DNA of 49,221 bases from an uncultured Anaerovibrio sp. Its GTDB lineage: Bacteria > Bacillota > Negativicutes > Selenomonadales > Selenomonadaceae. The position numbers and the translations under genes were made by a program. The notes below the pieces were generated by a model, which was not told the DNA's origin, did no database searches, and saw only the letters and a program-made list of their open reading frames with translations. The stretch covers positions 1 to 49,221 of the forward strand of contig CADACU010000008.1 in assembly GCA_902786545.1 (NCBI GenBank), read 5' to 3'. Shown piece after piece: positions 1 through 49,221 of the stretch. Position 1 is the stretch's first letter. Each line of letters starts with the position of its first letter.

Positions 1-77
1 TGGTGGCTGCGAAGAGACTTGAACTCCTGACACTCCGGGTATGAACCGAATGCTCTAGCCAGCTGAGCTACGCAGCC
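1..77 (-). tRNA. tRNA-Met (CAT), elongator
   Basis: Read on the minus strand this folds as a complete cloverleaf with a 7-bp acceptor stem (GGCTGCG/CGCAGCC), D-arm, anticodon loop TTCATAC, T-arm and encoded CCA. The first base pair is a normal G-C and the anticodon stem lacks the three consecutive G-C pairs of initiators, so it is not the initiator. A CAT anticodon could also belong to tRNA-Ile2 modified to lysidine. The D-arm and anticodon arm resemble Firmicute elongator tRNA-Met, which is preferred. It is the last tRNA visible in the cluster; the transcription unit may continue beyond the left edge. Confidence 0.93.
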
Positions 78-84
78 ATATATA

Positions 85-160
<76 letters not shown>

Positions 161-171
161 ATACCATGCTT

Positions 172-247
<76 letters not shown>

Positions 248-262
248 ATGATAAGATTAAGA

Positions 263-347
263 TGGTGGGCAGGGATGGATTCGAACCATCGTAGCCTACG
301 GCGACGGATTTACAGTCCGTTCCCTTTAACCACTCGGGCACCTACCC
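263..347 (-). tRNA. tRNA-Tyr (GTA)
   Basis: An 85-nt class II tRNA with a long variable arm on the minus strand. The acceptor stem is GGGTAGG/CCTGCCC with one G-U pair, the anticodon stem ACGGA/TCCGT encloses loop CTGTAAA with anticodon GTA, and CCA is encoded. It is the first gene of the cluster in the direction of transcription, about 70 bases downstream of the -10 box. Confidence 0.96.
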
Positions 348-416
348 AATCTTTACTTTAACAGCGCACTTCAGGACCCGTTTGATGTCCTTCGTGTTTC
401 CCGCTGACAGGTATAG

Positions 417-445
417 ATAATACCATCATTTTTTTTATTTGTAAA
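417..445 (-). promoter_or_regulatory. Sigma-70-type promoter of the tRNA cluster
   Basis: On the minus strand a -35 box TTTACA (440-445) and a -10 box TATTAT (417-422) are separated by exactly 17 bases. They point at tRNA-Tyr, whose 5' end is 69 bases away, leaving room for a precursor leader. The -35 box lies only about 20 bases beyond the stop codon of the upstream helicase gene, and no good terminator separates them, so some readthrough is possible. Confidence 0.7.
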
Positions 446-463
446 GCACTTTTTTAAAAAATT

Positions 464-1756
464 TTATTTTTTCCCTTTAGCCCGGTCCCGCAGGCGACGG
501 CTTCTGGTATTACGCCCCTTGTGGCTGCTCCCCTTCCGGTTGGCATATTTGCTCTTGGCCTGTTTAGCCTGTTTCTTTTCCTCCTGCTGCCGTTTCTGAG
601 CCAGCTGCTGCTCCCGTTTTTCCCGCTTCAGTCGTGAAGCCAGGCTACGGGTAGACATATCCTTTTGAATATGATTTTTGATCCCCGCCTCTATCTTGCG
701 CAGCATATTATACTGACGAGCATTGACGAAGGTGATGGCCACTCCCTGCTGACCGGCCCGGCCGGTTCTCCCTATGCGGTGAATATAGCTTTCCGTATCC
801 TGAGGAATATCGTAATTGAATACATGGGTAACCCCTTCAATGTCCAGGCCCCGGGCGGCTATATCAGTGGTTACCAAAATCTGCAGCTTGGCCTGACGGA
901 ACTTTTTCAGCACATTGGTGCGCTGCAACTGGGTCAATTCACCATGCAGTTCATCCGCCAGATAGCCCCTTTTGGCCAGAGCCATAACCACCTGAGACAC
1001 CCGGCTGCGGGTAGAACAGAACACCATAGCCAGATAGGGCTGCTCTTCGTTGATCAACTCGCACAGTTTATCCAGCTTGGAGCTTTCCACCGTGTCAATC
1101 ACTCGCTGCTTGATGGTATCCAGCGTAATATGCTCTGCCTTGATTTCAATATGCTGTACCTGAGTCATATAGCGGTGGGCCAACGACTTGATCCGATCCG
1201 GCATAGTAGCCGAAAAGAGCATAATCTGCCGATCCTTGGCCATGGTGGATAAAATTACCTCCACATCCTCAATAAACCCCCGCCGCAGCATTTCATCCGC
1301 TTCATCCAGAACGATCTTATTGGCAGTGGTCAAATTCAGGGTACGACGCCGCAGATGGTCCAGCAGACGGCCTGGGGTTCCAATTATTACCTGGGGATCC
1401 CGCCCCAGCTTCTGCTTCTGCCGTTCAATATCCTGTCCCCCGTAAATGGCCAGAGAACGAATGCCGCTGACCTTATCCAATGCACCGGCCACTTTGGCAA
1501 TCTGCAGAGTTAATTCTCTGGTTGGGGTAATGATAATAGCCTGCACATTATTGGCCTGAGTCTTTATCTTGTCATACAGCGGCAACAGAAACGCCAGAGT
1601 TTTTCCCGTACCGGTCTGGGCCTGCACAATGGTATCCCGCCCATTTCTAAGGGCTGGGATAGCTTCTTCCTGTACACGGGTAGCCTCCTTTATGCCCATC
1701 TTCTGCAGAGCACCGCACAACGCCCCAGAAACGCTTAATTCTTCAAAGGTTTTCAT
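464..1756 (-). CDS. DEAD-box ATP-dependent RNA helicase
   Basis: A 430-residue superfamily 2 RNA helicase that uses ATP to unwind short RNA duplexes, in ribosome assembly, RNA turnover or cold adaptation. Visible motifs in order: Q motif (about 15-35), Walker A AQTGTGKT (46-53), PTREL (78-82), TPGR (127-130), DEAD (151-154), SAT, and in domain 2 HRIGRTGRAG. A Lys/Arg/Gln-rich tail of about 60 residues follows the core and probably binds RNA, as in CshA/DeaD-type proteins. GGAAGGG lies 7 bases before the ATG. It is the last gene of the long minus-strand run, 85 bases after the ABC-F gene. The subtype (CshA, RhlE or DbpA) cannot be fixed by eye. Confidence 0.93.
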   Translation of the reverse strand: MKTFEELSVSGALCGALQKMGIKEATRVQEEAIPALRNGRDTIVQAQTGTGKTLAFLLPLYDKIKTQANNVQAIIITPTRELTLQIAKVAGALDKVSGIRSLAIYGGQDIERQKQKLGRDPQVIIGTPGRLLDHLRRRTLNLTTANKIVLDEADEMLRRGFIEDVEVILSTMAKDRQIMLFSATMPDRIKSLAHRYMTQVQHIEIKAEHITLDTIKQRVIDTVESSKLDKLCELINEEQPYLAMVFCSTRSRVSQVVMALAKRGYLADELHGELTQLQRTNVLKKFRQAKLQILVTTDIAARGLDIEGVTHVFNYDIPQDTESYIHRIGRTGRAGQQGVAITFVNARQYNMLRKIEAGIKNHIQKDMSTRSLASRLKREKREQQLAQKRQQEEKKQAKQAKSKYANRKGSSHKGRNTRSRRLRDRAKGKK

Positions 1757-1789
1757 AACTTATCCCTTCCGATTATCTTTCTAATACAA

Positions 1790-1826
1790 AAGGGGATGTG
1801 ACAAAATGATTTCTCACTTTATCCCA
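1790..1826 (-). terminator. Weak hairpin between ABC-F and helicase genes
   Basis: On the minus strand GGGAT-AAA-GTGA pairs with TCAC-ATCCC across a 12-base loop and is followed by CCTTTTG. The stem has a three-base bulge and the U-run is short, so at best this is a leaky terminator or attenuator that lowers helicase expression relative to upstream genes. Confidence 0.25.
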
Positions 1827-1841
1827 TCTCCTTTCATTAAA

Positions 1842-3464
1842 TTATTTATTCGCGTACATTTCCTTCAGTCTGGCCTGCAGCTCTTCATCCGCCAGGAAAT
1901 CATCATAAGTAGTAAACTTATCAAATACCCCACCAGGAGTAAGTTCAATTATGCGGTCAGCAATAGTCTGAACAAACTCATGGTCATGCGATGTAAAGAG
2001 CAGGGTTCCCTTGAAGGCAATCAGGCCATCGTTAAGGGCGGTAATTGACTCCAAATCCAGATGGTTGGTCGGTTCGTCCATCAGCAGTACATTGGCCCCG
2101 CTGAGCATCATCTTGGACAGCATACAACGAACTTTCTCACCACCGGAAATTACTGAAGCCTTTTTTAGGCTTTCCTCACCGCTAAACAGCATTCGTCCCA
2201 GAAAACCGCGGACAAAGGATTCATCCGGGTCCTTGGAATATTGCCGCAACCAGTCAGTAAGGCTCAAATCACAGTTTTCAAAGTATTCGGTGTTATCATT
2301 CGGCAAATAGGCCTGAGAAGTGGTCACGCCCCACTTGAAGGTCCCCTCATCAGGCTCCATTTCCCCCATCAAAATCTGGAAAAGAGCTGTCTTTCCAGCA
2401 CTGTTAGGCCCGGTGAAGGCCACCTTGTCACCCTTTTTCAGGGTAAAGCTTACATTGTCAAGAACCTTTTCTCCCTCTATAGTCTTGGAAATGCCCTCAA
2501 CTATGAGCAGCTGGTCGCCAGCCTCCCGATCCGGAGAAAAGGCAATGTATGGGTAACGACGGGAAGACGGCTTGATGTCGTCCAAGGTAATTTTTTCCAA
2601 CAGCTTCTTACGGGAAGTAGCCTGCTTGGACTTGGAAGCGTTCGCCGAAAATCTGGCAATAAATGTCTGAAGTTCCTTGATTTTTTCTTCCTTTTTCTTA
2701 TTGGCATCCTTGGCCATCTGCAGGGCCAACTGGCTGGAATGGTACCAGAAATCATAGTTGCCTACATAAAGCTGGATTTTGCCAAAGTCCACATCCGCAA
2801 TATGGGTGCAGACCTGATTTAGGAAATAACGGTCATGGGACACTACGATTACTGTATTTTCAAAATCGGCCAGAAAATCTTCCAACCATCTTATGGAAGC
2901 CAAATCCAAATGGTTGGTCGGCTCGTCCAGCAACAGGATGTCCGGATTGCCAAACAGAGCCTGGGCCAACAAAACACGCACCTTCAGATCAGGGTCCATT
3001 TCCGACATCATCTTGTTATGGAATTCCTCCGTAATCCCCAGTCCGTTCAGCAGCTTGGCCGCATCGGCTTCTGCATCCCAACCGTTGAGCTCGGCAAATT
3101 CAGCCTCCAGCTCACCAGCCCGTATACCATCCTCATCAGAGAAATCCGGCTTGGCATAAATAGCATCCTTTTCTTCCATAATATCTACCAGATGCTGGTT
3201 ACCCATAATAACGGTCCGTAAAACATCATACTGATCAAAAGCAAAATGGTCCTGCTTCAGTACGGACATCCGCTCACCCGGAGTAATGTCAATGGAACCC
3301 TTGGTCGGTTCAATATCACCAGCCAAAAGCTTTAAAAAGGTGGATTTGCCGGCCCCGTTGGCCCCAATCACGCCGTAGCAGTTCCCCGGAGTAAACTTAA
3401 TGGAAACATCCTTAAATAACACACGCTTACCGAACTGAAGTGTAACACCACTTGTTGTTATCAT
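1842..3464 (-). CDS. ABC-F family ATPase, YbiT/YkpA type
   Basis: A 540-residue soluble protein with two ABC ATPase domains and no membrane segment, i.e. an ABC-F translation factor expected to act at the ribosomal E site. Domain 1 has Walker A GANGAGKST (34-42) and LLLDEPTNHLD. Its signature region reads PDLKVRVLLAQ rather than LSGGQ, as in YbiT-type members. The interdomain linker is highly charged (KKKEEKIKEL) with an SANASKSKQATSR stretch typical of YbiT. Domain 2 has Walker A GPNSAGKT, signature ISGGEK and LLMDEPTNHLD. Length and order match E. coli YbiT and B. subtilis YkpA. Its cellular role (translation of difficult sequences, tolerance) is inferred from the family. Confidence 0.93.
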   Translation of the reverse strand: MITTSGVTLQFGKRVLFKDVSIKFTPGNCYGVIGANGAGKSTFLKLLAGDIEPTKGSIDITPGERMSVLKQDHFAFDQYDVLRTVIMGNQHLVDIMEEKDAIYAKPDFSDEDGIRAGELEAEFAELNGWDAEADAAKLLNGLGITEEFHNKMMSEMDPDLKVRVLLAQALFGNPDILLLDEPTNHLDLASIRWLEDFLADFENTVIVVSHDRYFLNQVCTHIADVDFGKIQLYVGNYDFWYHSSQLALQMAKDANKKKEEKIKELQTFIARFSANASKSKQATSRKKLLEKITLDDIKPSSRRYPYIAFSPDREAGDQLLIVEGISKTIEGEKVLDNVSFTLKKGDKVAFTGPNSAGKTALFQILMGEMEPDEGTFKWGVTTSQAYLPNDNTEYFENCDLSLTDWLRQYSKDPDESFVRGFLGRMLFSGEESLKKASVISGGEKVRCMLSKMMLSGANVLLMDEPTNHLDLESITALNDGLIAFKGTLLFTSHDHEFVQTIADRIIELTPGGVFDKFTTYDDFLADEELQARLKEMYANK

Positions 3465-3517
3465 TGTAAATAAAAACCTCGCTATCTTCTTTCTATCTTA
3501 ATTTATTCTATTATCTA

Positions 3518-4300
3518 TCATGATTCCAAAATGGCATGATAATAATCCAAAATACTCTGGCCATAGCCAACACCCGGCACTGCCCAACGGCCATTCAAAT
3601 CCTGCCACTCATCAAGGGTATTTTCCCCATAGGAGCTCCTTACCATCTCATAGCGGGGATCCACTACAGGCGTTGTGGGGCTCTTCGTAGACGCATAGGC
3701 CAATAAATGCTGAATGTGGGCCCTTACCCCTACTTGAGGAGTTTCAAAAAAAGCCCCCTTTACTGACGCACTGGTGGTACCAAGGCCACAATAATTGTTT
3801 TGAGCCGGAATAACTGTACCGCCATACCGGAAATAGCCGGTTTCCTTCAAGGCCTGGGCAAAGGCAATGTCCGGCCGTACCCCTTCCCGGGATGCCTCTT
3901 CATAATAGTAATCCACCAGCTTTTCCGGAGAAGTATTCAACAACGGGTGGGGATTATGCTTTAACAAATAGCGAACACACTGCTCACGGGTAGCCACAGC
4001 ACCGCCCATAATGTTCATTTCATTATCGTCAGCCACCTGGACCGGCTGTTCAACAGGTTTGGCTTCCACCACTGGTTCCGGAGTTACTTCCGGCTGGGGA
4101 TAAAGAATGTCGTGTATTCTCTCCTCCAGACTTTTTCGGCCGTTGGTATTAACATGGGTTGTCCCCCCCTTGGCCGTCCTTTCCACGGAAACCACCGTTT
4201 TATCCTGCGTATCCTTGGCCATGGCACTATGACTGCCAGTCAATATGGCCAACACACCTATGGCACAGGCTATGCCTAATCCCTTCTTGCTGAAATTCAC
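3518..4300 (-). CDS. Secreted glucosaminidase-domain protein
   Basis: A 260-residue exported protein. The N-terminus has a Sec signal peptide (MNFSKKGLG, hydrophobic core to about residue 22, likely cleavage after SAMA at about 28). A Pro/Glu/Val-rich linker (about 65-95) follows. From about 120 a glucosaminidase domain of the FlgJ/LytG type is visible, with an AFAQALKETG-like core containing the expected catalytic Glu, then NNYCGLG and TPQVGVRAHIQHLLAYAS. It should cleave beta-1,4 linkages next to N-acetylglucosamine in peptidoglycan. No SH3 or LysM anchor is seen. It sits 28 bases downstream of the permease gene in the same run. Confidence 0.85.
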   Translation of the reverse strand: MNFSKKGLGIACAIGVLAILTGSHSAMAKDTQDKTVVSVERTAKGGTTHVNTNGRKSLEERIHDILYPQPEVTPEPVVEAKPVEQPVQVADDNEMNIMGGAVATREQCVRYLLKHNPHPLLNTSPEKLVDYYYEEASREGVRPDIAFAQALKETGYFRYGGTVIPAQNNYCGLGTTSASVKGAFFETPQVGVRAHIQHLLAYASTKSPTTPVVDPRYEMVRSSYGENTLDEWQDLNGRWAVPGVGYGQSILDYYHAILES

Positions 4301-4328
4301 CCCAAAGACCTCCCAATAGCACTATATT

Positions 4329-5579
4329 TTATATATTGTAGCAAAAATAAATTGCAAACATTCCTATGATGAGCCAGAACAATTTAGATAATTCCCGCCC
4401 CCGACCGGCCAAAACCATCAAAAAGCTGTATAATACAAGGCCAAAGCCAATCCCGGCAGTCAGATTCCCCCAAAGTGGAACAAGAATTATTGTAAATACC
4501 CCTGCTAAGATTGATATATTATCATTAAATGGAAAAAATTTCAAATCCATGAGGAGATAACAACCGGCCCCCATTACCACAGCCCCGGTAATTACCGGAT
4601 ATTTGGCCAATACCATAGCCAGGGGCGCACAAAACAGCAGCAATAACAATAAACCAGCTGATACCAAAGCCGGCCGGCCCGGATTATCGGCCTTAAATCG
4701 ACAGGCTGCTGTAACCTCCGCCACGCTCAATGCTCCGCCGGAAATCATTCCCCCCAACAGGGCAGCCAATCCATTGATTTTGAGCAGTTTTTCCTCGCAG
4801 TTACCGCCCATTACCTTGCCCAAAGCCAAGCCTTCAAAAACCATGACCAAAAACACTACCAATATAGGACCAGATAAGCGAATCACTTCATTAAAGCTAA
4901 CCTGAAATGCGGTATCCAACAGGCCTTCCGGCAAAGAAAACAAGTATTCCGGCAGGGAAAGAAGACCATATAAAACAGCCACCAATACCGCAGTCAGCAG
5001 TCCAGCTGACAGACCGTACTCTTTCTTATGGGAAAGAAGCCCTGTTACCACCAACAAGGATGGCAAAGCGACCCATATCAACGGATCATTCAGACTCCCC
5101 ATACCGGTTATCTGGTCCGGTGCTGCAATTACCAAATGACTCATTATAAGCCCGCGGTATATCAGAAATACACCCAGCGTTGCCGGGATCACTGCTGCCA
5201 GATAATCCGGCAGGGACTCCTTCAGCCATCGGTATCTGCCACTAAAGCTCAGCAACAATACAGCCAGACCAGCCAACAATGGAACCGCCATAACCTCCTG
5301 CCAGGAAAACCCTTGCGAAATAACCAGATCGTAGCAAAGAAAGCTGTTTAAGACAATACCGGGAGCAACAACCACTGCCAGACGATAATAGGCCGCCGCA
5401 ATGGTTCCCAGCAAAGCGCAAAGGACAATAACGGTAAAGGTCCCATTGTAGGGTACTCCGGCCATTTGCCACATTACCGTCGTCACCAGCACATTCACTA
5501 AAATCAGTGAAAAATTTATTATCCCGGCTATAACGCCATTGTCTATATGCTTGTCTGCAAATTTCTGAAAAGTTTTCAT
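4329..5579 (-). CDS. NCS2 nucleobase permease, AzgA-like
   Basis: A 416-residue membrane protein with about 12-13 hydrophobic segments, of the NCS2/AzgA group that imports purines (adenine, guanine, hypoxanthine) with protons. Family-like stretches include VAPGIVLNSFL near residue 70, where AzgA proteins carry an APGMGLNA-type motif, a conserved glycine-rich GGMISGGALS and a C-terminal GFGLVLYSFLMVL. A longer frame begins at a TTG four codons upstream but has no ribosome site, whereas GAGG lies 6 bases before this ATG. Substrate cannot be read from sequence. Confidence 0.78.
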   Translation of the reverse strand: MKTFQKFADKHIDNGVIAGIINFSLILVNVLVTTVMWQMAGVPYNGTFTVIVLCALLGTIAAAYYRLAVVVAPGIVLNSFLCYDLVISQGFSWQEVMAVPLLAGLAVLLLSFSGRYRWLKESLPDYLAAVIPATLGVFLIYRGLIMSHLVIAAPDQITGMGSLNDPLIWVALPSLLVVTGLLSHKKEYGLSAGLLTAVLVAVLYGLLSLPEYLFSLPEGLLDTAFQVSFNEVIRLSGPILVVFLVMVFEGLALGKVMGGNCEEKLLKINGLAALLGGMISGGALSVAEVTAACRFKADNPGRPALVSAGLLLLLLFCAPLAMVLAKYPVITGAVVMGAGCYLLMDLKFFPFNDNISILAGVFTIILVPLWGNLTAGIGFGLVLYSFLMVLAGRGRELSKLFWLIIGMFAIYFCYNI

Positions 5580-5609
5580 TGCACGCCTCAAAAATGGAAA
5601 GGAGTCAAC

Positions 5610-6608
5610 CTACGCTGACTCCTCTTCGTCCAAATCCTTGTTCAGCACACTCTTGCCAAAGACGGTAATGGTGTAATAAAGACCAACAAAAAACGGCAGA
5701 TATTCCGCTATAAAGCGCCAAGAAACGGCCAATATGCCCACCGTACCCGATGGCACACTGGAACTGAACAGATAGACAAAGCCGCCTTCGGCAATGCCGG
5801 ATCCACCCGGTGTTGGCGAAAAATACAGCAGAATGTTCAAAAACATCATGCGTCCCATTACTGTCAGCCAATCCACATTGACACCCAAGCCCAGCATAAG
5901 AAACGGCACTATCATATAGATAAAAATCAGACTGAGACCTGATTCAAAGAACACCCTTACCATGGACAACGGAGATGAGGCCAACAGCTTAACTGCCGCC
6001 TTGCTGTCCCGATACATTTCTACAAATTTGCGGCTCCATTTCCGTGGCAGCTTCTTGGTAATTTTTACAGCCAGGTAATCAAAGGCATTTTTCTTGATGC
6101 CGTAAGCCAGCAATACCATCAGCACAGCCACTGAACCAGCCACATAAACCATCAGGTCGTTGGATACTCCCGGCAAAATCCCCTCGTCGTGAAGAAAAAT
6201 AAACGGCAGACAACAGGCCAAAAACATTATAGATACCAAGGTTCGCACCAAAGCCAATACCGCGGCCTTTCCCCCAGGTATCCCTGCCTTACGCAAAAAC
6301 ATCACCTGAGCAATGGCCCCGGCCGCTGCCCCCGGCCCCAGCATAGCCAGAAAATAATTACCAAACACCACTTGAACGGCTTGTTCCAGAGTAATATTTT
6401 CGTCTGATATCCGCACCATATGCATCAATCTTGTGCCGTCCAATACAAGCCCAATAACCATGGCTAATATGGCCATAATAACCGACCATGGTTTAAACAT
6501 ATACAAGTTGGTAATGGTATTTATGTCAACAGTGAAATAAATAACTGCACTTGATATGAGCACAATCAGCAGGAAAAGTCCTACTATTCGTCCATAAACC
6601 TTATTCAT
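5610..6608 (-). CDS. Flippase-like integral membrane protein (UPF0104 family)
   Basis: A 332-residue polytopic membrane protein with about eight hydrophobic segments, of the lysylphosphatidylglycerol-synthase-TM/UPF0104 family. The telltale elements are LDGTRLMHMVRI after helix 2, GPGAAAGAIAQVMFLRKAGIP and the C-terminal FSPTPGGSGIAEGGFV. Such domains are the flippase half of MprF and occur alone next to glycolipid or polyprenyl-lipid genes. The start overlaps the upstream deacetylase gene by 8 bases, implying translational coupling and a shared job, possibly moving or modifying a glycolipid. The substrate is unknown. Confidence 0.82.
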   Translation of the reverse strand: MNKVYGRIVGLFLLIVLISSAVIYFTVDINTITNLYMFKPWSVIMAILAMVIGLVLDGTRLMHMVRISDENITLEQAVQVVFGNYFLAMLGPGAAAGAIAQVMFLRKAGIPGGKAAVLALVRTLVSIMFLACCLPFIFLHDEGILPGVSNDLMVYVAGSVAVLMVLLAYGIKKNAFDYLAVKITKKLPRKWSRKFVEMYRDSKAAVKLLASSPLSMVRVFFESGLSLIFIYMIVPFLMLGLGVNVDWLTVMGRMMFLNILLYFSPTPGGSGIAEGGFVYLFSSSVPSGTVGILAVSWRFIAEYLPFFVGLYYTITVFGKSVLNKDLDEEESA

Positions 6609-7455
6609 TCAGCAACTCCTTAAAAGAGATAAGCTTTATATCATTATTCCGAATATACTCCATAACTTTAGGTGAAGTAACGGATGCCAGTTCATCCTCC
6701 CAATGATACTGCCAATCATAGCATTTATCCAGCTCGTGATTGTCAGCACCGGGATGAACCATAATCTCCGAAACGCCCTCCGGCAGACTGCGAAGGATAT
6801 TTAAAAAATACTTCTCCTGCATATTGCCCCCGGCCAGCATTCCAAAAAAACAATCCGGCATATGCATATTATAGCATTTTCCCTTCCGTCGTGCCAAATG
6901 AGAACACATAGTAAGACCACATTTGGCCACCATGCGAAAGGCCTGAGTTGGATAACCACCAGTAAACAGGCAGTTCTCTCCCGGAAAACGCATTTTATCA
7001 ATGTTGTATTTTCGGGCCAATTCCATACACATATCAGTAATCCCAGGCAAGGTATGCAAATGCTGGTGACTGTCAATATGGGTAATATTTAGGCCACAGG
7101 ACACGGCCTTACTTATCTGGGCTTCGCACTCAGCATAAATCTGAGCCTTATCGATTTTGCCCAGCACAAAATTCTTGATAAATTCCACATGATCCCGAAA
7201 GAATTTTCCATCAGATCCCACCAAGGTAGAAACCTTATCCAAAGGCAACAACGGCCGTTCAGCCACCAATGTGAGATGAATCCCCACCCCAAGCTCCGGA
7301 TTTTCTCTGGCCAGCTCACAGGCCTCCTCCACGGCGGCTCCCGTTGGCATCAGGGAAGTACTCCTAAGGCAGCCTGTCTGATAGCCTTTGATTATTGCTT
7401 TATTAACTTCGTGATGCAGGCCAAAGTCGTCTGCATTGACAATCAATCTTTTCAA
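6601..7455 (-). CDS. ChbG/HpnK (YdjC) family carbohydrate deacetylase
   Basis: A 284-residue protein of the YdjC fold, metal-dependent deacetylases acting on N-acetylated sugars. Visible metal/catalytic motifs: NADDFG (residues 7-12), GVGIHLTL near 57, HIDSHQHLH near 127 and VHPG near 237. HpnK members work on hopanoid head groups and ChbG members on chitooligosaccharides. No hopanoid gene is in the window, so the substrate is open. The tight overlap with a flippase-like membrane protein favours a membrane glycolipid over a soluble sugar. It lies 16 bases after folE2. Confidence 0.85.
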   Translation of the reverse strand: MKRLIVNADDFGLHHEVNKAIIKGYQTGCLRSTSLMPTGAAVEEACELARENPELGVGIHLTLVAERPLLPLDKVSTLVGSDGKFFRDHVEFIKNFVLGKIDKAQIYAECEAQISKAVSCGLNITHIDSHQHLHTLPGITDMCMELARKYNIDKMRFPGENCLFTGGYPTQAFRMVAKCGLTMCSHLARRKGKCYNMHMPDCFFGMLAGGNMQEKYFLNILRSLPEGVSEIMVHPGADNHELDKCYDWQYHWEDELASVTSPKVMEYIRNNDIKLISFKELLNE

Positions 7456-7471
7456 ATCAATTCACCTGAAT

Positions 7472-8260
7472 TTAATCCAAATATTCTTCGTGACTGGCAT
7501 AGGCACTATGGTTATGAATACTTTCAAAATTGTCACAGGCCAGTGAAAACCAGCGGAGGCCTGACAGCTTTCTCAGGGCTAGCACACCATCCCGGAGAAT
7601 GTCCTCCACAAATTTAGGATTATCATATGCCTTTTCCGTAACATATTTTTCATCCTCCCGCTTTAACAGGGGATAAACCTGACAGGAAGCCTGCTGCTCC
7701 ATCAACAGTACCAGATCCTCGATAAGAATGCAGTCCTTGCTGTCATCAAACCGAACCTGAACATCCATGACGCCCCGCTGATTGTGGGCACCATACTCCG
7801 ATATTTCCTTGCTGCAGGGACAAAGGGAAGTATATGGCACCTTTACCCCAAGGGTAAACTGCAAACTCTCCCCTTTTTCCATATGACCGTCAAAAAAGCA
7901 ATCCACATCCAAAACGGATTTCCCCCGGCTCACCGGGGCAACCCGTTCCACAAAATACTTAAAGTCAATGCGGATATCCGCTGCCTCGGCCTGCAACCGT
8001 TCCATGGCTTCCTGCAGTATTTCCGCCATTTCCGGCTCAGCAATCGGTGAGCTGGTCCATTTATTCAATATCTCCTGGAAACGGCTCATATGGGTGCCTT
8101 TGTATTCCATCGGCAATGATATGGTAAAGCTGATATTGGCCAATACCTGTTGGTAAGCCCCTTCCTTTGTCTTAATCTGAAAGGGAATATGCACATCCCG
8201 TATTCCAACCCGTTGAATGGCTATACCACGGGTATCAGCACTGTTTTGAACATCCTTCAT
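7472..8260 (-). CDS. folE2: GTP cyclohydrolase FolE2 (type IB)
   Basis: A 262-residue enzyme converting GTP to 7,8-dihydroneopterin triphosphate, the first step towards folate or queuosine. The family signature SLCPCSKEISEYGAHNQRG is intact and includes the metal/zinc-site cysteine and the downstream histidine. The open frame extends 38 codons further upstream into queC, but those residues do not resemble the family. The ATG at 8258-8260 has AGGGTG in front and gives MKDVQNSADTRG, a typical FolE2 start. FolE2 is used instead of FolE1 by many bacteria and tolerates low zinc. Position directly behind queC suggests the queuosine branch. Confidence 0.94.
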   Translation of the reverse strand: MKDVQNSADTRGIAIQRVGIRDVHIPFQIKTKEGAYQQVLANISFTISLPMEYKGTHMSRFQEILNKWTSSPIAEPEMAEILQEAMERLQAEAADIRIDFKYFVERVAPVSRGKSVLDVDCFFDGHMEKGESLQFTLGVKVPYTSLCPCSKEISEYGAHNQRGVMDVQVRFDDSKDCILIEDLVLLMEQQASCQVYPLLKREDEKYVTEKAYDNPKFVEDILRDGVLALRKLSGLRWFSLACDNFESIHNHSAYASHEEYLD

Positions 8261-8273
8261 AAAATACACCCTA

Positions 8274-8957
8274 CTACATATTTTCATACTCAACCGGGTC
8301 AACAACCCCGGCCTCCGCAAAGCCCCGCAGCCGCAGCTTGCAACTATCACATACGCCACAAGCCTTGGCCCCACCCTTGTAGCAGCTATGGGTAAACTGT
8401 AACGGGGCTCCCAGTTGGCTCCCCAGCTGAACTATTTCCTTCTTGGACAAGTTCTGCAGTGGAGTAGCAATGCTTATAGGATGGGCATCCGCCGTACCGG
8501 CCTTGGTGGCCAGATTGGCTGTTTTCTGAAAGCTGGCAATAAATTCCGGGCGGCAATCCGGATAACCGGAATAATCCACCGCATTTACACCAATAAATAC
8601 TTGATTTGCCCCAATTACCTCAGCATAGCCCATGGCATAGCTCAAAAAAATCAAGTTGCGGGCCGGAACATAGGTTATGGGTATATCCTCTGCCCCATGG
8701 TCAAAGTCACCATCCGGAACAGCAATCTTGTCATCCGTCAAGGCAGACCCACCGATTGCCTCCATATTTGTTTCTATAATTAGGTGCTTTTTAACATTAT
8801 AAAATGCAGCAACCTTTTTGGCACTTTCCAACTCAATACTATGTCTTTGATGATAATTAAAACTGATGGGGTAAACCTCCAGCCCCTTGGAGCGGGCCAC
8901 CGCCATACAAACAGTCGAGTCAAGTCCACCGGAAAGTAAAACTACCGCCTTTTCCAT
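8274..8957 (-). CDS. queC: 7-cyano-7-deazaguanine synthase QueC
   Basis: A 227-residue ATP-dependent enzyme that turns 7-carboxy-7-deazaguanine into preQ0 in queuosine biosynthesis. It shows the PP-loop LSGGLDST (residues 8-15) and the C-terminal zinc site CYKGGAKACGVCDSCKLR with four cysteines. AGGAGG precedes the ATG by 11 bases. The gene sits between rpe and folE2. queD and queE are not in the window and would be needed elsewhere for preQ0 synthesis. Confidence 0.96.
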   Translation of the reverse strand: MEKAVVLLSGGLDSTVCMAVARSKGLEVYPISFNYHQRHSIELESAKKVAAFYNVKKHLIIETNMEAIGGSALTDDKIAVPDGDFDHGAEDIPITYVPARNLIFLSYAMGYAEVIGANQVFIGVNAVDYSGYPDCRPEFIASFQKTANLATKAGTADAHPISIATPLQNLSKKEIVQLGSQLGAPLQFTHSCYKGGAKACGVCDSCKLRLRGFAEAGVVDPVEYENM

Positions 8958-8984
8958 TATATAAACGACCTCCTAACCAACATA

Positions 8985-9632
8985 TCAGTCGCAATGCAAT
9001 GCCTTTATGGCCGCTGGGATATCCTGGGCCCGGTATACAGCTGAACCGGCTACCAGTACATCAGCCCCGACCTGAACCAATGCCTGACAATTATCTACAG
9101 TAACCCCGCCGTCCACTTCAATTTCAGCATGACCACCTTTTTCCACCAGCATTTTCTTTAAACGGGCAATCTTGTCCAAGGCCCCGGGGATAAATTTCTG
9201 TCCGCCATAACCTGGATTGACTGACATAATAACCACCATATCCAAATCAGGCACCAATTCCTCAATCATGGCCAACGGCGTACCCGGATTAAGGCAAATT
9301 CCCCCACGGCAGCCAGCTGCCTTGATAGCCTGAAGAACCCGATGAGGATGCTTGGCCGCCTCTACATGAAAGGTAATTATGTCCGCCCCAGCTTTGGCAA
9401 AAGACTCTATCTGGGTATCGGGATGCTCCACCATAAGGTGGACATCAAATACGGCCTCAGTAACCGGCCGCAGGGATTTTACCACTGAAGCGCCCAAAGT
9501 TATCTCCGGCACAAAGGTGCCATCCATTACATCTATATGAACATATTCTGCCCCGGCTGAAACCACTTTTTTCACTTCTGCTCCCAAGCAGGAAAAATCA
9601 GCCGATAAAATTGATGGGGCCACTTTTGTCAT
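8985..9632 (-). CDS. rpe: Ribulose-phosphate 3-epimerase
   Basis: A 215-residue TIM-barrel enzyme interconverting ribulose 5-phosphate and xylulose 5-phosphate in the pentose phosphate pathway. It has APSILSAD (substrate-binding Ser), HIDVMDG and DVHLMVEHPD (metal ligands), VNPGYGGQKF and EVDGGV near the C-terminus. The longest frame begins at a TTG one codon earlier, but AAGG sits 7 bases before this ATG. The ATG overlaps the rsgA stop by one base (TGATG), so the genes are translationally coupled, a frequent rsgA-rpe arrangement in Firmicutes. Confidence 0.96.
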   Translation of the reverse strand: MTKVAPSILSADFSCLGAEVKKVVSAGAEYVHIDVMDGTFVPEITLGASVVKSLRPVTEAVFDVHLMVEHPDTQIESFAKAGADIITFHVEAAKHPHRVLQAIKAAGCRGGICLNPGTPLAMIEELVPDLDMVVIMSVNPGYGGQKFIPGALDKIARLKKMLVEKGGHAEIEVDGGVTVDNCQALVQVGADVLVAGSAVYRAQDIPAAIKALHCD

Positions 9633-10528
9633 CAATATGCCTTCTTTCTTTCCAAAATAGTCTGTAAAATATTCAAATACGCCTCATAGCGCTCCTGACT
9701 GATAAGTCCCGCCGACAGGGCATTTTTTACGCCGCAGTCCGGCTCATGGCTGTGAGTACAGGTATTATAATAACATTTTTCCACCAAAGGCCGAAATTCC
9801 GGAAAATACTCCGCCAGCATATGTTTATCCAAATGATCCAGCTCTGCTGCACTAAAGCCCGGCGTATCAACAACTATCCCACCGGTGGATACCGGCAGCA
9901 GACAGGCCACTCTGGTGGTATGCTTCCCCCGCTTAATCTTCTCACTGATAACACCAGTGCCAAGACTCAGATTTTCATCAATGGCGTTAAGCAGGGAGGA
10001 TTTCCCTACTCCGGATGGACCGGCAAATACTGTCACCTTGCCCTTCAGCAGGTCCCGTATTTCACCTATCCCCTGCCCATTATGGGCCGAAGCAAAAATC
10101 ACCCTATAGCCGGCTTCTATATAAGGCTTAAAAAAATCATTGGCAATATTGGCCTGAAGGTCCAGCTTATTTATACAAATCACTATTTCCGGAATATTGG
10201 ACCACTCCGCTAACACCAGAAAACGATTTAAAAGCAGACTGTTAATATCCGGGGACTTTACCGCAAAGGTAATAATAACCTGATCAATATTGGCCACTGC
10301 CGGCCGGTGAAGCATGCTCTTGCGGGGCAGGCATTGTTCAATGACGCCGGTTCCATCCCCCAGCAGGGCATATTCAACCATATCACCGGTCACCACTGCC
10401 CCCTTTTCTCTTTTGATACGCCCCCGTAAACGGCAGGAAAGAAGCTCCCCCTCTACAGTGAGAGCCTCTTCTTCTTTTTTTACATAGTAAAATCCGTTAT
10501 ATGTCTTTATTACTTGACCTATTGGCAT
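9632..10528 (-). CDS. rsgA: Ribosome small subunit-dependent GTPase A
   Basis: A 298-residue circularly permuted GTPase that checks late 30S maturation. An N-terminal OB-fold (about 1-65) is followed by NKLD (G4), SAHNGQG (G5), then P-loop GPSGVGKSSLLN (G1) and DTPG (G3), the permuted order diagnostic of RsgA. The C-terminal zinc site CYYNTCTHSHEPDC binds one Zn. It follows the PASTA kinase gene by 19 bases. In several Firmicutes RsgA is phosphorylated by that kinase, which would give the neighbourhood functional sense, though this is not shown here. Confidence 0.96.
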   Translation of the reverse strand: MPIGQVIKTYNGFYYVKKEEEALTVEGELLSCRLRGRIKREKGAVVTGDMVEYALLGDGTGVIEQCLPRKSMLHRPAVANIDQVIITFAVKSPDINSLLLNRFLVLAEWSNIPEIVICINKLDLQANIANDFFKPYIEAGYRVIFASAHNGQGIGEIRDLLKGKVTVFAGPSGVGKSSLLNAIDENLSLGTGVISEKIKRGKHTTRVACLLPVSTGGIVVDTPGFSAAELDHLDKHMLAEYFPEFRPLVEKCYYNTCTHSHEPDCGVKNALSAGLISQERYEAYLNILQTILERKKAY

Positions 10529-10547
10529 ATTTTATCCTTTTTCCTCA

Positions 10548-12335
10548 TCACTCTGGCTTAAGGACCTGTTCCGGCGATGTTTTCTTGGTTCCCTGGCTTG
10601 GTGCCGTAGGCGATGTTGTGGTAGTAGTTGTAGCTGCACCACTGGAAACAGTGAGATTTACTGCCTCCCCTTCCTTGACCTCTGCCCCTGCCCCCGGGGA
10701 CTGGCCAATAACCGTACCGCTAGGCTGGGAGCTAGGCTTCTGGGTTATGGAACCCAGCTTCAGCTTATTGGCCTCCAGATTGGCCTGAACACTGTCCACT
10801 GACATACCGGAATAATCCGGCAGAGCCACACCGGCCTTTTTAGGGCCCTTGCTGACTGTCAAATCCACACTCTTACCCTTGGCGATCTTGGAACCACTGC
10901 GCGGGTCCTGTGAAAGTACCGTTCCTGCCGGTTCTTTGGATTCTTCCTCATATACAGCACCAATTTTAAGGCCCATTTTCTTCAGCTTGGCTTCCGCATT
11001 GGCCCGGGACATACTCTTCAAATCCGGCATAGTCAGTTCTTCGCCACCCCGGCTTATATATATAATAACCTGTCGTTGTTCCTTAACAACAGCCCCTGCC
11101 TCCGGATATTGTGAGACAACTTCACCCACCGGCACATCAGCATCGTACTTGTCAGCAATTTTTACTCGGAGGTTTTTATCCTCCAGCATCTGTCGGGCAA
11201 TTTCCTCCGAGCGGCCCACTACATTTGGTACCTCCACCTCAACGGAACTCCAGAAGTTACCATAGGACATAAATGTTCCGGCGAAAAAGCCCACAACCAA
11301 AATCAGTACCAAACCAATCATAAACTTACGGGATTTTATAATACCCTTGGAGGACTGATCGTCATCAGCCAGTGGCTCATAGCCATATTCAGCTCCTTGA
11401 CGGTTATAGGTTGGTGGCGGATTATTCTGCAGCATATCCGGCGTCACCCGTGGTATCACCTGGGTGGCAAATGGATCTGGTGTCTGGACGGTGTTGGCTG
11501 CCATAGGTGTTTTTCCCCCCAGCATAGCTTGGGCCTGTTCCAAATCCATATACAGCTCGGTGCTGTCCGGCCGCATCATCGGCTCCTTATTCATAGCCTT
11601 TTCCACAATAGCCTCCAGTACTGGCGGCACAGACGGCTTTATCTGACGAATGGAGACCGGTACCTCCTGCAAATGCTTCAAGGCAATACTAACCGAGGTT
11701 TCACCATTAAATGGCAAAGTGCCGGTAAGCATTTCGTAGAGAACTACCCCCAATGAGTACACATCCGACTTGGTGGTAATAGAAGACCCCTTGGCCTGCT
11801 CCGGTGAAAAGTAATGGACTGACCCCATTACATCGCCACCATAGGTCATGGTGGATGAGGATACGGCTCTGGCTATGCCAAAATCCGTTACCTTTATATG
11901 ACCATCATCCATAACCAGAATGTTATGCGGTTTAATATCACAATGAACCAGATTATTTTTATGGGCAGCTTCCAGCGCTCCGGCAATTTCCTTGGCAATG
12001 CGAACCGCTTCGGCCGGATCCAAAAAGCCCTGCTGCTGAATATATTCCTTCAGGGTTTTCCCCCCTACATATTCCATAACAATAAAATGGCTTCCCTCGT
12101 CCTCGCCTACATCATATATATTAACAATATTAGGATGGGTTAATTTTGCTGCACCCTTTGCTTCCCGATGGAATTTTTCAATAAACTCCTTATCATTGGC
12201 AAACTGTGCATGAAGAACCTTAACGGCCACAGCCCGATCCAAAAGCTGATCATGGGCCTTATAGACATCAGCCATGCCGCCACCGCCGACATTTTCCAGA
12301 ATTTTATACCGTCTTGCTAAAATCCGGTCTATCAT
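10548..12335 (-). CDS. prkC: PASTA-domain Ser/Thr protein kinase (PrkC/Stk1/PknB type)
   Basis: A 595-residue membrane kinase. Cytoplasmic kinase domain (about 10-270): GGGGMADVY glycine loop, AVKV lysine (39), catalytic VHCDIKPHN loop (Cys replacing the usual Arg of HRD, common in this family) and TDFGIAR. A juxtamembrane linker leads to one transmembrane segment (about 338-360). Three extracellular PASTA repeats follow, ending in a Thr/Ser-rich tail. PASTA domains bind muropeptides or lipid II, so the kinase couples wall status to phosphorylation of division and translation targets. Its partner phosphatase is at 14983-15696 and two FHA readers are at 15702-16908 in the same operon. Confidence 0.96.
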   Translation of the reverse strand: MIDRILARRYKILENVGGGGMADVYKAHDQLLDRAVAVKVLHAQFANDKEFIEKFHREAKGAAKLTHPNIVNIYDVGEDEGSHFIVMEYVGGKTLKEYIQQQGFLDPAEAVRIAKEIAGALEAAHKNNLVHCDIKPHNILVMDDGHIKVTDFGIARAVSSSTMTYGGDVMGSVHYFSPEQAKGSSITTKSDVYSLGVVLYEMLTGTLPFNGETSVSIALKHLQEVPVSIRQIKPSVPPVLEAIVEKAMNKEPMMRPDSTELYMDLEQAQAMLGGKTPMAANTVQTPDPFATQVIPRVTPDMLQNNPPPTYNRQGAEYGYEPLADDDQSSKGIIKSRKFMIGLVLILVVGFFAGTFMSYGNFWSSVEVEVPNVVGRSEEIARQMLEDKNLRVKIADKYDADVPVGEVVSQYPEAGAVVKEQRQVIIYISRGGEELTMPDLKSMSRANAEAKLKKMGLKIGAVYEEESKEPAGTVLSQDPRSGSKIAKGKSVDLTVSKGPKKAGVALPDYSGMSVDSVQANLEANKLKLGSITQKPSSQPSGTVIGQSPGAGAEVKEGEAVNLTVSSGAATTTTTTSPTAPSQGTKKTSPEQVLKPE

Positions 12336-12346
12336 GCCATATCCTC

Positions 12347-13744
12347 CTATCTGTTTTTCAAAGCTATTATAATCTGACGGGCAATTGGTGCCGCTACAGC
12401 TCCACCGCCGCCACTATTTTCCACAATCACACAAAAAGCGATTTTACGCTTTGGCAGCTCTGCGGTTCCGATGAACCAGCCATGATCTGCCCCCGCTGCA
12501 TTCTCCGCTGTGCCGGTTTTGCCGGTTACCCGTATGCCAGGTACCGCTGCAGCTCCGCCAGTGCCATTTTCCACTACATTTTCCATAAAGCTGCTGATAA
12601 TACCAGCTCGCTGTGGTGATGTCACTTCACGCCACTTCTGTGGTGATGCTTTTCTGAGCACCAGTCCCGTTGGGGAAATCACTTCCTCCACCAAATAAGG
12701 AACCATTACTTTTCCTTTGTTCACATAGGCACTGGCCAACATTGCCATCCGAAGGGGTGTGACCAGAGTCTCCCCCTGACCGATGCCCACCTGAGCTGTA
12801 TCCCCATCCCCCAACTTTAAGAACTGAGGCAGATGACACTTGCTTTCATGAAATTCACTTTCTATCGGCTCAAAAAAACCAAAGCGTTCAAAGGCATTTT
12901 CCAAGCCTTTGCCATGCATCCGCATAGCCAATGTACCAAAGGTAACATTACAGGACTGAGTCACAGCATCCTCCAGGGTTACATGATCACCGTGGACCGC
13001 TCCGTGACTTTCCCCAATATATTCATTGCCAATTTGCAGCTTGCCGGTACATTTAAAGACTTCATTCAAATCAGTCACCTTTTCATCCAAAGCTGCATCA
13101 GCAATCAAAAGCTTTATGGTAGAGCCAGGTGGGTATAGCCCTTGAGTAACACGGTTCAAAAGCGGGCTGTCTTTGCGTTCCTGCAAATCCTTCCAGCTTG
13201 ATTCCACCTCAGCCGGGTCAATTGCCGGCTTGCTTACCATGGCAATAATTGCGCCGGTATCCGCATCCAGTACCACTACGGCTCCTTTATTACTCCCCAG
13301 TGCTTCATAGGCCAGCTCCTGAATATCAGCATCCACGGTCAGCTTGACATTATTGCCACGACCTGCTTGAATAGCCTGCCCGATAGGGCCTAACATCTGT
13401 AACTGCCTGGATTGACCTGTAAGATCACTGCCGGCGATATCCTCCAAACCGGCACTGCCAATTTCCTCACCCAGATAGCCGGTAACCGGGGCCGCTATTG
13501 CCCCATAAGGATAGCTGCGCTGTCCTGGTTGACTGCTAGTGGCCAATTCCTTGCCATTTATGTCCAATATATCGCCCCGAACTATGCTAAGAGCCGCATT
13601 TCCACGGGTATTCAGCGGATTGGCCAATAACGACGGCGCTGCCACAACCTGCAGATAAACAATATAGCCAAAAAGGCACAGGAAGCAGCCCATCATAAAC
13701 ACACTGCATTGCAGAATATATTTTTTTATATCTTTATGCCCCAT
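12347..13744 (-). CDS. Class B penicillin-binding protein (PbpA-like transpeptidase)
   Basis: A 465-residue D,D-transpeptidase with one N-terminal membrane anchor (about 8-30). It carries the three penicillin-binding motifs: SxxK as PGSTIK, SxN as SCN, and KTG as GKTGTAEN. It is shorter than FtsI/PBP2 and has a reduced dimerisation region, as in actinobacterial PbpA. The open frame extends 13 codons upstream, but the ATG giving MGHKDIKK has AAGGA at the right distance. Its start lies inside the end of ftsW (11-base overlap), so the SEDS polymerase and the PBP are translationally coupled, a cognate pair for septal or lateral wall synthesis. Confidence 0.92.
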   Translation of the reverse strand: MGHKDIKKYILQCSVFMMGCFLCLFGYIVYLQVVAAPSLLANPLNTRGNAALSIVRGDILDINGKELATSSQPGQRSYPYGAIAAPVTGYLGEEIGSAGLEDIAGSDLTGQSRQLQMLGPIGQAIQAGRGNNVKLTVDADIQELAYEALGSNKGAVVVLDADTGAIIAMVSKPAIDPAEVESSWKDLQERKDSPLLNRVTQGLYPPGSTIKLLIADAALDEKVTDLNEVFKCTGKLQIGNEYIGESHGAVHGDHVTLEDAVTQSCNVTFGTLAMRMHGKGLENAFERFGFFEPIESEFHESKCHLPQFLKLGDGDTAQVGIGQGETLVTPLRMAMLASAYVNKGKVMVPYLVEEVISPTGLVLRKASPQKWREVTSPQRAGIISSFMENVVENGTGGAAAVPGIRVTGKTGTAENAAGADHGWFIGTAELPKRKIAFCVIVENSGGGGAVAAPIARQIIIALKNR

Positions 13745-14993
13745 TAACTCTTTCCTTCTTTGATAAAGCCAACAGCAGGCCAATCATAATGAAGCCTGAA
13801 ACCATGGAACTGCCGCCGTAGCTGATAAAAGGTAAGGTAATACCCGTGAGCGGCAAAAATTTGGTGACTCCGGCGATAATGATAAACGCCTGAGTAAACA
13901 ACGCAATAGAAAAACCAGCTGCCACCAGAGTGTGCAATTCCTTTTTGCAGTTCAAGGCCACCATAATGCCCCGATAAAACAACAGGACATATACCATCAT
14001 TATTACAGTACAGCCCAGCAATCCAAATTCCTCCCCAATGGCAGAGAAAATGAAATCTGTATGCACCTCGGGAATGAGTCCTGGATGACCGTGAGTAAAG
14101 CCGGTTCCCCAGACGCCACCCGCGGCAAAGGCAAACAATGACTGCACCACCTGATAAGCCTGGCCCACAGCGTCCTGCCATGGATCCAGCCAAATATTAA
14201 ACCTCACCTGAACATGGGAGAAAAAGGTATAACTTACCACCGCCCCCAAGCAGATAAAGCACATTGCAATAAACACATAGGATTTGCTGCCGGTGCCCAT
14301 ATAAGTCATAAACACCGCCATGCAGAAAAACAACAGGGCTGAACCTAAATCCCGCTGCACCACAAACATCAATATGGCTATCCCCCAAATGACCAGCAGT
14401 GGGGCAATAAATCGCAGTGGTGGCAAATCCAAAAAGAGAAACTTTTTTCTGGCTTCCTTTAACATATCCTTATGGTCGGACAGAAACGCCGCCAGAAACA
14501 GCACCAGCAGAATCTTGCCAAATTCCGATGGCTGAACGGAAAATGGTCCCAGCACCAGCCAGTTTTTGCTGCCGCCGATTTCCACTCCGAACAGCAGGGA
14601 CAGGCACAATACCACCAAGGTACATATGCCTAAAATGTACTGGTATTGCATCATATTTTTAAGTTGCCGGGAAAAATACAGCACCAAAACCATGACCAGC
14701 ATACCGATGATCAACCAACGAAGTTGTGGCACACAAAGTATAGGTTTTAACCGGGCCAGCATTATTATCCCAACACTGGAGAAAAACAATACCATGGGAA
14801 AAATCCATATATCATCATTAAACCTGCCCTTTATGAGAAACAGCTGAACAGCAATCCCAAGTACAGCTGCTCCCAAAGCCCAGGGTATCGGTGAATAATC
14901 TACTTTAGGGTACTGACCCAGCATAATAATTCCCAGGCCGGCAAACATAATCAAAAAATCCACTGCTATCAACAGCAGGCTTTTACTCCTCAT
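13734..14993 (-). CDS. SEDS-family peptidoglycan glycosyltransferase (FtsW/RodA)
   Basis: A 419-residue polytopic protein with about ten membrane segments. SEDS features visible: QPSEFGKILLVLFLAAFL, the large extracellular loop carrying WLDPWQD and GGVWGTGF, HTDFIFSAIGEEFGLLG, and the C-terminal LPFISYGGSSM. SEDS proteins polymerise lipid II into glycan. Sequence alone does not separate FtsW from RodA. The coupled small PBP and kinase/phosphatase context is the one found for FtsW-like RodA in actinobacteria. Its start overlaps the end of the phosphatase gene by 11 bases. Confidence 0.94.
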   Translation of the reverse strand: MRSKSLLLIAVDFLIMFAGLGIIMLGQYPKVDYSPIPWALGAAVLGIAVQLFLIKGRFNDDIWIFPMVLFFSSVGIIMLARLKPILCVPQLRWLIIGMLVMVLVLYFSRQLKNMMQYQYILGICTLVVLCLSLLFGVEIGGSKNWLVLGPFSVQPSEFGKILLVLFLAAFLSDHKDMLKEARKKFLFLDLPPLRFIAPLLVIWGIAILMFVVQRDLGSALLFFCMAVFMTYMGTGSKSYVFIAMCFICLGAVVSYTFFSHVQVRFNIWLDPWQDAVGQAYQVVQSLFAFAAGGVWGTGFTHGHPGLIPEVHTDFIFSAIGEEFGLLGCTVIMMVYVLLFYRGIMVALNCKKELHTLVAAGFSIALFTQAFIIIAGVTKFLPLTGITLPFISYGGSSMVSGFIMIGLLLALSKKERVNGA

Positions 14994-15696
14994 AATATTC
15001 CACCACTATAACTGATATGTTATCCTGGCCACCGCCAGCCTTGGCTACATCTACCAATGCCCCGGCCTTATCCTGGCAGTCCGCTGCCTCAAGGATAGTT
15101 TGAATGGCCTGTAAGGTTACCATATTGGTCAATCCGTCGGTGCACAGCAAAAATACATCACCGGACTGCACCTCCAGTCGGCCGGTATCCACATTTACAT
15201 CCTTGTCTACCCCAACTGCCCGCATCAATTTATGCCGATCCGGATGCTCCATGGCTTCGGCGATGGAAATGGCGCCTCTGGCCAGCAACTCCTCCACATA
15301 AGTATGGTCGACGGTAATTTTCTCCATCACTCCATTGCGCAGCCGATAAAGCCGACTGTCGCCCACATGGGCCCAAAAAGCCGTTTGCTCCTCAATATGC
15401 AGCATAGTGGCGGTAGTGCCCATCCCGTTCCGTTCCGGATATTCCCGGATACTTTCCAGAATTGCCTCATTTCCCTCCACCACAAGGGACTTCAGCCCAG
15501 TTTCATCCAGTGGCCCATAGCCAGATGATAGCTTTCGCTGAACCGTTGCCGTAAAAATATGGCTGGCTACTTCCCCGGCCACATGACCGCCCATGCCATC
15601 TGCTACCACAAACACATCCGGTGAAGCACACAATATGCTGTCTTCGTTTAGTTCTCTGACCAGACCAATATCGGTATTATGACTAACCTTTAGCAA
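14983..15696 (-). CDS. prpC: PP2C-type Ser/Thr phosphatase (PrpC/Stp)
   Basis: A 237-residue Mn/Mg-dependent phosphatase that reverses the PASTA kinase. Metal-binding motifs: VRELNEDS near 15, VADGMGGH near 32, WAHVGDSRLY near 110, LLCTDGLTN near 187 and GGQDNISVIVV near 222. The longest frame starts at a GTG (15705) that overlaps the ribosome site. GGGAGG is correctly placed for the TTG three codons later, giving MLKVSHNTDIG, so a TTG start is chosen. That ribosome site overlaps the stop codon of the upstream FHA gene, implying coupled translation. Confidence 0.94.
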   Translation of the reverse strand: MLKVSHNTDIGLVRELNEDSILCASPDVFVVADGMGGHVAGEVASHIFTATVQRKLSSGYGPLDETGLKSLVVEGNEAILESIREYPERNGMGTTATMLHIEEQTAFWAHVGDSRLYRLRNGVMEKITVDHTYVEELLARGAISIAEAMEHPDRHKLMRAVGVDKDVNVDTGRLEVQSGDVFLLCTDGLTNMVTLQAIQTILEAADCQDKAGALVDVAKAGGGQDNISVIVVEYYEE

Positions 15697-15701
15697 AACT
15701 A

Positions 15702-16157
15702 TCACCTCCCAAATTCAAATGATACAGAACCAATGGTTATTATGTCGCCGGATTGCAGATATTGCCTTCCGGTAATCGCTTGACCGTTCACATAGGTCTT
15801 GTTGACGCTGCCCATATCCTCGATGACATACAAATTGTTCAACAGGGCTATCACCGCGTGATGGTGGGATGCAAAGCTGTCGTTCAGGATAATATCATTG
15901 TCGGTTCCCCGACCGATGGAAATTTCATCGGAAAAGGCAAACCGCTGCCCTATCATGGTTGCATCCGCAGCCTCCAATACAGTCAGCACCGCTTCTTCAT
16001 TGGATATTTCCGTTACAGCATATATATCCTCCCGAATTTCCCGGCTGTCTTTTGTCATAAACTTAATCAGCTTGTAGACAAAATATAGCAACAACGCCAA
16101 CAGGCCATACTGGAGGATAATCCCCAGCAGCTTTATTACTATTGCAGTTCCCTGCAT
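15702..16157 (-). CDS. Membrane-anchored FHA-domain protein (FhaB/FipA-like)
   Basis: A 151-residue protein: one N-terminal transmembrane segment (about 5-28), a short cytoplasmic linker and a C-terminal FHA domain (about 68-150). The FHA domain has SIGRGTDNDIILND, SFASHHHAVI and NKTYVNGQ, which contains the phosphothreonine-binding loop residues. FHA domains read phosphothreonines, so this protein is a likely membrane-bound reader of the kinase encoded three genes on. In mycobacteria FhaB (FipA) links FtsZ and FtsQ. GAGGTGAT precedes the ATG; one base separates it from fhaA. Confidence 0.92.
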   Translation of the reverse strand: MQGTAIVIKLLGIILQYGLLALLLYFVYKLIKFMTKDSREIREDIYAVTEISNEEAVLTVLEAADATMIGQRFAFSDEISIGRGTDNDIILNDSFASHHHAVIALLNNLYVIEDMGSVNKTYVNGQAITGRQYLQSGDIITIGSVSFEFGR

Positions 16158-16158
16158 A

Positions 16159-16908
16159 TCAAATCACCTCATACAGAAGCACCGTTTCCCCCACGCCGAT
16201 TTCATCCCCGGGATGAAGGAGCTGGGGCAAAACCACCCGCTGTCCATTTACATAGGTGCCATTCAGACTTTCCGCATCATAAAGAATATGCCGGTGCCGC
16301 TCATAGGTAATATAGGCATGTACCCTCGATGCATTGGTATCCGTCAAAATGAAATCATTATTCACCCGACGGCCAATATAAATATTCTTCTCACCAAATT
16401 CCAAATAAGAGTCAATATCCTGTCCCTCGATAGCCAACAAACTTACTGTTTTATACTCCGTTGGCAGGTTGAGGGGTGGATTAAATTCTGACTTGTCCAA
16501 TACTATGGTGTGGCACTCCATTTTCTCCGCCGGCTTTTCCTCATAAAAATCATCTTCAAACCGGCCCAAAACCTCGCAATTCCCCCTGGAAAGCTCTTCG
16601 TTGGAGTTGACAGTTATTTCCAGATGGCCATCCATAAAGCAGTCATTATTTATAACTGCCTTTTCCACCATAATATATATTTCGTCCAGGAACCGACGGG
16701 CACAAAGCCGCTGATAATCCTCCGGCGCCATTTCAATATAATACGAATTAGGCACAATAACGCCATTTTGGCTCTTGCGCCGTCTTCTGAGTATTTCCCG
16801 CTCCAGCTGCTTCATGACCTCACTAGGTTCCAAGCCACTGCTTAACTTGCGGTTGAAAAAGCCCTCTATTTTTCTTTCCAAAAAAGACTCCAAATTGCCA
16901 ATAGACAT
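16159..16908 (-). CDS. fhaA: DUF3662 and FHA-domain protein (FhaA-like)
   Basis: A 249-residue cytoplasmic protein. The N-terminal half is the DUF3662 domain (starts SIGNLESFLERKIEGFF, with LEREILRRRRKS). The C-terminal half is an FHA domain with NIYIGRRVNNDFILTD, NASRVHAYI and NGTYVNGQR. In mycobacteria the FHA domain of FhaA binds the phosphorylated MurJ pseudokinase complex. The longest frame starts at a GTG seven codons upstream, but that GTG precedes the AGGAGG, which lies 9 bases before this ATG. First gene behind the promoter at 16954-16982. Confidence 0.93.
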   Translation of the reverse strand: MSIGNLESFLERKIEGFFNRKLSSGLEPSEVMKQLEREILRRRRKSQNGVIVPNSYYIEMAPEDYQRLCARRFLDEIYIMVEKAVINNDCFMDGHLEITVNSNEELSRGNCEVLGRFEDDFYEEKPAEKMECHTIVLDKSEFNPPLNLPTEYKTVSLLAIEGQDIDSYLEFGEKNIYIGRRVNNDFILTDTNASRVHAYITYERHRHILYDAESLNGTYVNGQRVVLPQLLHPGDEIGVGETVLLYEVI

Positions 16909-16953
16909 ATGAAAAGTCCTCCTATTCACCGTGCCAGTACACTAGCTGCCCTA

Positions 16954-16982
16954 ATTTTACAACTTAAACCATTGCAAGTAAA
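16954..16982 (-). promoter_or_regulatory. Promoter of the FHA/phosphatase/kinase block
   Basis: On the minus strand -35 TTTACT (977-982) and -10 TAAAAT (954-959, numbers after 16000) are separated by 17 bases, in the 82-base gap between rlmN and fhaA. This is the only sizeable gap in this part of the run, so it likely gives the signalling and cell-wall genes a start of their own. Confidence 0.55.
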
Positions 16983-16990
16983 TACAATTA

Positions 16991-18034
16991 TCAGCCTTCC
17001 CCAGTCAGATGCCGATTCCGCAGCTGACCACAGGCCGCCTGTATATCATTGCCCATCTCCCGCCGGACAGTAACAGTAATATGGTGCTGGTCCAAATATT
17101 GTTCAAAAGCGTTTATCCGGGCCGGAGACGGCCGGTTCCAGCCCCGTTCTGCCACTGGATTTATGGGAATTAAATTCACACTGGCCAGCTGGCCCTTCAA
17201 AAGCCCGACCAATTCCTTGGCCTGCTTCATATTGTCATTAACTCCATCAATCAAAATATATTCATAGGTAACTCTACGATGAGTGGTATCGCCATAATCC
17301 CGGCCAGCCTTGACCACCTCACTAAGAGGATATTTTCGGTTGATTGGCATAAGCTCACTTCTCAGCGCATCCTCCGGTGCATGCAAAGAAATAGACAGAT
17401 TAACCGGTATCTCCTCTGCTGCCAGCCGATAAATATTTGGCACAATCCCGGAAGTGGACAGAGTTATACTGCGATAACTCATACCCAGGCCATAATCCTC
17501 ATGAAGAAGCCGAATATATTTAAGCACATTATCATAATTAGTCAACGGTTCCCCGGAGCCCATGATTACGATTGTGTCTACCTTTTCCCCGGTTTGACTG
17601 AGCAGGTCGTTTATATAATAAGTCTGGGCCAACATTTCGCCAGCCGTCAGATTACGCACCATGCCATGCAGTGTAGAGGCACAAAAAGCACACCCCATAT
17701 TGCAGCCGGCCTGAGAGGATACACAAATGCTGTTGCCGTATGGCTGTCGCATAAGCACCGTTTCCACACCCACGCCATCGGCGAAATTCAGCAGAAATTT
17801 TGAGGTTTTCCCATCAACCGAATCCAACTGGTCCACCCGACTGGCCCGGTCAATAACACAGCTGGCCGCCAGCTTTTCCCGCATATCTTTGGGCAGGTTC
17901 TGCATAGCATTAAAATCCGTAATGCTTTTTTTATACATCCAATCCGCCAGCTGCTTGCCCCGGAACTTGGGCATTCCCCAAGCCACAAGCATCTCAGTCA
18001 GCTCCTGTAGTGTTTTGCCAAATAAATTTTCCAT
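16991..18034 (-). CDS. rlmN: Dual-specificity rRNA/tRNA adenine-C2 methyltransferase RlmN
   Basis: A 347-residue radical SAM enzyme that methylates A2503 of 23S rRNA and A37 of some tRNAs. It has the radical SAM cluster motif CNMGCAFC (CxxxCxxC), GSGEPLTNYDNV and the family's N-terminal accessory domain (WMYKKSITDFNAMQNLPK). The C-terminal CGQLR contains the mechanistic cysteine expected to carry the transferred methyl group. It starts 6 bases after the rsmB stop. Confidence 0.97.
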   Translation of the reverse strand: MENLFGKTLQELTEMLVAWGMPKFRGKQLADWMYKKSITDFNAMQNLPKDMREKLAASCVIDRASRVDQLDSVDGKTSKFLLNFADGVGVETVLMRQPYGNSICVSSQAGCNMGCAFCASTLHGMVRNLTAGEMLAQTYYINDLLSQTGEKVDTIVIMGSGEPLTNYDNVLKYIRLLHEDYGLGMSYRSITLSTSGIVPNIYRLAAEEIPVNLSISLHAPEDALRSELMPINRKYPLSEVVKAGRDYGDTTHRRVTYEYILIDGVNDNMKQAKELVGLLKGQLASVNLIPINPVAERGWNRPSPARINAFEQYLDQHHITVTVRREMGNDIQAACGQLRNRHLTGEG

Positions 18035-18040
18035 TTCTAT

Positions 18041-19369
18041 TTATTTTCTCCTCATACAGGCGATGAAAAACCCATCTGTTCCATCCCGCTGTGGGTAAAG
18101 CTGTACCATATCCTCTGTACGGGGCACCGGCAATCTTTCGCCGGCATTTACCAGTGAAAACTCGCTGGCCACCTCCAAAAAAGCCTTTACCACATCCTGA
18201 TTTTCCTCCCGGGCAATGGTACAGGTACTGTACACCAACAATCCTCCAGGCTTTACCGCCGCTCCGGCGCTTTTTAAAATTTGCAGCTGAAGCTTAGGTA
18301 ATTCTGTCAAAAGCTCCTTGGTCTTACGCCATCGGGAATCCGGTTTCCGCCGCAGGACTCCCAATCCGGAACACGGCGCATCCACCAGCACCCGGTCCGC
18401 CTGTTGTGGAAATTCCTGCCAAATTTCTCTGGCGTCAATCAGCATAGGCTCAATAATAGATATTCCCAACCGATTGGCATTGTCCATAATCCGGTCCAGC
18501 TTATGCTGGTATATATCACCTGCCACGATCCGCCCCCGATTGTCCATCAATGCCGCCATATGGGTAGTCTTGCCCCCAGGGGCACTACATACATCCAAAA
18601 TCAGCTCATTAGGCTGGGGATCCACCACATGAGCCACCAGCATAGAGCTTTCATCCTGAACCTGGCAATACCCTTCCTGCAGCACCTGCAACGAATCCAG
18701 CGAACCGTGAGATTTTATAATTACCCCTTCATTAGTAAAGGAGGACTTTTCACATTCCAGGCCGGCTGCCACCAGCTGCAGCATAAGCTCTAAACGATTG
18801 GTTTTTAGGGTATTGGTCCGAACCGATAACGGTGCCTGTTGATTGTTAAATTCACAGAGCCGGGTTGCTTCTTCGTAGCCAAACTCCTTAATCCAGCGGC
18901 GAACCAGCCACTCCGGATGCTGCTGAGCCAAAGCCAGCTGCACCGTAGCCTTGCCCTTTCCTTCCGGAAATGCCCCCTTTTCCGGTTCCCTAACCATAGT
19001 ACGCATTACACCATTGACAAATTTAGCCAGTCCGGCATGTCCACAATGTTTGGCCAGCTCCACCGATTCATTGCAGGCGGCTGACGCCGGCACCTTATCC
19101 ATATAGCGCAGCTGATAAACTCCCATGCGGAGAATATCCCGAATTATCGGCTCAACCTTGCTGAGAGGCCGGTTAATATACTGGCGGATTATCCAATCCA
19201 GCGTTTCGCCCGCCTTTACCGTTCCATAAACCAGCTCAGTAACAAAACGACGGTCCATATCACTCAGACCGCCTTTTCTAAGCTCCTTGGCCAGAGCTAC
19301 ATTGGCATAAGCCTCCTGTTCATGGACCGCATTTATAATCTTTAAAGCCCTTGCCCGCGCTTTATCCAT
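18041..19369 (-). CDS. rsmB: 16S rRNA (cytosine-967-C5)-methyltransferase RsmB
   Basis: A 442-residue methyltransferase. The N-terminal NusB-like RNA-binding domain (about 1-135) is followed by a Rossmann SAM domain with DVCSAPGGKTTHMA. Both NOL1/NOP2/Sun cysteines are present: DAPCSGLG (motif IV) and YSTCTI (motif VI). Length is normal. Its ATG follows the DUF116 gene's region without a gap on the upstream side, consistent with a def-fmt-DUF116-rsmB-rlmN operon widely seen in Firmicutes. Confidence 0.96.
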   Translation of the reverse strand: MDKARARALKIINAVHEQEAYANVALAKELRKGGLSDMDRRFVTELVYGTVKAGETLDWIIRQYINRPLSKVEPIIRDILRMGVYQLRYMDKVPASAACNESVELAKHCGHAGLAKFVNGVMRTMVREPEKGAFPEGKGKATVQLALAQQHPEWLVRRWIKEFGYEEATRLCEFNNQQAPLSVRTNTLKTNRLELMLQLVAAGLECEKSSFTNEGVIIKSHGSLDSLQVLQEGYCQVQDESSMLVAHVVDPQPNELILDVCSAPGGKTTHMAALMDNRGRIVAGDIYQHKLDRIMDNANRLGISIIEPMLIDAREIWQEFPQQADRVLVDAPCSGLGVLRRKPDSRWRKTKELLTELPKLQLQILKSAGAAVKPGGLLVYSTCTIAREENQDVVKAFLEVASEFSLVNAGERLPVPRTEDMVQLYPQRDGTDGFFIACMRRK

Positions 19370-20182
19370 TTAATTCTCCTTACTATTGCCTGACTTTTCA
19401 GCGTCAGGCAAATCAATTATCTCCGTGATGACCCGCCTAAAATCTTCTATATCAACTTTGGTATTGTAGCAAGGTCCATTGGGACGAATATTCATAATGC
19501 CCACTGTCGGCAACGGATATACATCCTGTATGCCACTGGTCAAATCCCGCTCACAGGCAATGGCCACCACAGCCTTGGGGCGAATTTCCTTCACCTTCTG
19601 CCGGGCCAAGGTACCACCGGTCACCACAAAGAAATGAAAACCTATTTCCTCGGCCAGCTGCACCAAATCACCGATATTACACCCACCGCATCGTTTGCAG
19701 TTATTATGGTCTCGGGTAATTTTGTGAGGACAGGACGCCAGTTGTAAACAATGGGGTGTTACTACCAACAGCCGATCTGGTAGGACCTTTAAATGACGGT
19801 TTCGGACAATGGCATTGCTCACCGCCACAAAAGATGATTCAATCCGTCGCCGATCAATTCCCAACAGTTTTCCGGAGTCCAGCACCACATAAAACAGCAT
19901 ATTTAACAGGGAATAGGTCTGCCGTTTAAATAGCGACGGTAACGGCCAACCCAAAATGCCAAATACCATTCCCACAATGCCAAACCCCATAAGGAACAGC
20001 AATCCGCACAGAATAACACCAAATATCACCGGCAAATATTCATTTATATTGTATAGCCCAGGATAAGTTATATACCATACCATCCAAAAGGTAACGAGCA
20101 TCACGGCATAGCTGCCGGAAATCAGCTCGATAAACAGGCGTTTCTTGGGCTTTTCTGCCATACAATCCATAACCGTCAACAT
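19370..20182 (-). CDS. DUF116 domain membrane protein
   Basis: About 270 residues. Two long hydrophobic segments near the N-terminus (about 22-45 and 55-90) are followed by a soluble DUF116 domain rich in cysteines: HCLQLASCPHK, CKRCGGCNIGD, then ACERDLTSGIQDVYPLPTVG and PNGPCYNTK. Cys spacing suggests a metal or Fe-S site, which is inference; no activity is established. DUF116 genes commonly sit between fmt and rsmB, so a link to translation or N-terminal processing is plausible. Start choice is uncertain: GTG at 20188, this ATG (AGG 5 bases upstream), or ATGs at 20170 and 20161. Confidence 0.82.
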   Translation of the reverse strand: MLTVMDCMAEKPKKRLFIELISGSYAVMLVTFWMVWYITYPGLYNINEYLPVIFGVILCGLLFLMGFGIVGMVFGILGWPLPSLFKRQTYSLLNMLFYVVLDSGKLLGIDRRRIESSFVAVSNAIVRNRHLKVLPDRLLVVTPHCLQLASCPHKITRDHNNCKRCGGCNIGDLVQLAEEIGFHFFVVTGGTLARQKVKEIRPKAVVAIACERDLTSGIQDVYPLPTVGIMNIRPNGPCYNTKVDIEDFRRVITEIIDLPDAEKSGNSKEN

Positions 20183-20222
20183 CCTCACCTAAGGCCTGTT
20201 GCCTCATATATCCAGAATATAA

Positions 20223-21155
20223 TCATTCAAACACAGCACCTGTAGCGATACCATTCCCCCGGACGAAATCGCCGGCGGCCATGCGCTTCCTGCTAGGTGG
20301 CTGAATTTCCAAAATCTCCACTGCACCTTGGCCTGCTGCCACCACAAAGCTTTTCTTGGTTGTTTCCAGCACCTCACCCGGCTTACCAGCTTTATCTGCC
20401 AATACTCTGGTCCGCCAAATCTTATAATTCTTACCATCCAGCATAGTCCATGCCACTGGCCATGAGTTTAATCCCCGGACCAGGTTATGTATTTCCCGGG
20501 CCGATTTGTTCCAATCAATATGGGCCGTCTCCTTGGTAAGCATGGAAGCATAATTGGACAGGCTCCCATCCTGGGGCTCTCCCTGCAAAGTACCAGCCGC
20601 CAAACCATCTACCGTATCCGATAATAAAGCACTACCCATGGCTGACAGCTTGTCATGCAGCTCCGCCGTAGTCATATCAGGGGTGATTTCCGTCTTGCTT
20701 TTAAGAAGCATATCCCCGGTATCCAGCCCGGCATCCATCATCATAGTGGTAACGCCGGTTTCGGTCTCCCCGTTGATAATAGACCAATGAATAGGTGCTG
20801 CCCCCCGATACCGCGGCAACAAGGAAGCATGTACATTGACACAGCCTAATCTTGGGATATCCAAAATCTTCTGGGATAAAATCTGGCCAAAGGCCACTAC
20901 CACAATCAAATCAGGCTGTAATTCCTCAAGCTTTGCCACACAATCAGGTGTCTTAATTTTTTCCGGCTGCCAAACCGGCAGGCCATATTCCAAAGCCCGA
21001 ACCTTCACCGGGGAAGGAGTAAGTTTTTGTCCTCGTCCTTTCGGCCGGTCCGGCTGGGTCACTACCATGACCACATCAGTCTTTTCCGCCATTACCCGCA
21101 GGCAATCCACGGCAAAATCTGGCGTTCCCATAAAAACTGTTTTCAATTTACTCAT
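20223..21155 (-). CDS. fmt: Methionyl-tRNA formyltransferase
   Basis: A 310-residue enzyme that formylates initiator Met-tRNA using 10-formyltetrahydrofolate. It shows FMGTPDFAV at the N-terminus, the catalytic core NVHASLLPRYRGAAPIHW (Asn, His) and TGVTTMMMDAGLDTGDML with the catalytic Asp, followed by a C-terminal OB-fold (about 205-305). Its ATG overlaps the def stop codon (ATGA), so both are coupled. The substrate tRNA is encoded at 172-247. Confidence 0.97.
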   Translation of the reverse strand: MSKLKTVFMGTPDFAVDCLRVMAEKTDVVMVVTQPDRPKGRGQKLTPSPVKVRALEYGLPVWQPEKIKTPDCVAKLEELQPDLIVVVAFGQILSQKILDIPRLGCVNVHASLLPRYRGAAPIHWSIINGETETGVTTMMMDAGLDTGDMLLKSKTEITPDMTTAELHDKLSAMGSALLSDTVDGLAAGTLQGEPQDGSLSNYASMLTKETAHIDWNKSAREIHNLVRGLNSWPVAWTMLDGKNYKIWRTRVLADKAGKPGEVLETTKKSFVVAAGQGAVEILEIQPPSRKRMAAGDFVRGNGIATGAVFE

Positions 21156-21619
21156 TTCTTATCACCCTGTCTTATGGACTTGGCCACATCAATAAAGAGT
21201 ACCCCCTCCAGATGATCCAGCTCGTGCTGGATGCACCGGGCCAGCAGGCCGCTGGCTGTAAGGCGTTTTTTCTTCCCCCAACGGTTGAGGAATTCCACTG
21301 TAACCTTTTCAGCCCGTTCCACATCGCCAAATACATTTGGCACACTGAGACAGCCCTCCTGGTCAACAATGTTACCCTCTTTTTTTATAATCTCCGGATT
21401 AACCATGGTCAACAGACCATTTTCATCCTCCACATCGATTACCACCAAACGGATGGACTGACCAATCTGGGGAGCTGCCAGGCCAACACCATTGGCCGCG
21501 TACATAGTTTCCGCCATATTATCCATCAGCTTACGCAATTTAGCATCTACTTTTTCTATCGGCTGAGCCACCTGCTTTAAACCTGGGTCACCAGCCTTAA
21601 CAATATCTAACAGTGCCAC
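21152..21619 (-). CDS. def: Peptide deformylase
   Basis: A 155-residue metallopeptidase removing the formyl group from nascent N-termini. All three family motifs are present: GVGLAAPQ (motif 1), EGCLS with the metal-binding Cys (motif 2) and HELDHLEG with both histidines and the catalytic Glu (motif 3). The start codon is GTG with GGAGG 8 bases upstream. First gene of the long minus-strand run; a probable promoter lies just upstream. Confidence 0.97.
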   Translation of the reverse strand: MALLDIVKAGDPGLKQVAQPIEKVDAKLRKLMDNMAETMYAANGVGLAAPQIGQSIRLVVIDVEDENGLLTMVNPEIIKKEGNIVDQEGCLSVPNVFGDVERAEKVTVEFLNRWGKKKRLTASGLLARCIQHELDHLEGVLFIDVAKSIRQGDKK

Positions 21620-21649
21620 TAAAACACCCTCCTACACTCATATATAACC

Positions 21650-21695
21650 ATTTAATTTTATCACATATTATATTGAAAGTCCAAACCGCACAACA
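21650..21695 (-). promoter_or_regulatory. Probable promoter of the def-fmt operon
   Basis: On the minus strand a TATAAT box lies at 21667-21672, and TTGGAC followed 18 bases later by TAAAAT (TGTGA in front, an extended -10) lies in the same stretch. Either could start transcription 30-50 bases before the def GTG. The two candidates overlap, so which is used cannot be told. Confidence 0.45.
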
Positions 21696-21738
21696 CAAAA
21701 ATGGGCACGCCAACGGCTCTCACCGATAGCATACCCAT
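21695..21738 (-). terminator. Intrinsic terminator after the FIST-GGDEF gene
   Basis: On the minus strand ATGGGTATGC (729-738) pairs with GCGTGCCCAT (701-710) over 10 bp including two G-U pairs, with an inner CGG/CCG stem, and is followed by TTTTTGTG. It lies 12 bases beyond the FIST-GGDEF stop and isolates that gene from def. Confidence 0.75.
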
Positions 21739-21749
21739 CTTCTAATCCC

Positions 21750-23507
21750 TTACCCAATTGTTATACTGTTTTTTCCATTCTGATTTTTCGACTTATACAT
21801 AGCCATATCCACCCGCTGGAACAGTGACAATACCGTGTCCCCCTTCCGGGTGCCGGCCAAGCCTATGCTGACCGTAATCTGGAAATCATTATAGTCCATG
21901 GCCGTGTTCATAATCTTCTCCCGTATGCGCATGGCAATTTGCTTGGCCACGCTAATATTGGTCCGGTTGAAAACAATGATAAATTCATCACCGCCCCAGC
22001 GACCAGCCCTATCTGACGCCCGGATATTCTGGCGTATTATCTCCGCTACACCCTTGAGCACCCGATCCCCAGCATCATGCCCGAAGCTATCATTGATCTG
22101 CTTAAAATTATCGATATCAAGCATAAGTACGACGGAACCTGTGTCACTGAACTTATTGTCGTACAGGATGTTTTCCATCTCGGCCTCCAATTCAGCCCTA
22201 TTTAAAAGGTTGGTAAGAAAATCGGTGTGCGCCAATGCCTTCAGCCGTCGGTTGCTTTCCTCCAGCTCGCTGGACACTGCCTGAACAAAGTGCATCAAAT
22301 AGCTTAAGATACTATTACTCCGTTCCAATCTGATAGGTTCCATTGACCTGCTTTCGTAGAAGCTGTTCGTCACGCCACCTTCCCTGAAGCCAATAATCGA
22401 CAAGCTCATATTATTTATATAAATGTCCCCAGTCTGTGACCGGATATACTCGCCTAAAGCGTAAATCCCTGTAGATGGAGCCGATTTCCGGCAAGCCTCC
22501 AGTTCCTGGTTCACATCGATGTTCAGCATAACCTGTCTGGCCCAGCAGCTTACCGCAAAAACTCCCTCTGGCTGAAATCTCACCATATCATGCTGGAGAT
22601 TTCTTGCCTCGTGAATAATAATTTCCGGATTGCCGTAGCCCAGTCGCACTTTCTCCCCTAATATAAAATCCGCTCCATAATTTGCACTGCCATCACCATC
22701 CACAATGCGTGGCAATCGGGAAAGGGAGGTTCCTTTTCGCATTACAACAAATGGGAACATTACGGCTTCATTTAAAAAATCTTCATTCCATTTGGAAATC
22801 CCCAAATATTTTTCATAAATAGATTTCACCGGAACATCATCAATTTCGCATATGGTGTGCTGATTGCTCAGCCGGGTAACCGTCATAATCTTGCCCAATG
22901 GCTGCCAGCCACTGCTATACCCTACATTTACCTGCAGAGACCGTCCTCTGAACACCACCATTACATGTCCGCGGTAAATAATATCACTGCCTGTAAAAAC
23001 AAAGCCCTGCCCATCAGCAGTACCATCATCCGCTACTCCACCAAAAAAAATGATGTCAGAAGGCAGCTTGGATAACTCCTTAAAAAACGGCACTATGTTT
23101 ATGGCATAGCCGGACGAGTACATACCGATTGCCACCAGCTGTTCCATACGCATCAACCGTCCGGTTAGCTCCCGGCCGATTTTCCCACTTTCATCATCAT
23201 CCCAATAAACCGGCAAAACCTCCACCATGGACTCCTCAAACACCGAAAATGTCACAGAAACACCATAATAGTTAATGACCCCTGCCGTGATATTAGCCGA
23301 CACCGTACCGCCTATTATTTTCACCTTAGGCAAAGTTTCCCGCAGCTTATTGATAATTTGCCGAGCTTTCTTTTTCAGCTTAATGTCAACAAAAACAGTA
23401 GCCAAAATGCAGGAACATTTCCCCAGTTCAGGCAGCATATTGGCAAATTCGTCCACAATGCGCGAAAAATCATTTACATCATTACACAGATAAGGGATAT
23501 GTTTCAT
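21750..23507 (-). CDS. FIST sensor domain diguanylate cyclase
   Basis: A 585-residue cytoplasmic protein. An N-terminal FIST_N domain (about 25-215, including KIIGGTVSANITAG and FFGGVADDG) and FIST_C domain (about 225-375) are followed by a short coiled linker (SSELEESNRRLKALAHTDFLTNLLNRAELE). A complete GGDEF domain (about 420-585) ends the protein. The active site reads GGDEF and an inhibitory I-site RASD lies five residues before it, so it should make cyclic di-GMP with product inhibition. FIST domains are thought to bind small ligands such as amino acids. The start is moved to the ATG three codons in, which has GAGG 8 bases upstream. No hydrophobic segment is seen. Confidence 0.92.
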   Translation of the reverse strand: MKHIPYLCNDVNDFSRIVDEFANMLPELGKCSCILATVFVDIKLKKKARQIINKLRETLPKVKIIGGTVSANITAGVINYYGVSVTFSVFEESMVEVLPVYWDDDESGKIGRELTGRLMRMEQLVAIGMYSSGYAINIVPFFKELSKLPSDIIFFGGVADDGTADGQGFVFTGSDIIYRGHVMVVFRGRSLQVNVGYSSGWQPLGKIMTVTRLSNQHTICEIDDVPVKSIYEKYLGISKWNEDFLNEAVMFPFVVMRKGTSLSRLPRIVDGDGSANYGADFILGEKVRLGYGNPEIIIHEARNLQHDMVRFQPEGVFAVSCWARQVMLNIDVNQELEACRKSAPSTGIYALGEYIRSQTGDIYINNMSLSIIGFREGGVTNSFYESRSMEPIRLERSNSILSYLMHFVQAVSSELEESNRRLKALAHTDFLTNLLNRAELEAEMENILYDNKFSDTGSVVLMLDIDNFKQINDSFGHDAGDRVLKGVAEIIRQNIRASDRAGRWGGDEFIIVFNRTNISVAKQIAMRIREKIMNTAMDYNDFQITVSIGLAGTRKGDTVLSLFQRVDMAMYKSKNQNGKNSITIG

Positions 23508-23549
23508 CGCATACACCTCACAGCCGTTCTCGATACTACCTCGTGGTAT

Positions 23550-23558
23550 ATTATATCA
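23550..23558 (-). promoter_or_regulatory. Extended -10 promoter of the FIST-GGDEF gene
   Basis: On the minus strand TGATATAAT (an extended -10, TGN followed by a perfect TATAAT at 23550-23555) lies about 45 bases before the start codon. No good -35 is present at 17 bases, which is normal for extended -10 promoters. Confidence 0.55.
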
Positions 23559-23603
23559 CAAACTGTCAGAATTTTATCCCTAATCTGTAGGAATATGTAA
23601 AAA

Positions 23604-23792
23604 TTACATCACTTTATGAAAACCGCAGCCATCAAATGGGGCCCGATCGTTTGGTGTCGCCTGTGGGCAACGGCATTTGCCGGTTTCCTGCTCATATTCA
23701 ATCATTGTTTCATAGGTATCAATATAGTGATGCTCCCCACCCCAATAACGGCAACTTGCACAAACATTGGTATCCTTGGAAATTGTAGCCAT
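23604..23792 (-). CDS. Small Cys-rich protein, probable zinc-binding
   Basis: 62 residues, not recognised. It contains CASCRYWGGEHHY near the N-terminus and GKCRCPQATP...GCGFHKVM near the end, i.e. five cysteines plus histidines arranged as CxxC...CxC...CxxH, suggesting one structural zinc. AGGAGG lies 7 bases before this ATG; the longer frame seven codons upstream has no ribosome site. It follows the SPFH gene by 47 bases and closes the accessory cluster. A tiny AATCAT/ATGATT hairpin precedes its ribosome site. Confidence 0.72.
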   Translation of the reverse strand: MATISKDTNVCASCRYWGGEHHYIDTYETMIEYEQETGKCRCPQATPNDRAPFDGCGFHKVM

Positions 23793-23839
23793 ATAAATTC
23801 CTCCTAAAATCATTTCTTATGATTATATAGCAAATTCTA

Positions 23840-24943
23840 TCATTTTCCTTTACCACAGAATGGACAGAATTTGAACTCGTTATTAACCGGCCTGCCACAA
23901 CAAATGCAGAATGACACCTTATCTCCCGACGAAGAATCTGAGGCAGTTGCCGGAGATGCCTGCATAGACTGCTGCAACACACCGGTCATCTGTGGGGCCA
24001 TTACATTGCCTAGACTGGCCATCATACCAATGCCGATACCGGCGTTACTGAAGTCCCCTATCCCTTTATTGGCCGCCAGCTTTTCCATTATGTCAAACTG
24101 CCTTTCCTGCTGATAGGTATATCCTTCAATAACCCGTTTTTCCGCCAGTCCTTTGGCCTCAATCACCAGTTTTTGCGCTTCAGTGTCTTCCTGAATAAGT
24201 TCCAATTTCTGGTCTACCAGGGCATTATCCACCGCCACCCGTTGCCGCAGCATAAGATCCTTTATCTTATTATAACCTTCACAATTTTGTGGCCGGACAA
24301 AATTAGTGGCAGTCAAAAACATTAACTTGAAACCATAATCAGCAATTATAGGGCCCATATCCACCTGAAGGGCCGTGCTCATATTCTCTAGCTGGGTATC
24401 CATATTAAAAATACTGATCCCCGGCTGCTGCATATAATTGGCAATGTAGGCCTTCAGCTTGGACTGGCAAATATTCTTCAGCCAGCCAGTTATCCCCTTC
24501 GTAGAAAGCAATTCCTCGGTTCCAACTAAATGCTTCAGAATAAATCGTCCGTCATGGACCTTAATGCTCATAGTTCCACTAAGACCAATGTTCATAACCA
24601 CATTATAGGTCGGGTCAATATACTCCACCGCCTGGTTGGTTCCCCAGTTTACATTCAGCTGCTCGGTAAGGTTGACAAAATAAATCTCGCAGTGAAACGG
24701 GGTCTTATGATCAGCAAAGGGGATCTGCACCACCTCCCGCAACAGCGGGATATTTTTTGTATCCATAGTATAACGCCCCGGCCCAAAGGATTGCAGCATC
24801 CGACCATCCTTCATCAGTATCGCCTGCTGGGATTCATGCACCACCAGTTGGGACATAGTATTAAAATCTGCTTCCGGAAACTTGTATATCAGGGTACTAC
24901 TATCCCCTTCATAAGAAATGACATCCAAAAACACTCTGCTCAT
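23840..24943 (-). CDS. SPFH-domain protein with C-terminal zinc ribbon
   Basis: 367 residues of the SPFH/band-7-like group annotated in databases as 'virion core protein' homologues. The SPFH-like region spans about 25-255 (ESQQAILMKDGRMLQSFGPGRYTM, then KHLVGTEELLSTKGITGWL and MSTALQVDMGPIIADYGFKL). It is followed by a helical segment (about 215-280), a Gly/Ala/Met-rich stretch and a double-CxxC zinc ribbon (CICCGRP...CPFCGKGK). No membrane segment is seen. The usual role is oligomeric scaffolding at membranes; here function is unknown. AAAGGAG 8 bases before this ATG sets the start. It directly follows two small membrane-protein genes, plausible partners. Confidence 0.82.
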   Translation of the reverse strand: MSRVFLDVISYEGDSSTLIYKFPEADFNTMSQLVVHESQQAILMKDGRMLQSFGPGRYTMDTKNIPLLREVVQIPFADHKTPFHCEIYFVNLTEQLNVNWGTNQAVEYIDPTYNVVMNIGLSGTMSIKVHDGRFILKHLVGTEELLSTKGITGWLKNICQSKLKAYIANYMQQPGISIFNMDTQLENMSTALQVDMGPIIADYGFKLMFLTATNFVRPQNCEGYNKIKDLMLRQRVAVDNALVDQKLELIQEDTEAQKLVIEAKGLAEKRVIEGYTYQQERQFDIMEKLAANKGIGDFSNAGIGIGMMASLGNVMAPQMTGVLQQSMQASPATASDSSSGDKVSFCICCGRPVNNEFKFCPFCGKGK

Positions 24944-24957
24944 ATTTCCAACTCCTT

Positions 24958-25128
24958 TTACCAAGTAGCCAAGTAATCATCAATGATTTGGCAAACCAGC
25001 CACATAATAGCCAGCCATATAACGATGCTTACAGCCCATCCCAATTTTTCCAATCTTTTTTCGTCAAAATCATTGGTGACAAGCTTTATGGCATCGTATA
25101 AAGGGCGACATGATTTATACAATGTCAT
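24958..25128 (-). CDS. 56-residue single-span membrane protein
   Basis: An unlisted small gene found by reading the gap. It runs from ATG at 25126-25128 to TAA at 24958-24960 and begins MTLYKSCRPLYDAIK. A charged stretch (DFDEKRLEKLG) is followed by one transmembrane helix (about 31-48) and an acidic end. Its ATG overlaps the upstream gene's stop by one base (TAATG), and a GGGGGTGG stretch sits in ribosome-site position. Its stop lies within the ribosome site of the SPFH gene. The coupling on both sides argues for a real gene. No homologue is recognised. Confidence 0.66.
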   Translation of the reverse strand: MTLYKSCRPLYDAIKLVTNDFDEKRLEKLGWAVSIVIWLAIMWLVCQIIDDYLATW

Positions 25129-25685
25129 TATTTGCCACCCCCTTTTCCCGGGTCTTTACGCCAGCATTCCAGCTGCGTTCCCTTGTTTTGTGTTTCCATA
25201 AGGACAATGGAATCCTGAGTCCAGTTTAAATTTACCGTACCATAAAACCGCCTTTTCGGATGACTGCTTATTCTGACCTTGTAGGCACGGTAAATCTTGG
25301 TTTTCGGTTCGTACTTGTTATTTCTGGTCTCACCTAGATAGGTACCTACCACCGCCGTTACCTCATAAGTCCCCTTCCCCAAATAGACCGTCCGGTTCTG
25401 CAGAGCTTCCTTCTCAGACTCATCCTTATTTTCAATGATATATACCTCATAGTATTTAAGATCTCTTTCAGCAGAATATCCCAGCCCCTCCCAGTATTTC
25501 CTTTCCTGGGATGCTGCCATTTCATGGGCCTCATCAAAAGCCTTTTGCCGATAACAATCCTGCATATAATCCTTGGTAGTAGGCATGGAAAAGATCATTC
25601 CCACATGCTCCAGGCAGGTAAACAAAAATGGTATTACTATCACTAACATTATCAGGCACCCACAGCCGGAAGCCTCATTATTCAT
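25128..25685 (-). CDS. Unknown protein with N-terminal membrane anchor
   Basis: 185 residues, not recognised. Residues about 8-33 are hydrophobic and preceded by a small Cys/Gly-rich start (SGCGCLIMLV), giving an anchor or uncleaved signal. The remainder is hydrophilic with a Tyr/Lys-rich beta-type pattern (RTVYLGKGTYEVTAVVGTYLG...TKIYRAYKVRISSHPKRRFYGTVNL). The soluble part should face either the periplasm/exterior or the cytoplasm; orientation is unclear. It is coupled to the 56-residue membrane protein downstream and follows the zinc-ribbon gene by 28 bases. Confidence 0.72.
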   Translation of the reverse strand: MNNEASGCGCLIMLVIVIPFLFTCLEHVGMIFSMPTTKDYMQDCYRQKAFDEAHEMAASQERKYWEGLGYSAERDLKYYEVYIIENKDESEKEALQNRTVYLGKGTYEVTAVVGTYLGETRNNKYEPKTKIYRAYKVRISSHPKRRFYGTVNLNWTQDSIVLMETQNKGTQLECWRKDPGKGGGK

Positions 25686-25713
25686 AACCGTTCCCCCTCT
25701 CCCGGGCTGCTTT

Positions 25714-26142
25714 TCACAGTCTATTTAACCGATTTTTTATTCCAGCATAATGATTGTAAATATCTTCCGTGGTGCATTTTATGGCCGCAACCTGCGGTTC
25801 CAGGGCCGCAATTCTATCCTGCAAATCCTCTTTCCGACTTTGCCGCAAAAAGATAAACTCATATGGATAGTTAAGACAATCCAACTTATTTTTTAAATCC
25901 TGCAATACTTTAGAAAACTCATCATATTCCCTTTTCTTCTGTTCCCAAAGCATGTATAGCTCATTCTTTCTTATCTCCATAATTTTTTTGACCAGGGTCT
26001 TATCCGGTAACTCCCACAGGCTGATATGCCGGCCACAAGCATCACATTCAACCCCTTCCTGACGGATTATATCCTGGGTTATTTCAACAATATATCCACA
26101 ACTCTGACAATTAGTTGAGTAATGTATATTTGATATATCCAT
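25714..26142 (-). CDS. Zinc-ribbon and coiled-coil protein
   Basis: 142 residues, not recognised as a named family. An N-terminal zinc ribbon is clear (CQSCGY at about 13 and CDACGRH at about 33). A charged heptad-rich helix follows (about 55-95), interrupted by a Tyr/Phe-rich turn, then a second helix (SRKEDLQDRIAALEPQVAAIK). A Zn-nucleated coiled coil suggests a scaffold or nucleic-acid/protein adaptor. It lies 27 bases downstream of the sigma-like gene; GGGAGG precedes the ATG. Confidence 0.72.
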   Translation of the reverse strand: MDISNIHYSTNCQSCGYIVEITQDIIRQEGVECDACGRHISLWELPDKTLVKKIMEIRKNELYMLWEQKKREYDEFSKVLQDLKNKLDCLNYPYEFIFLRQSRKEDLQDRIAALEPQVAAIKCTTEDIYNHYAGIKNRLNRL

Positions 26143-26169
26143 AGTGGGAGCCTCCCTTTTCGTTAAATA

Positions 26170-26877
26170 CTAGGCTACCAGACATTCATAGGCATCCGTA
26201 AGCTTGGCCATGGCCCGATGATCCGATTTCAGCTTCATCATAGCCCGGGAATAGATACTATAAAACTGGTTTTTCGTTAAAGCACGGGCTTTTCTAATAA
26301 AAGGGCTTAAATCATACCGGGCAAGCATCGCTGTCGGGTTAAGATCCATTTTTATACAAATAACCGCCTGCTCCAATTGGCTCAATACAGCCAATGACTG
26401 ATAAAGGAATTCACTGCCCAAATTATGTGTTGGCGAAAACTTGGCTGAAGAAGCTATCATTGTCAGTTCATCTCCATCAAGGGATAAAATCTCATAAAAG
26501 CGGAAACGGTTTTCATTGCCAAAGCAGTAGCTTATCAAACTATTATGAATGGCTTTGTAAACAAAGGTAGAAAACCGTCTCCCCCGCTTAGGGCTGAACT
26601 TTTTGATACACTCATAAAACTTGATCAAACCAATCTGGAACAGTTCCTGCCTCAAACTATCATCCTGCCAAAAGTTTCTTACCTGATATCTGGAGTTAAA
26701 TTGGTAAATAACACTCCAGATTAAGGTTTCATTTTTAGATATAAAATAATTTAGAAGGTCTTCATCGTCGGCCAGTCTGGACAGCAATTCTTCATTACTG
26801 CAATCAGCCAGCTGTGAATGCGCCATACGAACATCATTGAAAATGCTATTAGCAGTCTTGTCAAAAACTTCTCCCAT
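26170..26877 (-). CDS. Sigma-70-like protein with region 2 and a diverged region 4
   Basis: 235 residues. Residues about 40-125 match sigma-70 region 2: FISKNETLIWSVIYQF, then ELFQIGLIKFYECIKKFSPKRGRRFSTFV and AIHNSLISY, the core-RNA-polymerase and -10 contacting helices. An insertion of about ten residues separates the first two helices. The C-terminus resembles region 4 only loosely: an LSQLEQAVICIKMDL start and an ending YSIYSRAMMKLKS, with a longer segment where the helix-turn-helix should be. It could be an alternative sigma factor, an RNA-polymerase-binding decoy or an anti-/co-sigma. The ATG at 26877 has AAAGGAG 9 bases upstream; the first ATG of the frame lacks one. It lies behind a strong, operator-covered promoter. 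Confidence 0.75.
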   Translation of the reverse strand: MGEVFDKTANSIFNDVRMAHSQLADCSNEELLSRLADDEDLLNYFISKNETLIWSVIYQFNSRYQVRNFWQDDSLRQELFQIGLIKFYECIKKFSPKRGRRFSTFVYKAIHNSLISYCFGNENRFRFYEILSLDGDELTMIASSAKFSPTHNLGSEFLYQSLAVLSQLEQAVICIKMDLNPTAMLARYDLSPFIRKARALTKNQFYSIYSRAMMKLKSDHRAMAKLTDAYECLVA

Positions 26878-26906
26878 ACGAGCCATCTCCTTTACCATTT
26901 TTTATC

Positions 26907-26959
26907 TTTGGTAATATTATACCAAAATTTTACCAAAAAGTCAATGGTAAAAAAATACC
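26907..26959 (-). promoter_or_regulatory. Promoter with dyad operator for the sigma-like operon
   Basis: On the minus strand -35 TTGACT (26939-26944) and -10 TATAAT (26916-26921) are 17 bases apart, a near-consensus promoter. The -10 box is the centre of a dyad, TTTGGTA-N6-TACCAAA (26908-26927), with core GGTA-N6-TACC at 26910-26923. A second core, GGTA-N6-TACC, lies at 26946-26959 just upstream of the -35 box, and an extra half-site TTTGGTA lies in the spacer. A repressor bound here would block RNA polymerase directly. The same core sits on the -10 box of the XRE gene promoter at 29355-29383. Confidence 0.7.
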
Positions 26960-26989
26960 CCACAACATCACCCGGATGTTATGGGGTAT
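26949..26989 (-). terminator. Intrinsic terminator after the TRD-protein gene
   Basis: On the minus strand a 15-bp stem (ATACCCCATAACATC with GATGTTGTGGGGTAT, one G-U pair) encloses a 5-base loop and is followed by seven T residues. It lies 22 bases beyond the stop of the gene at 27012 and separates the two halves of the accessory cluster, so the sigma-like operon depends on its own promoter. Confidence 0.88.
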
Positions 26990-27011
26990 CAGAAAGGCTG
27001 TTATTCTGTAA

Positions 27012-28946
27012 TTATATTTTCAAAATTTCATCCGCCGATTTTATGTAACCATCAATCAGCTGCTTTGCGGCCTGAATTTGGTGCCACTTGTCCGTAACTT
27101 CCTTTATGATGGTTTCATCCGTCGGAAATTTCAGGGTCAACATTTTTTTCATAGTCAAAAGGTTAATCTCCCATCCGTCAGTAAGACTGTTTAATTGACG
27201 CTTGCCTGCCTTGCTCCGCAGGTACATATACATAAATCGGGTATTCATGATCAGTGACTGGTTTTCCATTATTTCCGGTGTGCAACGGATAATATGCAGC
27301 GAGTCGGCTGCCACCAGCACCCGGCCAGCTATATCCGCCTCGGTGACCAACGCCACATCAGCCGCCCCAATCCGGGATACCAGCAAGTCGCCGGGCTGCA
27401 AGATATACCGCTGTATTTTTTCCATCTTTGTCGGGCCAACCCATATGCTGTCCAAGGATTCATCACCCGCCAGCAGTTCACCCTTTTTTATATGCTTGGC
27501 CGCTACAATATACACCAGTGTCTTGTTCTCCTGGGAACCTTCCTGCCCCATTCCGGTCAGACTCTTCTTAACAATCCCCAACTGGCCCATGGACACCGGC
27601 CGGAACACTGACATCATATCCGGGGCAACTATCCCGTCTTTCACCAGCTTATCCGCTATTGGCGCTTTTCCCACCAGCTGCTCCAGGGAAACATATTTAC
27701 CCTCCTGCTGCAACCGCTCCAGATACAGGACACTATTGCAATAATACGGATCATAGGCATTGGCCTGCCTCAAAAAGAACTCCTTATCCACCCAGGCAGC
27801 ATTTTCTCCATCCGCCTGAAACCGCTTTTTAATAGTGGTTTCCAGTGCCATCAGCCGTTGTTCATCAGCCAATGCTCTGTATTCCTTCCCCGTCAGCAAA
27901 TCTGACAGGTCAACTACCTTCACCTTGTCATTGCTGCTTTGCCGGGAAAAGACCACACATCTGAGTTCCACCAGCCGTTGACCTTCCGTCTTATCCCTGG
28001 TGTGCTCCGTTCCCGGAATGTTAAAAATACACTTAATCTGCCCCTTGGCCATATACTCATCAATAAGAGGCTGAACTATCTTATTGTCAGTCCAACTGCC
28101 ATCCAGGATAAGGGCCACTTCTCCGGTATCACCTATTTTTTCCAGGTGCTTCCCCACCAAAGCGTCAAACCATTCAGCTATCTTTTTTTCCAGCTTCAGC
28201 CGACGATAATGACCGTTATAATCCGGGAACACGGCCAAAGAGGCCGTTTCGCCCCCGGCCGTTAATTCCTCTGGATGAATATCCAGCGCCTCCAGCACCA
28301 GCAAGGACTGGGCCAGGCTATCGCCCGCCTCATTTTCCACCATGCTGGCCGGCTCTGGAACATCCATATAGTAAAACCGTTTTCCAGCCCACTCCGGCTC
28401 ACTGAGTGTCTCCAGCATAGCCAACAGGCAGTCCAGTGACATAGCATTCACATTTAACGGCAAGCCGTTGACCGTCGCCAAGGCGGCCTTCACCGTACAA
28501 TCCACCAGCCGGTTGCGGAAACACACCATAGTCGAGCAGCTCAGCCGGAAGTTGTGGATAAGCACGCTTTCCTGCTCCCGCCGCCACCGGCTGTACCACA
28601 GCATAATGGTGATCAAGTCATTTACCGACAGTCGATTGGCAATTTTTTGTATATTTTTGTCATTACACCACTCCAGCTCACTGTAGCCGGCCAAAAAATT
28701 ATCCATTTCGGCCATGGGATATTTGGCAGCCAACTCCGCCTTCAGTTTTTCCCAGCTCCCATACCGCCTGTGAAGCAGCACAATTGCGGCCAGAACCCGG
28801 TAGTTATACTTCTCCTGCTCGTCATATATGGAAAACTCCAAAGCATCATCATTGGTAAGCTTGATAAAGAGCTCACGCCACCCCCTTTTGTCCTTGGACC
28901 GCCCCTGTGAGGCCAGCTCCTGAAAATCTTCATAATCGATAATCAT
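27012..28946 (-). CDS. Degenerate N6-methylase-like protein with HsdS-like recognition domain
   Basis: 644 residues. Residues about 1-200 are not recognised. About 255-350 read like the back half of a type I HsdM-like N6-adenine methylase core (KIGDTGEVALILDGSW, then IKCIFNIPG and LRCVVFSR...DKVKVVDLSDLL). The upstream SAM motif (DPxxGSG) and the catalytic NPPY/F are absent; the matching place reads FPDYNG (240-245). Residues about 420-640 resemble a single HsdS target recognition domain, with LQPGDLLVSRIG (516-527), AGRVLVAADSLHIIRC and a C-terminal helix. So it probably binds DNA without methylating it. AGGAG-like GGGGAG precedes the ATG. It is in one operon with the XRE gene upstream. Confidence 0.7.
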   Translation of the reverse strand: MIIDYEDFQELASQGRSKDKRGWRELFIKLTNDDALEFSIYDEQEKYNYRVLAAIVLLHRRYGSWEKLKAELAAKYPMAEMDNFLAGYSELEWCNDKNIQKIANRLSVNDLITIMLWYSRWRREQESVLIHNFRLSCSTMVCFRNRLVDCTVKAALATVNGLPLNVNAMSLDCLLAMLETLSEPEWAGKRFYYMDVPEPASMVENEAGDSLAQSLLVLEALDIHPEELTAGGETASLAVFPDYNGHYRRLKLEKKIAEWFDALVGKHLEKIGDTGEVALILDGSWTDNKIVQPLIDEYMAKGQIKCIFNIPGTEHTRDKTEGQRLVELRCVVFSRQSSNDKVKVVDLSDLLTGKEYRALADEQRLMALETTIKKRFQADGENAAWVDKEFFLRQANAYDPYYCNSVLYLERLQQEGKYVSLEQLVGKAPIADKLVKDGIVAPDMMSVFRPVSMGQLGIVKKSLTGMGQEGSQENKTLVYIVAAKHIKKGELLAGDESLDSIWVGPTKMEKIQRYILQPGDLLVSRIGAADVALVTEADIAGRVLVAADSLHIIRCTPEIMENQSLIMNTRFMYMYLRSKAGKRQLNSLTDGWEINLLTMKKMLTLKFPTDETIIKEVTDKWHQIQAAKQLIDGYIKSADEILKI

Positions 28947-29003
28947 ATATATCTCTCCCCGTCAACTACATAGCTGCAATCATTCATATGATATTGATAG
29001 CTT

Positions 29004-29294
29004 TTACTGCAAATCCATAATATGAACGCAAAAATCTTCGTCAAAAGCCTTATTGCCATCCTTTTTATATACATACAAATCCTTTAAATCACACCTGAGC
29101 AGATAGCAAAGGGCCAGCAGGTGGGCGGTCTTTGGATATGCTTCCCCACGGATATATTTATAGATGGTCTGGGGAGACACCTTTAAGTGCAGGGCCAAAT
29201 CATTTACCGAATATCCATGGTCCCGCATCAGCTCACCCAGACGGTATCCGCTGGCCACCGCATCAATTTCCGGGATATAAACCATTTTATACAT
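29004..29294 (-). CDS. XRE/Cro-type HTH transcriptional regulator
   Basis: About 96 residues with a helix-turn-helix (YSVNDLALHLKVSPQTIYKYIRG, about 27-49) followed by a third and fourth helix (KTAHLLALCYLLRCDLKDLYVY) typical of Cro/C1-type regulators, and an acidic C-terminus. The longest frame begins at a GTG four codons upstream; GGTGG 8 bases before this ATG sets the start. It is the first gene behind a promoter whose -10 box carries the GGTW-N6-TACC dyad, so autoregulation is likely, and the same dyad controls the sigma-like operon 2.4 kb away. Confidence 0.86.
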   Translation of the reverse strand: MYKMVYIPEIDAVASGYRLGELMRDHGYSVNDLALHLKVSPQTIYKYIRGEAYPKTAHLLALCYLLRCDLKDLYVYKKDGNKAFDEDFCVHIMDLQ

Positions 29295-29343
29295 AAGCCA
29301 CACCACCTTCAGTCTGTATGTATTATCATTTAACCCATAAAAA

Positions 29344-29383
29344 TTTTTGGTTATATTTTACCACAAAATCCATAAAATGTAAA
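29344..29383 (-). promoter_or_regulatory. Promoter with dyad operator for the XRE operon
   Basis: On the minus strand -35 TTTACA (29378-29383) and -10 TAAAAT (29355-29360) are exactly 17 bases apart. The -10 box lies within GGTAAAATATAACCAAA (core 29349-29362), which differs at only two of 17 positions from the operator over the -10 box of the sigma-like operon (GGTATAATATTACCAAA). Position and orientation relative to the promoter are the same in both. It lies between the PcfJ-like gene and the XRE gene. Confidence 0.68.
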
Positions 29384-29398
29384 TCCCATATCCACTCC

Positions 29399-31036
29399 CT
29401 AATGCCCCCTCATGCAGTATGTACCCAGCTTTAACTTGTGTCTTACGGCCCATTCCAGCACCGCTGTTGTGGCATCCTTATCCAACCTGCGGTTGCATGG
29501 GCCGGAAGCCTGCATTATCATCTTGTCCCTGACTTCAAGACAGGCTCTGGCTTTTCCCTGTTGTACAAGATAGTAGATTGTGCACATTTTATTATTCATC
29601 ATTTCAGTATAACTGAACACACAATTATGAAATAATGCACCTACCTCCTTCAATTCCGCCCCGGAGTGAGCGATACGAAAGGTTCCATCCTTCGTTTCTT
29701 CTACCCGGCTCAGCTCCGTCTTAGTAAGTTCAAACTCAATGCTCATCATTCGACGGCAATGTGCTTCATAATCGAAGGTCCTTTGCACAACACGATTAAC
29801 AGGCTGAGGCTGGGGCGGAAAAGCTATATCATGGGTTTCCCGTGTGAAGCCGTATCGGTGGATAGCCTGAACGAAGTTCTCCTGAAGCATTTCATTCATA
29901 TAATTGTTTTTCCACTTATTCAATGTATCCCGTACCATAGGGTCCATATCGACTATCACCTGATAAATTATTTCCCCAGCCCGCTTGGTTCCCCAGCGTT
30001 CTGAAAGCCAGTTTACCAGCAGATGCCACTCTTCAAAAAAAGATTCCCGCTCAATGTTATACAGCAAATGGTTCCAAGTATCCCCCCACCAGACATGATC
30101 GTATCTATGTCCACTTTTAATGTACAATTCACCATATTTATCCAATCCCAACCGGCCAATATCCACCCCCATTATTTCCGTCAAACTGTAAAACTGCTGC
30201 CAGGCATTAACATCCCTTAGCCCAACCCGGGTAAGGAAATAACACAGAAGCAATACCCGTCCATTGCTATGATAGGCCTTTTTAAGGCTCTTAGCACTGG
30301 GCAGATTCAGATAATCACAGACCAGTTCAAAATTACTGTCATTATTACGATGAACCTTCCGCTTAAAATCATACCCAAAAAGGTCAACATACCATCCTAC
30401 ATTAACATCCAGGGGAAACTGGACAAAGTACCTCAGCAGGCGATTCACGGGAATATTCTTTGGCACCGTTGGTACAAAACCGAACTCCGCCCTGGCCAGT
30501 TTTTTCAGAAAATCCATAACCCTGTTGCCAATATTCTCCGGCAGACGGGGATAGGCAGTATAAGAATAGTTATACGAGCCAATATCATCCACCCAATCCC
30601 ATTTGTTGGAATAACTATTGCCTCTGTACAAAACCGAAACCTCATCAGTTGGTACCGCCGTATATTTCCATTGACCATAATCAAGCCGTAAAGATAACTG
30701 CCTGTAAGACCTTCGTATAATCACTCCTTCATCCAAGACATAAACATCAGCAATGATAATGGCTGTCTGCTGCTTTTCAAAAAGCTGAACCCGCCACCGG
30801 GCCACGGCATATTTGGAATATTTCCGTACTTGGTAGTAAGGTTTTTTTGATTTGTTTCCTGAATAGGCGAAAAGAGTGTGCTCTTTACTTTCCGTCAGTA
30901 ACCGGTCTATATCATCCTGATTACTGTCAGCAAATACCGGCTCTACGGGTATTTTTTCAATGTCATCCTTCACCCACTCCGCCTGGGACTCCTGCCAGGT
31001 GCCGGTTTCACAGTCATATATATAGTAAAGCTGCAT
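29399..31036 (-). CDS. PcfJ-like protein
   Basis: 545 residues. The C-terminal part (about 440-545) carries the PcfJ family pattern: GALFHNCVFSY, a beta stretch IYYLVQQGKARACLEVR, then IMQASGPCNRR and a final VLEWAVRH helix. The N-terminal 430 residues, rich in Tyr/Trp/Arg, are typical of long PcfJ-like proteins but have no assigned domain. PcfJ was named on enterococcal conjugative plasmids; chromosomal copies are common in Firmicutes and their biochemistry is unknown. The conserved His-Asn-Cys and Gln-Gly-Asn suggest a catalytic site (inference). GAGG 8 bases before the ATG sets the start. It lies 15 bases behind the AAA+ gene. Confidence 0.78.
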   Translation of the reverse strand: MQLYYIYDCETGTWQESQAEWVKDDIEKIPVEPVFADSNQDDIDRLLTESKEHTLFAYSGNKSKKPYYQVRKYSKYAVARWRVQLFEKQQTAIIIADVYVLDEGVIIRRSYRQLSLRLDYGQWKYTAVPTDEVSVLYRGNSYSNKWDWVDDIGSYNYSYTAYPRLPENIGNRVMDFLKKLARAEFGFVPTVPKNIPVNRLLRYFVQFPLDVNVGWYVDLFGYDFKRKVHRNNDSNFELVCDYLNLPSAKSLKKAYHSNGRVLLLCYFLTRVGLRDVNAWQQFYSLTEIMGVDIGRLGLDKYGELYIKSGHRYDHVWWGDTWNHLLYNIERESFFEEWHLLVNWLSERWGTKRAGEIIYQVIVDMDPMVRDTLNKWKNNYMNEMLQENFVQAIHRYGFTRETHDIAFPPQPQPVNRVVQRTFDYEAHCRRMMSIEFELTKTELSRVEETKDGTFRIAHSGAELKEVGALFHNCVFSYTEMMNNKMCTIYYLVQQGKARACLEVRDKMIMQASGPCNRRLDKDATTAVLEWAVRHKLKLGTYCMRGH

Positions 31037-31051
31037 TTGTCCCACCTCATT

Positions 31052-33235
31052 TCAGGCAATAAAACCTATACTTAACCGGTCCTGTTTTTTATACCGTTCC
31101 ACAGCATTTACATCAAAATCTTCCATCTCAAGTTGACGCAGTTCTTTGTCTGTAATTGACTCCTTATTGCGATTATGTGCTGTCAAAAGGCGTCTGGCCT
31201 GATGAAGAATGGCCTGTTCCAATAAATTCCTGGCAAAACGGCCATTGCCAAACTCCTCGTTGGTACATGCTTGTACAAAAATTTCATGACACCGCTGAAT
31301 TGCCTTGCCACTAATTACATAGTTCTGCTTGGAAGCCATCAATTTGATAATTTCCGTCATCTCATCTGCATTATAATCAGGAAAATCAATATGAAAGCCA
31401 ATACGGCTGCGAAGGCCTTCATTAACCTGAAGGAGCTTCTCCATTGGCTGCTTGTAGCCGGCCAAAATCACAATAACTTTATTTCGCATATTTTCCATTT
31501 CCTGCACTATGGTAGCAATGGCCTCATCACCATATAGTCCCCGGCGGTCATCCACCAGGGAGTAGGCTTCATCAATAAACAGCACTCCCCCTTCGGCCTT
31601 TTCAAAAAGCTTGCGCACCTTATCTGCTGTATGGCCCACATATTTTGCTATAATATCCCCCCGTCCACATTCCAGCAGACGCGGATTGGTAGTAACACGC
31701 CTATCATACAAAATTTTAGCTAAAAGCCTGGCCACAGTGGTTTTGGCACTACCCGGATTACCGGTAAAAAGGATATGGTGGGATCCCCGGTTGGTAGTGA
31801 AGCCCCTGGCTTCTTTCAGTATTCTAAGCTCCTGTCCCATAAGAATATCATCAACCAATGCTTTAGCCCTTTCCAACCCTATCATTTCCTGCAATTCAAC
31901 ATATGGGTCGTTGTCCATTTCATTGTGCTTTTTTATCTTCAACTCACTTTTAGACATTATTTCCTTATAGCAGATGAAGGCTTTATTTTTCATTACATTG
32001 TCATTCCAACACTCAAAAGCATTATATATTTCTGAACAGGTAATCTGATTTCCCACAGGCAATACTTTTTCAAATTCAGCATCATCCATGTACTGAGGGA
32101 AATCACTGGTAGCGGCCAATTCTTTTAAATACTCTTTTGCAGTGGCCCGATTGGCATATCCTTCAGAGAGCTTAACAATATTCATTCTTTCTCTATCATC
32201 TGATAAATCATCCTCTATAATTGTCTCTTCAAATTTGTGTTTATAAAATATAAACATTACATTCTTGAAGCTTTCCATGATTTTTTCATTTATATGCTCA
32301 CTGACAGTATCTTCAAAATACCTCAATAATGTACCGTTAATATCCCTTATGTCCCGCTCCAGTACGATAACGCCACCATAAAAACCATTCGTTATATGAT
32401 GAACTATATCTACATCTTCCGAGGACATTCTTCTGCACTTTGGACTAAGTCGAAGATGGGCAATCTCATCCGTCAAAAGGCGTTTTTGGTTATATAAGGC
32501 TGCCACCAGCAAATCAATATATTGCTCAGCCACCTGCTGATTTTCCACTGTAATTTGATAATGTACTGGGATACCACAGAATTTCTGTGGATTTGACTCA
32601 TCATAAATCCTATCAATTTCAGCCATAAAGCTGTCATCCACTGCCAGCCTGGCAGCACGCTTTAAGGCAGCGTCTTTATTGTCTATCTTCAGGCCACACT
32701 TGCGTATATTCCACTCAACAGCTACTCCTGTACGATTCCTAAATCTGTTACCAACTACAATTTCAAGACCATAATCCTTCACCCTTCTGTACCCATCACT
32801 TAGAAAGTCATCCTCATGGCCACCAAAAATTCTATTACCGGTTTCCTGCCAGGTAATTCTTTTTATAGTATTTTCCATTACTTCAATAATGTGATTTTTC
32901 CATTCCCCGGCATCATTTTTCCCGTCATAAGAAATCTGCAGTTCTTTCCATATCCACTCAGTCTCCTTATCCAAAATTTCCTTCATGTTGACTACATCAG
33001 TGCGTTGTTTAAATGCAACAATCATATCCAAAGTACCTGGATCCTGCGACCCCAAACATATAATGTCATAACCATGTTTATCATGCCGCATGATATTATT
33101 CAGCTTTTGTATACACTTTCTTCTTTCGTATTTATCATTTTTATCAATATCTTCAAAAAAAGTATATTTTTCCGGATTATTATCTTCAATTGCCACAGAT
33201 GGCCGAAATCTTGCCTTGAAATAGATGTAAATCAT
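31052..33235 (-). CDS. AAA+ ATPase, CbbX/SpoVK-like, with long unassigned N-terminus
   Basis: 727 residues. The C-terminal AAA+ module (about 443-700) is of the CbbX/SpoVK type: conserved IGLERAKALVDDI, Walker A GNPGSAKT (492-499, Ala in place of the usual last Gly), KYVGHTADKVRKLFEKA, Walker B GGVLFIDEAYSL (about 549-560), sensor ILAGY and GLRSRIGF arginine region. The N-terminal 440 residues have no domain I can name; a part (about 280-345) with VIVLERDI and MFIFYKHK has an ATPase-like rhythm but no Walker A. It is expected to remodel a protein or nucleic-acid partner. First gene of the cluster, coupled to the PcfJ-like gene. ATG is preceded by GGGGGG. Confidence 0.84.
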   Translation of the reverse strand: MIYIYFKARFRPSVAIEDNNPEKYTFFEDIDKNDKYERRKCIQKLNNIMRHDKHGYDIICLGSQDPGTLDMIVAFKQRTDVVNMKEILDKETEWIWKELQISYDGKNDAGEWKNHIIEVMENTIKRITWQETGNRIFGGHEDDFLSDGYRRVKDYGLEIVVGNRFRNRTGVAVEWNIRKCGLKIDNKDAALKRAARLAVDDSFMAEIDRIYDESNPQKFCGIPVHYQITVENQQVAEQYIDLLVAALYNQKRLLTDEIAHLRLSPKCRRMSSEDVDIVHHITNGFYGGVIVLERDIRDINGTLLRYFEDTVSEHINEKIMESFKNVMFIFYKHKFEETIIEDDLSDDRERMNIVKLSEGYANRATAKEYLKELAATSDFPQYMDDAEFEKVLPVGNQITCSEIYNAFECWNDNVMKNKAFICYKEIMSKSELKIKKHNEMDNDPYVELQEMIGLERAKALVDDILMGQELRILKEARGFTTNRGSHHILFTGNPGSAKTTVARLLAKILYDRRVTTNPRLLECGRGDIIAKYVGHTADKVRKLFEKAEGGVLFIDEAYSLVDDRRGLYGDEAIATIVQEMENMRNKVIVILAGYKQPMEKLLQVNEGLRSRIGFHIDFPDYNADEMTEIIKLMASKQNYVISGKAIQRCHEIFVQACTNEEFGNGRFARNLLEQAILHQARRLLTAHNRNKESITDKELRQLEMEDFDVNAVERYKKQDRLSIGFIA

Positions 33236-33287
33236 ATCTATCCCCCCATATATTTAATGCTTTATTGTTTTTCACCCTATTGTACGC

Positions 33288-33318
33288 AAAAAAATACTGC
33301 TGGTTTTAAACCAGCAGT
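33288..33318 (-). terminator. Orphan intrinsic terminator upstream of the AAA+ gene
   Basis: On the minus strand ACTGCTGG-TTTAAAA-CCAGCAGT (an almost perfect 11-bp inverted repeat, 296-318) is followed by ATTTTTTT (288-294). That polarity would stop transcripts heading into the AAA+ gene, whose start is 53 bases on. No minus-strand gene lies upstream because thiN diverges, so it could be an attenuator of a leader RNA, the end of a short RNA, or insulation against antisense transcription. Confidence 0.6.
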
Positions 33319-33412
33319 TTAAATTCCAAATAATGCAAGTTGCCTTATCTGACCTACTGTAGTAGGATGATATTGATATATCGAAACAGACTTATACATT
33401 ATGGGTGATATC

Positions 33413-34114
33413 ATGAGCTCAATTGTTAATTTACCGGAAATAAAAATAGAATACTCAGCCTCACCCCAGCAGAAACAGCTGGTGCTGATCGGAGGTGGCC
33501 GGCAGCCAAAGGGCAGCTGGTTACAGCAGCTGGTCGTGGGACGGAAAATCTGGTGCATTGATCACGGGGTGGATATATGCTGCCAAAATAATCTGATACC
33601 GGAGCTTGTGCTGGGTGATTTTGACAGCTGCCAGACGGATAGCCTAATTTGGGCCAAAAAAAATGGTGCATCAACTGAACAATTTAACTCGAGAAAAGAC
33701 TTTACTGATACTCAGGCAGCCCTGGCCAAGGCTAAGGAAGTAAATGCCTACACTATTTTGACCGGTGCCTTAGGCAAACGGTTTGACCACACCTACAGCA
33801 CCATCTTCTCCTTTGGATACACAGGAAACAAGGGCTGTATTACTGACGAACAAGAAACAATTATTTTTATTTATCCTGATGAAGAAATTACCATCATTCC
33901 TGATTTCATCCCCAAGGCGATTTCCTTGCTCCCAGTCACCGATACTGTGCAGGGAGTCACTACCCGGGGACTATATTGGGAGCTGAAAAACGCTGAGCTG
34001 AAGCAAAATGCGCCATATGCGGTCAGCAATGAACTAAAGCCGGGAGAACAAAAACTCCACATTGCCATATGTAACGGCATTTTGGCAGTATATATACTAA
34101 AAGACGAGATGTGA
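33413..34114 (+). CDS. thiN: Thiamine diphosphokinase
   Basis: 233 residues of the TPK fold, making thiamine diphosphate from thiamine and ATP. Visible: WCIDHGVDIC, LGDFDS with the metal-binding Asp pair, SRKDFTDTQ, and LTGALGKRFDHT. The C-terminal beta domain that binds thiamine follows (about 135-230). The first ATG of the frame (33401) has no ribosome site; GGGTGAT in the register of an AGGAGGTGAT site precedes the ATG at 33413. It diverges from the AAA+ cluster and is followed by a strong terminator. No other thiamine gene is nearby. Confidence 0.87.
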   Translation: MSSIVNLPEIKIEYSASPQQKQLVLIGGGRQPKGSWLQQLVVGRKIWCIDHGVDICCQNNLIPELVLGDFDSCQTDSLIWAKKNGASTEQFNSRKDFTDTQAALAKAKEVNAYTILTGALGKRFDHTYSTIFSFGYTGNKGCITDEQETIIFIYPDEEITIIPDFIPKAISLLPVTDTVQGVTTRGLYWELKNAELKQNAPYAVSNELKPGEQKLHIAICNGILAVYILKDEM

Positions 34115-34144
34115 CCAATGATTTCTCTGGTCACATCTTTTTCA
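34107..34144 (+). terminator. Intrinsic terminator of thiN
   Basis: An 11-bp perfect stem (AGATGTGACCA with TGGTCACATCT) with a 10-base loop, followed by TTTTTCATT. It overlaps the thiN stop codon. Confidence 0.88.
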
Positions 34145-34269
34145 TTATTAAGTAATATTTTTTAACATAAATGTACTCTGTAAGCAATACATTCATATCT
34201 CAATTTACATTTTTTCTTTTAATATTTTTTATTTTTTTACATTTTTGTCTCATTTTTTCACTTTTTTAC
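34145..34269 (+). other. A/T-rich upstream tract (possible UP element)
   Basis: About 120 bases made largely of T runs broken by single C, A or G, between the thiN terminator and the ilvE -35 box. No gene is seen. Such tracts upstream of a -35 box can bind the RNA polymerase alpha C-terminal domain or bend DNA; here that is inference. Confidence 0.35.
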
Positions 34270-34297
34270 TTGACATAAAAATTTTTTATTATATATT
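34270..34297 (+). promoter_or_regulatory. Promoter of the ilvE operon
   Basis: A perfect -35 TTGACA (34270-34275) is followed after 16 bases by TATATT (34292-34297); a TATTTA two bases on is an alternative. The leader to the ilvE ATG is about 46 bases, too short for a T-box or leader-peptide attenuator. Confidence 0.68.
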
Positions 34298-34349
34298 TAT
34301 AAACATAGCATATTGATATGTTTTTAATTTCTTTAAGGGGAGTGTTTTT

Positions 34350-35414
34350 ATGGATATCAAAATTCAGCGTACAACCAAGCCAAAAACCAAGCCGGACCAA
34401 AAGGCCCTGGGCTTCGGCAAATATCTGACTGACCATATGTTTTTGATGGATTACAATCCGGAACAGGGATGGCACGATTTCCGAATAGTTCCCTATAGGC
34501 CTATTCCAATGGAGCCGGATGCCGTTGCCCTCCACTATGCTCAGGAAACCTTTGAGGGCTTAAAGGCTTACCGTTATCCGGATGGTTCAGTCCATCTGTT
34601 CCGGCCGGATATGAATGCCAAGCGGTTAATCAACTCCAACAAGCGCCTTTGCATGCCGGAGGTTCCGGTGGATTTGTTTGTCGAGGCTTGTAAGGCCATT
34701 GTCCGCGTGGATGAGGACTGGGTACCTTCCGAGCCAGGCACCTCCCTGTATATCAGACCGTTTATGTTCACCAGCGAGGGCCAGATTGCCCTGCACAACT
34801 GCACCCGTTTTACCTTTGCCATTATTCTCAGTCCAGTAGGCGCTTATTTCGCTGAAGGTATAAATCCGGTAAAGATTTTGGTAGAGGATGAATATGTTCG
34901 GGCCGTAAAGGGTGGTACCGGTTTTGCCAAGTGCGGTGGTAACTATGCCGGTGCCATGATTGGTCAGGAAAAGGCAGAAAAGCTGGGCTATTCCCAGGTA
35001 CTGTGGCTGGATGGTGCTGAACGAAAATATGTGGAAGAAGCCGGCGGTATGAACTTTGTTTACTCTATTAACGGCGAATTCTGGACCGCGCCAACGGAAG
35101 GTACTGTTCTGCCGGGTATCACCCGTGACTCCATTCTCCACATACTGCGGGATTGGGGCGTTACGGTCCGGGAAGAGCGTATGGATATTGACACCCTGAT
35201 GGCCGCTGGCCACGATGGTTCCCTAAAGGAAGCCTTTGCCTGTGGTACAGCAGCTGTAATCTCCCCGGTAGGGGCCCTGAACTACAAGGGTGACGAGGTG
35301 ACTATCAACAATTTCACCATTGGTGAACTTACCCAAAAGCTCTACGATTACCTCACCGGTATCCAGTGGGGCAAGGAAGCTGATAAATATGGCTGGACAG
35401 TAGCCATTGACTGA
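34350..35414 (+). CDS. ilvE: Branched-chain amino acid aminotransferase
   Basis: 354 residues of the fold-type IV PLP aminotransferases, the long (BCAT2-like) subtype. It shows ALHYAQETFEGLKAYR, LYIRPF, GGTGFAKCGGNYAGAM with the PLP-proximal region, LWLDGAERKYVEEAGGMN, and a C-terminal GTAAVISPVG. AAGGGGAG precedes the ATG. It should interconvert Leu/Ile/Val and their 2-oxo acids. It is the first gene of an operon with a cyclase-family hydrolase and an AhpD-like protein rather than other ilv/leu genes, which suggests catabolic or specialised use. Confidence 0.95.
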   Translation: MDIKIQRTTKPKTKPDQKALGFGKYLTDHMFLMDYNPEQGWHDFRIVPYRPIPMEPDAVALHYAQETFEGLKAYRYPDGSVHLFRPDMNAKRLINSNKRLCMPEVPVDLFVEACKAIVRVDEDWVPSEPGTSLYIRPFMFTSEGQIALHNCTRFTFAIILSPVGAYFAEGINPVKILVEDEYVRAVKGGTGFAKCGGNYAGAMIGQEKAEKLGYSQVLWLDGAERKYVEEAGGMNFVYSINGEFWTAPTEGTVLPGITRDSILHILRDWGVTVREERMDIDTLMAAGHDGSLKEAFACGTAAVISPVGALNYKGDEVTINNFTIGELTQKLYDYLTGIQWGKEADKYGWTVAID

Positions 35415-35482
35415 CAATAAATAATTTTTTTAACGATGCAAGAGGCTTTTCCCCCCTGTGCATGATTTAAGGAGGAATAACT

Positions 35483-36253
35483 ATGGCAAACAATGAATTA
35501 TGGAAACTGGTATCTGATTTAAAGAGTCCTAAATACAAGTGGGTAGATCTGACCCATGAGCTGAGCCCGGAAACACCCCATTGGTATGGGTTTAAGCCGC
35601 TCCAGCAGGATTTGCTCTTTGATTATACTGACGGCACACCTGAAGATAAGCTGGCACCAATGCGGGTTTATCAATATAGCGTAGCTGGTCAGTATGGCAC
35701 CCATGTGGATGCACCAGTCCACTTCCATGGTAACGGCCGTTCTCTTGGTGACATCGAGGTAAATGAGCTGGTATTCCCATTGGTGGTTATCGACAAATCC
35801 GCTGAATGCGCCAATAATCCTGATTTTATCCTAACCATTGATGATATTAAGGCTTGGGAAGAACAGTATGGCAAAATTCCTGAGGGTTCTTTTGTAGCCT
35901 TCCGTTCCGACTGGTACAAGAAAAGCAATCTGGACAATCCAGACGAAAATGGTGTTCCTCATTATCCGGGCTGGGATGTGAAGGCTATCCAGTGGCTGGT
36001 AGAGGAGCGTAATATCGGTGCTATTGGTCACGAACCTGCGGATACTGACCCTGGCTTTGTAACTACCAAGGAAGGGGCCTACCCATATCCTGGCGAGCAG
36101 TACATCCTGTCGGTGGACCGGTTCCAGATTGAAGTAATGCGCAATCTGGATCAGCTGCCACCAACCGGTGCTATTATCGTAACCAGCTTCCCTCGTTTGA
36201 AAGATGGTCCAGGCTTCCCGGCCCGTGTTTTCGCCATTGCACCTGTTGAATAA
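35483..36253 (+). CDS. Cyclase-family metal-dependent hydrolase (KynB-like)
   Basis: 256 residues of the cyclase family (PF04199 type), which includes kynurenine formamidase and isatin hydrolase. The diagnostic metal motif is seen as QYGTHVDAPVHFHGNG (HxDxxxHF, about 72-87), and a downstream GHEPADTDPG segment supplies a further His/Glu. The N-terminus has DLTHELSPETPHW. Substrate is unknown; amides or cyclic amides derived from amino acids are typical. AAGGAGG stands 7 bases before the ATG, 68 bases after ilvE. Confidence 0.87.
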   Translation: MANNELWKLVSDLKSPKYKWVDLTHELSPETPHWYGFKPLQQDLLFDYTDGTPEDKLAPMRVYQYSVAGQYGTHVDAPVHFHGNGRSLGDIEVNELVFPLVVIDKSAECANNPDFILTIDDIKAWEEQYGKIPEGSFVAFRSDWYKKSNLDNPDENGVPHYPGWDVKAIQWLVEERNIGAIGHEPADTDPGFVTTKEGAYPYPGEQYILSVDRFQIEVMRNLDQLPPTGAIIVTSFPRLKDGPGFPARVFAIAPVE

Positions 36254-36286
36254 AGCATTATCCTGTTTTGTAGGAGGAGATTTGAT

Positions 36287-36895
36287 ATGGCATTAAAATT
36301 TGATGAGCAGCTTTCCCGGCTGCAAAAGCCCGACCGGGCCGAGATGACCGATGAGGAATACAAGCTCTTTGACAAAAATGTCAAAGCCATGATGAAAAAC
36401 TGGGGCTTTATAAATAACCTGTTTAAAATCTTGCCGCTAAACGCCAAGGAATACATCGGTTTTTTAAATCTTAAGCAGTCACTTTATAATGATACCTGCT
36501 ATCTTACCGATGCCCAAAAAGAAATGATTGGCGTTGTGGTATCTTCCTACAATTGCTGCCATTATTGTCTCACTACCCACGGTGACAATCTCCGAGGAAT
36601 GTGGAAAAATGCCCGGCTGGTAGATACCATCAGCCACAATTTCCGGGCCGCAAAATCAGAGCTGTCCAAGGTTGACTACGCTCTGTGCGAATATGCCTGG
36701 TATGTCACTGTTCATCCCCAGGAAATAGGTCAGGAGCAGGTGGACAAGCTACGGGCTGTTGGTTTAGATGACCACCAGATTTTGGAGGCTGCCTTTGTGG
36801 CCGGGTTCTTCAACTACACTAACCGCTGGGTAAGTACCATTGCTCCGGTGGCCAACCCGGGTCATTTCAACCATAACCGAAATTTTGATGAATAA
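36287..36895 (+). CDS. Peroxidase-related AhpD-like (CMD domain) protein
   Basis: 202 residues with a carboxymuconolactone-decarboxylase/AhpD core. The signature VVSSYNCCHYCLTTHGDNLR gives CxxC plus the downstream His of AhpD-type thiol peroxidase partners. N- and C-terminal extensions match the longer 'uncharacterised peroxidase-related' subfamily. It probably acts in thiol-based peroxide or radical protection, or as an accessory to the upstream hydrolase. AGGAGG precedes the ATG. It is the last gene of the ilvE operon, ended by a bidirectional terminator. Confidence 0.85.
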   Translation: MALKFDEQLSRLQKPDRAEMTDEEYKLFDKNVKAMMKNWGFINNLFKILPLNAKEYIGFLNLKQSLYNDTCYLTDAQKEMIGVVVSSYNCCHYCLTTHGDNLRGMWKNARLVDTISHNFRAAKSELSKVDYALCEYAWYVTVHPQEIGQEQVDKLRAVGLDDHQILEAAFVAGFFNYTNRWVSTIAPVANPGHFNHNRNFDE

Positions 36896-36903
36896 CACTC
36901 CCT

Positions 36904-36957
36904 AAAAAAGGGACTGCCGTATCTGATATCATTTCATCAGACGACAGTCCCTTTTTA
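36904..36957. terminator. Bidirectional terminator between convergent genes
   Basis: AAAAAGGGACTG pairs with CAGTCCCTTTTT, with an inner TCTGAT/ATCAGA stem. A/T runs on both sides make it work for the ilvE operon on the plus strand and the flavin reductase gene on the minus strand. Confidence 0.88.
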
Positions 36958-37004
36958 ATGTGCCAATATCCTGACACACCATTAAAAATATTAAATCTTA
37001 GTTT

Positions 37005-38972
37005 CTAAATAATAGAGCCACTACCCTTTCCCAAGGTATAGCCTGCCTCGAATCCATCCCGGATGGCATCTCCAATGCGTCCACCACGGCGGGCATCTCC
37101 TACCGCTCTTATTTCAATATCCGGGAAAGCCTGTTTCAACTCATCATATATCTGTTTTCGTGGTCGCACTCCTAAAGCCAGCACCACGCTATCCACCTCA
37201 ATTTGCACTTCTTCACCGCTGGACATATTCTCCATGGTAATGCTCCTAACATCAATGGCCAACAATTTATGGCCCGCATAAACCGTTGGCTTATGGGAAA
37301 GCAACCGGCCCAACTCATCATTGCGGATCGCAGGAAAAATCCCCGGGCCAATTTCCGGAGCCATTTCCACCAAAGCAACCTCGTGGCCAGCACTGCATAG
37401 CATTTCCGCCGTTTCAAGGCCAGTCAGTCCAGTGCCCACCACCGCGATTTTGCCAACAGGCTGCGCCTGACCGGCAACAACTTCCTCCGCCAGATAGACA
37501 TTATTCCCATCCACCCCTGGCAGCTTAGGTACCACCGGCTCTGCGCCACAGGCCACCACAATGGCCACTGGTTTTATCCCCCGAATCGTCTTTGCATCAG
37601 CCAGCTGATTGAGTTTTATAATAACCCCCAATTGGTTCAGCTGTGCCGTCATGGTTCTGGTCAATTGAGTCAGCTTTTCTTTAAACGCTGGTTTATCAGC
37701 AATATTTAGAGTTCCTCCCAGCTGCTGTGTCTTCTCAAATAAGTGCACCTCAAAACCACGCAGGGCTAGGACACGGGCCGCTTCCATTCCGGCTGGCCCT
37801 CCGCCGATAACAGCCACAGTCTGCCCGTTACCATCCTTTTCCAGCTGGTCAAATTCAACTTCCCGGGCTGTCCGGGCATTGACCGTGCAACGAATTGGCA
37901 TAGCATCCCTAAGTACCCGCTCCCGGCAATATAGGCAACCGATGCATTTCCGGATTTCTTCACTCTGCCCGCTGGCTGCTTTCAGCATAAAATACGGATC
38001 GGCCAACTGGGAACGACCTAGTCCCACAAAATCGCAGACGCCTTCTTCCAGCAATTGTTCAGCAAACTCGGGATCCTTTATGGTATTAGTGGCAATCACC
38101 GGTATATTAAGGGCCTCTTTATAGGCCTTGGCCACATGTTTTTTCCAACCAGACTTATAGGAAAATGGTTCGCAGTTGGCATCACCGTTGCGGGCACTGC
38201 CGTTACTGATATTGATGGCATCAATACCGGCTTTTTCCAATATACGGGCAATTTCAATGCCTTCCGCCAGGGTCAAGAAGCCATCCACCGGAGTCATTTC
38301 ATCACCACACATCCGAACCAGAATCGGATAATTGCCGTATCTTTTCCGAATCCCGGCAATAATCTCGGTCAGAAAGCGGGCTCGGTTCGTGGCACTTCCA
38401 CCATACTGATCCTGCCGCCGATTATAGTATTTGCTGAAAAATTGAGCAATAAGATAGCCATGGGCCCCGTGGAGTTCCACCGCATCGTACCCAGCCTTCT
38501 TGCATCGACCAACTGCATCAATAAATTTCTCCTGCACCCGTTTTATGTCTTCCAGAGTCATCTCCTTAGGCATGGGGCGACCATCCGCAATGGGCACTGC
38601 GCTTGGGGCCAGATTCTGCCGCCCAGTGAATTGGGGATTGGATGTGGCTCCACCATGGTGTAGCTGCGCCACAATCTTGCAGTCATACATGTGCACGGCG
38701 TCCACCAATTCTTCCATAGCCGTAGTATGATAATCTCTGGCAATACGTAAATTATGAATGGACGGGATGCTATCCACATCATCCACGCCCGTGTATTCGT
38801 TGATTATCATGGCCAATCCACCTTTGGCCCGTTCCTGATAATACCTTATCTGCCGTTTGGTTACCAATCCATCCTTATCGGCCAGGTCAGTCGCCATGGG
38901 CATCATAATACCGCGATTTTTTAACACCAATGGACCGATTCGTCCTTCAGAAAACAGCTTGGGATAATTCAC
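37005..38972 (-). CDS. Old-yellow-enzyme/FAD oxidoreductase (2,4-dienoyl-CoA reductase type)
   Basis: 655 residues. The N-terminal FMN TIM barrel of the old yellow enzyme family (about 1-345) has HHGGATSNPQF, HGAHGYLIAQF with the substrate His pair, and RMCGDEM. An Fe-S cluster loop follows with four Cys (CIGCLYC...CTVNA, about 342-370). The C-terminal FAD/NAD(P) domain (about 385-655) has VIGGGPAGMEAA and a second nucleotide fold VVGTGLTGLETAEM. Relatives reduce activated C=C bonds (dienoyl-CoA, enoate, bile acid BaiCD). The exact substrate is unknown; an anaerobic lifestyle fits. Confidence 0.9.
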   Translation of the reverse strand: MNYPKLFSEGRIGPLVLKNRGIMMPMATDLADKDGLVTKRQIRYYQERAKGGLAMIINEYTGVDDVDSIPSIHNLRIARDYHTTAMEELVDAVHMYDCKIVAQLHHGGATSNPQFTGRQNLAPSAVPIADGRPMPKEMTLEDIKRVQEKFIDAVGRCKKAGYDAVELHGAHGYLIAQFFSKYYNRRQDQYGGSATNRARFLTEIIAGIRKRYGNYPILVRMCGDEMTPVDGFLTLAEGIEIARILEKAGIDAINISNGSARNGDANCEPFSYKSGWKKHVAKAYKEALNIPVIATNTIKDPEFAEQLLEEGVCDFVGLGRSQLADPYFMLKAASGQSEEIRKCIGCLYCRERVLRDAMPIRCTVNARTAREVEFDQLEKDGNGQTVAVIGGGPAGMEAARVLALRGFEVHLFEKTQQLGGTLNIADKPAFKEKLTQLTRTMTAQLNQLGVIIKLNQLADAKTIRGIKPVAIVVACGAEPVVPKLPGVDGNNVYLAEEVVAGQAQPVGKIAVVGTGLTGLETAEMLCSAGHEVALVEMAPEIGPGIFPAIRNDELGRLLSHKPTVYAGHKLLAIDVRSITMENMSSGEEVQIEVDSVVLALGVRPRKQIYDELKQAFPDIEIRAVGDARRGGRIGDAIRDGFEAGYTLGKGSGSII

Positions 38973-39009
38973 ACTTACTTCCTCCCCATCTTACAGCCAT
39001 CCTTACTTT

Positions 39010-40197
39010 CTAGCAGTTGCCCCGCAAAATATCATTATCAATATTTTTCAGTACCTTTCGCTCAACTGCCCTCAATGATGATATGAAAGTATCAATATCC
39101 TTCCTGGTATTAAACATACCAATACTGATTCTTACAGTACCATCATACGCCTTATTATTCAAATACCTATGGATAAGGCCGGCACAATGATGACCGGCCC
39201 TGACCGCTATATCATATTTGTAATCCAGTATAGCCGCCACTTCATTGGCTCTAAACCCTTTTATATTAAAGGAAATAACCCCAGCCTGACCGTCAGCGTC
39301 AGCAGGGGCCCCATAAATAGTAATGTCCGGAACTTTTTTCAATTTGGTTAGCAGATAGGCTACCAACCTGCTTTCCTGCTCCCATGGCTCCACCTTTTTG
39401 AGCCATTCCAAAGCGGCTTCCAGGCCGGCAATAGCCACACTGTCCATGCTGGCACTTTCCAGTTTGGCCGGCATATATTGCGGCATCTCGGGATTTTCCG
39501 ATTTAATACCATTGCCTCCGACAATAAACTCCTGTAAATCCACTCCGTTTTTGATATACATCCCGGCGATACCAAAGGGGCTGTACAAGGTCTTGTGCCC
39601 AGCAAAGGTAATCACATCTGCCATAGTCTGAGCAAAACGAATTTTCAACAGGCCTACCGCCTGGGCTCCATCCAGCAGAGTGAAAGCACCATGTTGCTTG
39701 GCTAAAAGAAATATTTCCCGAGCTGGCAGTACATAGCCTGTCACATTGCTTATGGCTGTAACACAGACCAGCTGGGGTGGTTCCTGCTTAAAGGCCTGTT
39801 CAGTGGCCACCAGATCGATGGCCAAATCATCAGTCAGTGGTAATTCCCGCACCGTAATGCCAATCCGCTTTTGCAGCAGATGCAGGGGCCGTAATACCGC
39901 ATTGTGCTCATAGGGTGAAACATATACCACATCACCGTGGGTCAGTCCCACACCATTGATAACCATATTCAATGCAATGGTCACCGAAGGGGTAAAGGCC
40001 ACTTCCGCCTGTTCTCTGGCATCAATCAGGCTCAGTAGCATATTTTTTACCCGACCAATCATTGCGGTGGCCTCCCGGGCGGCCTTATAGGCTCCCCGGC
40101 CAGCATTCACTCCCGCCGTTCTGGCAAACCGGTCTACAGCCTGATAAACCACCTCAGGCTTCGGGAAGGTGGTTGCCCCGTTATCCAAATAAATCAT
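39010..40197 (-). CDS. Class V aminotransferase, cysteine desulfurase family
   Basis: 395 residues of PLP fold type I. It starts YLDNGATTFPKP, has the PLP lysine in FAGHKTLYSPFG and a C-terminal RAGHHCAGL that carries the sulfur-accepting Cys in a short-loop context. This matches the subgroup of putative cysteine desulfurases seen in Firmicutes, distinct from IscS/SufS housekeeping enzymes. No scaffold gene is next to it; a dedicated sulfur acceptor such as for selenium or tRNA thiolation cannot be read off. Confidence 0.87.
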   Translation of the reverse strand: MIYLDNGATTFPKPEVVYQAVDRFARTAGVNAGRGAYKAAREATAMIGRVKNMLLSLIDAREQAEVAFTPSVTIALNMVINGVGLTHGDVVYVSPYEHNAVLRPLHLLQKRIGITVRELPLTDDLAIDLVATEQAFKQEPPQLVCVTAISNVTGYVLPAREIFLLAKQHGAFTLLDGAQAVGLLKIRFAQTMADVITFAGHKTLYSPFGIAGMYIKNGVDLQEFIVGGNGIKSENPEMPQYMPAKLESASMDSVAIAGLEAALEWLKKVEPWEQESRLVAYLLTKLKKVPDITIYGAPADADGQAGVISFNIKGFRANEVAAILDYKYDIAVRAGHHCAGLIHRYLNNKAYDGTVRISIGMFNTRKDIDTFISSLRAVERKVLKNIDNDILRGNC

Positions 40198-40242
40198 ACG
40201 CAGTCTCCTACTATCTTTCCCTTGGGTAAACTGCCCACTAAA

Positions 40243-41067
40243 TTACAATATTGACCGCTGCCGGTATGCCTCGTACAGCAAGATGGCCACTGCCGCCGAT
40301 ACATTCAGTGACTCAGCCTGACCGGACATTGGAATATATACCTTTTGATCTGCATCAGTTAACATACGGTCTGATACACCATTCCCCTCGTTGCCAAACA
40401 CAATGGCGCAAGGGCTTACATAGTCCGCCAGATAATGTCGTATGGCCGTTTCCTCCAGTGCCGTTGCCACCAGCGAAACTTCATTGTCGTGACACACATC
40501 TATTACTTCTTCATGATGAGCATTAGTGATAATAGGAATATTAAACACAGCTCCCATAGAGGCTCTTACAACCTTATCGGAAAAAACATCCACGGTATTT
40601 TCCATACAAACAATTCCAGTACAGCCCAGTGCCTCCGCAGTACGAATAATCGTACCGGCATTACCCGGATCCTGTATCCCATCCAAAACAACGATAAGTG
40701 GAGCCGTGCCTTCCTTGGACCGCAGCAGTTCCTGCCACGAAAAAATACGGTTTCTAACTACCAAAAGCAACCCCTGAGGAGTAACCGTATCAGCAGCCTT
40801 GTCATATACCCTGTCATCTACCTGATATACACTGCACTCTCTTTCCTGTAGCGCAGTAACAATTGCCATGGCCCGCTCATTTTCTGTTGCTGTATCGGAA
40901 ATGAGGGCATATTCAACTGGCCACTCAGCCTTCAGGGCCATCTCAGCCAGCCTTATTCCCTCTGCCACAAACATATTCTCAGTCTTACGATGCGTACTGG
41001 AATGCAGCTTTGCTGCCAGCTTTATTTTTGCGTTAGCAAGGCTTTCAATGCGCTCAAGCTCTGCCAT
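40243..41067 (-). CDS. TrmH/SpoU-family RNA 2'-O-methyltransferase
   Basis: 274 residues. An N-terminal substrate-binding domain (SSTHRKTENMFVAEGIRL, about 20-100) precedes the SPOUT knot domain with VLDGIQDPGNAGTIIRTAEALG (motif 1), IVFGNEGNGVSDRML (motif 2) and IPMSGQAESLNVSAAVAILLYEA (motif 3). It methylates rRNA or tRNA ribose; RlmB-like or TsnR-like targets are both possible. The longest frame starts at a TTG 15 codons upstream, but AAGGAG lies 8 bases before this ATG. It is divergent from lexA. Confidence 0.92.
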   Translation of the reverse strand: MAELERIESLANAKIKLAAKLHSSTHRKTENMFVAEGIRLAEMALKAEWPVEYALISDTATENERAMAIVTALQERECSVYQVDDRVYDKAADTVTPQGLLLVVRNRIFSWQELLRSKEGTAPLIVVLDGIQDPGNAGTIIRTAEALGCTGIVCMENTVDVFSDKVVRASMGAVFNIPIITNAHHEEVIDVCHDNEVSLVATALEETAIRHYLADYVSPCAIVFGNEGNGVSDRMLTDADQKVYIPMSGQAESLNVSAAVAILLYEAYRQRSIL

Positions 41068-41199
41068 CAAATCAACTCCTTCCACTCCTGTTATTATAAC
41101 GCAATTGTTCAAATTTTTCTTCCAGAAAGACGAAAATATTCCTCTCTTTTTCAGTATGTTAATGGCAATTTAAATTTAGCACTTTTGTTTGAAAAATAC

Positions 41200-41227
41200 T
41201 TGCAATAGAACATATATGTGCTATACT
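41200..41227 (+). promoter_or_regulatory. lexA promoter with dyad operator in the spacer
   Basis: -35 TTGCAA (41200-41205) and -10 TATACT (41222-41227) are 16 bases apart. The spacer is filled by an 18-base near-perfect dyad at 41206-41223 (TAG-A-ACATATATGT-G-CTA), whose left half contains GAAC and its right half a GTGC where a Gram-positive LexA box would have GTTC. Position suggests autorepression by LexA. Dyad length (GAAC-N6-GTGC) differs from the B. subtilis GAAC-N4-GTTC form. Confidence 0.62.
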
Positions 41228-41260
41228 AATACTAGATAATTTACATAAGGGGTGTGAAAT

Positions 41261-41875
41261 ATGGGTCGTAAACGCTGTGCAGATGAACGCATGGATCAGA
41301 TCTACAAGTACATCAAAGAGTTTTTAATCGAAAAGGGCTACCCACCATCCGTTCGTGAAATTGGCAAGGCAGTTGGCCTGAAATCCAGTTCTACTGTTCA
41401 CGGTTACCTCAATCAGTTGGAGGCAGCCGGCCTTATTCGCCGTGACCCAACCAAACCTCGTGCCATTGATTTATTGGAAGACAAGCCTTGGGAGCGCACA
41501 GTAAATGTTCCTTTGATTGGGACGGTTACTGCTGGTACACCTATCCTGGCCCAAGAGAATGTTGAGGAGGTATTTGCATTTCCGCAGGGACTGCTGGGTA
41601 CCACCAGCGAAACATTCATGCTGAGAATCGATGGTGACAGTATGATAAATGCCGGTATTTTTGATGGAGACTACATTATGGTCCGCCAACAGAATACCGC
41701 CAACAACAGTGATATAGTTGTAGCACTGGTGAACAACGAAACCGCCACCGTAAAGCGGTTTTTCAAGGAGAAAAATCAATTCCGTCTCCAGCCGGAAAAC
41801 GACTCCATGGAACCATTCTACGAAAAGAATGTCACCATTCTTGGCAAGGTCATCGGCGTTTACCGTCAAATGTAA
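41261..41875 (+). CDS. lexA: LexA SOS repressor
   Basis: 204 residues. An N-terminal winged helix (about 8-70; SVREIGKAVGLKSSSTVHGYLNQLEAAGLI) is followed by a linker and the S24 self-cleavage domain. The scissile Ala-Gly is in GTVTAGTPIL, the catalytic Ser in GDSMINAGIFDGD and the Lys in ETATVKRFF. RecA-stimulated autocleavage would derepress SOS genes. AAGGGGTG precedes the ATG. It is monocistronic, between its own promoter and a terminator. Confidence 0.97.
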   Translation: MGRKRCADERMDQIYKYIKEFLIEKGYPPSVREIGKAVGLKSSSTVHGYLNQLEAAGLIRRDPTKPRAIDLLEDKPWERTVNVPLIGTVTAGTPILAQENVEEVFAFPQGLLGTTSETFMLRIDGDSMINAGIFDGDYIMVRQQNTANNSDIVVALVNNETATVKRFFKEKNQFRLQPENDSMEPFYEKNVTILGKVIGVYRQM

Positions 41876-41884
41876 TAATAAACC

Positions 41885-41919
41885 AAAAATGCTGCCGAAT
41901 AATCGGCAGCATTTTTTTC
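41885..41919. terminator. Intrinsic terminator of lexA, usable from both sides
   Basis: A 12-bp stem (AAATGCTGCCGA with TCGGCAGCATTT) with an ATAA loop followed by a T run on the plus strand. On the minus strand the same stem is followed by TTTTGG, so it may also stop the symporter transcript coming from 42003. Confidence 0.88.
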
Positions 41920-42002
41920 TTTTTTTACCAGATTCAAACCCATATTTCTTCCACGAAACCTGGATTAACCTCGTTCAGTATTTAGCTTCTGCTATCAGCA
42001 GA

Positions 42003-43406
42003 TTATTTCTGCCAATAATCAAGGCTATCTGTCAAACCGATATTCTCGGCATAGAAAACTGGATTTTCGCCATTATTACGCTGAGCTTCATAATCCCTGA
42101 GACAGGCCATTGCCTTATTGCCCAGCAGTACGATTACCGGCAGGTTGATAATGGTCATGCAGCCCATCAATACATCGGCCAAATCCCACAACAGCCCCAT
42201 GCTAAGGCCAGCACCTACGAAAATTACCAAGCAGGCCAGTAACCGATAGATAGTCATAAACAGCTTGCCTGGCACAGCACCATTTACATAAGCCAGACAG
42301 TTATCTACATAATAGAGATTACCCAACAGGGTAGTGAAGGCAAACATCAGCATGGAAATCGTCAGGAACGCACCAGCACCAGCTCCGATAGTTGCATCCA
42401 AAGCCGCCTGAACAAATGGTGCACCGGCCAACTCCTTGGTAGGCTCTACACCGGAGCTCATGCACATAAAGGCAGTTGCCGTACAGAGAAGCATGGTATC
42501 AATAAATACTGAGAACATCTGTACAAGGCCCTGTTTAACCGGATGGGATACATCCGCAGCCGCAGCAGCGTTTGGTGCAGAACCAACACCGGCCTCATTG
42601 GAATACAGACCACGCTTAATACCATACATTACGCAGGAACCAGCGAAACCACCAAAAATTGCCTCAAAGTCAAACGCCTGATTTACAATAGTGGAAAAAA
42701 TGCTTGGCAGCATACCGGCATTCATTACAGTTACTATAAAAGCAACCACAACATATAACAGACCCATAAGCGGAACCAAAGCGGAAGTAGCCTTGATTAT
42801 TCTCCGGCCACCACCGAAAATGCACCAACCTACCGTCAAAGCCAGCAGACCACCGATGACCCAAGGGGTCTGGTCAGGATTATAGAAACTAAAACCGGAA
42901 AAAGTAGATTGAAGATTGTAGGCACAAAGCATATTAAAGCCCACACCATAAGTCATAATCAATGACAGGGCAAAAATAATCGCCACAAACCGGTTCTTCA
43001 ATGCACTTTCAATGTAGTAGGCCGGACCACCATAGCTACCATGCTCGCCCCGCTTCTTGTAAATCTGTGCCAGGGTACTCTCGACAAATGCACTGCCGCC
43101 ACCTAAAAAGGCTGCAACCCACATCCAGAACATCGACCCGAAACCACCAAGACAAAGAGCGGTGGATACACCGATAATATTACCGGTACCAACCCGGGAG
43201 GCGGTAGAAACCATCAATGCCTGGAAGGAAGAAACACTCTGCTTATCGTCCTTCTTCTCCATAATGACCTTCAGTGTTTCCCCAAACAGACGGACCTGAA
43301 TGAACCTGGTACGCAGCGTGTAATACAAGCCAACGCCCAGCAGCATGACAATCAACAATTTGCCATACATAAAGTTTGAGATCTCACCAACCAACATTTC
43401 CAACAT
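42003..43406 (-). CDS. Alanine/glycine:cation symporter family protein
   Basis: 467 residues with about eleven membrane segments, of the AGCS (sodium:alanine symporter) family. It has RVGTGNIIGVSTAL (the conserved Gly-rich segment), FWMWVAAFLGGGSAFVESTLAQIYK, then GGPAYYIE and SNEAGVGSAPNAAA. It should import alanine or glycine with sodium. AAGGAG lies 11 bases before the ATG. It is 29 bases behind panF and is probably cotranscribed with it. Confidence 0.92.
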   Translation of the reverse strand: MLEMLVGEISNFMYGKLLIVMLLGVGLYYTLRTRFIQVRLFGETLKVIMEKKDDKQSVSSFQALMVSTASRVGTGNIIGVSTALCLGGFGSMFWMWVAAFLGGGSAFVESTLAQIYKKRGEHGSYGGPAYYIESALKNRFVAIIFALSLIMTYGVGFNMLCAYNLQSTFSGFSFYNPDQTPWVIGGLLALTVGWCIFGGGRRIIKATSALVPLMGLLYVVVAFIVTVMNAGMLPSIFSTIVNQAFDFEAIFGGFAGSCVMYGIKRGLYSNEAGVGSAPNAAAAADVSHPVKQGLVQMFSVFIDTMLLCTATAFMCMSSGVEPTKELAGAPFVQAALDATIGAGAGAFLTISMLMFAFTTLLGNLYYVDNCLAYVNGAVPGKLFMTIYRLLACLVIFVGAGLSMGLLWDLADVLMGCMTIINLPVIVLLGNKAMACLRDYEAQRNNGENPVFYAENIGLTDSLDYWQK

Positions 43407-43435
43407 TTTCTTATCATCTCCTTATAAATTTATGA

Positions 43436-44926
43436 TTATTCCTCAGGGAAAAAATCCGCCAACACTTCCTGCTTTTCCGGTTTGCCCAAATAGGTTCCCA
43501 GCAGGAATAAAATCAACGACACCGTAATACCAATGGTAATTTGGTGTAATCCCATAATTTTAAAACCAATACCCTGAGCCACACAATATATCAAGGTTCC
43601 GCCGCCCATAGACAGCATCGCACCGGTCTTATTGGCCTTCCGCCAGTAAAGTCCCAAGAGCAAGGTCCAGAAAAAGGCTGTTTCAAGGCCGCCAAAGGCA
43701 AACATATTGATAAGCCAAATCAGGCTCGGTGGTGTCAAAGCAATTACAAACACAACTGCACCTAAAACTGCAGTCGCCATCATGGACAAAAAGCGCAATT
43801 TCCTGTCTGATGGTCTGCGGTTCTTCTTCTCCTGCCGATGGAGATAAACATCCTTTATTATGGCTGATGACCCCACCAACAACAAACTGCTTATAGTTGA
43901 TATGCTGGCCGCCAGTGGCCCGATAATGGCGATACTGGCCAAAGTACTTGGCATAGCTGTCACCACAATACGGGGAATAATATTATCTGCTCCGCCATAA
44001 TCAGTTAAAGTACCGGTTAACACCCCCTGGCCAAGAATGCCGGAAAGGTTGATACCGATATTCATAAAGCCTACCACAAAGGTGCCGATAAGCATAGCCC
44101 GTACCAAGCTCCGATTGTCCTTGAAAGCCAAGCCACGCACCACTGACTGGGGCAGGGCAATAGTACAGATTCCTACCAAAATCCACTGGGTCAGGTACAA
44201 TCCATATGGCATTTTCCCACCAGATAATGGCTCCAGCATCTCCGGATGCCTAGCTTCAATATCAGCAATGATGGTGTCATAGCCACCGCCGAACTGCAAC
44301 ACATAATAAAACAGCAAAACGATACCAAACATCATCATTAACGCACAACAGGTATCGGTCACCGCTACCGCCCTAAAGCCGCCAATAGTGGTATAAACCA
44401 CTACCATAAGGCCAAAGAGTACCAATCCCATCACATAGCTGTAACCAGTTACTGCCTCAAAAAGCTTGGCTCCGCCGACAAACTGTGCCACCATGGTAGC
44501 ACAAAAAAACAAAACGATAATGTACGCGGAAAGCTCCGCCAGCCAATCTGAATTATACCGGCGCCGGATAATATCAATAACTGTTACTGCATCAAATTTG
44601 CGGGCCAACAAGGCCACCCGCTTGCCAAATATTCCCAAAACCAGAAATACCGCCGTTACCTGTACAACGGCCATATAAACCCAGCCGAAGCCAATATTCC
44701 AAGCCACACCCGGTCCACCAACAAAGGAGCTGACAGAGCTGTAGGTCGCTACTGTGGTCATAGCCAACACAAAACCACCCAGGTCCCGATTGCCAATAAA
44801 ATAAGTGCGGACAAAATTATTCATCAGCCCGGAATGCTGTTGCTGATACCGAATAAATATGCTTACACCAATCATGAAGGCCATATAACCTAAAAGTGGC
44901 AGCAGCTGACTCAAATCACCGTTCAT
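43436..44926 (-). CDS. panF: Sodium/pantothenate symporter
   Basis: 496 residues, about thirteen membrane segments, sodium:solute symporter family. It carries FIGNRDLGGFVLAMTTVATYSSVSSFVGGPG near the N-terminus, a PanF-like stretch, and TIGGFRAVAVTD. Its assignment as the pantothenate importer is strengthened by the preceding gene, a YhdT homologue, because yhdT-panF is a conserved pair. The start overlaps the yhdT stop by 4 bases. A proline or other solute carrier of the family remains possible but less likely. Confidence 0.9.
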   Translation of the reverse strand: MNGDLSQLLPLLGYMAFMIGVSIFIRYQQQHSGLMNNFVRTYFIGNRDLGGFVLAMTTVATYSSVSSFVGGPGVAWNIGFGWVYMAVVQVTAVFLVLGIFGKRVALLARKFDAVTVIDIIRRRYNSDWLAELSAYIIVLFFCATMVAQFVGGAKLFEAVTGYSYVMGLVLFGLMVVVYTTIGGFRAVAVTDTCCALMMMFGIVLLFYYVLQFGGGYDTIIADIEARHPEMLEPLSGGKMPYGLYLTQWILVGICTIALPQSVVRGLAFKDNRSLVRAMLIGTFVVGFMNIGINLSGILGQGVLTGTLTDYGGADNIIPRIVVTAMPSTLASIAIIGPLAASISTISSLLLVGSSAIIKDVYLHRQEKKNRRPSDRKLRFLSMMATAVLGAVVFVIALTPPSLIWLINMFAFGGLETAFFWTLLLGLYWRKANKTGAMLSMGGGTLIYCVAQGIGFKIMGLHQITIGITVSLILFLLGTYLGKPEKQEVLADFFPEE

Positions 44927-45183
44927 GGGCGGTCCTCCTCTCCGGCTTCATCCAAAGGGAAGTCCTTAAAAATAATCGTGGTGAGCACTTTTACCAACAC
45001 CATGGCAAATAGCCACACTCCAATGGTTCCACCCACAGCCCATATCGGCAAACCAAACAGCTTAACCTCCGTACCAGCTAACCCAAAACCAGCTGCTATC
45101 CAAAACAGGATAAGCACCACCAGAGTTATACCGGTCCACATAGCTTCCTTGCGTATCTGAAGATACTTTTCTTTTTCTGTCAT
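44923..45183 (-). CDS. yhdT: YhdT family small membrane protein (DUF997)
   Basis: 86 residues with two transmembrane segments (about 15-35 and 45-68) and an acidic C-terminus. It matches YhdT, the small protein paired with panF in many bacteria, perhaps a subunit or stabiliser of the symporter (inference). It is the first gene behind the promoter at 45257-45285. Confidence 0.9.
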   Translation of the reverse strand: MTEKEKYLQIRKEAMWTGITLVVLILFWIAAGFGLAGTEVKLFGLPIWAVGGTIGVWLFAMVLVKVLTTIIFKDFPLDEAGEEDRP

Positions 45184-45256
45184 AAATTTCCTTTCCTGTA
45201 GAACCCAGCCCTGAACTTGTCAAACCTGACTAACTGGTGTCCTCATTCCACGGTAA

Positions 45257-45285
45257 ATTATACTATCAATGAAGTTTTTAAGCAA
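45257..45285 (-). promoter_or_regulatory. Promoter of the yhdT-panF-symporter operon
   Basis: On the minus strand -35 TTGCTT (45280-45285) and -10 TATAAT (45257-45262) are 17 bases apart. The leader to the yhdT ATG is about 70 bases. Confidence 0.7.
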
Positions 45286-45302
45286 TACTATTCATTATAG
45301 AA

Positions 45303-45323
45303 AGTATACCGCAATGATATACT
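45303..45323. promoter_or_regulatory. Dyad AGTATA-N9-TATACT upstream of the yhdT-panF promoter
   Basis: A perfect 6-bp inverted repeat with a 9-base centre ending 18 bases upstream of the -35 box, the usual place for an activator. The regulator is unknown; chance occurrence in A/T-rich DNA cannot be excluded. Confidence 0.3.
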
Positions 45324-45400
45324 AAAAAATTTCTGTAAAATGCGACTTACTCAGTGGGCGCTTTAAACTCCAACTGAATATAGCCGAATAAAGCGCAGGG

Positions 45401-46180
45401 TCAATAATATACTTTATCCAAATAAAGACCTTGCGGTGGTGCAGTAGCCCCGGCCTTTTGCCGGTCCAAGGACTCCATAATGAGCTTAAAATCATCGACG
45501 CTTTTCCAGCCCAGTCCCACATTGCCTAATGTTCCCACAATGTTCCTTACCATATGATACAGGAACCCATTGGCATGAAACGACAGGACGACTATCCGGC
45601 CATCACCTTCCACTCTGAGCCCTGCCTCATAAATATTCCGCACCGGGCTTACCGGTGGTCCACCAGCTGCCCTAAATGCGCTAAAATCGTGCTCGCCCTT
45701 TAACAGCTCCAAACACTGCTCAATGGCCGTAATATCCAAATTCTTTCTGATATTCCAGCTATAGTTTCGCTCAAAGGGATCGGGAATATCCCCTTGCAAT
45801 ATTCTATATTCGTAGGTCTTGCTTATCGCACTGTGCCGGGCACTAAAATCCCGGTCCGCCTCCATGGCCTCCAATATCACAATATCTGGTGGCAACAAGC
45901 TGTTCACCGCCCGTGGCACCCGGTCCACAGGGATAGTGCCATCCGTAAAGAAATTCACTACCTGCCCCCGGGCATGCACCCCGGCATCAGTCCGCCCGGC
46001 AGCCGCCAGCTCCACACTATCACCAAATACCTTATGTAGTTTGTCCTCCAAAACATTCTGTACCGCCACCACCGGGGGAGTCTGACGCTGAAAGCCATGA
46101 TAATTGGTCCCATCATAGGCTACCGTCAATCTAATATTCCGTTTTCTGGCCTTCATAATGTCTTTATGCTCTGGCTTCAT
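45401..46180 (-). CDS. truA: tRNA pseudouridine synthase A
   Basis: 259 residues. It forms pseudouridine at tRNA positions 38-40. Key features: RLTVAYDGTNYHGFQRQ, GRTDAGVHARGQV with the catalytic Asp, FSARHSAISKTYEYRI and FLYHMVRNIVGTL. The longest frame starts five codons earlier, but AAGGA lies 7 bases before this ATG; a still later ATG (KARKRNIR) is also possible. It closes the ecfA1-ecfA2-ecfT-truA operon. Confidence 0.95.
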   Translation of the reverse strand: MKPEHKDIMKARKRNIRLTVAYDGTNYHGFQRQTPPVVAVQNVLEDKLHKVFGDSVELAAAGRTDAGVHARGQVVNFFTDGTIPVDRVPRAVNSLLPPDIVILEAMEADRDFSARHSAISKTYEYRILQGDIPDPFERNYSWNIRKNLDITAIEQCLELLKGEHDFSAFRAAGGPPVSPVRNIYEAGLRVEGDGRIVVLSFHANGFLYHMVRNIVGTLGNVGLGWKSVDDFKLIMESLDRQKAGATAPPQGLYLDKVYY

Positions 46181-46198
46181 TCCATCTTCCTTCATCCA

Positions 46199-47005
46199 TC
46201 AGGCGGTCCACAGAACCTGTACAGCCACCAAAATAGCAATAAATACGATAAATACTCCTGCAGCAATATAATCTATTTGATGAACCCTTTGCTGCTTCAT
46301 TCTGGTTCGTTCCTCGCCACCACGATAGCATCTGGCCTCCATGGCCACTGAAAGCTCGTCAGCCCGCCGAAAGGCCGAAATAAACAATGGTACCAATACT
46401 GGCAGCATGCCTTTGGCCCTTTCCAGAAAATTACCATCACCGATATTGGAACCCCTGGACTGCTGTGCCTTGATAATCTTGTCCGTTTCCTCCAACAAGG
46501 TAGGTATAAACCGCATAGCAATAGTCATCATCATAGCCAGTTCATGGGCCGGAAAACCAATATGCTTGAGGGGCGACATCAAAGATTCCAAGGCATCCGT
46601 CAGTTTCAAGGGTGAAGTTGTAAACATCAAAAGCGATGACACCACAATCAACAATACCAGACGCAGACTGATAATAAAGCCCTTCAATATCCCTTCCCCG
46701 GTAATATCAAACAGCCACAGTTTAACCAAAGATTCCCCTGGAGTACTGAATATATGCATCAAAAATGAAAACAAAATAATCCACCACAGTGGTTTGACGG
46801 ATTTCAGCACCATATTTACCGGCAATCCGGACATAAGGACCAATATAACGGCCCCGCCGGTCATAATAGCGTAATTAAGATTATTATCAAACAAAAAAAC
46901 CGCTACTATGTAGAAAAACAACAGAACAATTTTAACCCGGGCATCCATTCGGTGAATAGGTGAGTTGCCTGGAAAAAATTGACCTAATGTAATATCTGTC
47001 AGCAT
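46199..47005 (-). CDS. ecfT: ECF transporter transmembrane component EcfT
   Basis: 268 residues, about five to six membrane segments. It shows HRMDARVKIVLLF at the N-terminus and the two Ala-Arg-Gly coupling motifs of energising T-components, QQSRGSNIG and EARCYRGG (variant of ARG). It is the shared scaffold that couples the two ATPases to many vitamin-specific S-components encoded elsewhere. Its start overlaps the ecfA2 end by 7 bases; AGGAGG precedes it. Confidence 0.95.
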   Translation of the reverse strand: MLTDITLGQFFPGNSPIHRMDARVKIVLLFFYIVAVFLFDNNLNYAIMTGGAVILVLMSGLPVNMVLKSVKPLWWIILFSFLMHIFSTPGESLVKLWLFDITGEGILKGFIISLRLVLLIVVSSLLMFTTSPLKLTDALESLMSPLKHIGFPAHELAMMMTIAMRFIPTLLEETDKIIKAQQSRGSNIGDGNFLERAKGMLPVLVPLFISAFRRADELSVAMEARCYRGGEERTRMKQQRVHQIDYIAAGVFIVFIAILVAVQVLWTA

Positions 47006-47862
47006 TTTCCCTGCCTCCTTATTCCCTCCAGCACCTCAAGCACTGCATCATTCATTGTGTATGAGGTTGCTTCGATTCCCAGGCCATTTACCTTTAGTTG
47101 TTCCAAAATAGTCTTTATTTCCGGCATTTCCAGTCCCGCCTGAGAAATGATATCCTCCCGGGCAAAAGCCTCAGCCGGAGAAGCCGCCAGCAACAGCTTT
47201 CCCTTATTTAAAATAATCACATTATCCGCATACTGAGCAATGTCGTCCATATTATGGGATATAAGGACAATGGTGGTTCCCTCTTCCTTGTGCAGCCGCA
47301 AGAAACGGCTCATCAGGGAATCCCGTCCCTTTGGATCCAGGCCAGCCGTCGGCTCATCCAACACAAGATATTTGGGCTTTAATGCCAGTATACCGGCAAT
47401 AGCCGCCCGGCGCTTTTGTCCGCCACTAAGCTGAAAAGGGGACCGATTGGCATAGGCATCATAGTCCAAGCTGACAAAATCCATGGCATATTTCACCCGT
47501 CTATCAATTTCCTCCGGGCTACAGCCCATATTTTTCGGACCAAAGCCAATGTCTTCCGCAATGGTTTCCTCAAACAGCTGATGCTCCGGATATTGAAAAG
47601 CAATTCCCACCTGTCGTCTGGCAGCCTTAGCCTCATCCTTTTTGCTGCTGATATCCACCCCATCCACCAAAACGGTGCCTGAATCCGGCTTTAACAAACC
47701 ATTAAAATGCTGAATCAGTGTAGATTTGCCGGAGCCGGTATGTCCGGCAATGGCAGTAATTTTCCCTTCCGGAATGGTAAGGGTAATATCATCCAAAGCC
47801 AGATGCTCAAATGGAGTTTTTTTCATATATGTATAAGAAACATTTTTCAATTCTATCGACAT
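46999..47862 (-). CDS. ecfA2: ECF transporter ATPase EcfA2
   Basis: 287-residue ABC ATPase. It has Walker A GHTGSGKST (about 38-46), Q-loop AFQYPEHQLF, signature LSGGQKRRAAIAGILA and Walker B YLVLDEPTAGLDP, and a C-terminal extension typical of EcfA. The first part, MKKTPFEHLALDDI, is EcfA2-like. It overlaps ecfA1 by 10 bases. Confidence 0.95.
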   Translation of the reverse strand: MSIELKNVSYTYMKKTPFEHLALDDITLTIPEGKITAIAGHTGSGKSTLIQHFNGLLKPDSGTVLVDGVDISSKKDEAKAARRQVGIAFQYPEHQLFEETIAEDIGFGPKNMGCSPEEIDRRVKYAMDFVSLDYDAYANRSPFQLSGGQKRRAAIAGILALKPKYLVLDEPTAGLDPKGRDSLMSRFLRLHKEEGTTIVLISHNMDDIAQYADNVIILNKGKLLLAASPAEAFAREDIISQAGLEMPEIKTILEQLKVNGLGIEATSYTMNDAVLEVLEGIRRQGKC

Positions 47863-48680
47863 AATGCCTTCACCAAATCTTCTGTATTGATTATTGAATC
47901 AGGAATTGTTACGCCCTTCTGCTTCAATCTATGTGCCAAATCAGCTGCCATTGGTACCGCCAATCCCCGCTGTTTCATAACAGCAATATCCCGGAATATC
48001 TCCCGCGGAGTTCCGGCAGCCACAATGTGTTTCTTGTCCATTACCAAAATGCGGTCTGCCAGGGCTGCCTCCTCCATAAAGTGAGTAATATATATAATGG
48101 TAATTCCTTTATCCCGGTTCAGCATGGCAACCGTTTCCATAACCTCACGACGCCCCCGTGGATCCAGCATAGCTGTCGGTTCATCCAACACCAGACACTT
48201 GGTATTCATGGCCAAAGCACCGGCAATAGCCACCCGCTGTTTCTGCCCACCACTTAAATGATGGGGCGAAAAATGACGGAATGCCTCCATATCAACCATA
48301 CGCAAGGCTGCTGTAACATTGCGGCGAATTTCATGGGGGTCCAACCCGATATTTTCCGGACCAAATCCCACATCATCCTCAACTATGGCGGCAATAATCT
48401 GGTTATCAGGATTTTGAAATACCATGCCTATTTGCCGACGGATTTCCCACATAAGAGTTTCATCCTGAGTATCCATACCATTTATCAGGCATTTGCCGGA
48501 AGTGGGCAGGAGCAATCCATTAAAGTGCTTGGCCAAGGTTGACTTGCCGGAGCCATTGGTACCTAAAACAGCAACAAACTCGCCAGGCTTAATGTTTATA
48601 TTTACATCTTCCACTGCCAGGTATTCATTGCTCTGTCCCTGGTTGTAGATATGCGATAGGTTTTTACACTGAATAAACAA
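47853..48680 (-). CDS. ecfA1: ECF transporter ATPase EcfA1
   Basis: About 275-residue ABC ATPase. It has Walker A GTNGSGKST, Q-loop VFQNPDNQIIAAIVEDDVGFGPEN, signature LSGGQKQRVAIAGALA and Walker B CLVLDEPTAMLDP, followed by the D-loop and switch His (ITHFMEEA). The frame reaches a GTG at 48689, but GAGG overlaps it; the TTG at 48680 has that GAGG 8 bases upstream and gives a start matching the family. Unlike in many Firmicutes, rplQ is not directly upstream. Confidence 0.93.
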   Translation of the reverse strand: MFIQCKNLSHIYNQGQSNEYLAVEDVNINIKPGEFVAVLGTNGSGKSTLAKHFNGLLLPTSGKCLINGMDTQDETLMWEIRRQIGMVFQNPDNQIIAAIVEDDVGFGPENIGLDPHEIRRNVTAALRMVDMEAFRHFSPHHLSGGQKQRVAIAGALAMNTKCLVLDEPTAMLDPRGRREVMETVAMLNRDKGITIIYITHFMEEAALADRILVMDKKHIVAAGTPREIFRDIAVMKQRGLAVPMAADLAHRLKQKGVTIPDSIINTEDLVKALCR

Positions 48681-48700
48681 ATTCAACACCTCAATGAATA

Positions 48701-48729
48701 ATTATAACCCAGTTGTGGTTTTTTTCCCA
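48701..48729 (-). promoter_or_regulatory. Possible promoter of the ecf operon
   Basis: On the minus strand TATAAT lies at 48701-48706, about 20 bases before the start codon, with only a weak -35 (TGGGAA). The leader would be very short. Confidence 0.35.
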
Positions 48730-48818
48730 TAATTATATAAAAAAGATACAGATAAAAACGGATAAAGCATGAGTGGATAATTGGGGAGCTGATTGATGAT
48801 AACTAATTATGAATTTGT

Positions 48819-48911
48819 AATTAGGAATGATGATTTAGGAATTTCTCCTCGGCTCCCTTGGGGGAGCTGGCATCTTTAGATGCCTGAGGGGGTTGTAATA
48901 GAATTAGGAAT
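48819..48911. repeat. Intergenic hairpin repeat element, MITE-like
   Basis: Two adjacent hairpins, GCTCCC-TTGG-GGGAGC (852-867) and GGCATC-TTTA-GATGCC (869-884), are followed by TGAGGGGGTTG. AATTAGGAAT occurs on both sides (48819-48828 and 48902-48911). The layout resembles short dispersed palindromic repeats seen in intergenic regions of gut Firmicutes. Copies elsewhere in this genome cannot be checked here. Confidence 0.55.
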
Positions 48912-49212
48912 TAAGAATTGGGCTGGTGACATGCGGGTGCTTCCAAGAAGCCCAATTTAGTATCGGCACTAGCCTATATACAGCTTCTATACTAATGGAC
49001 CGGAGGGAAACTTTTCGCCTGCAAGCAGCGAAGTCCCGCCGCCGGCAGGCTCATCATGGGCAGTACACCTATTTACGCCTAGTGGAGGAGCGGCTCCGCC
49101 GCCTGCGAAGAAACCGAAGTCTTCTTGCATGATGATTTCGGACGCAGCAATGAAGCCGAAAATGTTTTCCGCAGGGCCTGGATGAATACTACATCCCATG
49201 GCAGGACCCGCG
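48912..49212. other. Region of dense nested inverted repeats, candidate structured RNA
   Basis: No convincing gene lies here. Successive stems can be drawn: AATTGGGCT/AGCCCAATT (916-924/949-957), TTAGTAT/ATACTAA (957-963/989-995), GGGA/TCCC enclosing TTCGC-TGC/GCA-GCGAA (014-032 of 49 kb), GCGGC/GCCGC near 49090-49103, TTTCGG/CCGAAA (49136-49141/49156-49161) and GGG-CCTG/CAGG-CCC enclosing GGATG/CATCC (49174-49209). G+C is higher than in the flanking repeat. It is not recognisable as RNase P RNA, tmRNA, SRP RNA or 6S RNA by their conserved cores. The strand is unknown, and it may run off the window edge. Confidence 0.4.
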
Positions 49213-49221
49213 AATTGCCGC

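Follow-up and report, generated by a model that had tools for sequence, protein, structure and literature searches.

Within a ten-gene row on a contig (CADACU010000008.1) of the rumen bacterium Anaerovibrio sp. we identified a seven-gene block, XRE-TRD-SIG-ZR-M185-M56-SPFH, made up of two adjacent predicted units, XRE-TRD and SIG-ZR-M185-M56-SPFH, whose sigma-A-like promoters have their -10 elements under the same palindrome in two species. At the level of sequence the regulation of this block is well supported, and its function we infer. We tentatively favour, with a little less than even confidence, a single regulon (genes 23840-29306) in which a repressor-controlled, restriction-derived DNA-recognition protein and a sigma factor are coupled to a PSP-like membrane module. 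The role of the module is probably related to defence or envelope stress.

All ten minus-strand open reading frames are present at 23604-33235 of the window, that is, the whole 49,221-nt stretch analysed, with intergenic gaps of 6, 92, 57, 113, 27, 28, -1, -7 and 26 bases (Table 1). Pfam families matched above cut-off are AAA with AAA_lid_6, PcfJ, HTH_26 with other HTH models (XRE), Sigma70_r2 and Band_7_1. As predicted, the row is bounded by a divergent thiN gene (above the NCBIfam cut-off), and the gene at the opposite end is FIST-GGDEF. At the thiN locus of related species we observed orphan specificity-like genes and an AAA remnant. The original prediction had grouped the ten genes into one cluster; their number and strand are confirmed, but the row is split in a second species and its last gene is separable. 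Judged by gene content and conservation, it is an AAA/PcfJ pair, the seven-gene block and a Cys-rich gene, and not one system.

Table 1. Genes and predicted regulatory sites (window coordinates)
Feature	Position	Strand	Description
AAA	31052..33235	-	727 aa; Pfam AAA + AAA_lid_6 above cut-off; neighbouring unit A, outside the XRE regulon
PcfJ	29399..31045	-	548 aa; Pfam PF14284 above cut-off; neighbouring unit A
XRE-TRD promoter-like site	29355..29383	-	TTTACA-17-TAAAAT, extended -10; identical hexamers in RM50
Operator 1 (putative)	29348..29363	-	TGGTAAAATATAACCA; covers -10 of XRE-TRD promoter
XRE	29004..29306	-	100-aa Cro/C1-type regulator; HTH_26 E 3.2e-13
TRD	27012..28946	-	644-aa pseudo-methylase fused to type I specificity (target-recognition) domain; hhalign, PADLOC Specificity_I
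Intrinsic-terminator-like hairpin, TRD/SIG gap	26954..26990	-	16 pairs
SIG promoter-like site	26916..26944	-	TTGACT-17-TATAAT, extended -10; 11/12 matches; similar in RM50
Operator 2 (putative)	26909..26924	-	TGGTATAATATTACCA; covers -10 of SIG promoter
SIG	26170..26898	-	242-aa sigma-70-family protein; Sigma70_r2 E 1.4e-9, above cut-off
ZR142 (ZR)	25714..26142	-	N-terminal four-Cys zinc-ribbon-like segment, then helical-looking region
M185	25128..25685	-	One N-terminal hydrophobic (transmembrane-like) segment + conserved domain
M56	24958..25128	-	Small protein, single hydrophobic segment
SPFH	23840..24964	-	Band_7_1 E 3.9e-32; C-terminal zinc-ribbon-like segment, YdjI-like architecture
CYS	23604..23813	-	69-aa Cys-rich protein; flanking gene

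In Anaerovibrio sp. RM50 the block has the same gene order and strand at another location, with an AddA/RecB-like helicase gene on one side and sbcD on the other. Because these surroundings differ, the seven-gene block is separable; rather than being scattered in relatives with no two genes consistently adjacent, the seven stay together in two species. A transposase-like 169-aa open reading frame, recognised by eye, lies about 7.6 kb past the RM50 block. Nine of the ten genes have RM50 orthologues, PcfJ included, with pN of 0.09-0.40 against pS of 0.67-0.93. Protein identity is 55% for AAA and 68% for XRE, and SPFH is the most conserved block protein (84%, against 39-69% for the other six). 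These comparisons bear on the idea that the row is a restriction-modification island in decay, beside which unrelated genes happen to lie. Loss of the TRD catalytic motif and the specificity-like genes and AAA remnant at thiN would be expected of such an island, but purifying selection acts on all seven block genes while synonymous change is near saturation, which largely refutes decay, and both the gene order and the operator are conserved between the two species. We therefore consider this explanation highly improbable.

A single palindrome, TGGTAWAATATWACCA, is common to the -10 elements of the XRE-TRD and SIG promoters, and a terminator lies between them; a similar hairpin followed by a T-run was seen by eye at the same TRD/SIG position in RM50. 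When a pattern taken from the two window sites only was used to scan 35 kb of RM50 with at most one mismatch, it found two sites, exactly the two cognate promoters, whereas 60 shuffles gave a mean of 0.0 and a maximum of 0. This argues that XRE is probably the shared repressor of both promoters. Across the entire assemblies of G000 and G021 a four-site pattern had 4 exact matches, all at these promoters, the pattern having been built from those same four sites. A stricter 7+7 palindrome scan missed the RM50 XRE site and returned four other two-mismatch sites in the window, with other spacings. No operator was seen at the AAA promoter. Over the region, neither terminator-like sites (7 against 8.8 in shuffles) nor promoter-like sites (32 against 26.0, sd 5.1) exceeded the shuffled expectation, so individual sites carry weight only through their position and conservation. 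The division of the row by one terminator into two transcription units held in part: the terminator is there, at 26990-26954 between TRD and SIG, but the promoter-like sites suggest three units, AAA-PcfJ, XRE-TRD and SIG to SPFH/CYS. The predicted regulated multi-component system, in which a membrane scaffold goes with a sigma-like protein and with a DNA-binding protein that probably does not methylate, gains support from the seven genes found together and the operator common to two promoters in both species.

AAA-PcfJ is probably an independent accessory pair beside the block, and it is found elsewhere without the seven genes. The N-terminal ~440 residues of AAA match no family; its C-terminal part is a SpoVK/CbbX/EccA-type AAA+ domain whose Walker A motif (GNPGSAKT) is at 492 and Walker B motif at 551; NCBIfam SpoVK, EccA and CbbX matches are below cut-off. 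The PcfJ domain is likewise C-terminal and contains HNCVFSY and QASGPCN (AF2 mean pLDDT 86). Searching the PDB with PcfJ returned two lipid-A-disaccharide synthase sequences at E 0.61 and nothing else, tblastn found no PcfJ in phage records, and a viral fold library gives PcfJ as a phage family. The open-access literature yielded nothing on 'PcfJ-like protein'. For CYS, an 83% identical copy adjoins thiN in another genome (G063), where the other nine genes are absent from the 20 kb fetched, and the RM50 stretch (L009) holds no homologue; CYS was dropped as a system member on these grounds. It may be read through from SPFH. A single ten-gene system would accord with the adjacency of the genes in the window, with the position of AAA-PcfJ two genes from the block in RM50, and with one calcineurin-type phosphatase family that occurs both at AAA-PcfJ loci (L076, L077) and at SPFH-module loci (G074, G042). 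Against it, those two genes split the RM50 row, AAA-PcfJ recurs without the block, the AAA promoter has no visible operator and CYS is separable, and we regard such a system as improbable.

TRD gave no Pfam match. PADLOC relates it weakly to type I specificity subunits (Specificity_I, E 4.8e-7), and profile comparison shows homology to N6_Mtase+Methylase_S fusions over residues 204-609 of its 644 (hhalign 96.7%, E 3.4e-10); hhalign also supports homology to the Methylase_S domain, proteins carrying it matching at E 3.4e-10 and 9.1e-9. Such fusions adjoin type I loci in three genomes (G053, G114, G016), where Pfam identifies hsdM in G053 and G016, Pfam/PADLOC identify hsdR in G053, and the other hsd genes were recognised by eye. 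The motif [NDS]PP[YFWH] is absent from the window and RM50 proteins and present in both HsdM controls. The motif-I pattern is crude, its sole match in one of these two controls not being at the motif-I place, so the absence of motif I from TRD is weak evidence and that of [NDS]PP[YFWH] the stronger. We infer that TRD binds DNA, probably without methylating it. A PDB sequence search with the TRD profile (E up to 1) found nothing, and neither TRD nor M185 had a relative in the viral scans or on plasmids. The AF2 model of TRD, built from a two-row alignment (pLDDT 38), was not used for fold claims. Full-length TRD occurs in 2/121 genomes of the family.

Region 2 of SIG is clear, with Sigma70_r2 matched by both members; the C-terminus looks region-4-like by eye only, with no Pfam match for region 4. 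Full-length SIG relatives are confined to two Anaerovibrio genomes (2/121, with any match in 9/121). The four cysteines of ZR142 and the four C-terminal cysteines of SPFH are each invariant in 4 sequences, their zinc-ribbon-type Pfam matches lying below cut-off. M185 and M56, the co-encoded membrane proteins, as in YdjGHI, each contain a single segment of strong hydrophobicity (hydropathy 2.58 at residue 7 in M185, 2.30 in M56) and have relatives in three genera, and SPFH is without a membrane anchor of its own (maximum 19-residue hydropathy 1.09). The true start of SPFH may be the ATG at about 24943. Among 398 genomes of the phylum, M185 was found in the two Anaerovibrio only. PDB sequence searches returned nothing with the M185 profile (E up to 1) or the SPFH profile (up to 0.01). 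A relationship of M185 to S-AdoMet lyases was rejected (E 0.0021, below cut-off, in one of four members).

The M56-SPFH-ZR-M185 module is present in four genomes of three genera, that is, in two genera besides Anaerovibrio. In G074 it is preceded by a pseudo-methylase-TRD gene and followed downstream by a phosphatase gene, two more genes, DrmA (about 3.5 kb from M185) and then DrmB, with JetABC (Wadjet) near (JetA about 14 kb from M185). A neighbourhood survey beside defence systems, proposed with the original prediction, thus gave one positive case, and the defence-gene context of the module is that of this one genome. Since a relative in another genus has its membrane part close to genes of phage defence, the block may represent an unrecognised envelope or defence response. 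Elsewhere the association is looser: the module lacks a recognised TRD gene alongside in G042, M185-like genes occur without the module in three genomes (G082, G025, G560), SPFH occurs without M185 or M56 in G570, and stretches L146-L150, L182 and L183 hold no further complete module. On four viral contigs (L200-L203) the gene after SPFH encodes a membrane-like or zinc-ribbon protein, and inspection by eye places phage-like genes or recombinases nearby; on the Butyrivibrio plasmid pNP21, SPFH with such a gene has an annotated recombinase in its vicinity. These gene pairs, the frequency of the PcfJ family in phages and the transposase-like gene about 7.6 kb from the RM50 block would fit a mobile or prophage-derived cargo module that benefits the element rather than the host. 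However, in profile searches of the viral contigs (E up to 1) the best matches, at E 0.04 for M185, 0.0032 for M56 and 0.11 for TRD, were not convincing, Pfam identified no integrase among the ten proteins, and the immediate RM50 neighbours are repair-type genes, all of which makes cargo a quite unlikely origin.

If the block is indeed one regulon joining DNA recognition to a membrane module, XRE would repress both promoters until relieved by a signal, which could be phage infection, foreign DNA, DNA damage or envelope damage. TRD would act as a DNA sensor or regulator that binds a particular sequence and leaves it unmethylated, and SIG would redirect RNA polymerase to another set of targets. 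M185 and M56 would anchor the soluble SPFH/zinc-ribbon scaffold in a YdjGHI-like complex, with membrane stabilisation or cell arrest as its effect. A more specific proposal, DNA-sensing PSP-like defence in which TRD, having given up methylation, is a sequence-specific sensor of incoming DNA and the shared repressor and dedicated sigma factor summon a protecting or arresting membrane scaffold, we hold to be unlikely.

The block might instead be an ordinary PSP/YdjGHI-type envelope-stress cassette, with XRE and TRD merely its transcription regulators, SIG as an amplifier, and phage and foreign DNA playing no part. Its layout is like that of ydjGHI, its most conserved protein is SPFH, and the Bacillus subtilis operon is also under an alternative sigma factor (PMC8581546). 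The defence genes of G074 and the restriction origin of TRD would be unexpected for a pure housekeeping stress response, though, full-length TRD is rare in the family, and there is no pspA among the ten genes; we consider this cassette a doubtful but serious competitor. Should the regulon reading we favour be true, two fields that are seldom brought together, restriction-modification and SPFH/PSP membrane-stress scaffolds, would be joined through one repressor, two operators and one sigma factor. Pseudo-methylase-TRD proteins, found also beside type I restriction loci, would become plausible DNA readers, and a route would open to explaining the recurrence of SPFH/zinc-ribbon genes on a plasmid, on phage-like contigs and in the neighbourhood of defence genes.

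The gene combination was not found among the top-ranked entries of open-access papers, a weak search, and PADLOC 2.0.0 detected no complete named anti-phage system, returning single-protein partial matches to IetA, RmrA, Specificity_I and a few others. TRD weakly resembles MAD5 of the methylation-associated defence system, MADS (E 4.4e-6, far below cut-off), and the matches of XRE to MAD1 (0.019, 0.004) and of AAA to mad8 (1.4e-4) are weaker still; all of these look like generic specificity, HTH and AAA domains, and the other MADS components are unmatched among the matches listed. DISARM and Wadjet are alike only by place, through the related SPFH module near DrmA/DrmB and JetABC in G074, and none of their proteins was matched by the window cluster (PADLOC). 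TRD recalls type I restriction-modification in its homology to fusions beside such loci but, unlike a functional system, has no catalytic motif, and HsdM and HsdR are absent among the ten proteins (Pfam, PADLOC). Restriction controller proteins also exert repressor-type control of restriction genes. RptR is a small DNA-binding repressor that controls restriction genes via short promoter sites, its minimal site being TAGCTA, which occurs in three direct repeats (PMC12255303); here, by contrast, the putative operator also lies at the promoter from which the sigma-factor and membrane-protein genes would be transcribed. The block further resembles B. subtilis pspA-ydjGHI in combining a soluble SPFH protein bearing a C-terminal zinc finger/ribbon with co-encoded membrane proteins and an alternative-sigma link (PMC8581546, PMC11237479): YdjI, itself soluble with a zinc finger at its C-terminus, is dependent on a pair of membrane proteins, and the pspA-ydjGHI operon is driven by an alternative sigma factor (PMC8581546). 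It differs in that no PspA is found among the ten proteins (Pfam), that M185 and M56 are unrelated in Pfam to the YdjH (TPM) and YdjG families, and that it has its own sigma-factor gene together with the XRE/pseudo-methylase unit.

All ten minus-strand genes of the original prediction are present in the window, which is the entire contig C8 of a 105-contig genome. The genus-mate Anaerovibrio sp. RM50 (G021) has a 115,778-base contig C8 (NZ_JHWV01000011). Above the Pfam cut-offs, the ten proteins match AAA with AAA_lid_6, PcfJ, HTH models, Sigma70_r2 and Band_7_1; TRD and M56 gave zero Pfam matches, and ZR142 (ZR), M185 and the Cys-rich protein (CYS) gave weak matches only, all below cut-off. 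The nine genes common to the window and RM50 have pN of 0.09-0.40 and a nearly saturated pS of 0.67-0.93, and dN/dS is 0.16-0.25 for the five of the nine where it was computable. SPFH is 84% identical between the two, the remaining eight 39-69%.

Features of the ten-gene region and its putative regulatory sites
Feature	Coordinates	Strand	Remarks
Ten genes, AAA to CYS	23604-33235	minus	
PcfJ	29399-31045	minus	
Terminator-like site	26990-26954	minus	between TRD and SIG; the one site listed inside the seven-gene block
SIG promoter-like site		minus	TTGACT-17-TATAAT, after the terminator-like site
XRE promoter-like site		minus	TTTACA-17-TAAAAT

The genes had been predicted to form a single cluster, which the gene orders of relatives break up. 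In RM50, counting from thiN, the order is AAA, PcfJ, a 910-aa protein with a C-terminal Cas4-like nuclease domain, an AddA/RecB-like helicase gene (apparently split across the border of stretches L009 and L010), the seven-gene block XRE-TRD-SIG-ZR-M185-M56-SPFH, sbcD and sbcC. The SbcD match is above the TIGR00619 cut-off, those of AddA, SbcC and Cas4 below curated cut-offs; M56 (61%) and ZR (51%), absent from the initial ORF picking, were recovered by tblastn. No CYS homologue was found in RM50 stretch L009. In genome G063, a Cys-rich gene (83%) adjoins thiN and is followed, as in the window, by what we take to be an ilvE-like gene (98%); the other nine genes were not found in the fetched 20 kb, the DNA match to the window covers 205 bases only, at the Cys-rich gene, with unlike left flanks. 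In genome G081, a 69-aa ORF adjoining thiN retains the AAA start, within a 282-base match to RM50 (80% DNA identity) that spans this start and intergenic DNA. These orders give three pieces: an AAA-PcfJ pair, with AAA beside thiN common to relatives and lost in some; the seven-gene block, a separate unit with unlike surroundings in two species; and CYS, a flanking gene.

Within the block, XRE and SIG appear to share an operator. Terminator- and promoter-like site totals across the region showed no excess over shuffles. The -10 elements of both promoters lie inside TGGTA-N6-(T/A)ACCA, likewise in RM50. A pattern from the two window sites, allowing at most one mismatch in 35 kb of RM50, matched exactly the two cognate promoters, against a mean of 0.0 in 60 first-order shuffles; when the two upstream regions were shuffled, they never matched together in 1000 trials. 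A four-site pattern had 4 exact matches in total across the two assemblies (G000, the window's genome, and G021), all in XRE/SIG promoters, which is evidence of specificity and not discovery, as the pattern was built from the sites it recovers; it also had 3 one-mismatch sites per assembly, with reversed-pattern control totals of 1 and 3. A strict 7+7 palindrome scan recovered the RM50 SIG site, missed the RM50 XRE site and gave four further 2-mismatch sites with other spacings in the window. Upstream of AAA, no operator site turned up. We infer from the position and family of XRE that it is the protein binding these putative operators.

The proposal of a dead methylase with a recognition domain is supported by sequence comparison. 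By hhalign, TRD matched three N6_Mtase+Methylase_S fusions (G053, G114 and G016; domains by Pfam scans of the G053 and G016 proteins) at 96.7%, E 3.4e-10, over residues 204-609, and the G014/G074 pair at E 9.1e-9 across the recognition domain. The motif [NDS]PP[YFWH], found in 2/2 HsdM controls, was not found in the TRD proteins of the window, RM50, G074 and G014, and we read TRD as a predicted pseudo-methylase that carries a recognition domain. This motif is likewise missing from the three fusions, which lie beside type I loci; 2/3 of them retain glycine-rich motif I. Relatives are rare: full-length in 2/121 family and 2/398 phylum genomes (any match in 5/121 and 6/398), none in viral contigs or plasmids, and one locus, RM50, in a genome scan that possibly left out the query's own records. 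The TRD-like 551-aa gene of G014 has as neighbours addA, addB, sbcD and an SbcC-like gene, a curious parallel with the setting of the RM50 block; with it lies a gene related (27%) to the one that precedes TRD in G074.

Type I restriction loci L184, L185 and L187 carry an extra methylase-specificity fusion gene without the catalytic NPPF/Y motif; some hsd genes at type I loci are presumed, being named by eye. In four other Anaerovibrio genomes (L119, L122, L123, L125), thiN and an alaS-like gene flank a gene of 326-352 aa; the four copies look alike by eye, the L119 copy has one Methylase_S domain, and no adjoining hsdM or hsdR was noticed by eye. The G081 thiN locus additionally has a DUF4143 ATPase.

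The membrane genes recur as a module in two other genera, G074 and G042, in the order M56-SPFH-TM132-ZR-M185-calcineurin phosphatase (the last identified by Pfam in G074 and by BLAST match in G042). The M185 profile matched 8/189 family genomes, E falling below 1e-80 in the four used to build it, and 2/398 in the phylum; the module was not found around the remaining matches whose surroundings were read. A 364-aa pseudo-methylase-TRD protein (Methylase_S just under the Pfam cut-off; PADLOC E 1.9e-12) precedes the G074 module, and no recognised TRD gene lies beside that of G042. The module's defence-gene context comes from one genome, G074, where the phosphatase is followed by two genes without PADLOC match, DrmA (E 1e-202) and DrmB (1.3e-83), with JetA, JetB and JetC about 14 kb from M185. 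SPFH alone is commoner than the full module: 104/379 class genomes had any match, many to the zinc ribbon or a short SPFH piece only, and 5/379 a match with E below 1e-100. In G570, one of these five, neither M185 nor M56 adjoins SPFH. Four viral contigs (L200, L201, L202, L203) carry SPFH with a membrane-like and/or zinc-ribbon neighbour. On Butyrivibrio plasmid pNP21 (L204), SPFH is accompanied by two hypothetical genes, and the plasmid also has genes for a recombinase and a restriction specificity subunit.

Phage-like genes or recombinases, named by eye, lie near the viral SPFH genes. On pNP21 the annotated recombinase and the specificity-subunit gene lie near SPFH; a few kb upstream in L200 are genes that we take to be SbcD/SbcC-like.

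A PcfJ match lay within 5 kb of 6/41 near-full-length AAA loci (query start at most 190, end at least 690), namely in the window, RM50, G050, G043, G120 and G016; rough arithmetic from gene densities gives well under one by chance. Larger stretches were taken around 15 AAA loci from other genomes, a choice guided in part by nearby PcfJ. WYL regulators were confirmed in 6/6 tested neighbours, and no WYL gene lies alongside the window pair. Because AAA-PcfJ loci L076 and L077 share a calcineurin-type phosphatase family (41-60% mutual identity) with SPFH-module loci L132 and L133 (G074, G042), there is a hint that the two units may be functional neighbours after all.

An AAA paralogue of the window genome (L011, G000:C12) sits among presumably FtsZ-like genes and a second, fragmentary AAA copy. 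A PcfJ paralogue, 40-44% identical to the window protein, adjoins a gene assumed to be thiD-like in four Anaerovibrio stretches (L074, L080, L082, L084); in L072, from the window genome, a single gene separates the two. The PcfJ domain (residues 440-540) is modelled as half, the first, of a GNAT acetyltransferase fold, and its conserved IVQAxGxxN stands at the place of the GNAT motif, Q/RxxGxG/A. Among the 50 PDB Foldseek matches listed, 45 are by title taken to be GNAT-fold proteins, 3 peptide synthases being counted among them; none of the matches listed reached E 0.001, and there was no match at the sequence level.

The function of the cassette we infer. A small repressor governing a restriction island has a precedent in RptR (PMC12255303). 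Comparative work ties the assembly of membrane complexes to PspA, band-7 and zinc-ribbon proteins (PMC11237479). In Bacillus subtilis, YdjI is a soluble SPFH protein with a C-terminal zinc finger, membrane foci of YdjI and PspA require the membrane proteins YdjG and YdjH, and the YdjG/YdjH/YdjI/PspA operon is sigma-W-dependent (PMC8581546). The layout of the window module resembles that of YdjGHI, but in Pfam its membrane proteins are not related to the YdjG and YdjH families and, unlike the B. subtilis operon, the ten genes include no pspA. To judge from layout, the window module would work like YdjGHI without necessarily being a set of that kind.
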